Assembly: GCA_017617805.1 (NCBI GenBank)
Contig: JAFZVN010000033.1
Location: 1-43,748, forward strand
DNA: 43,748 bases
Direction of reading: 5' to 3'
Source of the DNA: Bacteroidaceae bacterium
GTDB lineage: Bacteria; Bacteroidota; Bacteroidia; Bacteroidales; Bacteroidaceae
Below the pieces are notes generated by a model. That model worked only from the letters and a program-made list of their open reading frames with translations, searched no databases and was not told where the DNA came from. A program made the position numbers and the translations under genes. Every line of letters starts with the position of its first letter. Position 1 is the first letter of the stretch. This document shows, piece after piece, positions 1 to 43,748 of the stretch.

Positions 1-503
<503 letters not shown>

Positions 504-580
504 TTTTATTATAAAACATTGCACTTCGTGCTGGATTGGAAGGATTGAAAGGGAAAAAGATATCGGAGAAATCAATAAAC

Positions 581-826
581 ATGAAGTTAACAATCATTAC
601 ACCGATAGGGACACAGTTTGAGGGGGAAGTGAACAGATTTCAGTTTCCCTCTGCAACAGGACTCATGGAGTTCCTGCCTGGTCATGCGCCGATGATTGCG
701 GAGGTGAAGGAGGGAAGCATCCATACGGAAAGGGAGGAGATCACCTGTGGGGCTGGTGTGGTGAAAATAGAGAACGACGAAATCACTGTAGTATGCGAAC
801 CAGCCCACGCGCTGGGCGAATCTTAA
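581..826 (+). CDS. atpC: ATP synthase F1 subunit epsilon, short form
   Basis: Epsilon subunit of the F1 central stalk, 81 residues. The sequence MKLTIITPIG...GEV and the PGHAP...EVKEG motif are the N-terminal beta-sandwich of AtpC. The C-terminal two-helix domain that makes the usual protein about 130-140 residues and acts as a ratchet or inhibitor is absent. A short AtpC is common in Bacteroidota, so this is probably a lineage trait rather than a truncation. The ATG at 581 is chosen because the homologous domain begins there; the in-frame start at 536 would add 15 residues unlike the family. The gene ends 6 bp before atpB. Confidence 0.93.
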   Translation: MKLTIITPIGTQFEGEVNRFQFPSATGLMEFLPGHAPMIAEVKEGSIHTEREEITCGAGVVKIENDEITVVCEPAHALGES

Positions 827-832
827 TATTGT

Positions 833-1834
833 ATGGTCAGGAGACTGCTTATATATATGATATGTGTGCTGGGCTTCGCTGCACCTATCAGGGCAGAGGA
901 GGGGTTGGATGTGTCCAAGCTCATCTTCGAGCATCTGGGTGACAGCTATGAGTGGCACATTGTGGAAGGAGCCGTCATTCCCCTACCCTGCATCCTCATT
1001 GGAAACGAGGGTGTGGATATGTTCCTATCGGACAAGCTGGAGCATGGAGCGACCTACAAGGGTTATCACATCGCTGAGGAAGGAGACTATGAGGGAAAGA
1101 TTGTGACAGCGGCAGGCGAACGACCTTTCGACATCAGCATCACGAAGAATGTGCTGGAGCTGTTCATCGTGTGCATCCTGCTCTGCTCAGTGGTGCTGGG
1201 GTTGGCACGATGGTACAAGAAGAATGGTTCTCAGAAGGCACCAGGTGGATTTGTGGGCATGATGGAAGCTGTAGTGGATTTCATCGACAAGGATGTGGCC
1301 AAGGAGAGCATCGGACATGGATATGAACGCTTCTCACCCTACCTGATGACGGTGTTCCTCTTCATCCTGATCAGCAACCTCTTAGGACTCATTCCCGTAT
1401 TCCCTGGAGGAGCCAATCTGACCGGCAATATCGCTGTGACCCTCACCTGTGCGGTGACAGCCTTCATCGCCATCAACTGCTTTGCCCCCAAGGGCTACTA
1501 CAAGAGCATCTTCTGGCCAGACGTGCCCATCTTCCTAAAAGCACCTCTGCCCATCATGCCTGTCATCGAGTTCATCGGCGTGTTCACCAAACCCTTCTCG
1601 TTGACCGTCCGTCTTTTTGCCAACATCATGGCAGGACACATCATCATCCTGGCATTGACCAGTGTAGTGTTTGTGACAGCAGAAATGGGTGCAGGCTTGT
1701 GTGCCTCGATGACTGTGGTGAGCGTCCTCTTCTGCATCTTCATGAACTGCCTCGAACTGCTCGTGGCGTTCATCCAAGCATACGTCTTCACCATCCTGAC
1801 CGCCAACTTCATTGGATTGGCACATGATGAGTGA
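833..1834 (+). CDS. atpB: ATP synthase Fo subunit a, with signal peptide and extra N-terminal domain
   Basis: Membrane subunit a, which forms the proton half-channels next to the c-ring. The protein has 333 residues, longer than the about 270 of E. coli. The first 21 residues look like a cleavable signal peptide (basic start, hydrophobic core, Ala-Pro-Ile-Arg-Ala). About 80 extracytoplasmic residues follow before the first conserved membrane helix at about 108. The essential arginine is Arg260 in TVRLFANIMAGH, and the Glu/Gln-rich last helix (ELLVAFIQAYVFTIL) is present. An N-terminal exported extension is known in Bacteroidota AtpB. The gene lies between atpC and atpE with no atpI or small hypothetical gene in between. 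Confidence 0.95.
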   Translation: MVRRLLIYMICVLGFAAPIRAEEGLDVSKLIFEHLGDSYEWHIVEGAVIPLPCILIGNEGVDMFLSDKLEHGATYKGYHIAEEGDYEGKIVTAAGERPFDISITKNVLELFIVCILLCSVVLGLARWYKKNGSQKAPGGFVGMMEAVVDFIDKDVAKESIGHGYERFSPYLMTVFLFILISNLLGLIPVFPGGANLTGNIAVTLTCAVTAFIAINCFAPKGYYKSIFWPDVPIFLKAPLPIMPVIEFIGVFTKPFSLTVRLFANIMAGHIIILALTSVVFVTAEMGAGLCASMTVVSVLFCIFMNCLELLVAFIQAYVFTILTANFIGLAHDE

Positions 1835-2152
<318 letters not shown>

Positions 2153-2159
2153 TTAAAAG

Positions 2160-2645
2160 ATGAATCCACTCATACCAGACCCAGGACTACTCTTCTGGAT
2201 GGTACTCTCGTTCGGCGTGGTGTTCTTCCTGCTGGCGAAGTTCGGCTTCCCAGTCATCGTGAAGGCCATCAACGAACGCAAGGAGTTCATCGAGACATCG
2301 CTCCTCTCTGCCAAACAAGCCAACGAACGATTGGCTTCGATTCAGGCAGAGGGTGAGAAGTTGTTGGCTGATGCCAAGGCACAGCAAAAGGACATCATCG
2401 CCAGCGCCATGCAGGAGAAACAGCGGATTGTGCAAGCAGCACAAGACGAGGCACAAGAATCTGCCCAACAGATGATTGAGGAGGCTCGACAGAGCATTCA
2501 GGCAGAGAAGGAACGCGCCTTGCAGGATGTGCGGAAAGAGGTGGCAACCCTTGCCCTCGACATTGCTGAGAAGGTGATTGGCGAACGGATGAAGGATGAC
2601 GCCACACAGCGGAAAACCATCGAGCAACTCATCGACAAACTTTAA
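2160..2645 (+). CDS. atpF: ATP synthase Fo subunit b
   Basis: Peripheral stalk subunit, 161 residues. A single N-terminal membrane helix (about 8-30, LLFWMVLSFGVVFFLLAKFG) is followed by a long charged helix rich in Gln, Ala, Glu and Lys. That helix forms the right-handed coiled coil and ends in a region that meets the delta subunit. Length and layout are normal for AtpF. The gene starts 7 bp after atpE and its stop codon runs directly into the GTCAACT-type repeat that fills the atpF-atpH junction. Confidence 0.96.
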   Translation: MNPLIPDPGLLFWMVLSFGVVFFLLAKFGFPVIVKAINERKEFIETSLLSAKQANERLASIQAEGEKLLADAKAQQKDIIASAMQEKQRIVQAAQDEAQESAQQMIEEARQSIQAEKERALQDVRKEVATLALDIAEKVIGERMKDDATQRKTIEQLIDKL

Positions 2646-2677
2646 CTGTCAACTATCAATTGTCAATTGTCAACTCC
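2646..2677 (+). repeat. GTCAACT/GTCAATT tandem repeat at the atpF-atpH junction
   Basis: Tandem degenerate 7-8 bp words (CTGTCAACTATCAATTGTCA...) occupy the whole gap between the atpF stop and the atpH ATG, ending in CAACTCC just before the start codon. The same word family is found inside atpG, proA and, in reverse, the GH30 gene. Confidence 0.8.
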
Positions 2678-2680
2678 ATG

Positions 2681-3247
2681 ATGAACGGAAGCATAGCCAA
2701 ACGATATGCCACAGCCCTCTTCGAGGAAGCCAAGGCGCAATTCGTAGATCAGCAGGTCTATGAACACCTCGGCATGCTTCACACCTCGATGAAGAAAGAG
2801 CCAGACTTGAAGATGGCACTCATCAATCCACGTGTGTCGGCTGAGAAGAAGTACACGCTTCTGTTGCTCGCATCTGGCCTTGATCCTGAACCTTTAGCTC
2901 GACGGAGTCAACCTACGACACTCTACACCCGATTCTTGAGGTTACTCTTGGAGAACCATCGCGAAGACCAACTGCGCATCATCATCTTCGTCTATCGAGA
3001 CCTGTATCGTGAGCAGCATGGCATCGACCGTGTGGTGTTCGAGACAGCAGTGGAAGTGGATGAGGACATCGTCAGCCACTTGACTGAGCGCATCAAAGCA
3101 CATCGGCATCGAGAAGTGGAATGTGAACGCAAAGTGAATCCACGCCTCATTGGTGGTTTCCGACTCCGCATTGGTGACCGCCGTTACGACTACAGTTACA
3201 AACATCAATTGGAACTCATTAGAAAAGAATTATGTCCGACCCAATAA
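2681..3247 (+). CDS. atpH: ATP synthase F1 subunit delta
   Basis: Delta (OSCP) subunit that joins the peripheral stalk to F1, 188 residues from the chosen start. The N-terminal motif [17 protein letters not shown] is the usual AtpH opening. The C-terminal part has the family pattern [22 protein letters not shown]. Tandem ATG codons lie at 2678 and 2681. A longer frame from TTG at 2660 would translate the intergenic repeat itself and is unlikely. The 3' end overlaps atpA by 16 bp, consistent with translational coupling. Confidence 0.94.
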
Positions 3248-4818
3248 AAGTAAGCGAAGTGACAGCGATGCTGCGCCAGCAACTCGCCGACATCGACAAC
3301 GAAGAGAACACCCTCGGCAACGAGACTGAGGTGGGCACCGTGCTGACCGTCAGCGATGGTGTGGTGCGTGCCTATGGACTGCGCAATGCAGAGGCTGGTG
3401 AATTGCTTGCCTTCGACAACGGCATGGAAGCCATCGTGATGAACCTTGAGGAAGACAATGTGGGTGCTGTGCTGTTAGGTCCCACAGACAATATTGAGGA
3501 GGGAGACGCCATCAAACGTACTGGACGCATCGCCTCCATCGCTGTAAGTGAAGGCATGGTAGGTCGCGTGGTCGATACTCTCGGACACCCTATCGACGGC
3601 AAGGGAGCCATCATGGGTGAGACCTTCGACATGCCCTTGGAGCGCAAAGCCCCTGGGGTGATTTTCCGTCAGCCCGTCAACGAGCCTTTGCAGACAGGAC
3701 TCAAGGCTGTGGATGCGATGATTCCTATCGGTCGTGGACAACGCGAACTCATCATCGGCGACCGTCAGACAGGCAAGACAGCCATTGCCATCGACACCAT
3801 CATCAACCAACGTGCCAACTACGAGGCAGGAAAGCCCGTCTATTGCATCTATGTGGCCATCGGTCAGAAAGGTTCTACCATTGCCACCATCGTCAACACC
3901 CTCCAACAGAAGGGAGCGATGGACTATACCATTGTGGTCAGTGCCACAGCCAGCGACCCAGCCGCCATGCAATACTATGCGCCCTTCGCAGGTGCTGCCA
4001 TCGGCGAATACTTCCGAGATACTGGTCGCCATGCATTGGTGATTTATGATGACCTCTCCAAGCAGGCTGTGGCCTATCGTGAGGTGTCACTCATCCTGAA
4101 GCGTCCTTCTGGTCGTGAAGCCTACCCTGGCGACATCTTCTACCTCCATTCACGTCTGTTGGAGCGTGCTGCCAAAATCATCTCACAGCAAGAGGTGGCA
4201 GAACAGATGAACGACCTACCCGACTGTCTGAAAGGGAAAGTGAGAGGTGGTGGTTCACTCACAGCACTCCCCATCATCGAGACCCAAGCAGGTGACGTGT
4301 CAGCTTATATCCCCACAAACGTCATCTCCATCACCGATGGTCAGATATTCCTTGAGACAGACCTCTTCAACCAAGGTGTACGTCCAGCCATCAACGTGGG
4401 TATCTCCGTGTCACGTGTAGGTGGCAACGCCCAATTGAAGGCGATGAAGAAGGTGGCTGGTACGCTGAAGATTGACCAGGCACAATATCGTGAGTTGGAA
4501 TCTTTCTCGAAGTTTGGCAGCGACATGGATCCTGTCACGGCCTTCACCATCGACAAGGGTCGCAAGAATGCCCAGTTGCTCATCCAGAAACAATACCAAC
4601 CCATGCCTGTAGAGGAACAAATTGCGATTCTCTACTGTGGCACACATGGTCTCTTGCGCGACATCCCTGTGGAGAAGACCAGAGCGTTTGAGGCAGCCTT
4701 CCTTGACCTCCTGCGCACCCTCCATCAGGACGATGTGCTCACACCACTCAGTCAGGGAAAAATCGATGACACCATCACAGGCATCATCGAACAGACTGCA
4801 GCCAGCATCCAATTGTAA
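3232..4818 (+). CDS. atpA: ATP synthase F1 subunit alpha
   Basis: Non-catalytic nucleotide-binding subunit of F1, 528 residues. The beta-barrel domain includes [17 protein letters not shown]. The P-loop GDRQTGKT is at residues 176-183 and the Walker B region is ALVIYDD. The conserved [27 protein letters not shown] segment and the C-terminal helical domain follow. The length is slightly above the E. coli protein (513) with no obvious insert. The start codon lies inside the end of atpH. Nothing in the reading frame is broken. Confidence 0.98.
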
Positions 4819-4859
4819 ATAGTAAAAAGTAAATCGTCAAATAGTAAATAATCACCGCC
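4819..4859 (+). repeat. GTAAATA-type tandem repeat at the atpA-atpG junction
   Basis: About four degenerate copies of an AGTAAATA-like word (TAGTAAAAAGTAAATCGTCA and following) fill the space between the atpA stop and the TTG start of atpG. No ribosome-binding site is visible, which is usual for Bacteroidota. Confidence 0.7.
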
Positions 4860-5765
4860 TTGGCCAGTCTCAAAGAAATAAAAAGCCGCATCTCTTCTAT
4901 CCGTAACACGCAGAAAATCACCTCTGCCATGCGGATGGTGTCAAGTGCCAAACTCCATCATGTACAAGGCATGACGGAGGCATTCCTGCGGTATAAGGAC
5001 GAACTGGAGAAAATAGTTGACAGTTTACAGTTGACAGTTGACAGTTCCATCCGGCAAGAAGACCAAGATGACGAAAGTCAACGCTCAACTTTCAACGCTC
5101 AACTTTCAACGCTCTTAATTCCTATTTCTTCCAACAGCGGATTGTGTGGTGCCTTCAACAGCAATATGGCTAAAGCAACCTCGCAACGTATCAAAGAATG
5201 GGAATCGCAAGGCGTGAAGGTGCAGGTGTTGCCCATTGGCAAAAAGATAGCCCATGCCCTGAAAAAGGCTGGGATCTCCTTCAACGAGGACTTTATCAAT
5301 CTGTTGGAAACGGTCGAGAGAAGCAACACCTTCGCCAACGTTTCCACCCTTGTGGAAAAGGCCGTTGATCTGTATCAGAACAAGGAGATTGACAGCGTGG
5401 AGTTCATCTACCATCATTTCAAATCGATGGGCACACAAATCATTCAAGTTGACAGTTTACAGCTGACAGTTGACAATTCCATGCGGCAAGAAAAAAGCAA
5501 ACACGCAACTTTCCTCACGGAGCCATCGCCAGAAGAACTGCTTGCGTCTCTGTTCCCACGTCTGCAAAACGCTCAGGTATATAGCATCCTGCTCGACTCC
5601 CTCACCAGCGAACATGCTGCCCGTATGCTCGCCATGCAGACAGCCGATGACAATGCCAATGACCTGCTCAAAGAACTCACCTTATTATACAATAAGACCC
5701 GTCAGCAGGCCATCACCAACGAACTCATCGACATCATGGGTGGTAAGGTGGTCGAACATTCATAG
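4860..5765 (+). CDS. atpG: ATP synthase F1 subunit gamma, TTG start, carrying repeat-derived segments
   Basis: Rotor shaft of F1, 301 residues. The N-terminal coiled-coil helix (ASLKEIKSRISSIRNTQKIT) and C-terminal helix (YNKTRQQAITNELIDIMGG) are typical. The start is TTG at 4860, chosen because the conserved protein begins exactly there and no ATG or GTG fits. Three tracts read like intergenic repeat translated in frame: residues about 52-63 (DSLQLTVDSS), about 73-85 (QRSTFNAQLSTL) and about 196-207 (DSLQLTVDNS). They fall in the variable segments before the conserved SSNSGLCGAFN and before EPSPEELL, so core helices are intact. Total length stays near the family norm, which suggests replacement of surface loops rather than simple insertion. 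This is the last gene of the operon. Confidence 0.96.
   Translation: MASLKEIKSRISSIRNTQKITSAMRMVSSAKLHHVQGMTEAFLRYKDELEKIVDSLQLTVDSSIRQEDQDDESQRSTFNAQLSTLLIPISSNSGLCGAFNSNMAKATSQRIKEWESQGVKVQVLPIGKKIAHALKKAGISFNEDFINLLETVERSNTFANVSTLVEKAVDLYQNKEIDSVEFIYHHFKSMGTQIIQVDSLQLTVDNSMRQEKSKHATFLTEPSPEELLASLFPRLQNAQVYSILLDSLTSEHAARMLAMQTADDNANDLLKELTLLYNKTRQQAITNELIDIMGGKVVEHS
5015..5114 (+). repeat. Repeat tracts inside atpG: GTTGACAGT words, then GTCAACGCTCAACTTTC words
   Basis: Positions 5015-5046 are degenerate tandem GTTGACA/GTTTACA words. A CCATCCGGCAAGAA box follows, and then 5076-5114 has tandem CAACGCTCAACTTT words. All are in frame with atpG. The first tract and its CCGGCAAGAA tail are nearly identical to 5446-5492 in the same gene, so atpG holds two copies of one unit plus one of a second type. 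Confidence 0.85.
5446..5492 (+). repeat. Second copy of the GTTGACAGT repeat unit inside atpG
   Basis: Matches 5015-5060 at nearly every position: GTTGACAGTTTACAG, then TGACAGTTGACA, then TTCCATGCGGCAAGAA. It is in frame and encodes VDSLQLTVDNSMRQE, against VDSLQLTVDSSIRQE in the first copy. Confidence 0.85.
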
Positions 5766-5804
5766 CATCCACCTCTATCCAATACCTAAGAACACGAGAC
5801 AATA

Positions 5805-5845
5805 AAAAGGGGAATTGTTCCAATTGGAGCATTCCCCTTTTCTTA
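5805..5845 (+). terminator. Rho-independent terminator of the atp operon, probably two-way
   Basis: An 11-bp perfect stem AAAAGGGGAAT (5805-5815) pairs with ATTCCCCTTTT (5831-5841), and the loop contains the palindrome CCAATTGG. The T-run follows on the plus strand, and the flanking A-run gives a T-run on the minus strand. It lies between convergent atpG and the inositol-phosphate synthase gene and could serve both. Confidence 0.9.
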
Positions 5846-5867
5846 TTGATGAATGTATGAAGTCTAT

Positions 5868-7196
5868 TTAGTCAATCTCCTCATCAGCCTCATAACCACC
5901 CATCTCACGGATAGCATTCTTCAGCATCGTGTATTGCTGGAAGAGGTGGTTGACCGGTTCCTCACCCTGCGTGTAGTCGTGCATAGGAGCCTTGAGGAAG
6001 AAGGAGAGGAAGCGCTGAATGCCGCTCTTGCCTGCACGTGCAGCAAGGTCGCTGAGCAGGCAGAGGTCGAGCAACAGAGGAGCAGCAAGGATGGAATCAC
6101 GGCAGAGGAAGTTGATCTTAATCTGCATAGGATAGTTCATCCAACCAAAGATGTCGATGTTGTCCCAACCCTCCTTGTTATCGTTGCGTGGAGGATAGTA
6201 GTTGATACGTACCTTGTGGTAGTACTGATCATCCACTTCATTGCCATGTCCATAGAGATCTGGCTGTGCTTCTGGTTTGAGAATGGTTTCCAAGGTTGAG
6301 AGCTTAGAAACCTCCTTGGTACGGAAGTTAGCCGGTTCGTCAAGTACCAAACCATCACGGTTACCCAAGATATTGGTAGAGAACCATCCGTTCAGGCCGA
6401 GGCAACGGGTTCCTATGATTGGAGCGAAACCAGACTTCACGAGGGTCTGACCTGTCTTGAAGTCCTTACCTGCGATAGGAAGACCGAGTTTCTCAGACAT
6501 TTCCCACATGGCAGGAATATCAACAGTGGTGTTAGGAGCGCCCATGATGAAAGGAGCACCTTCCGAGAGTGCTGCGTATGCGTAGCACATGGATGGAGCG
6601 ATGTTCGTTGTATCGTTGGCTTTCATGGCAGCCTCCAGATGAGCCAGAGTGTCGTGAACGGCCATATTGGGCTCCACATAAATCTCAGTGGAAGCAGCCC
6701 AAGCCACCACGATACGTGAGCAGTTATTTTCTGCCTTGAACTTGCGGATGTCCTCACGAATCTGCTCCACCATGTCCCAACGGGTAGCACACTGCTTCAC
6801 GTTGTCACCATCCAGACGCTTGGCAAAGTTCTTGTCAAAAGCGGCCTTAAAAGGAACAATCTTCTGCAGCTCATCCTTCACTGGCAGGATGTCCTTCTCC
6901 TTCAGCACCTCAGCATACATCGCACTTTGGAATGCGTTGGCTGGATACACGTCCCAGGCACCAAATACAATGTCATCCAGCTTTGCCATCGGAACAATCT
7001 CCGAATAAGACAGATACTTCTTGTCAACACCCTTGCCCACACGAATTCTGTCATACTGAGTCATTGAACCCACCGGCTTTGCAAGTCCCTTGCGAGCCAT
7101 CAGCACGCCTGTCATGAAGGTTGATGTCACGGCACCCAGTCCCACGACCATGATGCCGAGTTTGCCTTCTGCAGGCTTCACGTTTTGATTTTCCAT
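5868..7196 (-). CDS. ino1: myo-inositol-1-phosphate synthase (inositol-3-phosphate synthase)
   Basis: Converts glucose 6-phosphate to inositol 1(3)-phosphate with NAD, the first step of inositol lipid synthesis. The protein has 442 residues from the ATG at 7196. The NAD-binding start (IMVVGLGAVTST, about 15-26), the segment IVVAWAASTEIY, the substrate region with FKTGQTLVKSGFAP, and the NILGNRDGLVLDEP and NYYPPRNDNKEGWDNIDIFGW stretches fit the INO1 family. A longer in-frame start at 7268 adds 24 residues unlike the family. Bacteroides species use such an enzyme for inositol phospholipids and sphingolipids, but the partner phosphatidyltransferase cluster is not next to it here. The gene is monocistronic, with its own promoter and about 110 bases of leader. 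Confidence 0.93.
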   Translation of the reverse strand: MENQNVKPAEGKLGIMVVGLGAVTSTFMTGVLMARKGLAKPVGSMTQYDRIRVGKGVDKKYLSYSEIVPMAKLDDIVFGAWDVYPANAFQSAMYAEVLKEKDILPVKDELQKIVPFKAAFDKNFAKRLDGDNVKQCATRWDMVEQIREDIRKFKAENNCSRIVVAWAASTEIYVEPNMAVHDTLAHLEAAMKANDTTNIAPSMCYAYAALSEGAPFIMGAPNTTVDIPAMWEMSEKLGLPIAGKDFKTGQTLVKSGFAPIIGTRCLGLNGWFSTNILGNRDGLVLDEPANFRTKEVSKLSTLETILKPEAQPDLYGHGNEVDDQYYHKVRINYYPPRNDNKEGWDNIDIFGWMNYPMQIKINFLCRDSILAAPLLLDLCLLSDLAARAGKSGIQRFLSFFLKAPMHDYTQGEEPVNHLFQQYTMLKNAIREMGGYEADEEID

Positions 7197-7311
7197 TAGT
7201 TTATTGTTATAAAATTTGTATAGACGATTAGCCACAAACGATGTAGACCTGAACACGGAAAAAAGCATTAGACCATGCTGAGGTGGAAACCGTTTGATGA
7301 GAAAAACTTTG

Positions 7312-7345
7312 CAAAGATACGGAAAACCACTTGAACGAGGACAAG
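7312..7345 (-). promoter_or_regulatory. Bacteroidota-type promoter for ino1
   Basis: On the minus strand the -7 box TATCTTTG (7319-7312) fits TANNTTTG. An upstream CTTG lies at 7345-7342, 22 bp away. Transcription would start near 7305, before the chosen start at 7196. Confidence 0.65.
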
Positions 7346-7427
7346 AAAAAACACCACAAACATGGTCCTTATGTATGTTTTAACATTGTTTAACCCATTT
7401 TGTGCCACTGCATGAAGAAGTTTGTAG

Positions 7428-7435
7428 TATCTTTG
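7428..7435 (+). promoter_or_regulatory. -7 promoter box for the GT2-pyrC operon
   Basis: TATCTTTG fits TANNTTTG and lies 33 bp before the start codon at 7469. A TTTG lies at 7399-7402 but at 25 bp the spacing is long, so the upstream element is unsure. It is divergent from the ino1 promoter. Confidence 0.6.
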
Positions 7436-7468
7436 CAATAAGAATTTGGAACAAGAAGTGAATTTGAC

Positions 7469-8239
7469 ATGAACGAAAGTGACAGCATTGTAATCATTCC
7501 TACTTATAACGAGAAGGAGAATATTGAGAAGATTATCCGAGCAGTTTTTGCTCTGGAGAAATGTTTTCACATCCTCGTCATTGACGATGGTTCGCCCGAT
7601 GGAACGGCAGCCATCGTGAAAGGATTGATGCAGCAGGAGTTTGCCGACCGCCTCTTTTTGGTGGAACGCACAGGAAAATTGGGTCTGGGCACAGCCTATA
7701 TCGCTGGTTTCAAGTGGGGTTTGTCACATGGCTACGACTACATCTTCGAGATGGATGCCGACTTCTCCCATGCTCCCTCCGATCTGCCTCGACTCTATTC
7801 AGCCTGTGCCGATGAAGGTTATGACCTTGCCATTGGCAGCCGCTACATTTCTGGTGTGAATGTAGTCAACTGGCCAATAGGCAGAGTGCTCATGTCTTAT
7901 TTTGCATCGAAATACGTTCGATTCATCACAGGCTTCAAGGTACATGACACCACAGCTGGTTTCAAGTGCTACAAGCGTCGTGTGTTGGAAACTATCGACC
8001 TGGACGCCATCCGTTTCAAGGGCTATGCCTTCCAGATTGAGATGAAGTTCACCACCTACAAGTGTGGTTTCAAGATCAAGGAAGTGCCTGTCATCTTCGT
8101 CAACCGTGTAGAGGGTGTGTCGAAAATGAACAGCGGCATCTTTGGCGAGGCCTTCTTTGGCGTGATGCGACTCCGATGGGACGGATGGTTCAGGAAATAC
8201 CCTAAAGCCTCTGATGTTCCTGTACAGAATGAAAACTAA
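7469..8239 (+). CDS. GT2 glycosyltransferase, polyprenol-phosphate mannosyltransferase-like
   Basis: Family 2 glycosyltransferase of the DPM1/Ppm1 type, 256 residues. It probably moves a sugar, most often mannose in this family, from a nucleotide sugar to a polyprenyl phosphate carrier at the inner membrane face. Visible motifs are IIPTYNEKENI (9-19), VIDDGSPDGT (37-46) and the metal-binding DAD at 96-98 in FEMDADFSH. The segments AIGSRYISG, DTTAGFKCYKR and FQIEMKFTTYKCGF are typical of DPM1. There is no C-terminal membrane domain, so it resembles the soluble catalytic form. It heads a five-gene operon and pyrC follows after 10 bp. The donor sugar cannot be read from sequence. Confidence 0.9.
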   Translation: MNESDSIVIIPTYNEKENIEKIIRAVFALEKCFHILVIDDGSPDGTAAIVKGLMQQEFADRLFLVERTGKLGLGTAYIAGFKWGLSHGYDYIFEMDADFSHAPSDLPRLYSACADEGYDLAIGSRYISGVNVVNWPIGRVLMSYFASKYVRFITGFKVHDTTAGFKCYKRRVLETIDLDAIRFKGYAFQIEMKFTTYKCGFKIKEVPVIFVNRVEGVSKMNSGIFGEAFFGVMRLRWDGWFRKYPKASDVPVQNEN

Positions 8240-8249
8240 CGACTAACCC

Positions 8250-9590
8250 ATGAAAACAATCATCAGAAACGCAACCATCGTGAACGAGGGACGCAAGTTC
8301 GTCGGATCTGTGGTGATAGAAGACGAGAGGATTCAACAGGTGCTGGAAGGGGATGATTCCACCCAGCCTTATGACCTCGAGATTGATGCCACAGGACTTT
8401 ACTTGTTCCCAGGTGTGATTGACGACCATGTGCATTTCCGCGAACCAGGATTGACCCACAAGGCAGACATAGCCAGCGAGAGCCGTACTGCTGCTGCTGG
8501 AGGTGTGACTTCTTATATGGAGATGCCCAACACCAATCCTCCCACCACGACCCTCATCCTGTTGGAGGATAAATTCCAACGTGCAGCCAAAGAGAGCCGC
8601 ATCAACTACTCCTTCTATTTTGGAGCCACCAATGATAATGTAGATACCCTGCAACGGTTGGATCGCCATCGTGTACCAGGCGTCAAGGTGTTCATGGGTA
8701 GCAGCACTGGCAATATGCTTGTGGATCGTGAGGAATCCTTGCGACGTATCTTTGCTACCTCACCTTTGTTGCTGATGGCACATTGCGAAGACACACGCAT
8801 CATCGAGGCGAACATCCGTGCATTCCGCAAACGATATAAGGGTCAGAACGACTTTCCTGTACGCTACCACTCTCGCATTCGCAGTGTGGAAGCCTGCTAC
8901 GAGTCATCCTCTTTAGCCGTTCAGTTAGCCAAGGAGACAGGGGCAAGATTGCATGTTGCCCACGTCTCTACCGCCAAGGAGCTGGAACTGTTTGAGAAAA
9001 AGCCCATCGAGGAGAAGCGAATCACCGCTGAAGTGGTCATCGCCCACCTCATGTTCACGACAGAAGATTACGATACGCTGGGTACACGCATCAAGTGCAA
9101 CCCATCCATCAAGACACCTGAAGACCGTGCTGCCTTGCGTGAAGCCCTGACCAATGGACTTATCGATGTAGTGGCAACTGATCATGCACCTCATTTGGAA
9201 AACGAGAAACTGGGTGGTGCCCTGAGAGCAGCCTCTGGCATGCCCATGATTCAGTTCTCGTTGGTTTCCATGCTGGAACTTTCTGAAAATGGTGTACTCC
9301 CCATCGAACATATTCCTGACCTCATGTCACACAATCCTGCCAAGCTGTTCAGAATCAAAGACAGAGGTTTCCTCCGTCCAGGTTACTACGCCGACATGAC
9401 GTTGGTAGATCCAGACGCAAACTGGCAGGTACGTGAAGGTCGATATTACACCAAGTGTGGCTGGACACCCATGGACGAGCGTTTCTTCCAATGGAGAGTG
9501 CGCCGAACCATTGTCAATGGCCTTACAGCTTACTGCGATGGTGTGGTGGTGGATGGCATCAGAGGCAAAGAGCTCAGGTTTGAAGTGTAA
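8250..9590 (+). CDS. pyrC: Dihydroorotase
   Basis: Cyclises N-carbamoyl-aspartate to dihydroorotate in pyrimidine synthesis; cytoplasmic zinc amidohydrolase. 446 residues, class I type. The metal-binding motif DDHVHFREPG places the HxH pair at His60 and His62 with substrate Arg64. The conserved TSYMEMPNTNPPT follows. The late catalytic motif ATDHAPH has Asp311. The C-terminal NPAKLFRIKDRGFLRPGYYADMTLVD is the usual amidohydrolase ending. It sits between a GT2 gene and a MetH reactivation gene; co-location with other pyrimidine genes is not seen here. Confidence 0.95.
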   Translation: MKTIIRNATIVNEGRKFVGSVVIEDERIQQVLEGDDSTQPYDLEIDATGLYLFPGVIDDHVHFREPGLTHKADIASESRTAAAGGVTSYMEMPNTNPPTTTLILLEDKFQRAAKESRINYSFYFGATNDNVDTLQRLDRHRVPGVKVFMGSSTGNMLVDREESLRRIFATSPLLLMAHCEDTRIIEANIRAFRKRYKGQNDFPVRYHSRIRSVEACYESSSLAVQLAKETGARLHVAHVSTAKELELFEKKPIEEKRITAEVVIAHLMFTTEDYDTLGTRIKCNPSIKTPEDRAALREALTNGLIDVVATDHAPHLENEKLGGALRAASGMPMIQFSLVSMLELSENGVLPIEHIPDLMSHNPAKLFRIKDRGFLRPGYYADMTLVDPDANWQVREGRYYTKCGWTPMDERFFQWRVRRTIVNGLTAYCDGVVVDGIRGKELRFEV

Positions 9591-9642
9591 AGTTTAAAGT
9601 TTAGAGTTTAAGGTTTAGAGTTAAGGGGCTTAGAGTTGGAAG
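9591..9642 (+). repeat. AGTTTAGAGTTTAAGG-type tandem repeat between pyrC and the next gene
   Basis: Degenerate tandem words of the form GTTTAAAGTTTAGAGTTTAA continue as GGTTTAGAGTTAAGG and TTAGAGTTGG, filling the whole spacer. No hairpin terminator is seen, so read-through is likely. Confidence 0.7.
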
Positions 9643-10482
9643 ATGAGACGCAACTACCGCATCAGCGACCTGAAAGATTACATCAATTGGGTGTATTTCT
9701 TCCATGCTTGGTCTTTGCCGCAACACACTGAAGAGGGAAAGCGCCTATACGATGAAGCACAGAAGATGTTGCAACGTCTGCAACCCTATGTGAAGGTCAA
9801 GGCGGTTGTGGAACTGATGCCAGCATGGAGCGAAGGAGATGATATCGTGGTGCAGCCTGTGCGTCCCTGTGAATGTGGACAGAGCCATCCTTTCGGAGAA
9901 CCCGTTCATCTGCCCATGTTGCGGCAACAAGTGCCAGGACGAGAGGGAACCTGCCTCTGCCTCAGCGATTTTGTGAGACCCCATTCTGCCATGCGGCAAG
10001 ACAAAATAGGCATTTTTGCCACCTCTACGAGCATTGATGTGGACAAGACCTTTCCTGATGATGAATACAACAAGATGCTCCTGCAGACCCTTGCTGACCG
10101 TCTGGCCGAAGCAGGATCAGAACGCCTGCACGAAGAGGTCAGGAAAACCCTTTGGGGATATGTGCCAGACGAACATCTGACCATCGAGGAACTGCACCAG
10201 GAGAAGTTTCAGGGCATCCGCCCCGCTGTGGGTTATCCCTGTCTGCCTGACATCTCCATCAATTTCCTGTTGGACAGGTTGATTGGGTTCGAGAGCATCG
10301 GAGTGACATTGACAAGCTCTGCCATGATGCAACCCCACGCCTCTGTGAGTGGACTGATGATCAGTCTTCCTCAGGCACACTACTTCTCCGTGGGAAAGAT
10401 TGGAAGCGATCAGCTTGCCAACTATGCCCAACGACGAAACATGACACTTGAAGAAATAAAAAGATACCTCCCATGTTGTTGA
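9643..10482 (+). CDS. Stand-alone B12-dependent methionine synthase activation domain protein
   Basis: Resembles the C-terminal S-adenosylmethionine-binding domain of MetH, which takes part in reductive re-methylation of oxidised cobalamin. 279 residues. Seen: IRPAVGYPCLPD (about 193-204), matching the RPxxGYPxxPD motif that binds AdoMet. Also the C-terminal pattern MMQPHASVSGLMISLPQAHYFSVGKI with an ending like DQLANYAQRRNMTLEEIKRYL, matching the MetH AMxPxASVSG...YFxVGxI...DYAxRKGM block. The B12 and methyltransferase domains are absent, so the main MetH would be encoded elsewhere. Split MetH systems are known in Bacteroidota. The end overlaps the next gene by 10 bp. Confidence 0.87.
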   Translation: MRRNYRISDLKDYINWVYFFHAWSLPQHTEEGKRLYDEAQKMLQRLQPYVKVKAVVELMPAWSEGDDIVVQPVRPCECGQSHPFGEPVHLPMLRQQVPGREGTCLCLSDFVRPHSAMRQDKIGIFATSTSIDVDKTFPDDEYNKMLLQTLADRLAEAGSERLHEEVRKTLWGYVPDEHLTIEELHQEKFQGIRPAVGYPCLPDISINFLLDRLIGFESIGVTLTSSAMMQPHASVSGLMISLPQAHYFSVGKIGSDQLANYAQRRNMTLEEIKRYLPCC

Positions 10483-11687
10483 GAATACTCATACTGATTA
10501 TCATCCTGTTGGTTGCGCCAGACCTGTACATCTATTTCATGTACATCCGTCGATGGACAAGCAATCCATGGCTTCGCATCCTGTGGTTCGTGCCTTCCAT
10601 CGCACTCGCCATCACTGCTGCCATCATCATCAGTACGGGCGATATGCGTCCTGAGCACCAAGCATGGGTAAGCATCTTCATGTACGCCTTCCTCGTCCTT
10701 TGTGCTCCCAAGGCACTCTTCATGGTGATGGACGGCATTGGACAGGGAATCAATCAACTTGTCACCACCCAAGGAGCACGCTCTCGCGAAGAGTACGACA
10801 GCCTCTTCGTACGTTTCTTCCGCATCCTGGGCATGGCACTTGCCATCTTCTCATTCTCACTGCTCACGTATGGTTATTTTTTCGGCAGGAACCGCTATGT
10901 GGTACATCAACAGACATTCTATTTTGCTGACCTGCCCAAGCAATTCGAAGGCTATCGTATCGTCCAGTTCTCCGATTTCCACATCGGAACCCTAAATGAT
11001 GGGCACAGAGAAGATGCACGCACCATTGTGGACCTCATCAATGCCCAGCATGGCGATGCCATCCTCTTCACAGGTGATCTCGTCAACCACCAGAGTGCTG
11101 AACTCGATGGATTCCGTCGAGACCTCGACCGACTCCAAGCCCCTGATGGTGTCTATGCCGTGATGGGCAACCACGACTACAGCATGTACCTACGCTACCC
11201 TTCTGAGGCACAACGTGAAGCCGACGTGAAGGAGCTGCAGCGCCGTATCCAGAGCTTTGGCTGGACGCTCCTGCTCAACGACCATCGTATCATCCGACGA
11301 GGTTCTGATTCCCTCGTCATCGCAGGTGTGGAGAACGATGGACGTCCACCCTTCCCTGCCCTTGGCGACTTGCCCAAGACCATGAAGGGACTGAAACGTA
11401 GCTGTTTCACGGTGCTCATGAGTCACGACCCCACTCATTGGCGACGCAATATCATTCCCCAGACCAACATCCAACTCACCCTCTCTGGACACACCCATGC
11501 AGGGCAGTTCAAGGTGTTTGGCTGGTCACCTGTGACTCATGTCTATCGCGAATGGTCTGGAGCTTACAGCGAAGGCAATCAGATTCTCAATGTCAGCGAT
11601 GGTGTCGGAGCCGTCATGTTCCCCTTCCGTTTCGGAGCCTGGCCTGAAATCAACGTCATCACCTTGCGGCGCTGCACTAAACCCTAA
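10473..11687 (+). CDS. Membrane-anchored metallophosphoesterase (YkuE-like)
   Basis: Calcineurin-like phosphoesterase, 404 residues. The N-terminal part has about four hydrophobic segments (about 2-20, 36-54, 64-84 and 112-132), followed by the catalytic domain. Metal-ligand motifs are all present: SDFHIG (Asp168, His170), GDLVNH, GNHD (232-235), SHDP, and SGHTHAGQ (Gly339-His342). Related YkuE proteins are secreted or membrane-linked phosphoesterases of broad or unknown substrate. A lipid pyrophosphate role is possible because plsC is the next gene, but this is only inference. It overlaps the previous gene by 10 bp and so is probably translationally coupled. Confidence 0.9.
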   Translation: MLLRILILIIILLVAPDLYIYFMYIRRWTSNPWLRILWFVPSIALAITAAIIISTGDMRPEHQAWVSIFMYAFLVLCAPKALFMVMDGIGQGINQLVTTQGARSREEYDSLFVRFFRILGMALAIFSFSLLTYGYFFGRNRYVVHQQTFYFADLPKQFEGYRIVQFSDFHIGTLNDGHREDARTIVDLINAQHGDAILFTGDLVNHQSAELDGFRRDLDRLQAPDGVYAVMGNHDYSMYLRYPSEAQREADVKELQRRIQSFGWTLLLNDHRIIRRGSDSLVIAGVENDGRPPFPALGDLPKTMKGLKRSCFTVLMSHDPTHWRRNIIPQTNIQLTLSGHTHAGQFKVFGWSPVTHVYREWSGAYSEGNQILNVSDGVGAVMFPFRFGAWPEINVITLRRCTKP

Positions 11688-11728
11688 ACTCACTTTTCAT
11701 TTTTCACTTTTAACTCTCAACTCCTAAC
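11688..11728 (+). repeat. CACTTTTCA/TTTCACTTTTAACTC repeat before plsC
   Basis: The spacer reads as degenerate tandem words, CTCACTTTTCATTTTTCACT followed by TTTAACTCTCAACTCC. It is another sequence version of the short-word repeats at operon joints in this window, and it ends a few bases before the plsC ATG. Confidence 0.6.
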
Positions 11729-12457
11729 ATGCTCAATATTCTCTACAAACTCTACTCGTTTCTGATTGCATTGCCACTCTTCGTGGTCATCACCATCTTC
11801 GTGTCCACCAGTGTCATCATCGCAGGTTTCCTCGGTGATACAGACGTAGTGGCATACTACCTTCCCAAGTTCTGGTCTAAATGTGCTTTTTGGCTTTTCC
11901 TCTTGAAAGTCAAGGTCGAGGGTCGTGAGAACATCAAGAAGGAAGAGAGTTACGTCTTCCTCGCCAACCACCAGGGCTACTACGACATCTTCCTCGTCTA
12001 TGGTTATCTAGGACACAACTTCAAGTGGATGATGAAGGAATACCTGCGCAAGATTCCTTTCGTTGGCTATGCCTGCGCCAAATCCAAGCAGATTTATCTT
12101 GCCGATGGCATCTCTGGCATCTCCAAAGCGGTACAACAGTCACGTGAGACCCTTCAAGGCGGTATGTCGATGGTGATTTTCCCTGAAGGCACTCGTACCC
12201 ACACAGGCAAGATGTCGCCCTTCAAGCGTGGTTCCTTCATGCTCGCCAATGAGATTGGTTTGCCCATCGTGCCTCTCACCATCAACGGTTCCTTCGACGT
12301 CTTCAACCGTCATCACAAGTCCGTCCATCTGGGTACAGTCACCTTGACCATCCACAAGCCCATCACAGCAGAAGAGCGTCAAGGCAAACAAACAAAGGCC
12401 ATCATGCAAGACGTTTATGACGTCATCCACGATGGTCTCGATCCTAAGTACCAATAA
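11729..12457 (+). CDS. plsC: 1-acyl-sn-glycerol-3-phosphate acyltransferase (PlsC family)
   Basis: Adds the second acyl chain to lysophosphatidic acid to make phosphatidic acid at the inner membrane. 242 residues. An N-terminal hydrophobic region (about 8-35) is followed by the acyltransferase motifs: NHQGYYD with catalytic His81 and Asp86 (HX4D), and FPEGTRT at 151-157. The motif IPFVGYACAKSKQIYLAD lies between them and VPLTING comes after. Length is normal. It is the last gene of the GT2-pyrC operon, and its stop is only 10 bp from the converging next gene, with no terminator hairpin seen. Confidence 0.93.
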   Translation: MLNILYKLYSFLIALPLFVVITIFVSTSVIIAGFLGDTDVVAYYLPKFWSKCAFWLFLLKVKVEGRENIKKEESYVFLANHQGYYDIFLVYGYLGHNFKWMMKEYLRKIPFVGYACAKSKQIYLADGISGISKAVQQSRETLQGGMSMVIFPEGTRTHTGKMSPFKRGSFMLANEIGLPIVPLTINGSFDVFNRHHKSVHLGTVTLTIHKPITAEERQGKQTKAIMQDVYDVIHDGLDPKYQ

Positions 12458-12467
12458 TTTTCTTCTC

Positions 12468-14735
12468 TTAAATACCTGCCAGCAACATCGTCACGTCAGC
12501 CGGATTGAGTGCCCACTCATAGGTGTAGGCTTCGTCAGCTTCCTGAGCATCCTCCACCACCGTGAGGTGCTGAGCCTTTGCTTTGATCTCGAGCAACGCC
12601 CCAACTGAGAGTTTGGATGCCAACCGATGGAGCAATGCCTCAACACACTTACCATTAGCTCCCCTAAGTGTCTGGGCAGTGAAAGGCATCTCCAGCCAGA
12701 TAATCTCACGTTTGGCAACATCAAGCACGCCAAACACCAATCCCTTAGAGAGATTGCCCTCGCTGACACGCACCATATGCTGCACACAAGAAGGGTCATA
12801 AGCCACACCCGTATTCTCTGAGACTGTCATAGGATGAGCTGAATCCATCCATCCCACCACCAGATTGGGAGAGAGCGCACCATTGGAATAGGCATTGCAA
12901 GTAAATGTGGCATATTGAGCACCAGCTGCTTCCAGTTCTGGCAGGGATAACTCGATGTACTCAGCCGTTCCCACCATCTCTGGAATGTTTATGATGTCGC
13001 CAGAGTGCTTAGCTCCCACACAGGTCAGATTATAATATGCGCACTCTGCTATCTCATCATTGGGCAACGCGATGCGGCAACTCAAGTCCATATCGAGATG
13101 CTGTGCATGCAAGTCCTTGCCCCATTGGAGAAACAGACGAACAGCATCACCCTCGATGGGGAATCTCGTTCCCATCAATGCACAGGAAGTATCTTGAATG
13201 GTGGTAGAACGATCACCCACACTCACTGGAATATCATAGAGAGCAGCATCGATGTAGATGGTCTTAGCAGTTGTCTTCTGGGCAGCAAAACGTCTGGCCA
13301 TGGAAGCCTTATAAAGGTCATTCACAGCTTTCGCCATCGCTTGACGAGCATCCTCATCATAAAGTGCCAGTAGCTTATTGGGCTCAATCTGGACGGGAGC
13401 GCCTGTGATAGGTCTGGCTATACGTGTTTCTTGAGGATCGAAATAAATATTCGCTGCATTGCCAAGTGAAAGCAACAGACGAGCAGGCAACTGATCCGCC
13501 AACTCCTCAAAGGCTTTCAACACCTTATCGCTGCCAAACCGAAGCATGGAGGCAAACAAACAACGGGCAAAGAGTCCTGGTCGCTCTTTCAATAAAGCCA
13601 AGGTTTGGTCGGCATCCTTGGCAGAGCGAGCCTTGTCCACCCTACCCTGCCATGTAGAATAATCCTGCTTGTAGAACACATCCATGATCTCCGCCAGATG
13701 GTCGAACCCCTTCTTATGGGAGTATTCACCCAGTCGAAGCGCACGAATCATACGAACCCACATGCCACGCTTGGGATGCATGTTCTCAGCAGCCTGCCTG
13801 GCTGTCATTGGGAGTGCATTCAACCACAGCGCTACCCTCAGACACGTCTTGCGATCATACTTCAACTTCAGCTTCTGCTTCATGCCCACAGCAGCCTCCG
13901 CACTCTTGTCCAGTGGACCCCACATGTGAAAGTAGAGCTTGCTGGCATGCGCCACCAAAGTCTTAGGTTCAATGAGCTGCACGTAACCCGTCTTCTCATA
14001 CCAGAGATAACGAAGCACATCTGTGGGTGTCTTCAACAACTTCGAAGCCTCGCCTGCCCGACCTTGTTCCACCAAGAGCTTGATGACCAACATCGCCGTT
14101 TCCTTCATTGTGATGTTAGGGTTGTCAGGCAACGGGAACTCACGGAGCAGACGCTCCAACGAATCCTTTTGCGTACCATCCAACGGTGTGGAAGAGGCGA
14201 GAAGAGACGAAAAAACATGCTGCAAGTCCTCGATGGTGAACAGACGCAGCTCCTTCAACTTGCTGCCTTGGCCCTGATAAACGAAATCAGCCGTCTCAAA
14301 AGGTGTACCACAGAACGGGCAACCATTGTAACGCTCAAGAGGGAATGTCCCTTCTGGGATGAGGTGACCACATGACAATCTCGTGCCCCTGAAACCAGCT
14401 TCCTCTCCAAAGAAATTCGCAATGAACGTGATGAAATGGTCAGCATACGATTCACCCGTAGGCACATCCCAACCCTTGACGAGTGGAGCCCAATTGAGGT
14501 TCATCCTCATCACTTTGTTGATGCACTTCGTGATTTCAGCAAGTCTGTCCGTGGATACTGCATTCAAGGCATGAAGCAGTTCCTCGCTGACGCAGAATCC
14601 GCTCTCCTTCAGCCGTGCCACAAATGCCACCACAGGCACCGAAGCCTCAGACTTCAAGTCCACGTCCTCACGTCGGATGTCGAGGAACACTGCACGGTAG
14701 CGCAACGCCACCTGTGTCAAAACCTTGTTGTTCAT
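12468..14735 (-). CDS. Large RING-like zinc finger / TerD-like protein (MXAN_6230/SCO0854-type)
   Basis: 755 residues, no signal peptide or membrane segment. Residues 122-142 hold a treble-clef/RING-like metal site with Cys122, His124, Cys139 and Cys142 (SCGHLIPEG...CPFCGTPF). The middle 400 residues are mostly helical with no motif I can name. Residues about 505-640 (VGDRSTTIQDTS, then LDMDLSCRIALPNDEI, HSGDI and IELSLPEL) look like the TerD/CABP fold of tellurium-resistance and stress proteins, where DxDLS and HSGD are hallmark patterns. The overall layout fits the RING-domain family named after Myxococcus MXAN_6230 and Streptomyces SCO0854, whose function is unknown. It is single, with its own promoter and about 115 bases of leader. 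No other ter genes are in the window. Confidence 0.75.
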   Translation of the reverse strand: MNNKVLTQVALRYRAVFLDIRREDVDLKSEASVPVVAFVARLKESGFCVSEELLHALNAVSTDRLAEITKCINKVMRMNLNWAPLVKGWDVPTGESYADHFITFIANFFGEEAGFRGTRLSCGHLIPEGTFPLERYNGCPFCGTPFETADFVYQGQGSKLKELRLFTIEDLQHVFSSLLASSTPLDGTQKDSLERLLREFPLPDNPNITMKETAMLVIKLLVEQGRAGEASKLLKTPTDVLRYLWYEKTGYVQLIEPKTLVAHASKLYFHMWGPLDKSAEAAVGMKQKLKLKYDRKTCLRVALWLNALPMTARQAAENMHPKRGMWVRMIRALRLGEYSHKKGFDHLAEIMDVFYKQDYSTWQGRVDKARSAKDADQTLALLKERPGLFARCLFASMLRFGSDKVLKAFEELADQLPARLLLSLGNAANIYFDPQETRIARPITGAPVQIEPNKLLALYDEDARQAMAKAVNDLYKASMARRFAAQKTTAKTIYIDAALYDIPVSVGDRSTTIQDTSCALMGTRFPIEGDAVRLFLQWGKDLHAQHLDMDLSCRIALPNDEIAECAYYNLTCVGAKHSGDIINIPEMVGTAEYIELSLPELEAAGAQYATFTCNAYSNGALSPNLVVGWMDSAHPMTVSENTGVAYDPSCVQHMVRVSEGNLSKGLVFGVLDVAKREIIWLEMPFTAQTLRGANGKCVEALLHRLASKLSVGALLEIKAKAQHLTVVEDAQEADEAYTYEWALNPADVTMLLAGI

Positions 14736-14856
14736 CTCATTATAAATATAAAAGGTAATTGGCTAACAGAGAAGAATAAAATCTTAGTAGGAGTATGTCA
14801 GCCTTGACCTTGTTAATATATTCTGAGCAGCGACCTTATTTCTTCCAATCGCCGTA

Positions 14857-14887
14857 CAAAGTTACATCTTTACCATGAAATCACAAA
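14857..14887 (-). promoter_or_regulatory. Promoter of the RING/TerD-like gene
   Basis: Minus strand: TTTG (14887-14884), 19 bp spacer, then TAACTTTG (14864-14857). Both elements fit the Bacteroidota consensus. Confidence 0.75.
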
Positions 14888-14950
14888 ACAATTCGCCACT
14901 TATGTGTTAATCGTTGAGTGAATATGTGATGGTGGACACTACATGCACCT

Positions 14951-16348
14951 TTATTCTACGCTGATGATGACACGTCGATAAGCTACCAAATGGAAGGGGC
15001 CATCATCATGCACCTCGCACACCAAATGGAGTTTCTTACCCCATGCATCTTGAGGAATCTGCACAGTTGCAATAGATGATTCTGATACAAGCATGGAAAG
15101 CGGCTGATGATCGAGGCCAAACTCTTTCTGCTGCCACCAAAGGAATGAAAGGGCATCACCCTCACGATCATAGGAACGGGAGGCATCCAAACGGACTTGA
15201 GTTCCTGCTTTCGCATGGATATGGATGACAGCCTTGCCTTTCTGTCCATTCACTATCACATGAGGATTGGTGTTGCCTCTACCCTCGTCTGCCCATTGCA
15301 TACGAGCCTTGAAATCGTTCAGTTCGTCAGGGTAGAAACGACGCTTATAGTCGCGAGTGGTGTTGTAGGTAGGTTGTTCCCAACTTGTCCACGCATAGGT
15401 GAGGGAGTCAGGACAAAATCCATACTGGTGATAACCACCCCAATTCACCTGCGCTGGGTCTTCAGGGTCACTCAATCCGTTGGGCATCACATAGAGGAAA
15501 GACGGCGTGTCACCCTCCACACCCCATTTATAATTAGGATATTCAGCCCCCAACGCACCTTTTCCTTGAATAAACTTTGCATGTTCGTCCCAATGCTCCT
15601 TACCCAAGTCACATTGCAGTTGCCAAGTCCCTTCATCCCAAATGAATTGCAGATTGTCCTTGAACTCCTGTCTTAGCCACATGTGCGAACTGCGGGCACG
15701 ATCCATGCGGTGGGCATAGTCCATATCCTGATCTGTGATAGTATAGAGGCGGAATTTGCGAACGAATTTTCTGACTTCGTCAGCAGTTCGTGTCTGTTTC
15801 ACACGCCAAATAGCTTGCGCCAGTGTGTTCGCCCCACCCCATGCTGCCACATAGATGGGTCTTGGATCATCCTCGTCGGCCAATCGGATGAGCAGTTCGC
15901 TGCCTGGTGAGTCATTACGCTCACCGATAGAACGGATGCCACCATACATACTGCCCATCACGGCCCTGCTACGTATATAGTCAGCACAAGGCCAGTAACC
16001 CATTTTCTGACACCCAGTTTCCTTCTTTTGCGAGAGGAATCCTTTCTGTCCAGAGCGTTTCATCAAGTTCGGCAGGTCTTTCTCGTAGGCATCAATCACA
16101 CGATACATATATTGTGCCCACTCTCCTGGATACGGATCACAATTCCATCCCACCGACGTAATCAGCGCCTCTATCTCATACATATCGGCATACGCCATCA
16201 GACGCACCAACGACTCCATATCATCAGGCTCCACATCCGCTGGTGCAATATCCGTACATACCACCAATCGTGGTTTCAGTTCAGCCTTTTGTGCACAGAT
16301 ATTCATCGAAGCACAAAGCAAAAACAAAAACAATAACGTATTCCTCAT
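14951..16348 (-). CDS. Secreted DUF1593 (nucleoside-hydrolase-like) protein
   Basis: 465 residues with a signal peptide (MRNTLLFLFLLCASMNICAQ). The N-terminal domain opens with LVVCTDIAPADVEPDDMESL. This Asp-rich loop recalls the calcium-binding loop of nucleoside hydrolases and is typical of DUF1593. The last 110 residues look like an Ig-like beta domain (GTQVRLDASRSYDREGDALSFLWW). Family members occur in polysaccharide-degrading Bacteroidota and some are labelled cellulose-binding, but no reaction is established to my knowledge. ATG 16348 is preferred to the GTG at 16354. The gene follows the isopropylmalate-synthase paralogue by 22 bp, probably on the same transcript, though the functions look unrelated. 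Confidence 0.85.
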   Translation of the reverse strand: MRNTLLFLFLLCASMNICAQKAELKPRLVVCTDIAPADVEPDDMESLVRLMAYADMYEIEALITSVGWNCDPYPGEWAQYMYRVIDAYEKDLPNLMKRSGQKGFLSQKKETGCQKMGYWPCADYIRSRAVMGSMYGGIRSIGERNDSPGSELLIRLADEDDPRPIYVAAWGGANTLAQAIWRVKQTRTADEVRKFVRKFRLYTITDQDMDYAHRMDRARSSHMWLRQEFKDNLQFIWDEGTWQLQCDLGKEHWDEHAKFIQGKGALGAEYPNYKWGVEGDTPSFLYVMPNGLSDPEDPAQVNWGGYHQYGFCPDSLTYAWTSWEQPTYNTTRDYKRRFYPDELNDFKARMQWADEGRGNTNPHVIVNGQKGKAVIHIHAKAGTQVRLDASRSYDREGDALSFLWWQQKEFGLDHQPLSMLVSESSIATVQIPQDAWGKKLHLVCEVHDDGPFHLVAYRRVIISVE

Positions 16349-16370
16349 AACCACAACCTTTCACACAGGA

Positions 16371-17897
16371 TTACTCCTCATTTTCAATAATATTGAGCAT
16401 TTTCACAGTGGCTTTGATGGCAGCTTCTGTCTGGTCAGCATCGAGCGCACGTGTACGATAAGTCTTTTCGTTGTATGTCCACGAGATGGTGGTTTGCACG
16501 AGGGCATCAGTACGTCCACCTGGTGGGATGCTGACCTGATAATTGGTGAGCCAAGGGAAGGTTCTGTTGAGTTTGTCCTTATAGATGTGGCGCACAGCAT
16601 GGATGAACGCATCATACATACCGTCACCCATAGCCGATTCCTCAAACACGTCGCCATTCACTTCGAGTTTCACCGATGCCATAGGCTTCAATCCATAAGC
16701 CGTAGAGACCATATAAGAAATGAGTTTCACCTTATCATCAGGCGCACTGTGTTTCAGCACATCTGCCACAATGTAAGGGAGGTCTTCCTGTGTGATGAGC
16801 TGCTTCTTGTCGCCCAATTCGATGATTCGGTCAGTCACACGGCGTGTCTGTTCAGGAGTGAGTTCAAGACCAAGCTCTTCGAGGTTCTTGAGGATATTCG
16901 CCTTGCCAGAGTTCTTGCCAAGGGCATACTCACGCTTCCTGCCAAATCGTTCAGGCAGGAGGTCGTTGCAGTAGAGGTTATTCTTGTTGTCGCCATCGGC
17001 ATGCACACCAGCCACCTGCGTGAAGACATTCTCACCAATGATGGGTTTGTTAGGTGGGATGGCGATGCCTGACAGACTTTCCACCATCGTGGAGACTGTA
17101 CCAAGATTTTCCTCATTGATATGAGTCAGCACATGGGCATGATCCTTCAGAATGGCCTGCACCGAAGAAAGTGGCGCATTGCCAGCACGTTCGCCAAGAC
17201 CGTTCACAGCCGTATGCACACCTCGGCAACCAACCATCACAGCAGCGAGCACATTGCTCGTGGCGAGGTCGTAGTCATTGTGGGCATGGAAATCGAAATG
17301 CAGGTCAGGATAGCAGGTCACCATCTGACTGACGAAGGCGGCTGTCAGTTGCGGATTGAGGATGCCCAAAGTGTCAGGCAACATGAAACGTTTCACGCCA
17401 CAATCCTTCAGGGCATCGATGAAGCCAAACACATAATTGGGGCTGTCCTTCATGCCGTTCGACCAGTCCTCCAGATAGAGATTGACACCGATACCCAACT
17501 GCTGAGCATAGGCGATGCTCTGACGGATGTCAGCCACATGCTCCTCAAGGGTTTTCTTCAACTGGAAACGGCAATGGCGTTCACTACCCTTACAGAGCAG
17601 GTTGATGTTGCGGCATTCGCAGTCGTTGATCCAGTCGAGCGAGGTCTTGCCATCGACGAAACCCAGCACCTCTACCCTATCCAGCATATCAGCCTGACGA
17701 GCCCATCGGCAGATGCTCTTCACAGCCTCCTTCTCGCCATCCGACACACGTGCTGAAGCCACTTCAATGCGATCCACATTCAAGTCCATCAGCAGCATGC
17801 GGGCTATCATCAGTTTCTCGTGGGGCACAAAACTCACGCTGTTGGTCTGTTCACCATCGCGCAACGTCGTGTCCATGATTTCTACATACTTTTCCAT
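16371..17897 (-). CDS. Alpha-isopropylmalate / (R)-citramalate synthase family protein (second LeuA-type enzyme)
   Basis: Condenses acetyl-CoA with a 2-oxoacid; 508 residues from ATG 17897. The TIM-barrel motifs are present: DTTLRDGEQ near the N terminus, FDFHAHNDYDLATSN for metal binding, and NGLGERAGN. The C-terminal regulatory LeuA dimer domain follows (SVKLEVNGDVFEESAMGDG...YQVSIPPGGRTDALVQT). It differs from the operon LeuA at 34355-35854 in the substrate-loop region (TNSVSFVPHEK in place of [11 protein letters not shown]). It may therefore be citramalate synthase (isoleucine) or a second isopropylmalate synthase; sequence reading alone cannot decide. The longer frame to 17948 starts upstream of the likely promoter box and is rejected. 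Confidence 0.88.
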   Translation of the reverse strand: MEKYVEIMDTTLRDGEQTNSVSFVPHEKLMIARMLLMDLNVDRIEVASARVSDGEKEAVKSICRWARQADMLDRVEVLGFVDGKTSLDWINDCECRNINLLCKGSERHCRFQLKKTLEEHVADIRQSIAYAQQLGIGVNLYLEDWSNGMKDSPNYVFGFIDALKDCGVKRFMLPDTLGILNPQLTAAFVSQMVTCYPDLHFDFHAHNDYDLATSNVLAAVMVGCRGVHTAVNGLGERAGNAPLSSVQAILKDHAHVLTHINEENLGTVSTMVESLSGIAIPPNKPIIGENVFTQVAGVHADGDNKNNLYCNDLLPERFGRKREYALGKNSGKANILKNLEELGLELTPEQTRRVTDRIIELGDKKQLITQEDLPYIVADVLKHSAPDDKVKLISYMVSTAYGLKPMASVKLEVNGDVFEESAMGDGMYDAFIHAVRHIYKDKLNRTFPWLTNYQVSIPPGGRTDALVQTTISWTYNEKTYRTRALDADQTEAAIKATVKMLNIIENEE

Positions 17898-17920
17898 ATC
17901 CTTTTTTTCCTTTTCGAGTG

Positions 17921-17928
17921 CAAAGTTA
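17921..17928 (-). promoter_or_regulatory. -7 promoter box of the isopropylmalate/citramalate synthase paralogue
   Basis: TAACTTTG on the minus strand, 23 bp from the chosen start codon, implying a very short leader. A CTTG at 17949-17946 is 17 bp upstream, a little close. Unlike the leu operon, there is no room for an attenuator. Confidence 0.65.
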
Positions 17929-17979
17929 CATAAAAAAGCAGACATCAAGTGTCATTCTTTCACTTTTATTAACTTTCTC

Positions 17980-18010
17980 TTGGCAGAATGACAAGGAAAG
18001 CGTACCTTTG
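17980..18010 (+). promoter_or_regulatory. Promoter of the porin-symporter operon
   Basis: TTGG at 17980-17983, 19 bp spacer, then TACCTTTG at 18003-18010. The start codon is at 18057. Confidence 0.75.
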
Positions 18011-18056
18011 CCTGAAAATTTGACACATTAACACATTAAAAACTAATATTATTTCT

Positions 18057-19178
18057 ATGCAGATCAAATCTATCCTTTCGACAATGCTCCTTTGCCTCGC
18101 AGGCATGGGCAGCATGAATGCACAAGCACCCAAAGACCAGCAGATTCCTGACTGGGCACAAGACTTGGCAAAGCGCGTACAGATTGACGGCTATGCACAG
18201 GGTGGTTTCACCTACCAGCACACTGGCGGTTTGGCAGATGATGACCAACTCAACAAGCGTGACTACAACACCTTCGAGATGAAGCGTGTCTTCCTCGTGG
18301 TGGCAGCTCCTATCACCGACCGCTGGTTTGCCATGTTCATGCACGATTTCAATGGCGGTGTGGTACATGAGTACTGGACTTCTTACCGCTTCAGCAACAA
18401 CAAGGCTTTCAGCGCCAAAATTGGTCAGTTCAAGCATGCTTACACCATCGAGAACAACATGTCGCCCACAGAGTTGGAGACTATCGACGTTTGTTCTGAA
18501 GGTGTGACCTACTTGGCTGGTTGTGGTTCCGACCGTCTGATGGGCACACAATATGGACGTGACCTCGGTTTGGAGTTCTTTGGTGAGAGCAACGACAGCA
18601 AGTTCGCCTACAAGGCTGCCATCATGAACGGACAGGGCATCAACCAGAAGGACGGCAACAGCGAGAAGGACTTTATCGGTCATCTGGAGTTCCGTCCCAC
18701 CAAGGAGCTGAACATCGTGGCTACTGGTCAGATTGGTCGTGGTCATGCTGTGGGTCGTTCGTCTTACATCAGCACCATCCTGCCAGGCGAGGATTACAAG
18801 CGCAATCGTTGGTCAGCAGGTCTCCAGTACAAGGCTCAGAATTCTCGTCTCAGCCTGCGTACCGAATATCTGGAAGGTCGCGATGACGATGTGACCAGCC
18901 GTGGCGTTTATGCCACAGGTGTTCTGCCCGTTTCCGACAAGGTGGATCTCGTGGGTTCATACGATTTCTTCAACTACAACGTGAAGGAGCACATGGATCA
19001 GCACAAGGCAGTCTTCGGTCTCCAGTACTGGTTCTACAAGCGTTGCCGCGTACAGTTGCAGTATGTCTATAAGAGCGCTTCGCTCCAAGACCAGCCCATA
19101 CCTGGTGGAACAGCAAAGGTGTTCACCCATAACGCCAACCACGCTATCATGTGCCAAATGCAGGTAAGAATAAAGTAA
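18057..19178 (+). CDS. Outer-membrane porin (OprO/P-like beta barrel)
   Basis: 373 residues. The signal peptide (about 1-24, MQIKSILSTMLLCLAGMGSM then NAQA) is followed by alternating polar and hydrophobic beta strands rich in aromatic residues. Recognisable segments are IDGYAQGGFTYQH near the start, FEMKRVFLVVAAPITDRWFAMF, FSAKIGQFKHAYTIENNMSP, LGLEFFGE and a C-terminal strand region. These resemble phosphate-selective-porin (OprO/OprP) family proteins annotated in Bacteroidota; specificity is unknown. Only 13 bp separate it from a sodium:solute symporter gene, so the pair probably brings one substrate across both membranes. Confidence 0.82.
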   Translation: MQIKSILSTMLLCLAGMGSMNAQAPKDQQIPDWAQDLAKRVQIDGYAQGGFTYQHTGGLADDDQLNKRDYNTFEMKRVFLVVAAPITDRWFAMFMHDFNGGVVHEYWTSYRFSNNKAFSAKIGQFKHAYTIENNMSPTELETIDVCSEGVTYLAGCGSDRLMGTQYGRDLGLEFFGESNDSKFAYKAAIMNGQGINQKDGNSEKDFIGHLEFRPTKELNIVATGQIGRGHAVGRSSYISTILPGEDYKRNRWSAGLQYKAQNSRLSLRTEYLEGRDDDVTSRGVYATGVLPVSDKVDLVGSYDFFNYNVKEHMDQHKAVFGLQYWFYKRCRVQLQYVYKSASLQDQPIPGGTAKVFTHNANHAIMCQMQVRIK

Positions 19179-19191
19179 GAGGGGCTTCATT

Positions 19192-20748
19192 ATGATAATC
19201 AAAATTCTTCTCACCGTCATCTTCTTGGCTGTGACGGTCTATGTGGGAATCTACTCACGCAAACAAGCCAAGAACGTGGATGGTTTCGTCTTGGGTGGTC
19301 GCTCAGTGGGTCCTTGGCTCTCAGCCTTCGCCTTTGGAACCAGTTATTTCTCAGCCGTCGTGTTTGTCGGCTATGCAGGTCAGTTCGGTTGGAAATATGG
19401 TCTTGCCAGTTCGTGGATTGGTATTGGCAACGCCATCATCGGTTCGCTCCTCGCTTGGCTCATCTTGGGTCGCAGAACGAAGCTGATGACTCAGCACATC
19501 AACTCACGCACGATGCCCGATTTCTTCGGCACCCGTTTCTCCAATCAGGGACTTCGTATCGCCGCTTCCATCATCGCCTTCGTGTTCCTCATTCCTTACA
19601 CAGCAGGCGTGTATAGCGGTATCTCCAAGCTCTTCGACATGGGCTTCGGCATTCAATACGAGTACTGCATCATCATCATGGCGCTTCTCACAGCCGTCTA
19701 TGTGATTCTGGGTGGTTACAAGGCCACAGCCATCAACGACTTCATTCAGGGTATCGTCATGCTGGGTGGCATCATCGCCGTCATCGCTGTGGTGCTCAAT
19801 GCACAGGGTGGTTTCACAGAGGCTTTCCAAAAGATGAAGGAAGTCGCACCAACGGCTCACGACCTTGAAAGTCCACTCTATAAAGACTTCCAACCTGGCG
19901 ACTTCGCCTCTTGGTGGGGACCTAATGCCATGAGTCTGTTGGGTGTGGTGGTGTTGACCTCACTTGGCACATGGGGACTTCCTCAAATGGTGGGTAAGTT
20001 CTACTCCATCACCGACGAGAGCGCCATCAAGCGTGGCACCATCATCTCCACCATCTTTGCTTTTGTAGTGGCAGGTGGTTGCTACTTCCTCGGCGGTTTC
20101 GGACGTCTCTTTGGCGAACCCGTTTGGAACGAGGCACGTCACAACTACAAGTTCGATGATATCATCCCCACAATGCTCGACACAGCCGTCAATTCCGACC
20201 TTCTCATTGGTCTCGTGATGGTGCTGGTGCTCTCAGCGTCGATGTCAACGCTGGCTTCTCTCGTGCTGACATCCTCTTCCACGATGACCCTCGACCTCAT
20301 CTATCGCGACAAGCGAGCTACAGCCGACGAGGTGAAGAGTGGTGAGATTGACGATGAGGTAGCCGAGAAGATTGAGCGTCGTAAGGTGGTCATTATGCGT
20401 GTGCTCATCGTCTTCTTCATTGCTATTTCCGTGCTCATTGCCCTCAATCCTCCCACCTTCATTGCCCAGCTCATGGGTATCAGTTGGGGAGCTTTGGCTG
20501 GTGCCTTCCTCGCACCTTTCCTCTTGGGTCTCTACTGGCGTGGCGTCACCACAGCATCCGTTTGGGCATGCTTCATCTGGGGTGTGGGCTTCACAGTGGT
20601 CAACATGCTCATGGGCAATCCCATCAATCCTATCGATTGCGGTGCCATTGCCATGGTTGGCGGCTTCCCTGTGGTTCTGATTGTCAGCCTCTTCACCAAG
20701 AAGTTGCCACAAGCCAAGCTCGACAGCATCTGGAAATGCTATAAGTAA
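19192..20748 (+). CDS. Sodium:solute symporter (SSS family)
   Basis: Inner-membrane cotransporter of the SSS/LeuT-fold group, 518 residues with about 13 hydrophobic helices. The N-terminal segment with FVLGGRSVGPWLSAFAFGTSYFSAVVFVGYAGQ and the motif GGYKATAINDFIQGIVMLGG are typical of the family (proline/pantothenate-type symporters). The late segment with ISWGALAGAFLAPFLLGLYWRG also fits. The substrate cannot be read from sequence. It is co-transcribed with the porin upstream and followed by a strong terminator. One hydrophilic cytoplasmic loop at about 370-400 is rich in Glu, Asp and Lys. Confidence 0.93.
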   Translation: MIIKILLTVIFLAVTVYVGIYSRKQAKNVDGFVLGGRSVGPWLSAFAFGTSYFSAVVFVGYAGQFGWKYGLASSWIGIGNAIIGSLLAWLILGRRTKLMTQHINSRTMPDFFGTRFSNQGLRIAASIIAFVFLIPYTAGVYSGISKLFDMGFGIQYEYCIIIMALLTAVYVILGGYKATAINDFIQGIVMLGGIIAVIAVVLNAQGGFTEAFQKMKEVAPTAHDLESPLYKDFQPGDFASWWGPNAMSLLGVVVLTSLGTWGLPQMVGKFYSITDESAIKRGTIISTIFAFVVAGGCYFLGGFGRLFGEPVWNEARHNYKFDDIIPTMLDTAVNSDLLIGLVMVLVLSASMSTLASLVLTSSSTMTLDLIYRDKRATADEVKSGEIDDEVAEKIERRKVVIMRVLIVFFIAISVLIALNPPTFIAQLMGISWGALAGAFLAPFLLGLYWRGVTTASVWACFIWGVGFTVVNMLMGNPINPIDCGAIAMVGGFPVVLIVSLFTKKLPQAKLDSIWKCYK

Positions 20749-20765
20749 AAATATTCACATACAAG

Positions 20766-20800
20766 AATCCCCACGAAGCAATCACTTCGTGGGGATTTTT
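20766..20800 (+). terminator. Terminator of the porin-symporter operon
   Basis: A perfect 13-bp stem AATCCCCACGAAG (20766-20778) pairs with CTTCGTGGGGATT (20785-20797). The loop is 6 bases and a T-run follows. It lies between convergent genes. Confidence 0.93.
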
Positions 20801-20823
20801 CTGTTTCTTCATGCGTCAAAGCC

Positions 20824-22341
20824 TTACGGATTCAGCAGTGTCAACGGATATACGAGCGTGACAATAAAGATGTTGGCAGCCAAGATGATGAGGTTCATCA
20901 GCAAGCCGATGCGCATGAAATCGCTGAAGCGGTAGCCGCCAGGGGCATAGACCAACATGTGGGTAGGTGAACCGATAGGCGTGGCAAAGCTGCTGCTCAC
21001 GCTAATCATCAGAGCGATGAGGAAAGGATAAGGCTCATAGCCCAATTTCTCGGCTGCCTCGTACATGATGGGGAAGAACATGGCACCTGCCGCAGTATTC
21101 GAGATAAACTCCGTGATAAAGGTAGCGACCAGACAGATGGCCACCATCACCACAATAGGATTGGTGCCACACACATCGAGGATGCCAAAAGCCAGCCGTT
21201 CGGCAATGCCCGTCTTTTGGATGGCCGTTCCCAGCACAACCGATCCTGCAAACACCATCAGGATATCCCAATTGATGGACTTCATCGCCTGATGAGGACT
21301 ACAACAACGGAACAGGAGCATGGCGGCAGCTGCGATGAAAGCGCACTGCAACAACGGCATCACATTGAGCGCCGAAATCACCACCATTGCTATCATGATC
21401 ATCGTGGAAATCAGCGTCTTCGTGCCTACGTTGATCACCTCTTCACCCTTCACCAGCCCATGAGTCTTCTCCAGTTCCAAGATGTCTTTGATGTGTCCAG
21501 CATAAATCAGATGGTCGCCACCCATGATGAATTCGTTTTTGTTGATGGGCACACGGATATTATCGAAATGCCACATCTTGATCAGTCGTCCACCTTTAAC
21601 ATCACACAGCCCAGCATAAGCCAGCGTCTCGCCGATATATTTGTTGTTCGACGGCACCAGCATCTCCACGGTGTACTCCACCGTGTCCTCGACATCAGAT
21701 TCAGGAGCCTTGCGATCGGGCAACAGGCGTCGCATGGCGATGACGGAAAGCACGCCGATGGCCAAGCAAAACAGTCCAGGGATGGTTGTAGCCAGCACGT
21801 TCATCGCCTCGCCCGTATGCTCCTCGTAGAGTCCGCTGATGATCAGATTCGGCGGCGTTCCGATGAGGGTACACACACCTCCCATGCCCGAGGCATAGCT
21901 CAGGGGTATCAGCAGCTTCGAGGGAGAGATGTTCAGTTTCTTTGACCACATCTTGACGATGTCCACAAAAAGCGCCACCACCGTCGTGTTACTGAGGAAC
22001 GAGCTGAGTGCAGCCACAGGCAGCATCAGCCTCATCACCGCCCTCGAATAACTCGTGGGCTGTCCCAAGAGGTGTTTGACAATCCACTGCAACACGCCAG
22101 TATAAGTCAGTCCTGCCACCACGACAAACAACACGCCGATGACCACCACCGAACCCGAACTGAAGCCCGAGAAAGCTTCCTTGGCATCGAGCACGCCCGT
22201 CACAAACAGGATGCCGATGGCACCCAAGAACACCAGATCGGCACGCAACTTCGTGAACAGCAGCACGGTAAACATCGACAGCACCGTCACGATAGTTATC
22301 CACGCATCAAGGCCAAAGCCTAAGAATTCAATCGTTTCCAT
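20824..22341 (-). CDS. SLC13/DASS-family permease with a TrkA-C-like domain
   Basis: 505 residues. N-terminal and C-terminal sets of hydrophobic helices flank one soluble domain at about 220-300. The segment with EYTVEMLVPSNNKYIGETLA and the following FDNIRVPINKNEFIMGGDHLIYAG resembles a TrkA-C (RCK_C) domain. Transport motifs include PLSYASGMGGVCTLIGTPPN and the C-terminal repeat SVSSSFATPIGSPTHMLVY, both characteristic of the SLC13 divalent anion:sodium symporter group. Substrates in this family include sulfate and dicarboxylates. Most relatives have two TrkA-C domains; only one is seen here. It is transcribed alone, from a good promoter. Confidence 0.9.
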   Translation of the reverse strand: METIEFLGFGLDAWITIVTVLSMFTVLLFTKLRADLVFLGAIGILFVTGVLDAKEAFSGFSSGSVVVIGVLFVVVAGLTYTGVLQWIVKHLLGQPTSYSRAVMRLMLPVAALSSFLSNTTVVALFVDIVKMWSKKLNISPSKLLIPLSYASGMGGVCTLIGTPPNLIISGLYEEHTGEAMNVLATTIPGLFCLAIGVLSVIAMRRLLPDRKAPESDVEDTVEYTVEMLVPSNNKYIGETLAYAGLCDVKGGRLIKMWHFDNIRVPINKNEFIMGGDHLIYAGHIKDILELEKTHGLVKGEEVINVGTKTLISTMIMIAMVVISALNVMPLLQCAFIAAAAMLLFRCCSPHQAMKSINWDILMVFAGSVVLGTAIQKTGIAERLAFGILDVCGTNPIVVMVAICLVATFITEFISNTAAGAMFFPIMYEAAEKLGYEPYPFLIALMISVSSSFATPIGSPTHMLVYAPGGYRFSDFMRIGLLMNLIILAANIFIVTLVYPLTLLNP

Positions 22342-22376
22342 ATCTCATTAATAAGTTGATTAGTCCAATATGGGTA

Positions 22377-22408
22377 CAAAGATAGTGCAAATCGTCCGAA
22401 ACACCAAA
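22377..22408 (-). promoter_or_regulatory. Promoter of the SLC13 permease, with an adjacent 12-bp palindrome
   Basis: Minus strand: TTTG (22408-22405), exactly 20 bp spacer, then TATCTTTG (22384-22377). Just upstream, at 22416-22427, is the perfect palindrome CAGATTAATCTG, which might be an operator site. Confidence 0.78.
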
Positions 22409-22436
22409 GATTTATCAGATTAATCTGCTTCATCGC

Positions 22437-22631
22437 TCACGAATCGGGCTTGTTGAACTTCTTGGCAATGTACAGGCACTCAGTCTTGGTGAGCGCGTAG
22501 TAAGGTGTCAACTTCGTGCCACCGTTCGGCAGATTGTAGATTTTCTGCAAGAGCTGAAATTTCAGCCCTTGTACTTTCACCCATGCTGGCTCCATCTTTC
22601 TGATGGCTTTCAGCATGATAATCAAACACAT
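22437..22631 (-). pseudogene. Possible remnant of a phage antirepressor (Rha-like) gene
   Basis: A 64-codon frame with no promoter. Its last 30 residues (NLPNGGTKLTPYYALTKTEC, then LYIAKKFN) resemble the region of Rha/KilA-type phage regulatory proteins where an LTKxEC...IAxKFN pattern is usual. The first half contains a 24-base imperfect palindrome (22548-22571) that looks like repeat DNA rather than protein coding. It may be a decayed fragment left by a mobile element; the assignment is tentative. The rest of the 22342-22774 gap holds the SLC13 promoter and nothing else I can name. Confidence 0.3.
22548..22571. repeat. 24-base imperfect palindrome
   Basis: Arms CAAGAGCTGAAA and TTTCAGCCCTTG are complementary except for one A/C pair, with no loop. 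It lies in the gap downstream of the four-helix-bundle gene. It is not followed by a T-run on either strand, so it is not an obvious terminator. Confidence 0.55.
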
Positions 22632-22774
22632 AACAAAAATCGAGGCGAAAACGCCCCGATTTGGATGAAATCCTCACACAATGCCGATGGACAAAGGCTT
22701 GGAAGCGGATGGAAGGGAAAATGAGTGTAAAGTGGAGGTGGCAAATGGGATGCATCAACTCGGCTGTTGCATCG

Positions 22775-23512
22775 TTAAGCTTTCATTGTTCCATTACACT
22801 TGGGATAATCGCTACAACTCCAAAACTCTTTGCCTGAATTAACGCCTTTCTTAGCCATGCGCTTGATCATCGGCTTACCGCAAAGTGGGCAGGTGGGAGC
22901 TTCGGCTTGGATGCTTTGCTGTTTGCGATACGCAAGGCGTTCTGCTGTCAAACCCTCAGTGAAGCCTCCTTCGACCTTGAACACCTCAAGCTGGCGTTCT
23001 ATCTGGCGACCTATCATCATAATAAGACGATTGCAAAGTACCAAAAGGCAGTTGGCAACGACAAGCGAATCTTCACTATTGAGCCATTGGTCAAATTTAT
23101 GCTTCTGAGCAAGGATGTGAATGCTGCTTTTGTGTAACACATCTTCATTATATCCAGGCTTGTCCAAGCGAATATTGCTGACAGCCTTATACTCTATGGA
23201 ATTTATCGACCAGGGGATACTCTCTTGGCGCAGGAGCCAATTGAGGTAATCGTTGGCCAGTTCCGAAAGCGTGGCACGAGCCACGTCCGTCAGTTTCATC
23301 TCCGTCTCTTTCGAGGTGGAGTGGCGCGAGTTACCCTCGGCTATATTTGCTGGTGCTGAGCGTGCTGCTTGAGTCATCTGATCGTATTGCCGTCCACCTG
23401 GATCATTAGAATGATTCAAGAAACGTGCACAAAAATCCTGCGTTGCCAGCTGTATCACATTAGCAAGAATCCACGTGTCCAGCCAATAATAGCCAAAACG
23501 ATTGATTTCCAT
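22775..23512 (-). CDS. Four-helix-bundle protein with C-terminal topoisomerase-type zinc finger
   Basis: 245 residues. Residues about 1-195 are helical, with the pattern AARSAPANIAEGNSRHSTSKETEMKL split over two helices. This matches the 'four helix bundle' proteins related to the S23 family found in 23S rRNA intervening sequences. The C-terminal part (about 207-245) has CPLCGKPM and then SCSDYPKCNGT, a C4 zinc finger like those at the end of DNA topoisomerase I. The NCBI family name for this arrangement is 'four helix bundle suffix domain-containing protein'; the function is unknown. Upstream lies a GTTATTACG-type repeat. It may bind nucleic acid, by inference from the zinc finger. Confidence 0.82.
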   Translation of the reverse strand: MEINRFGYYWLDTWILANVIQLATQDFCARFLNHSNDPGGRQYDQMTQAARSAPANIAEGNSRHSTSKETEMKLTDVARATLSELANDYLNWLLRQESIPWSINSIEYKAVSNIRLDKPGYNEDVLHKSSIHILAQKHKFDQWLNSEDSLVVANCLLVLCNRLIMMIGRQIERQLEVFKVEGGFTEGLTAERLAYRKQQSIQAEAPTCPLCGKPMIKRMAKKGVNSGKEFWSCSDYPKCNGTMKA

Positions 23513-23515
23513 TGT

Positions 23516-23591
23516 TATTAAAATTTTATTGCCGTTATTACGTTCTATCGTTATTGCGTTATTACGCTGTTTTCATTATCTCGTTATTACG
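23516..23591 (-). repeat. GTTATTACG-type tandem repeat upstream of the four-helix-bundle gene
   Basis: Repeated 9-bp words on the plus strand: CGTTATTACGTTCTATCGTT, ATTGCGTTATTACG and CTCGTTATTACG. They fill the gap between the small membrane protein gene and the four-helix-bundle gene and overlap the end of the former. The same words occur at 27171-27204 and 30367-30402. Confidence 0.75.
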
Positions 23592-23887
23592 TCCATATTC
23601 TTTTTTGATTCCTTTTGTTCTTTATCATCTTCCAATGTATGCATAATCCAAAGGACAGCTAACACGCATGTAAAGCCTGCATAATAATACATATCACAGT
23701 AAATCCCCGAATATATACCCTTTAAGGACATGATTCTATCATTGTCAGTTGGGCGGAATTCCAAGACCCAAAAACCATCACCACATTTATAATCCATTTG
23801 CCAGCCAAGCCAATGCAAAGCCAGAAATATATAATTACCTACAATTAGTAAGGCCATCATGGATCTTATAATAAACTTCTTGTTCAT
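23576..23887 (-). CDS. Small membrane protein of unknown function
   Basis: 103 residues. The N-terminal hydrophobic helix (about 6-30, with IIRSMMALLIVGNYIFLAL) and a second at about 64-83 (CDMYYYAGFTCVLAVLWIM) flank a polar extracytoplasmic loop with aromatic residues. The C-terminal tail is highly charged (EDDKEQKESKK). I do not recognise the family. A good promoter (23922-23953) lies 35 bp upstream, supporting a real gene. The last codons run into the GTTATTACG repeat, so the repeat may have changed the natural C terminus. Confidence 0.6.
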   Translation of the reverse strand: MNKKFIIRSMMALLIVGNYIFLALHWLGWQMDYKCGDGFWVLEFRPTDNDRIMSLKGIYSGIYCDMYYYAGFTCVLAVLWIMHTLEDDKEQKESKKNMDVITR

Positions 23888-23921
23888 ATTTATCGGTCGC
23901 TCATAGTTTTCCTATTTTTCG

Positions 23922-23953
23922 CAAAGGTACTCCAATTCTTTGAAACATCCAAA
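23922..23953 (-). promoter_or_regulatory. Promoter of the small membrane protein gene
   Basis: Minus strand: TTTG (23953-23950), 20 bp spacer, TACCTTTG (23929-23922); the start codon is at 23887. It lies within 60 bp of the end of the AAA ATPase gene. Confidence 0.75.
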
Positions 23954-23985
23954 GGTTTGATGAAAATCATGGACTCATGGGTGTT

Positions 23986-25197
23986 TTAATACAAGAATCC
24001 CAGCATCCAGAGAGGGAGTCTGGCACCGTCGGGCATATCCCAATCGTCGGCGAATACGTAGGAGTCTTTTATGCCGGCAATCTGAGAAAAATCCTTGCTG
24101 CGACCGCCAATTTCGAAGGTGTATTTGCCGTCCACTTTGAAGTCACCTTGCGCCTTACCATATTCCACGTTATGCGACTCCGAAAGGCAGCCTATGGCAA
24201 AAGTCTCGCGCAGGGTGCCGATGTCCACTTTCGTGGGAGCCAGCGCATAGAGGATGTTAGGATTCTCCAGATAAACCTTGTCGGGCTTGGTCAGTTTACC
24301 AATCTTCTTCCTGTCGGAATACAGCAGGTTCAGCACCTTGGCATCGCCCAGATACTTGAGGTATTCCACCACCGTGTCGCGACCAATCTCAAGGGCGGCT
24401 GCTATCCTGTTGGCATTCAGCTCGAAGGGCACTTCGCTACATATCAGGGCAATGAGCGCCTGCAGCTTCCTAACGTTAGCCACATCGACCTTGCAGATTC
24501 GGGGCAGCTCGGTCTCGATGATATAGTTCACCACCTGCTCTATCTTGGTGTAATACTCGCCTTCGCCTTCCAGCAGGAAAGGATAATAGCCTTTCTCCAG
24601 ATATTCCTTGAACAGGGCAACGGGCTTACATTTTGAGGACACCTCCTGCCACAAGTCGTAAGGATGTGCTAAAATTTTTTCCAACGACCATCGGGGGAAC
24701 GACAGGCCGTGATAAAATCGGAGCGCCTCACGGAACGATAGCCCCAGCATCGTATATTTAATGGCACGGCGAGAGAGGTCGGCATCACCTTCCTTCAGCT
24801 GAAGCAACGAAGAGCCGCTCACAATCAGCTTCAAGTCGGAGAACAGCTCATAGATCTCCTTGATTTCACGACTCCAATCTGACGTGCCCGAATGGTACTT
24901 GTGAATCTCGTCAATCACCAGCAGCTCACCGCCGCGCATCACAAACTCTTCTGCCAATTCCACCAACGTGCGCATAGAAAAATCAACGGTATCTGCCGAA
25001 CAGTACAGCACACGGCGGTCGCCCAACTTGAAGTTTTGTTTCAGATACTGACGGATGAGGGTGGATTTGCCTACACCTTTGGCACCCATAATGCTGATAA
25101 GCCGGGCATTCCAGTGAATGTCTTCCATCTTGTCGCGGATGATTTCTGTGCGCGTATTGGCCAATAGCCTGTCGCTTTTTCTGAATAATGCGTCCAT
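23986..25197 (-). CDS. AAA ATPase with DUF4143 domain
   Basis: 403 residues from ATG 25197. N-terminal AAA_14-type ATPase: Walker A GAKGVGKST at 38-46, Walker B LLVIDEIHK with Asp96 and Glu97, and a sensor-like IVSGSSLLQL. The C-terminal DUF4143 part includes the winged-helix-like ANRIAAALEIGRDTVVEYLKYL and a PD-(D/E)xK-like region (EYGKAQGDFKVDGKYTFEIGG). Such proteins are common, often multicopy, in Bacteroidota. Their function is not established; defence or toxin-antitoxin roles have been suggested for relatives. The frame beyond 25197 reaches into the promoter box at 25218-25225 and is rejected. Confidence 0.88.
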   Translation of the reverse strand: MDALFRKSDRLLANTRTEIIRDKMEDIHWNARLISIMGAKGVGKSTLIRQYLKQNFKLGDRRVLYCSADTVDFSMRTLVELAEEFVMRGGELLVIDEIHKYHSGTSDWSREIKEIYELFSDLKLIVSGSSLLQLKEGDADLSRRAIKYTMLGLSFREALRFYHGLSFPRWSLEKILAHPYDLWQEVSSKCKPVALFKEYLEKGYYPFLLEGEGEYYTKIEQVVNYIIETELPRICKVDVANVRKLQALIALICSEVPFELNANRIAAALEIGRDTVVEYLKYLGDAKVLNLLYSDRKKIGKLTKPDKVYLENPNILYALAPTKVDIGTLRETFAIGCLSESHNVEYGKAQGDFKVDGKYTFEIGGRSKDFSQIAGIKDSYVFADDWDMPDGARLPLWMLGFLY

Positions 25198-25217
25198 AAG
25201 TAATGAGTATTTTGGTA

Positions 25218-25245
25218 CAAAGATAATAAAAATGTTGCACACAAA
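25218..25245 (-). promoter_or_regulatory. Probable promoter of the AAA-DUF4143 gene
   Basis: TATCTTTG on the minus strand at 25225-25218 fits the -7 consensus. A TTTG at 25245-25242 is only 16 bp upstream, closer than usual. The start codon is 20 bp downstream. Confidence 0.55.
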
Positions 25246-25347
25246 CAGCACTTTTCAAAAAAAATGTGATTTATGGGCAACATTATTCATGTTTTTCAGT
25301 TGGAAATTGCAAAGGGACAAGCCAACAAAAATTCTGAACGTTGTCAT

Positions 25348-25481
25348 CATTGTCATTGTCATTAGTTGTCATTAAGGATTTCGGATTGTCATTTCCAGCC
25401 ATATAATAATATAAAATATTATTTATATGAAGTTTTGACCACATTCCAAACGCTTAATGACAAATGACAATCGTGACAATG
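25348..25481. repeat. Nested inverted repeat of TTGTCATT words around an AT-rich hairpin
   Basis: Left arm 25348-25376 (CATTGTCATTGTCATTAG...) and right arm 25453-25481 (CTTAATGACAAATGACAATC...) are inverted repeats with a few mismatches. Between them is an AT-rich imperfect hairpin (about 25401-25428) made of ATATAATAATAT and its complement-like partner. No open frame of note is inside. It looks like a MITE-like or structured repeat element, with no transposase nearby. Confidence 0.6.
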
Positions 25482-25527
25482 AGCGAAAAATTTGCGAATT
25501 GATTCGAGAACCGCAATGGCCGCGCCG

Positions 25528-25720
25528 TACCTTTGCAGTGTCAATTTGAGAGACGGAATTTGCGCTCCCACGAAAAAAATTTTACGGGCCCACGAGGAAG
25601 CAAAAACTTCTGGAGCAGCGAGAGCCATCAAGCTAGCATGAATGGCCGAGTGACAGAAGTCGACGAAGTCAAAAATCGCTCGAAATGAAGGGAAGGTTGC
25701 AACTCGCAACCTTCCCTTTT
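25528..25720 (+). ncRNA. Candidate small non-coding RNA (promoter box to terminator)
   Basis: TACCTTTG at 25528-25535 would start a transcript near 25541 that ends at the terminator hairpin at 25688-25720, about 180 bases. No convincing start codon with a long frame exists on the plus strand. The region is less AT-rich than usual spacers and contains short complementary segments (for example GCCAT...ATGGC at about 25627-25651). No upstream TTTG is at the right distance, which weakens the promoter. It could instead be a conserved repeat element; no known RNA family was recognised. With the inverted repeat before it, this fills the 540-bp gap. Confidence 0.35.
25688..25720. terminator. Two-way terminator between the candidate RNA and the efflux operon
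   Basis: A 13-bp perfect stem AAGGGAAGGTTGC / GCAACCTTCCCTT with a 5-base loop AACTC. TTTT follows on the plus strand, and a weaker T-rich stretch follows on the minus strand, where the efflux operon ends at 25739. Confidence 0.88.
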
Positions 25721-25738
25721 GTTGTGGATCATGGTTCA

Positions 25739-27163
25739 TCACTTCGTGCCTCCGCCAAGGGCAATGTAGAGTGCGATGACGGCTTGGGCACCGTTGTACA
25801 TGTTGGAGGCTTCGCTGAGCTGCGCGTTGAGCAGGCTCTCTTGGGCGGTGAGCACCTCAAGGTAGCTGGCCTTGCCGTTGTCCATCAGTTCATGCGTTCC
25901 TGTGTAGGCATCGTAGAGCACCTGCACCTGACGATGGTAGTAGGCGTGCTTCTCACGGGCTGCCTGACAATCGGCAAGGGCTTCGTTCACCTGATTGCCT
26001 GCATCGATGACGGTCTGCACATACTTGCGCTGCAAGTCTTCTTCGGTGAGCTGGGCTATCTTCTTGTTGGCAATCAGCTTGCCGCGTGCGAAGATGGGCT
26101 GCGTGAGTTGTCCGACGAAGTTGAAGAGCAGTCTGGCAGGGTCAACCACCAAACCACTACCCGAGTTGGTCCAACCAGCTGAACCTGTCAGCGTGAGACT
26201 GGGGAAGAAGGCTGCACGGGCAGCTTGCGTATTGTAGAAAGCCTCTTCCATCGCGTGGTTGGCCATGCGGATGTCGGGGCGATACTCCAGCATCATGGCG
26301 GGCACACCGATTTTCAAGTATCGCGCATCGAACATACGCTGTCCGTTTTCAATCGCCGATTCAGGGTGATGTGGAAGCGACGAAGCGCTCCAATGTCTGC
26401 GCTCGATGTGTTGGGACGTGACAGCCAACAAACGGCAGATAGCGTTCTCGGTGGCAAGGATGCTACGGCGTGTATCTACAATCTGTGTCTTCACGGTCAG
26501 GTAGGATGACTCCATCTGCTGCACAGCGGTTGAGTAGGATTTTCCGTTCTCGTAGAGCGCTTTCTGCGTTTCCAACGAGGCATTCCACAGGCTGTCGGTC
26601 AGCGTAAGGATGTCCAATTGGTGGTCGAGCAACTGCAACATGAAATACTGCTGCGCTGTGGCCGAGATGAGGTTGGCACGCACGGCCTCCTCGCTGAGTT
26701 GAGCCTGCAGGAGCACCGCCTTCGAAGCGCGTTTCTTGCTCGTGATGGAGCCAAACACATCGACATCCACACTCATCTGCAAGGGCAGGCTGTAAGCCTT
26801 CGACCATGGGTTGTCGTCAAACTTGGAGAGCGTGCCCTGTGGCGCGAAGTTGAACGCAGGCAGGTAGGCCATCCGTGCAGCCTTCAGCGAGGCCTCGCTC
26901 TTCTCCACCGCGATGCGCGCGGAATTGAGGTCGGTGTTGTTGGCCAGCACCTGCTCAATGAGCTGCTGGAGCAATGGGTCGGCAAAGAACTCTCGCCACG
27001 ACATCTGAGCCAAAGAGCTGTCGGAATGGGCTACAGCAACATCCTGCGTGGTGCCAAACAGATTGGCTGGTTCCTGTACCTTTTGTTCATATTTTTGATA
27101 TAGGCCACAGCCTGATAGCATCATGCCCGCAGCTGCGACTGCTATGATATTCTTGATTCTCAT
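25739..27163 (-). CDS. Outer-membrane efflux lipoprotein (TolC/OprM-like, NodT family)
   Basis: Outer-membrane channel of a tripartite efflux pump, 474 residues. A lipoprotein signal ends at Cys19 (MMLSGC). Two outer-membrane efflux repeats follow, each with long helices. Typical segments include LNSARIAVEKSEASLKAARM in the first half, and VPAMMLEYRPDIRMANHAME and QTVIDAGNQVNEALADCQA in the second. The C-terminal NMYNGAQAVIALYIALGGG is the usual ending. It is the third gene of the RND operon, 37 bp after the pump gene across a GTTATTACG repeat. Confidence 0.93.
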   Translation of the reverse strand: MRIKNIIAVAAAGMMLSGCGLYQKYEQKVQEPANLFGTTQDVAVAHSDSSLAQMSWREFFADPLLQQLIEQVLANNTDLNSARIAVEKSEASLKAARMAYLPAFNFAPQGTLSKFDDNPWSKAYSLPLQMSVDVDVFGSITSKKRASKAVLLQAQLSEEAVRANLISATAQQYFMLQLLDHQLDILTLTDSLWNASLETQKALYENGKSYSTAVQQMESSYLTVKTQIVDTRRSILATENAICRLLAVTSQHIERRHWSASSLPHHPESAIENGQRMFDARYLKIGVPAMMLEYRPDIRMANHAMEEAFYNTQAARAAFFPSLTLTGSAGWTNSGSGLVVDPARLLFNFVGQLTQPIFARGKLIANKKIAQLTEEDLQRKYVQTVIDAGNQVNEALADCQAAREKHAYYHRQVQVLYDAYTGTHELMDNGKASYLEVLTAQESLLNAQLSEASNMYNGAQAVIALYIALGGGTK

Positions 27164-27170
27164 ATCTGTT

Positions 27171-27204
27171 GAGTTATTACGGTATTACGGTATTATGTTA
27201 TTAC
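27171..27204 (-). repeat. GTATTACG/GTTATTACG repeat between pump and outer-membrane genes
   Basis: Tandem 8-9 bp words on the plus strand (GAGTTATTACGGTATTACGG, then TATTATGTTATTACG) occupy almost the whole spacer. The word family is shared with 23516-23591 and 30367-30402. Confidence 0.75.
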
Positions 27205-30200
27205 GCCTCGCTATTTTCACTTTTCACCTCTTTCCCTTGGAACTTCTCGTGCAGCTTCTGGAACACGATGAAGAAGGCAGGAACGACGAAGAGCAGGGCA
27301 ATGGTACCGATGGTCATACCGCCGATAACACCAAGGGCAAGGGAACGGTTACCGTTGGCACCAGCACCACCTTCGATGACAAGCGGAATCATACCAGCGA
27401 TCATCGTGACGACGGTCATCAGGATGGGGCGCAGACGCTCCTTGCAGGCCTCGAAGGCAGCATCCACGATGCTCAAGCCCTGGGCACGGCGCTCGCTGGC
27501 AAACTCGGTAATCAGGATGGCCGTCTTTGCCAACAGACCAATCAGCATGATGACACCCGTCTGCAAGTAGATGTTGTTGTCCATGCCGGGAAGGCCCAAC
27601 ATGTTGCCGAAGTAGGCGAAGATGAAGGCACCCATCAGTCCGAACGGCACACTGAACAGCACAGCCCACGGGGTGAACCATGAGTTATAGAGCGAAGCCA
27701 GGATGAGGTAGATCAAGATGGCACAAATGACATAGATGATGGCGGTGGCATTAGAGCCTGCTGCCTCTTCCAACTCACGTGACATACCGCTGTATTCGTA
27801 GGTAGCCGTAGCGGGCATCTCCTCCTTGAACACCTCGGCGATGACTTTGTGGGCGTCGCCTTCGGTGTAGCCGCTACCAGCGGTGATATAACAGGAGATG
27901 CTCTGGAACAGGTTGAAATGCTCGATGTTTGGTGGACCTACAATCTCTTTCAGTGAAACGAACTCGGAGATGGGCGCCATTTTGCCGTCCTTTACCTGCA
28001 CGAAGATGTTGTTCAGCGACGAAGGGTCAAGACGATACTCAGGCGATGCGGCAGCCATAATGCGGTAAACCTTACCATACTGGTTGAAATTACCGATATA
28101 AGCACCTCCGCAGAAAGTGCCAAGCGTATTAAGCACGTCAGCAGGTGACACACCAGCACGGTCGCACTGGGCAGGATCGACATCGACCTGATATTTCGGG
28201 AAGCGTTCGGAGTAGGTTGACATGGCGGAGGCAATCTCCGGACGCTCCGACAACTTGGCCAGGAAATGCTCGGTATGTCGGGCAAACTCCGACAGGTTGC
28301 CATCGGTGGGGTCTTCCACCACCAGACTCACACTGTTACTTGTACCATAACCTGGAATCTGAGGCAGCTCGAAAGGCATCACCTGTACATCCTTGATATC
28401 TTGGCAGTCGAAGTAGAAACGATACATGACGAGGGTCAGCAAGTGGTTCATGCCCGGACGCTCGTCCCAGTTCTTCAGACGGACGATGAGGGTACCGAAG
28501 TTAGAACCTGCACCTGAGAACATACCATAGCCGCAGCATATTGCAAAGCTCTCCAGTTCAGGAATCTTCTTCACTTTTGCCTCCACTTGTTTCATCATCT
28601 CGCGGGTCTGCTTCAGCGTGGTACCTTCCGGAGCACGCAACTCAGCCATGAACACACCTTGGTCCTCCTGAGGCACAAGACCCGATGGCAAACTATTCAT
28701 GAAGAACACCAGCAGGACAGCGGCCACTGCCAACAGGCCCCATGAAATGACGGGGCGCTTGATGAACTTCTGCACAGCGCCAGAGTATTTCTTGAGAATG
28801 GCATTATAGCTGATGTCGTAGGCCTTCTTGGTGTAGTAGGTCAGGCTCTTCTTCTGGCCTTCGTGCTCCGACATCTTCATCATGATGGCGCAGAGGGCAG
28901 GACAGAGTGTGAGAGCCGACACGCACGACAATCCGACAGAAGAGGCAATCGTTACACCGAACTGGGTGAAGAATGTGCCTGAGGTGCCGGGCATGAAGGT
29001 CACGGGGATGAACACGGCCATAAACACCAAGGTACATGATACCACAGCAACCGACACCTCGCTCATGGCTTGGCGTGTGGCTTCACGGGCATCCGATATG
29101 CCACCCTCCATCTTCGCCATGACTGCCTCGACCACCACGATGGCATCATCCACCACCGTACCGATGGCCAGCACCAAGGCAAACAGCGTCAGGATATTGA
29201 GCGAGAAGCCTGCCAGCGAGACGATGGCAAAAGTACCCAACAATGATACGATAATCGAGATGGAAGGGATGATGGTAGCCTTGAAGTTCTGCAGGAAGAA
29301 GAACACTACCAAGATAACGAGGATGATGGCGATGACGAGTGTCTCGACCACGTTGTGAATGGCTGCGAAGAGGAAGTCATCGCTGGTCATCAAGGTCACT
29401 ACCTCCAGTCCGGCAGGCATCGTGCTCTTCGCCTCTTCAAATGCCTTCTTGATGCGGGCATTCACCTGAGTTGCATTAGCACCTGGCGCCGCGAACACCA
29501 TAAACATAGCACCCGGCTTATCCTGGATATTCGAGGTGAAGTTGTAACTCATGGCACCAATCTTCACCTCGGCCACATCGCTCAGGTGCAGCATGCCACC
29601 GCCACTGGTGCGCAGCACGATGTCGTTGAACTCCTCGACAGTCTTCAGCGTACCCTTGTACTGCATCGAATACTGGTAAGAGTTTTCCGACTGTTCACCC
29701 AGCGAACCCACAGCCGACACGAAACTCTGACCGCCGATAGCTGCAAAGATTTCATTAGGAGTCAGACCGTACTGGGCCATCACATCGGGCTTCAGCCAGA
29801 TGCGCAGGGCGTAGGTGTTACCCAGGCTCTGCACGTTGCCCACGCCGGTGATACGCATCAGACGAGGCTTGACGTTGATATCCACATAGTTCGACACGAA
29901 GTCTTCATCGTACTTCCCATCGGCACTCTTCACGGCGAAGATCTGCAGGATGTTGTTCTGACGTTTTTCCACTTTCACTCCGACCTTGGTTACATCGGCA
30001 GGCAGCAGGGCCTGCGCTTGGGTCACACGGTTCTGCACGTTTACCGTAGCCATGTCGGGATCGGTGCCCTGCTTAAAATAGACTGTAATATCAGCACTTC
30101 CGTCAGAGGATGCTTTAGAGGTCATGTAGGTCATGTCGGGCACACCATTGATGGCCTCTTCGAGCGGCTGGATAACCGATTTCATCACCGTGTTCTCGTC

Positions 30201-30359
30201 TGCACCAGAATAGCTTGTGGTGACACTCACCGTAGGCGGCGCGATGTCGGGGTATTGCTCAACGGACAGGGTGTTCATCGAGATGTAGCCCACCAGTGCT
30301 ATCACAATAGAAATGGCACATGCCATCACATATTTATTAATGAATATATTGTTCTTCAT
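27201..30359 (-). CDS. RND multidrug efflux pump, inner-membrane subunit (AcrB/HAE1 family)
   Basis: Proton-driven trimeric exporter, 1052 residues, the normal length. Twelve hydrophobic helices and two large periplasmic loops are seen. Helix 4 carries the proton-relay aspartates Asp404 and Asp405 in AIGTVVDDAIVVVEAVMAKMEGG. The start (IFINKYVMACAISIVIALVG) and the segment SVEQYPDIAPPTVSVTTSYSG are characteristic. The C-terminal half has TGVIMLIGLLAKTAILITEF. The substrate is unknown; such pumps export drugs, bile acids or detergents in gut Bacteroidales. The adaptor gene is upstream and the channel gene downstream. Confidence 0.96.
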   Translation of the reverse strand: MKNNIFINKYVMACAISIVIALVGYISMNTLSVEQYPDIAPPTVSVTTSYSGADENTVMKSVIQPLEEAINGVPDMTYMTSKASSDGSADITVYFKQGTDPDMATVNVQNRVTQAQALLPADVTKVGVKVEKRQNNILQIFAVKSADGKYDEDFVSNYVDINVKPRLMRITGVGNVQSLGNTYALRIWLKPDVMAQYGLTPNEIFAAIGGQSFVSAVGSLGEQSENSYQYSMQYKGTLKTVEEFNDIVLRTSGGGMLHLSDVAEVKIGAMSYNFTSNIQDKPGAMFMVFAAPGANATQVNARIKKAFEEAKSTMPAGLEVVTLMTSDDFLFAAIHNVVETLVIAIILVILVVFFFLQNFKATIIPSISIIVSLLGTFAIVSLAGFSLNILTLFALVLAIGTVVDDAIVVVEAVMAKMEGGISDAREATRQAMSEVSVAVVSCTLVFMAVFIPVTFMPGTSGTFFTQFGVTIASSVGLSCVSALTLCPALCAIMMKMSEHEGQKKSLTYYTKKAYDISYNAILKKYSGAVQKFIKRPVISWGLLAVAAVLLVFFMNSLPSGLVPQEDQGVFMAELRAPEGTTLKQTREMMKQVEAKVKKIPELESFAICCGYGMFSGAGSNFGTLIVRLKNWDERPGMNHLLTLVMYRFYFDCQDIKDVQVMPFELPQIPGYGTSNSVSLVVEDPTDGNLSEFARHTEHFLAKLSERPEIASAMSTYSERFPKYQVDVDPAQCDRAGVSPADVLNTLGTFCGGAYIGNFNQYGKVYRIMAAASPEYRLDPSSLNNIFVQVKDGKMAPISEFVSLKEIVGPPNIEHFNLFQSISCYITAGSGYTEGDAHKVIAEVFKEEMPATATYEYSGMSRELEEAAGSNATAIIYVICAILIYLILASLYNSWFTPWAVLFSVPFGLMGAFIFAYFGNMLGLPGMDNNIYLQTGVIMLIGLLAKTAILITEFASERRAQGLSIVDAAFEACKERLRPILMTVVTMIAGMIPLVIEGGAGANGNRSLALGVIGGMTIGTIALLFVVPAFFIVFQKLHEKFQGKEVKSENSEA

Positions 30360-30366
30360 TTTATTT

Positions 30367-30402
30367 TCGTTATTACGTTATAACGTTATCACGATATTAC
30401 GA
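30367..30402 (-). repeat. GTTATTACG-type repeat between adaptor and pump genes
   Basis: Plus-strand words CGTTATTACGTTATAACGTT and ATCACGATATTACG fill the 47-bp spacer. GTTATAAC is itself a palindrome. Confidence 0.75.
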
Positions 30403-30406
30403 AAGA

Positions 30407-31531
30407 CTATTTCTTCACTTCCTCTGGAAAGAGGACTTTCTGCCCCTCCGTCACGTTGTTGGCACCCGTGGTCACAATCTTGTCGCCCACATTCAAGCCA
30501 CTGGTGACGATGAAGTCCTTACCATTACCTGTGTCGGCTGTTGTCACCTCGATAGCGGTAGCCGTGCTGTCGGGTTGTACCTTATAGACCTGTGACTTGT
30601 CTTGAAGACGTACCACAGCATTCTGGGGAACGACAATCACATCTTTCTCGGCGAAGTTCATCACCACCGTACCCTGTATGCCGGAATACAGATGGCCGTC
30701 GGGGTTCGGGAACGATACTTTAGCGGTCAGCGAGCCGGTGGCGGCATTCACAACACCCGTCAGACTAACGACACGTCCCTTGTGAGGATATTCCGTACCG
30801 TTCTTCATGATGAATGTTGCATCGGGCAATTGGGATATATGTTTTTCTATATCGGCAGCCGACACGCCTTCTTTCACCATATTCTCAACAATAACTTCCG
30901 TTATTGAAATCTCGGCGTCCATCGTCGTATTGCCGCTCAACATGGTCAACTGCGTCATCGGCGAAACCTGGTCACCCACACGCACAGGAATCTCGCCAAT
31001 GACACCAGATACAGTAGCCGTGATGGTGCAGAAACCGAGGTTCACCTTCGCACGGTTTACCGATGCCTTAGCCTGGGCTACCGAAGCTTGAGCTTGCTTG
31101 TAAGAGTTTTCAGAGTTATTGAGCATATAACTGCTCACAATTTTCTTCTCGAACAGATTCTTGTTCGACTCATACTCCAGCTTTGCAGAGTTTTCCTGTG
31201 CCAGAGCCGCCTGCAGGTTGGCCTGTGCAGCCTCCAGCTCCAGCTGGGCATTGCGCTGGTCGATGATGAAGAGCGTCTGTCCCTGTTTTACCTGCTGACC
31301 CTCGGCCACGCAGATCTTTGTCAACTGGCCACTGACTTGCGGTGTTACTGTTACGTCGTTCTTACCTTTCATCCTGGCACTGAACTTATAAGGAAGTTCA
31401 ATGTCCGATTTCTTCACTGTCATCGTTTCAAACGATGATTGTGTCATTTGGGGCATGTCCACTCCACATGAGGTCAGTCCGCCCACTACAGCCATAGCCA
31501 TAGTCCATAATGTCAAATTCCTTTTTTTCAT
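30407..31531 (-). CDS. RND efflux periplasmic adaptor lipoprotein (membrane fusion protein)
   Basis: Bridges the inner-membrane pump and the outer-membrane channel; 374 residues. The lipobox is LTSC with Cys22. The order is the usual one: lipoyl half-motif VTPQVSGQLTKICVAEGQQV (about 61-80), long alpha-hairpin (about 100-165), second lipoyl half (NLGFCTITATVSGVIGEIPV), beta-barrel, and membrane-proximal domain with SGLNVGDKIVTTGANNVTEGQKV. First gene of the three-gene pump operon. No regulator gene lies next to it. Confidence 0.94.
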   Translation of the reverse strand: MKKRNLTLWTMAMAVVGGLTSCGVDMPQMTQSSFETMTVKKSDIELPYKFSARMKGKNDVTVTPQVSGQLTKICVAEGQQVKQGQTLFIIDQRNAQLELEAAQANLQAALAQENSAKLEYESNKNLFEKKIVSSYMLNNSENSYKQAQASVAQAKASVNRAKVNLGFCTITATVSGVIGEIPVRVGDQVSPMTQLTMLSGNTTMDAEISITEVIVENMVKEGVSAADIEKHISQLPDATFIMKNGTEYPHKGRVVSLTGVVNAATGSLTAKVSFPNPDGHLYSGIQGTVVMNFAEKDVIVVPQNAVVRLQDKSQVYKVQPDSTATAIEVTTADTGNGKDFIVTSGLNVGDKIVTTGANNVTEGQKVLFPEEVKK

Positions 31532-31595
31532 ATTAATATTATTTCAGTTAGTATTTTGATTGTCGAGTTGATATCCTTCCATTGGATATTGGGTA

Positions 31596-31603
31596 CAAAA
31601 ATA
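31596..31603 (-). promoter_or_regulatory. -7 promoter box of the RND efflux operon, with upstream palindrome
   Basis: TATTTTTG on the minus strand fits TANNTTTG and lies about 65 bp before the adaptor start. No good TTTG is 20 bp upstream. A 14-bp perfect palindrome TTTTGTATACAAAA lies at 31680-31693, about 80 bp further up, and could be a regulator site or part of an upstream terminator region. Confidence 0.5.
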
Positions 31604-31725
31604 GTTAAAATCATTCATGTTTTCACCTTCCAATGAAAAAAAGTTGCATGTTGAAGCCATTTTTTTCACATTCTTTGTCTTTTGTATACAAAACGGCTTG
31701 AAATCACGTATTTCTATGCGCAGAA

Positions 31726-31766
31726 CAAAAGAAAGCGGCACCCAGTTCGAACGAACCCGATGCCGC
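31726..31766 (-). terminator. Terminator of the leucine operon
   Basis: On the minus strand TGCGGCA (31767-31761) pairs with TGCCGC (31740-31735). The loop contains the inner palindrome GTTCGTTCGAAC, and TTTCTTTTG follows. It lies 25 bp after the leuD stop codon. Confidence 0.8.
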
Positions 31767-31791
31767 ATCTAATATAATATGTATAAAATGC

Positions 31792-32955
31792 TTATCCTTT
31801 CTGATTGTAATCAGCATTCAGTTGATTCATGGCGCTCAACAATTTGTGGTAATACACCAATGGCAGGAATCCAACACTGGAACCAAGAACATTCCAGAGC
31901 CAGAAGTCGGCAGAACCAAACGAATAAGGAATCCGACGGCGCATGAGTTCGTTGCCGATGCGGTTGCTCAAGCAGTGGAACCACACCAAATAGGCAATGC
32001 CACAAGTAAGCCAACCCCACAAGAAGAAAATCCAGCAATAGTGAGTGGTCTTGCGGCCATCATAGCGAGTCGCCACCGTATTGATTTCTGAAGAGATACG
32101 TGATAACACGACGATGCCATAGATGCCAAATGTGATCAGGCTGAGGAAGAAGAACTTGGCCAATCCACGATTGATAGGCAGCAACTTCTTCGGCACAAAT
32201 GGCTCACTCTCTTTGGCTGTCACCTCAATAGGAGCAACCTCCTCAGCAGGCTCTGGCTCTGGAGCAGCATCTGTGGCCTCAACATAAATCGTCTCCTCGG
32301 CCGGATGGTCTCCCTCCCCATTACGGGGGATGGCTGGGGAGAGGGTCTCCTCATACGCTTCAATCTTCTCCTTGTTTGAGAGGAGGAAATCGATATCGTC
32401 GTAGGCATTCATGAGGCAGTACTTCTTGTAGGAGTTGATGTCGAAGTGCTCCGAATGGCCTGTGGCGAGGTTGGTTACTGTCTGGTTGGGCACATCCACC
32501 TTCACCTCTGTCTGAGGATTAGCAGCGATACTATCGAACAACTCCTGCTGAAACTCCTTGCTGACGATGACTGGCAGCACGAAGCAGTTGAGGAGGTTGT
32601 TGCGATGGATATCGGCAAAGGAACTGGAAATGACGACACGAACGCCATAGCCAGCGATTGCCCATGCGGCATGTTCACGGCTGGAACCAGAACCCCAGTT
32701 CTGACCACCCACGATAATCTCATGCACACCCTTGCGAGGTGCTTCTGCATACTCAGGCTGATTCATCACGAAGTCTGCCACAGGATTGCCCTCTGCATCG
32801 AAACGGAGGTCGTGCATAAAGGCATCACCAAAGAACTTGGGGTCACGAGTTGTGCTGGCCAAGTAACGGGCAGGAATGATGAGGTCGGTATTGCAATTGT
32901 CAATCTGAATAGGAATGCAGGTTGACTGGATGATATCAAATTTCTCTTTAGCCAT
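31792..32955 (-). CDS. leuD: 3-isopropylmalate dehydratase small subunit fused to a DUF4234 membrane domain
   Basis: 387 residues in two unrelated parts. Residues 1-202 are LeuD, the small subunit that works with LeuC in leucine synthesis: IPIQIDNCNTDLIIPARYL, GGQNWGSGSSREHAAWA and YKKYCLMNAYDDIDFLL are typical, and a normal LeuD would end about here. Residues about 203-217 (ETLSPAIPRNGEG) are translated from a dispersed repeat. An acidic Pro/Glu-rich linker follows. Residues about 255-385 form a DUF4234-like membrane domain (FFFLSLITFGIYGIVVLSRI, HYCWIFFLWGWLTCGIAYLV, FGSADFWLWNVLGSSVGFLP). The frame is unbroken. Fusion of a cytosolic Fe-S enzyme subunit to membrane helices is odd; leuC-leuD order and 4-bp spacing are normal. 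No leuB follows. Confidence 0.9.
   Translation of the reverse strand: MAKEKFDIIQSTCIPIQIDNCNTDLIIPARYLASTTRDPKFFGDAFMHDLRFDAEGNPVADFVMNQPEYAEAPRKGVHEIIVGGQNWGSGSSREHAAWAIAGYGVRVVISSSFADIHRNNLLNCFVLPVIVSKEFQQELFDSIAANPQTEVKVDVPNQTVTNLATGHSEHFDINSYKKYCLMNAYDDIDFLLSNKEKIEAYEETLSPAIPRNGEGDHPAEETIYVEATDAAPEPEPAEEVAPIEVTAKESEPFVPKKLLPINRGLAKFFFLSLITFGIYGIVVLSRISSEINTVATRYDGRKTTHYCWIFFLWGWLTCGIAYLVWFHCLSNRIGNELMRRRIPYSFGSADFWLWNVLGSSVGFLPLVYYHKLLSAMNQLNADYNQKG
32309..32350 (-). repeat. CTCCCTCCCCATTACGGGGG-type repeat at the LeuD-DUF4234 joint
   Basis: A dispersed element of about 40 bp with complementary arms (CTCCCTCCCC and GGGGAGAGGG around ATTACGGGGGATGGCT). It matches 36825-36864 inside the GH30 gene in almost all positions and in the same orientation to the gene, coding TLSPxxPRNGEG in both. 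Confidence 0.85.
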
Positions 32956-32959
32956 AATC

Positions 32960-34351
32960 TTACATCTTTCTTGGGTCAGTTACTACTCCTGTAATTGCTG
33001 ATGCTGCCACAACGAGAGGCGAAGCAAGGATGGTGCGAGCACCAGGACCTTGACGACCTACAAAGTTGCGGTTGCTGGTAGAGATGGAGAGTTTGCCTGC
33101 AGGCACCTTATCAGGATTCATGGCGAGGCATGAAGAGCAAGAAGGAAGACGGAGTTCGAAGCCAGCCTCTTCCAGAATCTTGTCAATACCCTCGTCGATG
33201 ATTTGCTGACGCACGAGCCATGAACCAGGCACGAGCCAAGCCACCACATTGTCAGCCTTCTTCTTACCCTTCACCACAGAAGCGAAAGCACGGAAGTCTT
33301 CGATGCGGCCATTGGTGCAAGCGCCGAGGAAGCAATAATCCACAGGCACTCCTTCGAGTTTCTGACCTGGTTTGAACTGCATGTATTCGAGCATGCTGAG
33401 GAACTGAACGCGGTCAGCCTCTGGTATCTCATCGAGCGTAGGAATAGCCTCATCGATAGCAATACCAGCACCAGGATTGGTTCCGTAGGTAATGCGTGGC
33501 GCGATGTTTTCAGCGCGATAAGTCACCTCCTTGTCGAACACGGCATCCTCGTCAGAGTAGAGTTTCCTCCACTCTGCCACAGCCTTGTCCCACTCTTCAC
33601 CCTTGGGGGCATACTCACGACCTTTCAGATAAGCGAAAGTGGTCTCATCAGGAGCAATCAGACCCGCACGTGAACCCATCTCGATGGAGAGGTTGGAAAG
33701 GGTCAGACGTCCCTCCATGCTCATGTTGCGAACGGCCGAACCAGCATATTCCACAGCATAACCCGTCGCACCAGAAGTGGTCATCTGTGCCATGATGTAG
33801 AGTGCCACATCCTTGGCGGTCGTACCCTCTGGCAAAGTACCTTCGATGTTGATGCGCATGGTCTTGGGCTTGCTCTGCAAGATGCACTGAGAAGCCAACA
33901 CCTGTGCCACCTCACTCGTACCGATACCCATCGCGATGGCACCTACAGCACCATGCGTAGAGGTGTGGGAATCGCCACAAACGATGGTCATACCAGGCAA
34001 TGAAAGTGCCTTTTCTGGTCCTACCACATGGATGATACCATTATCCTTCGTACCCATCGCAAAGTGCTTGATGCCAAACTCTTCGCAATTAGCTTTCAGG
34101 GTTTCCACCTGCTTACGACCTACAGGGTCATTGATGACTTCCTGCTGGTCGGAAGGGGTATTGTGGTCTGGCATTGCCACCACATGATCAGGTCTGAACA
34201 CCTTGATGTTCTTGTCTCTCAACGTATCGAACGCCTGCGGACTCGTCACCTCGTGCGCATACAAGCGGTCGATATACAATTGTGTGGGACCATCCTCCAC
34301 GTTCTGCACCACGTGGGCATCCCATATTTTATCAAATAATGTCTTTCCCAT
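32960..34351 (-). CDS. leuC: 3-isopropylmalate dehydratase large subunit
   Basis: Aconitase-family subunit carrying the [4Fe-4S] cluster for isomerising 2- to 3-isopropylmalate. 463 residues, normal length. [15 protein letters not shown] and the stretch with [24 protein letters not shown] are the LeuC hallmarks. The cluster cysteines are in [13 protein letters not shown] and [12 protein letters not shown]. The C-terminal segment with [22 protein letters not shown] is complete. It lies 3 bp after leuA and 4 bp before leuD. Confidence 0.97.
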
Positions 34352-34354
34352 TGC

Positions 34355-35854
34355 TTAGTCTCTGAATTTATTGATACAGTCAATATATGCTTCGACGGAG
34401 GCAGTGACGATGTCGGTGTTGGCACCAAAACCATAGTAGAGGTGACCATTGTATTCCACCTGCATGTGTACCTTACCCATATCGTCAGAACCTTTCGAGA
34501 TGGCCTGAATGGTGAACTCTTTGAGGGTCATCTTGCGCTTGATGATGCACTTCAACGCATTGATGGCAGCATCGACAGGACCATTACCAGATGCAGCAGC
34601 CTCGAAATGTTCGTTAGCTACCTGCAAACCGATGGAAGCCACAGAACGAACACCCTTACCCGTAGTCACCTGCAAGTAATCCAGTTTCACATTGTGCGTA
34701 GCACTACGCTCTGCACCTGCCAACACGAGGATGTCATCATCTGTCACTTCCTTCTTCTTGTCGGCGAGTTTCAGGAAATCCTCATAAATCTTGTCAAGTT
34801 TCTCACCTTCGACTTCCACACCATTCACGTGCAGACGATGTTTCAGAGCAGCACGACCGCTTCGAGCTGTCAGCACGATGGCATTGTCATCGATACCCAC
34901 ATCCTTAGGATCCATGATTTCGTAAGTCGATGCGTTCTTCAGCACACCATCCTGATGGATGCCGCTCGAATGAGCAAATGCATTCTTACCCACAATGGCC
35001 TTGTTAGGCTGCACAGGCATATTCATCAGGCTTGACACCATACGGCTCGTTGGATAAATCTTCGTCGTATTGATGTTCGTCTCGATGCCAAGGTCTGGAT
35101 GGGTCTTAAAAATCATTGCCACCTCTTCGAGAGATGTGTTACCGGCACGCTCACCGATACCATTGATGGTCACCTCCACCTGACGCGCACCAGCCAAAAC
35201 GCCAGCCACCGTGTTGGCAGTCGCCATACCGAGATCGTTGTGACAGTGGGTGGAGAGGATGGACTTGCCAGCCGCAAAAGCATCCACATGCTCATAAAGA
35301 TACTTTATTTTCTCGTGATACTCGTTGGGCACACGGAAACCCGTCGTGTCAGGAATGTTACAAACCGTTGCACCAGCCTTGGTCACAGCGTCAATCACAC
35401 GAGCCAGATACTCGTTGTCTGTGCGACCTGCATCCTCTGCATAAAACTCCACATCCTCCACATACCTCTTGGCATACTTCACGGCAGCCACAGCACGCTC
35501 GATGATTTCTTCTGGAGTCGAGTTGAACTTGTACTTGATGTGTGAAGGCGAAGTGCCAATACCTGTGTGGATGCGCTTGTGCTTGGCATACTGAAGCGCC
35601 TCAGCAGCCACATCGATGTCCTTTTCCACCGCACGTGTCAACGCACAGATGGTAGGCCAAGTGACCGCTTTTGAGATTTCTACCACACTGTTGAAATCGC
35701 CTGGGCTGGAGATGGGGAAACCAGCCTCGATGACATCCACGCCCAACGCCTCCAACTGCTTGGCCACCTGAATCTTCTCAACCGTGTTGAGCTGACATCC
35801 AGGCACCTGCTCGCCATCGCGCAGCGTCGTGTCAAAAATAAATAATCTGTCCAT
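34355..35854 (-). CDS. leuA: 2-isopropylmalate synthase
   Basis: First committed enzyme of leucine synthesis, joining acetyl-CoA and 2-oxoisovalerate. 499 residues. The N-terminal barrel has [16 protein letters not shown], the metal-binding [14 protein letters not shown] and NGIGERAGN. The C-terminal regulatory domain (about 385-499, with [18 protein letters not shown]), where leucine feedback normally binds, is present. First structural gene of the leu operon, preceded by an apparent attenuator leader. A paralogue lies at 16371-17897. Confidence 0.96.
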
Positions 35855-35908
35855 ATTGTTATGAATTTTTATATCTCACCACCATGAGGCACAAGCACAA
35901 GCCTATAT

Positions 35909-35944
35909 AAAAGTAAAACCTTCCCCACAGCAGTGAGAAAGGTT
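35909..35944 (-). terminator. Attenuator terminator hairpin of the leu operon leader
   Basis: On the minus strand AACCTTTCTCAC (35944-35933) pairs with GTGGGGAAGGTT (35928-35917) around the tetraloop TGCT. This gives 12 bp including two G-T pairs. TTTTACTTTT overlaps and follows. It lies 20 bases after the leader-peptide stop and 55 bases before the leuA start. Confidence 0.85.
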
Positions 35945-35963
35945 AAACATTTGCTTTATATCG

Positions 35964-36062
35964 TTATGCACATAGGCACACACGCACCTCTCTCACCTCC
36001 GACTCCGTAAGTCGTAGTGCCAAAAGGTTAAGTCGCAATGTGTTGCTATAAGTTGCCATCAT
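35964..36062 (-). CDS. Leucine-rich leader peptide of the leu operon
   Basis: A 32-codon frame beginning with two ATG codons (36062 and 36059), about 10 bases after the predicted transcription start, ending at TAA 35966-35964. It has seven leucines. Six lie within codons 9-18 (LRLNLLALRL), using TTG, CTT and CTA codons, and one is at codon 30; valines are at 23, 26 and 28. This is the classic make-up of an amino-acid biosynthetic leader peptide. Its later codons contain GTGAGAGAGGT (35996-35986), which can pair with the 5' arm of the terminator hairpin. No automatic gene finder would call it at this length. Confidence 0.8.
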   Translation of the reverse strand: MMATYSNTLRLNLLALRLTESEVREVRVCLCA

Positions 36063-36078
36063 CTTGAAATTTCGGATG

Positions 36079-36110
36079 CAAAGGTACAATTTTCTATCCA
36101 AACCACCAAA
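36079..36110 (-). promoter_or_regulatory. Promoter of the leu operon
   Basis: Minus strand: TTTG (36110-36107), 20 bp spacer, TACCTTTG (36086-36079). Both match the Bacteroidota consensus. The start of transcription would be near 36072. It sits only 17 bp downstream of the GH30 stop, with no terminator seen between. Confidence 0.85.
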
Positions 36111-36126
36111 AAAAACGTGAAAAAAC

Positions 36127-37830
36127 TCAATTCTCGACTACAAAAGTGGTGACGGAACGGGCAGGCAGGGTTGTGTTGCGCAGATCCACCTTGCCAATGT
36201 TCTTTAGGCTCTCGCCTTCCACGTCGGAAGTGCGGTAGGCGGTGATAGTTGATAATTGATAGTTGACAGTTGATAGTTGGGACAGGTCGATGCTGACAGG
36301 GCGGTCTTCCTTGCTGTAGTTGATGGCAACGATAGCAAGTGTGCCGTCTGTATTCTGATAGGCAGAGAGCATCAGACCATCGATTTCCATATCGCCTTCC
36401 ATATCGAGACGAACAGCTCCAGGACGGACAAAGCGAGAGAAGTTTCCCATTGTCCACATCAGTTTGGAGTCACGAACCATGTTGGCCTGAACCATTCCAC
36501 GACCTTGACCACGTCCTCCTCCTGAGCGTTCGCCTTTCACATACATACGGATAAGTCCATCCTTGTAGTTGCCACCAGCGGCTCGCCACCACTGCCACGA
36601 ACGGGCATTGGCAACAGTCAAGTCGTAGTGCATCACACGAGCCACATAAAGGGCTTCTTCCATCGAGAAATCGAAACCACCACCTCCATGAATCTCCTCA
36701 TCATTCGACATGATGCAGAGTTCGGTCATCCAGAAGCCAAGACCCTCTCTGTCCTCTCGGACATCTCCCCCATGAAGGGGAGAACCATTCGGGATGTTTG
36801 TCTTTTGGGAACTCTCCGCATGGGCTCCCTCCCCATTACGGGGGAGGGTTGGGGAGAGGGTCTCTATCGCTTCTTTCAACCGTTTGCGATAGCCATACAA
36901 TCCAACACGCTCATAGTTGCGCTCCCCTGGACGAAGGATAGGTGTGTTCGTCCAATAGGAATGACCAGCCATCACACGAGCGATGCTGGGGAGGTTGCCC
37001 ACGTAGGTATCAGTGGAATCGGGATTCCAAAAAGCTTGGATTTCATAACCACGCTGCCAATCGGTCTCATGGGTGGCATACATGCAACGGAAATCGCTCG
37101 ATTCATTGATCAGAATCTTCGTAGTGATGCCACGCTGCTGGAACACGCGATTCATCTCACGGGCAATATGTGCAATCTCCCGATTGGTGGCAGGACTTCC
37201 CTCTTGCTTGGGGCCAAGCCAGTTCCAATGTCCATCAGGTTCGTTCACTGGACACACATAGTCGAAATGGATGCCATCCTCACGCTCTGCCGCTTGGAGC
37301 ATGTCAGCGATGTAGGCAGCAAAATCATCATAGGCATCAGCTTTCAAATTGAAAGTGCCACCACGTCCTGTATTGGTAGCCAAGCCGTTCTGAGTCAGAT
37401 GGATGGGAGGAGAATTGTAGAACGCCAAGAAGGTAGGCACACCACGTTCCTTCGCCAATTTCAAGAACCGACGTTGCCCTGTCTGCTTCTCAAAATACTC
37501 TGTACGCGTGTCATGATTGATTTGAGCCGAATCACCCTGCGTGGCACTGCCTGCACCAGCATTGAATCGCCAGATGCTCAGACCAATCCCCTTCGGGGAA
37601 CCATCAGCGAAAGTCTCAGAAGAGAAGAGCCAGTCAGCCACTTGCTGCTGAAGGGAATCTTCCCATTCTCCAATGCGCCACATGCTCCACGCATCGCTGG
37701 CACCAAAGCCATCGATGGTCTGCTGCTGGTGGTTGGTCACGCTGAATTGGGTCACTTGCTGTGCCTTCACTTGTCCTGTCATACAGCACAAGAGAGCACT
37801 TATCAGAAATATGTTAGTAAAGTTGTTCAT
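36127..37830 (-). CDS. Secreted glycoside hydrolase family 30-like enzyme, carrying repeat-derived segments
   Basis: 567 residues. The signal peptide is about 1-23 (ending VKA-QQ). GH30-like motifs: TIDGFGASDAWSM (38-50), VCPVNEPDGHW with probable acid/base Glu197, and GFWMTELCIM with probable nucleophile Glu370. The C-terminal beta domain has the usual GTLAIVAINYSKED. Between barrel strands, residues about 323-363 (ETLSPTLPRNGEG, then PLHGGDVREDREG) are translated from dispersed repeats. So are residues about 516-530 (QLSTVNYQLST) in the beta domain. Substrate is unknown; relatives act on beta-1,6-galactan, beta-1,6-glucan or xylan. ATG 37830 is chosen because the predicted transcript starts near 37851, excluding the start at 37860. 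Confidence 0.83.
   Translation of the reverse strand: MNNFTNIFLISALLCCMTGQVKAQQVTQFSVTNHQQQTIDGFGASDAWSMWRIGEWEDSLQQQVADWLFSSETFADGSPKGIGLSIWRFNAGAGSATQGDSAQINHDTRTEYFEKQTGQRRFLKLAKERGVPTFLAFYNSPPIHLTQNGLATNTGRGGTFNLKADAYDDFAAYIADMLQAAEREDGIHFDYVCPVNEPDGHWNWLGPKQEGSPATNREIAHIAREMNRVFQQRGITTKILINESSDFRCMYATHETDWQRGYEIQAFWNPDSTDTYVGNLPSIARVMAGHSYWTNTPILRPGERNYERVGLYGYRKRLKEAIETLSPTLPRNGEGAHAESSQKTNIPNGSPLHGGDVREDREGLGFWMTELCIMSNDEEIHGGGGFDFSMEEALYVARVMHYDLTVANARSWQWWRAAGGNYKDGLIRMYVKGERSGGGRGQGRGMVQANMVRDSKLMWTMGNFSRFVRPGAVRLDMEGDMEIDGLMLSAYQNTDGTLAIVAINYSKEDRPVSIDLSQLSTVNYQLSTITAYRTSDVEGESLKNIGKVDLRNTTLPARSVTTFVVEN
36243..36281 (-). repeat. GTTGATAGTTGACAGT-type repeat inside the GH30 gene
   Basis: Plus-strand words TGATAGTTGATAATTGATAG and TTGACAGTTGATAGTTGGG. 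Read on the gene strand it is the same GTCAACTATCAA family as the atpF-atpH junction, here encoding QLSTVNYQLST in frame. Confidence 0.85.
36742..36864 (-). repeat. Two dispersed G/C-rich repeats inside the GH30 gene
   Basis: 36825-36864 is the CTCCCTCCCCATTACGGGGG element also found at the LeuD-DUF4234 joint. 36742-36786 is a second element with CTCTCGGACATCTCCCCCAT followed by GAAGGGGAGAA, whose C- and G-runs can pair. About 40 bases separate them. All are in frame. Confidence 0.75.
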
Positions 37831-37857
37831 GTCATGTGTTGTGTTGGTTGAACGGTA

Positions 37858-37889
37858 CAAATGTAAACAAAAGATTGTTCACGCCCAAG
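37858..37889 (-). promoter_or_regulatory. Promoter of the GH30 gene
   Basis: Minus strand: CTTG (37889-37886), 20 bp spacer, TACATTTG (37865-37858). It is back-to-back with the promoter of the activase gene on the plus strand. Confidence 0.7.
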
Positions 37890-37916
37890 AAACAAGCGAG
37901 AAAAATCCCTTTCCAC

Positions 37917-37947
37917 TTGTGTATTTTACAAAAAGACACTAATTTTG
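37917..37947 (+). promoter_or_regulatory. Promoter of the activase-proBA operon
   Basis: TTG at 37917-37919, then TAATTTTG at 37940-37947, about 20 bp apart; start codon at 37977. Confidence 0.68.
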
Positions 37948-37976
37948 CAAAGTTTTTCCACTAACGGGCAATACAA

Positions 37977-38882
37977 ATGGCACTTATCTTCGACATCAAA
38001 CGCTTTGCCATCAACGATGGACCTGGCATCCGAACGACACTCTTCATGAAGGGTTGTCCGCTTCGCTGTGTGTGGTGTCATAATCCAGAGGGATTTGAGG
38101 AACGACCTGTGAAAATGTACACGAAGAAGAAGTGCATTGGCTGCCAGGCATGTGTGGAAGTCTGTCCAGAGAAGAATCTGGTGTTGACAGCTGACGGCAT
38201 CAAAGACTTGGGACATTGTGTGAGCTGCGGAAAATGTACAGACGAGTGCCCTACCCTCGCCTTGGAAATGGCTGGAAAAGAATGGAAGATGGACGAGTTG
38301 ATGGCTGTGGTGGAGAAGGAACGGGCGGTGATGGAGCAAAGCGGTGGAGGTGTGACGATGTGTGGAGGCGAACCGTTGATGCATGTGGACTACCTTTGCG
38401 ACGTGCTGGACGAGTTGGGCAAGCGAGGTATCCATCGCACAGTTGATACAACCTTGTTCAGTTCCCCTGAGAATGTAAAGCGAGTGGCTGAACGCTGCGA
38501 ACTTTTCCTCGTCGATTTGAAACTGATGGACAGCGAGAAGCACCAGCGATACACCCGAGTGAGGAACGAGCAAATTCTTGCCAACATCCGCATGTTGAGC
38601 GAAATGGGCAAGCGGTTTTGGATACGCATTCCACTCATCGTGGGAGTGAACGCTGATGACGAAAACCTGATAGCATCGGCTGAATTCTTGGTTTCATTGC
38701 CCACCAAACCTGAAGTGGTGAATCTGCTGATTTATCACGATGTGGGCATCGGCAAGCATGCTCGATTGGGCACAGAGTACAATCCTGAAGCCCTAAAGAT
38801 GGAAGCCCCATCAGAAGAGATGCAGCAACATGCGCTTGACATCATGAAGCAGCATGGACTGAATGCCATCATAGGAGGATAA
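37977..38882 (+). CDS. Glycyl-radical enzyme activating protein (radical SAM)
   Basis: Radical-SAM activase that places the glycyl radical on a partner enzyme under anaerobic conditions. 301 residues. The radical-SAM cluster motif CxxxCxxC is Cys27, Cys31 and Cys34 (GCPLRCVWCHNPE). Next comes a ferredoxin-like insert with two CxxCxxCxxxC sets (CIGCQACVEVC and CVSCGKCTDEC). The AdoMet-binding GGEP is in GGGVTMCGGEPLM. The extra clusters match the non-Pfl activases, such as those for glycerol dehydratase-type or decarboxylase-type enzymes, rather than the short PflA. No glycyl-radical enzyme gene lies next to it. It is followed by proB after 20 bp, an unexpected pairing. Confidence 0.92.
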   Translation: MALIFDIKRFAINDGPGIRTTLFMKGCPLRCVWCHNPEGFEERPVKMYTKKKCIGCQACVEVCPEKNLVLTADGIKDLGHCVSCGKCTDECPTLALEMAGKEWKMDELMAVVEKERAVMEQSGGGVTMCGGEPLMHVDYLCDVLDELGKRGIHRTVDTTLFSSPENVKRVAERCELFLVDLKLMDSEKHQRYTRVRNEQILANIRMLSEMGKRFWIRIPLIVGVNADDENLIASAEFLVSLPTKPEVVNLLIYHDVGIGKHARLGTEYNPEALKMEAPSEEMQQHALDIMKQHGLNAIIGG

Positions 38883-38902
38883 CAAAACAACAATATATAA
38901 AT

Positions 38903-39667
38903 ATGAGACTTACAATCAAGATTGGCAGTAATGTGCTGACGAGAGCAGACGGTTCCTTGGATGTGACCCGCATGTCGGCGTTGGTGGATCAGATTGCTTA
39001 CCTGCGCAGCCAAGGACATGAAATCATCCTTGTCTCGTCAGGTGCTGTGGCAAGTGGCAGGAGCGAGATGCAACATATTCAGCATGACCTCGACTCGGTC
39101 GATCAGCGACAACTCTTTTCGGCCGTGGGACAAGCCAAACTCATCAACCGATACTTCGAACTGTTCCGTGAATATGGTATTCCTGTAGGTCAGGTGCTCA
39201 CCACCAAGGAGAACTTCTCCGATACGGAGCATCGCAAGAATCAAGAGAACTGCATGCGTGTGATGCTCGAAAATGGCGTCCTGCCCATCGTGAACGAGAA
39301 CGACACCGTGTCAGTCACCGAATTGATGTTCACTGATAACGATGAACTCTCAGGACTGATGGCACAGATGACGCAGTCGCAGATGCTGATCATTCTGAGC
39401 AACATCGATGGCGTCTATACGGGCGATCCTGCCGACCCAGAATCGCGCCTTATCAGCATCGTGAAGCCAGGCAAAGACCTGAGCGACTATATCCAGGCCA
39501 AGAAGTCAAATGCTGGCAGAGGTGGCATGCAGAGCAAATCGAACGTAGCCACCCAAACCGCTGCCGCAGGCATCAGCGTGGTGATTGCCAACGGAAAGAG
39601 AGATGATATCTTGATTAAATTAATGAACGACAGGGACAACACACCCTGCACAGAATTCTTATGCTAA
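38903..39667 (+). CDS. proB: Glutamate 5-kinase, PUA-less short form
   Basis: Phosphorylates glutamate in the first step of proline synthesis. 254 residues: only the amino-acid-kinase domain. The nucleotide/substrate motifs [33 protein letters not shown] and [11 protein letters not shown] are present, and [20 protein letters not shown] is near the end. The C-terminal PUA domain of the E. coli enzyme (367 residues) is missing, which is common in Bacteroidota. It overlaps proA by 7 bp in a different frame. Confidence 0.95.
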
Positions 39668-40956
39668 TGGACTCCCCAATTTTCCAATCCTTTACTGCCG
39701 CCAAGGACGCCAGCATCGACCTGGCCTTGCTCGACAACGACACCATCAACAAGGTTCTCCTCGCTGTAGCTGACAAAGCCATCGAAGAGACTGATGCCAT
39801 CTTGGCAGCCAATGCCAAAGACCTCGCCAGAATGGACGAGGCAAACCCTATGTATGACCGTCTGAAACTGACCAAAGAGCGTATCGAAGGCATTGCTGGT
39901 GACACTCGAAAGGTAGCCACCCTACCCTCCCCATTGGGCAAGGTGCTGAAGCATTCTGTGCTGCCTAACGGACTCGAGCTCAAGCGAGTCAGCGTACCTT
40001 TTGGCGTGATTGGCATCGTGTATGAAGCACGTCCGAACGTCACCTTCGACGTCTTTTCTCTCTGTCTGAAGGCAGGCAGCGCTTGTATTCTCAAAGGTGG
40101 AAAAGACGCTGATGATAGTAACCGAGCTATCGTCAGCCTCATCAAGGATGTGCTGAAGGAGTTTGGCATCAACGAGAACGCCATCACGCTCCTGCCTGCC
40201 ACCCATGAGGCCACAGGAGCATTGCTTCATGCCAACGGATTCGTTGACCTCGTCATTCCACGTGGCAGCAAACGCCTCATCGATTTCGTGCGTCAAGAAG
40301 CCAGCGTGCCTGTCATCGAGACGGGCGCAGGTGTGTGTCATGCTTACTTTGATAAGGATGGCGACGTGGAGAAAGGAGCTCGCATCATCAACAACGCCAA
40401 GACTCGCCGTGTGAGTGTCTGCAACGCCCTCGACTGCACATTGATTCATGCAGACCGCCTCGCCGATCTCCCCACCCTCTGCGAACCGCTGAAGGAGAGC
40501 AATGTCCTCATCTATGCGGATGAACCAGCGATGAACGCACTTAGTGGGAAACTGTCAACTGTCAACTGTCAACTGTCAACTCCATACCCTGCCGACTTGC
40601 TCAAGCCATCAACTGAAGAATGTTACGGCACAGAGTTCCAGTCCTACACCATGGCAATCAAGACAGTCGCTTCAGCTGATGAAGCCATTCGCCACATCCG
40701 TCGCTTCGGATCTGGACACTCTGAGTGCATCATCACAGAGAACCGCGCCACAGCAGACCAATTCATGGTACAAGTGGATGCCGCTTGTGTCTATCACAAT
40801 GCTCCCACCTCATTCACGGATGGCGCACAATTTGGCTTGGGTGCAGAAATTGGCATCTCCACCCAGAAACTCCATGCACGTGGTCCGATGGCCCTCGAAG
40901 AAATCTGCACCTACAAGTGGCTCATCGAAGGCAACGGACAAGTGCGGCCGAAATAA
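39661..40956 (+). CDS. proA: Glutamate-5-semialdehyde dehydrogenase (gamma-glutamyl phosphate reductase), with a repeat-derived loop
   Basis: Reduces glutamyl phosphate to the semialdehyde in proline synthesis; NADPH-dependent. 431 residues. [31 protein letters not shown] and the catalytic Cys254 in [10 protein letters not shown] are typical, as are the late [19 protein letters not shown] and the segment with [21 protein letters not shown]. Residues about 297-308 ([16 protein letters not shown]) come from a perfect tandem GTCAACT repeat, in frame, in a variable surface segment. ATG codons lie at 39661 and 39667; the first overlaps the end of proB. The end converges on sodB with a 10-bp gap. 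Confidence 0.95.
40549..40583 (+). repeat. Perfect tandem ACTGTCA repeat inside proA
   Basis: Four to five exact copies of the 7-bp word ACTGTCA run to CAACTCC and are translated in frame. Because 7 is not a multiple of 3, three units give a 21-bp, seven-residue period. The CAACTCCAT ending equals that of the atpF-atpH junction repeat. Confidence 0.9.
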
Positions 40957-40966
40957 AACGACAAAA

Positions 40967-41551
40967 TTATTTCAAACGGCTCTCAATTACCTCCCAGTTG
41001 ATAATTTGCCAAAGGGCTGCGAGGTGGTCTGGACGACGATTCTGATAGTCCAGATAGTAAGCGTGTTCCCAAACGTCGAAAGTGAGCAATGGCTTCAATC
41101 CACGCTGAATGGGATTGGCAGCATTCGTTTCCTGTGTAATGACAAGCTTACCATCAGCATCAGCTGAAAGCCACACCCATCCAGATCCAAAGAGCGTAGC
41201 ACCTTTCTTCTGAAACTCTTCTTTGAAGGCCTCGAACGAACCGAACTGAGCAATAATGGCTTCGGCGAGCTTGCCTACGGGCTGATTGTCGGTTTTAGGA
41301 GCTGCAAACTGTCCAAAATACAGATTGTGGTTCAGAATCTGTCCTGCATTGTTCAAGATGCCACCGTCTGCTTTGAGTACAATCTCCTCAAGAGGAAGAC
41401 CAGCCAAAGGACTTCCCTCCAAAAGAGCGTTGAGGTTATTCACATAGCCAGCAAGATGCTTTCCATGATGGAAACCAATCGTCTCGCGGCTGATCACTGG
41501 CTCTAAAGCCTCTGGCGCATAAGGCAGCACCATCAGTTCAAATTTCTTCAT
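40967..41551 (-). CDS. sodB: Superoxide dismutase (Fe/Mn family)
   Basis: Converts superoxide to peroxide and oxygen; cytoplasmic. 194 residues. The four metal ligands are His28 (FHHGKH), His75 (ILNHNLYF), Asp159 and His163 (TFDVWEHAYY). Gln71 sits where iron enzymes carry their second-shell glutamine, suggesting an iron or cambialistic enzyme such as that of Porphyromonas; this is inference. It is the last gene of the psd-pssA-DUF4834-sodB set. Confidence 0.95.
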   Translation of the reverse strand: MKKFELMVLPYAPEALEPVISRETIGFHHGKHLAGYVNNLNALLEGSPLAGLPLEEIVLKADGGILNNAGQILNHNLYFGQFAAPKTDNQPVGKLAEAIIAQFGSFEAFKEEFQKKGATLFGSGWVWLSADADGKLVITQETNAANPIQRGLKPLLTFDVWEHAYYLDYQNRRPDHLAALWQIINWEVIESRLK

Positions 41552-41563
41552 AACTCATTAGTT

Positions 41564-41872
41564 TTATGGGGTTGTCTTCACCTCCTCAAAATCGACGTAT
41601 GTTCCCTCCGTGTCGCCAAATACCTTACCATCACCCTGGGCATCACCGCCAGAGGTTGTAGTATTATTATATGTACGCGAGGACTTGCCAGAAGATGACG
41701 TTTTGGCAGTACGCTTACGATGGGTCTGTTTGCTTTTGCCTGTGAAAAGACGGTAGATGGCTCTGAGATTGCCAAAACCACCGACCAATCGGCTCATCAG
41801 ATAAATACCGATGCCGATAAAGACCAGCGCTATGAAAACGAATGTAAATAAGGTCGTTAAGAATGCTGACAT
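41564..41872 (-). CDS. DUF4834 family small membrane protein
   Basis: 102 residues. One N-terminal membrane helix (about 6-30, LTTLFTFVFIALVFIGIGIY) is followed by a basic, Ser/Thr-rich tail and an acidic C-terminal motif (GTYVDFEEV) typical of DUF4834. The family is restricted to Bacteroidota and its function is unknown. It lies 42 bp after pssA and 12 bp before sodB, probably in the same transcript. Confidence 0.8.
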   Translation of the reverse strand: MSAFLTTLFTFVFIALVFIGIGIYLMSRLVGGFGNLRAIYRLFTGKSKQTHRKRTAKTSSSGKSSRTYNNTTTSGGDAQGDGKVFGDTEGTYVDFEEVKTTP

Positions 41873-41914
41873 ATTCGTGTTGGTCGTTTTTTGAATAAGG
41901 AAGTTCGTTCTCCC

Positions 41915-42658
41915 TTACTCCTCATCTTGGGGCAAATATGATGCCACAATCGACAGCACGACATAAAGTCCGATGCTGGCAGCTGCACCACGAGACAACC
42001 CCATCATCACACCATCATCGCTAAGGAATGCTCCCATCAGCAACATCACGATGGTCAACACGAGGAAAATAATCTTCATTTTGTCTTTAGGCCAAGAGAG
42101 ACGTCCTTTGAAAGCAAACATAGGCACCTCGCACACCAACAGCCAACAGAACAGCAACATGAAAAGGAACAGGAACAGGGCATTGAAACGAGGACTTATG
42201 AGCCAAGCCTCACAACTGGAAATCAACGCTCCCCAGAAAATGGCGTTGGCAGGAGTAGGCATGCCGATAAACCCTGTGTGCTGACGTTCGTCGATATTGA
42301 ACTTTGCCAATCTCAAAGCAGAGAAAGCAGCCAAGAGGAATGCCGTGAAAGGCATCACACGGAAAAAGAAATCCGAACTCATAAACGATGGATACGCCAC
42401 ATGGTTGAAGAGCGTAAAGATCATCGCTGAAGGAGCCACACCGAAAGTAACGCAATCGGCCAGAGAATCCAACTCCACACCCAATTTGCCGCTCACGCCA
42501 AGCGCACGCGCCGCCTTTCCATCGAAGAAATCGAAAAAGGCTCCCAGCAAGATGAAAAGAAAAGCAAGCTGATAACCATGATAGAATGCGGCATAAGTCG
42601 CAATGCATCCACAGATGAGGTTGCAACAAGTGATGATATTCGGAATATGCTTTTTCAT
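41915..42658 (-). CDS. pssA: CDP-diacylglycerol-serine O-phosphatidyltransferase
   Basis: Makes phosphatidylserine from CDP-diacylglycerol and serine in the inner membrane. 247 residues, about 7-8 hydrophobic helices. The CDP-alcohol phosphotransferase motif is complete: Asp46-Gly47, Ala50-Arg51, Gly60, Asp64 and Asp68. The neighbouring upstream gene is psd, the next step to phosphatidylethanolamine, and the two are one base apart. This supports serine as substrate over inositol or glycerol phosphate. Confidence 0.95.
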   Translation of the reverse strand: MKKHIPNIITCCNLICGCIATYAAFYHGYQLAFLFILLGAFFDFFDGKAARALGVSGKLGVELDSLADCVTFGVAPSAMIFTLFNHVAYPSFMSSDFFFRVMPFTAFLLAAFSALRLAKFNIDERQHTGFIGMPTPANAIFWGALISSCEAWLISPRFNALFLFLFMLLFCWLLVCEVPMFAFKGRLSWPKDKMKIIFLVLTIVMLLMGAFLSDDGVMMGLSRGAAASIGLYVVLSIVASYLPQDEE

Positions 42659-42659
42659 A

Positions 42660-43367
42660 TTACTTCAATTTCGCAATCACAGTCTCATTTCCCACTGTCC
42701 GCTGCCCCATCTTCACCAGCACCTCAGAGCCTAACGGCAAATACACATCCACACGGCTACCAAACTTGATGAAGCCCATGTGGTCATCGATGAAGCACTC
42801 CTCGCCCTCCTTCGGATAAGTCACAATGCGGCGAGCCAATGCCCCAGCAATCTGACGAGCCATCACCTCCACTCCATGCGCCGTGCGAATCACCACCATC
42901 GAACGCTCGTTCTCTGTGCTCGCCTTAGGCAGATAAGCCTTCAGGTAATTGCCATCCTGATGAGCCACCTTCACCACCGTTCCCTCACAAGGAATCCAGT
43001 TGGCGTGCACATTCGTCAGGCTCATGAAGATAGAAACCATCAAGCGCTTATCGTGGAAATACTCCATCTCCTCCACTTCCTCGATCACGACGATATGTCC
43101 ATCAGCAGGAGCCATAATCGTCTTGTTCGTAGGTCCATTGAACATACGCACTGGACAACGGAAGAAGTTAAGCAAGATGCCATACACAATCAGCACAATC
43201 CCGATGACGATGTAGGAACCCCAACAAAGCGTGCTCCTCGACATCCAAGCCAGACTAATGATAATAGCCGCCAGTACACCCGTGTAGAGCAACGTGTGCT
43301 TACCCTCATGGTGCAGACGAATTTTGTTTCTACGTTTGTTATGTATCAGTGGTTTTTCTTTCGACAT
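42660..43367 (-). CDS. psd: Phosphatidylserine decarboxylase
   Basis: Forms phosphatidylethanolamine. 235 residues from ATG 43367. Two N-terminal membrane segments (about 26-42 and 50-67) are followed by the short PSD-A type catalytic domain ([12 protein letters not shown], and the segment with [17 protein letters not shown]). The self-cleavage site is Gly203-Ser204 in [15 protein letters not shown]; cleavage would give the pyruvoyl group. The track-like longer start at 43409 lies upstream of the predicted transcription start and is rejected; 43388 is possible. Confidence 0.94.
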
Positions 43368-43406
43368 GACAATCACTTTATGCCGCATATACGGCAGGAA
43401 TGGATG

Positions 43407-43438
43407 CAAAGGTAGGGTATTTTCTCATAAAACACAAA
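43407..43438 (-). promoter_or_regulatory. Promoter of the psd-pssA-DUF4834-sodB operon
   Basis: Minus strand: TTTG (43438-43435), 20 bp spacer, TACCTTTG (43414-43407). The transcript would begin near 43400 and enter a small hairpin TGCCG/CGGCA at 43396-43381 before the start codon. Confidence 0.82.
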
Positions 43439-43475
43439 CAAAATCGGAACTTTTCCGCATTTTTCCTCAAAACTT

Positions 43476-43507
43476 TTTGGGAAATCCAAAATAAAGCCCT
43501 AACTTTG
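43476..43507 (+). promoter_or_regulatory. Promoter of the tRNA-Gln/tRNA-Met unit
   Basis: TTTG at 43476-43479, 20 bp spacer, TAACTTTG at 43500-43507. Both match the consensus. The first tRNA starts 36 bp later. Confidence 0.8.
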
Positions 43508-43512
43508 CAGCC

Positions 43513-43536
43513 GCATTCCGCAAAAGAATGCTTTTT
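43513..43536 (+). terminator. Terminator-like hairpin at the 5' end of the tRNA transcript
   Basis: GCATTC (43513-43518) pairs with GAATGC (43526-43531), followed by TTTTT. It is located right at the predicted transcription start and just before the tRNA. Only 6 bp, so it may act as a 5' stem or processing leader instead of stopping transcription. Confidence 0.45.
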
Positions 43537-43542
43537 GAGGAT

Positions 43543-43613
43543 TGTGCTATGGTGTAATGGTAACACTACAGGTTTTGGTTCTGTCATTCCAGGTTCGAAT
43601 CCTGGTAGCACAA
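43543..43613 (+). tRNA. tRNA-Gln (TTG anticodon)
   Basis: 71-base cloverleaf. The acceptor arms TGTGCTA (43543-43549) and TAGCACA (43606-43612) pair fully, with discriminator A. The anticodon loop TTTTGGT gives TTG, and the T-arm GGTTCGAATCC is standard. CCA is not encoded. Confidence 0.93.
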
Positions 43614-43674
43614 CTCACTGAGAAAAGGCATCCAAGGACATAACACTCCAAAGGTGTCATTTTTTCACTCTATC

Positions 43675-43748
43675 GGACTTGTAGCTCAGTTGGTTAGAGC
43701 AACAGACTCATAATCTGGAGGTCCCAGGTTCAAGCCCTGGCTGGTCCA
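43675..43748 (+). tRNA. tRNA-Met (CAT anticodon), ending at the window edge
   Basis: 74-base cloverleaf. The acceptor GGACTTG/CTGGTCC has one T-T mismatch. The D-arm GCTCAGTTGGTTAGAGC, anticodon loop CTCATAA giving CAT, and T-arm GGTTCAAGCC are as expected. Elongator methionine is most likely; tRNA-Ile with a lysidine-modified CAT anticodon cannot be fully excluded by eye. It is complete apart from any encoded CCA beyond the window. Confidence 0.88.

Follow-up and report, generated by a model that had tools for sequence, protein, structure and literature searches.

In enterobacteria, attenuation by leader peptides is a classic mode of control for leu and ilv genes, and in the ilvGMEDA attenuator of E. 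coli the leader reads Ile, Val, and Leu before branched-chain genes. The E. coli leuL-leuABCD attenuator (NC_000913) has a 28-codon leader that includes four Leu codons in a row, and a Rho-independent terminator follows ahead of leuA. The region before leuA in the stretch of DNA analyzed here (43,748 nt, below called the window) is built in a similar way, but has its antiterminator arm within the leader ORF and uses mixed Leu codons for control. Compared with ilvGMEDA, whose reading of Ile, Val, and Leu recurs in the ilvD leaders of Bacteroidales, both the operon and the sequence are different, and the leu operons of Bacteroidales carry a two-amino-acid form, Ile plus Leu, tied to cimA.

Leader-peptide systems had been shown only in Proteobacteria and Actinobacteria according to Naville and Gautheret (2010), who themselves added Firmicutes (PMC2965389). 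Since Rfam holds a Bacteroidete tryptophan peptide leader, RF01692 (Bacteroid-trp), which appears in Weinberg (2010) (PMC2864571), the mechanism is not new to Bacteroidota; RF01692 is a leader-peptide RNA from the same phylum, but it has Trp codons and belongs to the trp operon. For Flavobacterium psychrophilum, "strong clues" that amino-acid operons are preceded by leader-peptide attenuators have been reported, with no leu operon, codons, or structures named in the relevant part of that paper (PMC9723704), and for B. thetaiotaomicron leader-like small ORFs have been noted, again with no leu or ilv operon named in the corresponding part (PMC7366714). An earlier, sequence-only reading of this DNA had called such attenuation little described in Bacteroidota, which is fair, but "undescribed" would go too far, given RF01692 and the F. 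psychrophilum report. We found no description of the leu/ilv leader family in an open-licence library of papers; subscription papers may treat Bacteroidetes.

Organization and conservation of the leuA leader

The leu operon of the window consists of leuACD only, and its leader is of the Leu-only form (Table 1). The elements listed by the sequence-only reading, that is, a promoter, six Leu codons within codons 9–18 (numbered from the first ATG), a 12-bp terminator hairpin with a T-rich tail before leuA, and a segment complementary to the terminator 5′ arm, were all found at the positions given for them. The antiterminator 5′ arm pairs with nucleotides 35943–35933 over 11 bp with one G–T pair, and the terminator 5′ arm (35943–35933) thus doubles as the antiterminator 3′ arm; the distance from the last Leu codon (36011–36009) to the antiterminator arm, estimated as about 13 bases, is 12 nt, and the gap between the hairpin and leuA is 62 nt. 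The leader frame, taken to have 32 codons, is indeed present from the ATG at 36062, but of the two in-frame ATGs it is the second one (36059) that is the conserved start among the genus relatives compared, leaving 31 codons.

Table 1. Positions of the leader elements and of the operon and neighboring genes in the window
Feature	Position	Strand	Remarks
GH30-type glycoside hydrolase	36127–37860		upstream of the leader
TTTG, −33 element	36110–36107	minus	20 nt upstream of −7 box; read in sequence
−7 box	36086–36079	minus	TACCTTTG (TAnnTTTG); read in sequence
Leader ORF	36062–35964	minus	MATYSNTLRLNLLALRLTESEVREVRVCLCA; TAA stop 35966–35964
Control region	36038–36009	minus	six Leu codons (TTG, CTT, CTT, TTG, CTA, CTT)
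Possible 1:2 hairpin	36014–36000	minus	CGACTTACGGAGTCG; −4.5 kcal/mol; overlaps last control codons
Antiterminator 5′ arm	35996–35986	minus	GTGAGAGAGGT; inside leader ORF
Terminator hairpin	35944–35917	minus	12 bp: 35944–35933 with 35928–35917, two G–U pairs
T-rich tract	35916–35909	minus	TTACTTTT; directly after terminator
leuA, 2-isopropylmalate synthase	34355–35854	minus	NCBIfam TIGR00973 and NF002086, above cut-off
leuC	32960–34351	minus	TIGR00170, above cut-off
leuD, C-terminal DUF4234 fusion	31792–32955	minus	TIGR00171, above cut-off; PF14018
cimA-like citramalate synthase	16371–17897	minus	best model NF042433 (CimA)

The promoter is of the Bacteroidota type, for which a consensus spacing of the −33 and −7 elements is known. 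A −7 box lies at most 70 nt upstream in 95 out of 103 leu/ilv leaders, compared with 5.7 expected from shuffles, and in 91 out of the 103 (those with at least 60 nt upstream) it is preceded by TTG at a distance of 17–23 nt. The window terminator scores 26, whereas all terminators in 3000 dinucleotide shuffles of the 246-nt region stayed below 24; the leader folds with z = −2.6 relative to shuffles, two out of 200 being as good.

For comparison with relatives, GTDB genomes were searched with the window LeuA and the best 80 of 592 relatives were retained. Judged by eye, leuA is preceded by a similar arrangement in 43 of these best 80, and these 43 loci and the window form alignment A1. In loci of the same genus (L083–L104), the arrangement is seen in 20 out of 22, the exceptions being L084 (disrupted) and L093 (none). 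Among the 17 genus leaders of 31 codons, codons 12, 15, and 17 (counted from the second ATG) encode Leu in all 17, with three different Leu codons used at codon 15, and codons 10 and 13 encode Leu in 15, with five and four different Leu codons, respectively; over codons 2–18 of these leaders of equal length dN/dS = 0.34. As read from the aligned sequences, selection is preserving the amino acids of the predicted leader peptide, beyond the RNA alone.

In L003 and L084, the leu terminator is retained but is separated from leuA by about 280 nt containing other sequence, and the leader frame is lost; these loci apparently represent a broken attenuator.

It is very unlikely that the hairpin is a constitutive terminator of the hydrolase gene next to a chance ORF, with the leuA promoter elsewhere, downstream. 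Such a hairpin with its T tract would stop read-through from 36127, and L011 and L013 do have a promoter-like box immediately before leuA without a leader; however, the window promoter sits between the hydrolase gene and the hairpin, the leader frame, Leu codons, and antiterminator are jointly conserved in many lineages, and shuffles never come near the strength of the terminator. A chance ORF with a plain terminator was rejected on the basis of the conservation and the shuffles.

Covariation, ribosome geometry, and folding

Structural comparison across loci relied on a loose detector, which demands a frame ending near the terminator and flagged 120 out of 183 regions; because 16 flagged regions were judged by eye to be chance hits, this raw count was not used. 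After removal of these 16, of 15 duplicates, of four candidates with uncertain arms (L010, L112, L122, and L165), and of L102, dropped for no good reason, 84 core sequences remained in alignment A2. Loci missed by the detector were added by eye, L045, L056, L144, and L149 to the table of leader codons and L123, L138, and L143 later.

In A2, both sides change in 12 out of 13 aligned pairs of the terminator; double-change cells number 89 against 23 in shuffled alignments, and none of 500 shuffles was as high on any of five scores. The antiterminator cells are paired in 83.7% of cases, compared with 44–56% on sliding by 1–3 columns, and 21 of them are double-change cells against 5.4 in shuffles, these counts being favored by the preselection of A2 rows for complementary arms. 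For the antiterminator, one of the five measures gives no excess over shuffles: double changes occur in five pairs, and 73 out of 500 shuffles are as high. The arms co-vary, the majority of leaders having the GTGAGAAAGG/CCTTTCTCAC types, and a second group having GAGAATGG/CCATTCTC (e.g., L140, L150, L153, L160, L164). As to the possible 1:2 hairpin, folding of this region is better than the average for shuffles of the same leader in 28 out of 40 CGACT-type leaders.

If the ribosome footprint is taken as 12 nt, the antiterminator arm would be covered by a ribosome at the stop codon in 79 out of 79 leaders measured, and all 79 have at least three Ile/Leu codons so far upstream that a ribosome stalled on them would leave the arm free; the arms measured were those picked by the detector, so that this result is partly built in. 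The alignment of leaders suggested by the sequence-only reading bore it out, with Leu codons retained under synonymous change and both hairpins covarying, and the attenuation logic borrowed from proteobacterial operons is supported by conservation, covariation, and, with the above qualification, geometry.

An alternative in which the ORF is incidental and the leader RNA works as a riboswitch or T-box, or is bound by a protein, is slightly less probable than the constitutive terminator. A conserved RNA structure alone would fit the observed pair changes, but no Rfam family reaches the gathering score on the element, Leu codons are preserved via synonymous change, and the leader amino acids vary with operon content and differ among leu, ilv, trp, and pheA operons. 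At the gathering threshold, Rfam identifies only two tRNAs in the whole window, and at E up to 10 the region 35850–36120 yields five sub-threshold matches, none to a T-box or riboswitch; an Rfam riboswitch or T-box was rejected for lack of a match. Neither RF01692 nor the proteobacterial Leu leader of Rfam (RF00512) matches in the window, or at E up to 10 in 35850–36120, and RF01692 also has no match to L127 and L196 (leu and ilv loci). Equally improbable is that the ORF encodes a small protein that works in trans and that the hairpins add a further layer of control, since, despite the known action in trans of a leader peptide, peTrpL of Sinorhizobium meliloti (PMC7298713), the families share mainly Leu/Ile content and other residues vary widely.

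A predicted Leu-rich frame, a Rho-independent terminator before leuA, a mutually exclusive antiterminator, and the corresponding ribosome geometry were all found in the window, and its leader is very probably a ribosome-mediated transcription attenuator of leuACD. RNA polymerase probably starts 10–15 nt before the 31-codon leader frame. If charged Leu-tRNA were scarce, the ribosome would wait at one of the six Leu codons, leaving the arm 35996–35986 free to pair with 35943–35933 as the latter is transcribed; the antiterminator formed in this way would block the terminator, and leuACD would be transcribed. With Leu plentiful, the ribosome would enter the arm, the terminator would form, and transcription would end near 35909. 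In this scheme, we infer the transcription start, stalling, termination, and Leu-tRNA charging as the signal from the leader sequence.

The leader was also folded by ribosome position. In the nascent RNA, extending to the terminator 5′ arm, all 11 antiterminator pairs are predicted as long as the ribosome has moved no further than ACG (36008); some of these pairs are lost at each of the two codons after it, and none are left from GAG (35999) onward. For the completed leader at equilibrium, the terminator is the preferred fold wherever the ribosome is placed. The E. coli leu leader, folded as a control, behaves in the same way at the positions listed, with the terminator at all 10 of these, out of 29 codon positions. 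Given this preference of the finished RNA, the switch, if it operates, must do so kinetically, by the order of synthesis. The nascent window RNA already has the antiterminator when folded without a ribosome; both fold results count against the proposed switch, whose outcome would depend on timing.

Leader codons and operon content

In this order, the leu operon commonly reads leuA-leuC-leuD-cimA-leuB, and its LeuCD and LeuB products would be shared by Leu synthesis and by the citramalate pathway to Ile. Its LeuA-like gene, denoted here cimA, resembles the window gene at 16371–17897, for which CimA is the best model, though below the cut-off (606 bits to NF042433 with a cut-off of 950, the next-best model having 348). 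The window gene lies about 14 kb downstream of leuACD, with a promoter-like box (17928–17921) 23 nt before its ATG and no attenuator or leader in the upstream sequence read.

We tabulated leader codons for 83 loci, of which 58 have cimA in the operon, 22 lack it there, and three are unclear because of contig ends; starts and frames were chosen by eye for Leu/Ile content (for ilv leaders, also Val), which favors those residues. Leaders with cimA in the operon have on average 4.4 Ile and 4.6 Leu codons, and 57 out of 58 contain at least three Ile, the lone exception (L061) having two. Leaders without cimA have on average 1.1 Ile and 5.8 Leu, and at least three Ile are found in two out of 22, both from family f5 (L170 and L171), which lack cimA in the stretch, contradict the rule, and were retained in the table, as was the weak case L165. 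A Mann–Whitney test on the Ile share, which ignores kinship, gave p = 5e-10.

Re-checking of contigs for five loci without cimA (L010, L014, L034, L042, and L044) showed that leuA stands alone in L014 and confirmed that cimA does not follow in the operon in L034, L042, and L044, whose leaders are dominated by Leu; the assignment of L180 to this class is judged on 1.6 kb after leuD. Just 13 members of the window's genus or its near kin entered the table, and further leaders of the genus outside it (e.g., L005–L009, L096, L102) have 0–2 Ile in the conserved frame. Three more loci, seen later, also stand outside the table, L138 with a Leu-rich leader at a contig end, and L123 and L143 with Ile-rich leaders and cimA.

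On a LeuA tree constructed by a quick method, both traits change eight times. Of five independent pairs on well-supported branches, the traits go in the same direction in 4.5 on average and in opposite directions in none (median p 0.125), so that independent events are still few; with all branches used there are eight independent pairs. The clearest case is one genome (G304) that has the operon split: leuA alone is preceded by leader MANFANIAFLNLLVLRLTKSQVRRVCRY (Leu), and leuC-leuD-cimA, on another contig, has its own attenuator behind the Ile-rich MTMYSTIINSIIILSLRISCSE, detected by R1, a covariance model of the attenuator core, at E 4e-6 in the 28.6 kb searched.

The reading of the window element as a leucine-operon attenuator holds for the window itself, whose leader is the Leu-only form, but in the order Ile-plus-Leu leaders predominate, and, as far as predicted frames tell, this commoner form of the family is the one found where cimA is in the operon, the Leu-only form going with cimA outside it. 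A leucine-only reading of the whole family is ruled out by the Ile runs in leaders.

The order-level sample included 157 other Bacteroidales genomes, 62 of them with LeuA at E < 1e-150. The attenuator is present at leuA in 38 out of these 62 loci (35 in the codon table, including one weak, and three by eye), ilvC is immediately upstream of leuA in eight, and neither is seen in 16; L151, with an Ile/Leu frame and no clear arms, was scored as lacking the attenuator. No such leader was seen at nine leuA loci outside the order (L183–L191).

Putative attenuators of ilvD and other operons

In the window's own, incomplete genome, the window element is the only strong R1 match (E 5e-13, the next being 0.1), and many second matches occur across 99 genomes of the order. 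We examined 35 stretches around further matches, one of them the weak match in the window genome; match L208, whose downstream gene was only partly available, was excluded from all counts. In 20 out of 35 stretches, from 20 genomes, the first gene encodes IlvD, with 68–100% identity to the one tested with NCBIfam, and the leaders read Val, Ile, and Leu, e.g., MNNVLHIILVVVLLVISR. In whole peptides, at least two Val are found in 18 out of 20 ilvD leaders (fewer in the other two), compared with 15 out of 58 leu leaders with cimA, and Val-Val occurs in 16 out of 20 ilvD leaders, compared with five out of 80 leu leaders. The remaining 15 stretches include one before trpB, one before a prephenate dehydratase gene, two before gltB, and one before the partly available gene; in the other ten, there is no leader that we could recognize.

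Taken together, we consider it probable that these leaders constitute an undescribed attenuator family of Bacteroidales, whose codons have been retuned in evolution to the operon, with Ile retained where cimA is in the leu operon and lost where cimA leaves it, separate leaders for the halves of a split operon, and Val before ilvD. The retuning of codons with operon content is the part that specialists should find new. If true, the leader is a readable record of operon function and of the amino acid sensed, and the match of codons and operons provides natural experiments on sensor rewiring. A conserved branched-chain family in Bacteroidales, which are major gut and rumen bacteria, would offer a testable account of how Leu, Ile, and Val synthesis is tuned; moreover, an Ile-rich leader supports the reading of the second LeuA-like gene as citramalate synthase and may help its annotation.

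In eight loci (L139, L157, L161, L166, L168, L169, L172, and L173), leuA directly follows ilvC, and three genomes of this kind (G061, G123, and G055) have an R1 match before ilvD, so that one attenuator may serve the merged ilv-leu operon.

No leader frame was seen at 11 ilvD loci read in the window's genus, including the window genome, whereas a short hairpin after the promoter is kept in at least five of them (L232, L235–L237, and L240, from the window genome and the genus, where the promoter is directly followed by a short hairpin and a T-rich stretch). In this genus, decay of the ilv attenuator thus seems likely.

The stretch before trpB (L218) has a leader MNFLLTNTFWWWHSQLKKS with WWW and matches RF01692 with 49.7 bits at a threshold of 49. 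The prephenate dehydratase gene (L226, G028:C139:3747–3844) follows a terminator and a leader rich in Phe and Tyr, MRKFLFTYTNFYYFWFFKQKRGLYV, which likely form an aromatic attenuator. Upstream of gltB, encoding the glutamate synthase large subunit, L206 and L212, from two families, have similar terminator and antiterminator arms, with short frames of unclear codon meaning and some His codons. Finally, the linker between leuD and DUF4234 in the window (31792–32955, minus strand) contains LSPAIPRNGEG, with a near copy, LSPTLPRNGEG, inside the hydrolase encoded at 36127–37860; the two copies suggest that a short repeat is spreading and is read in frame.
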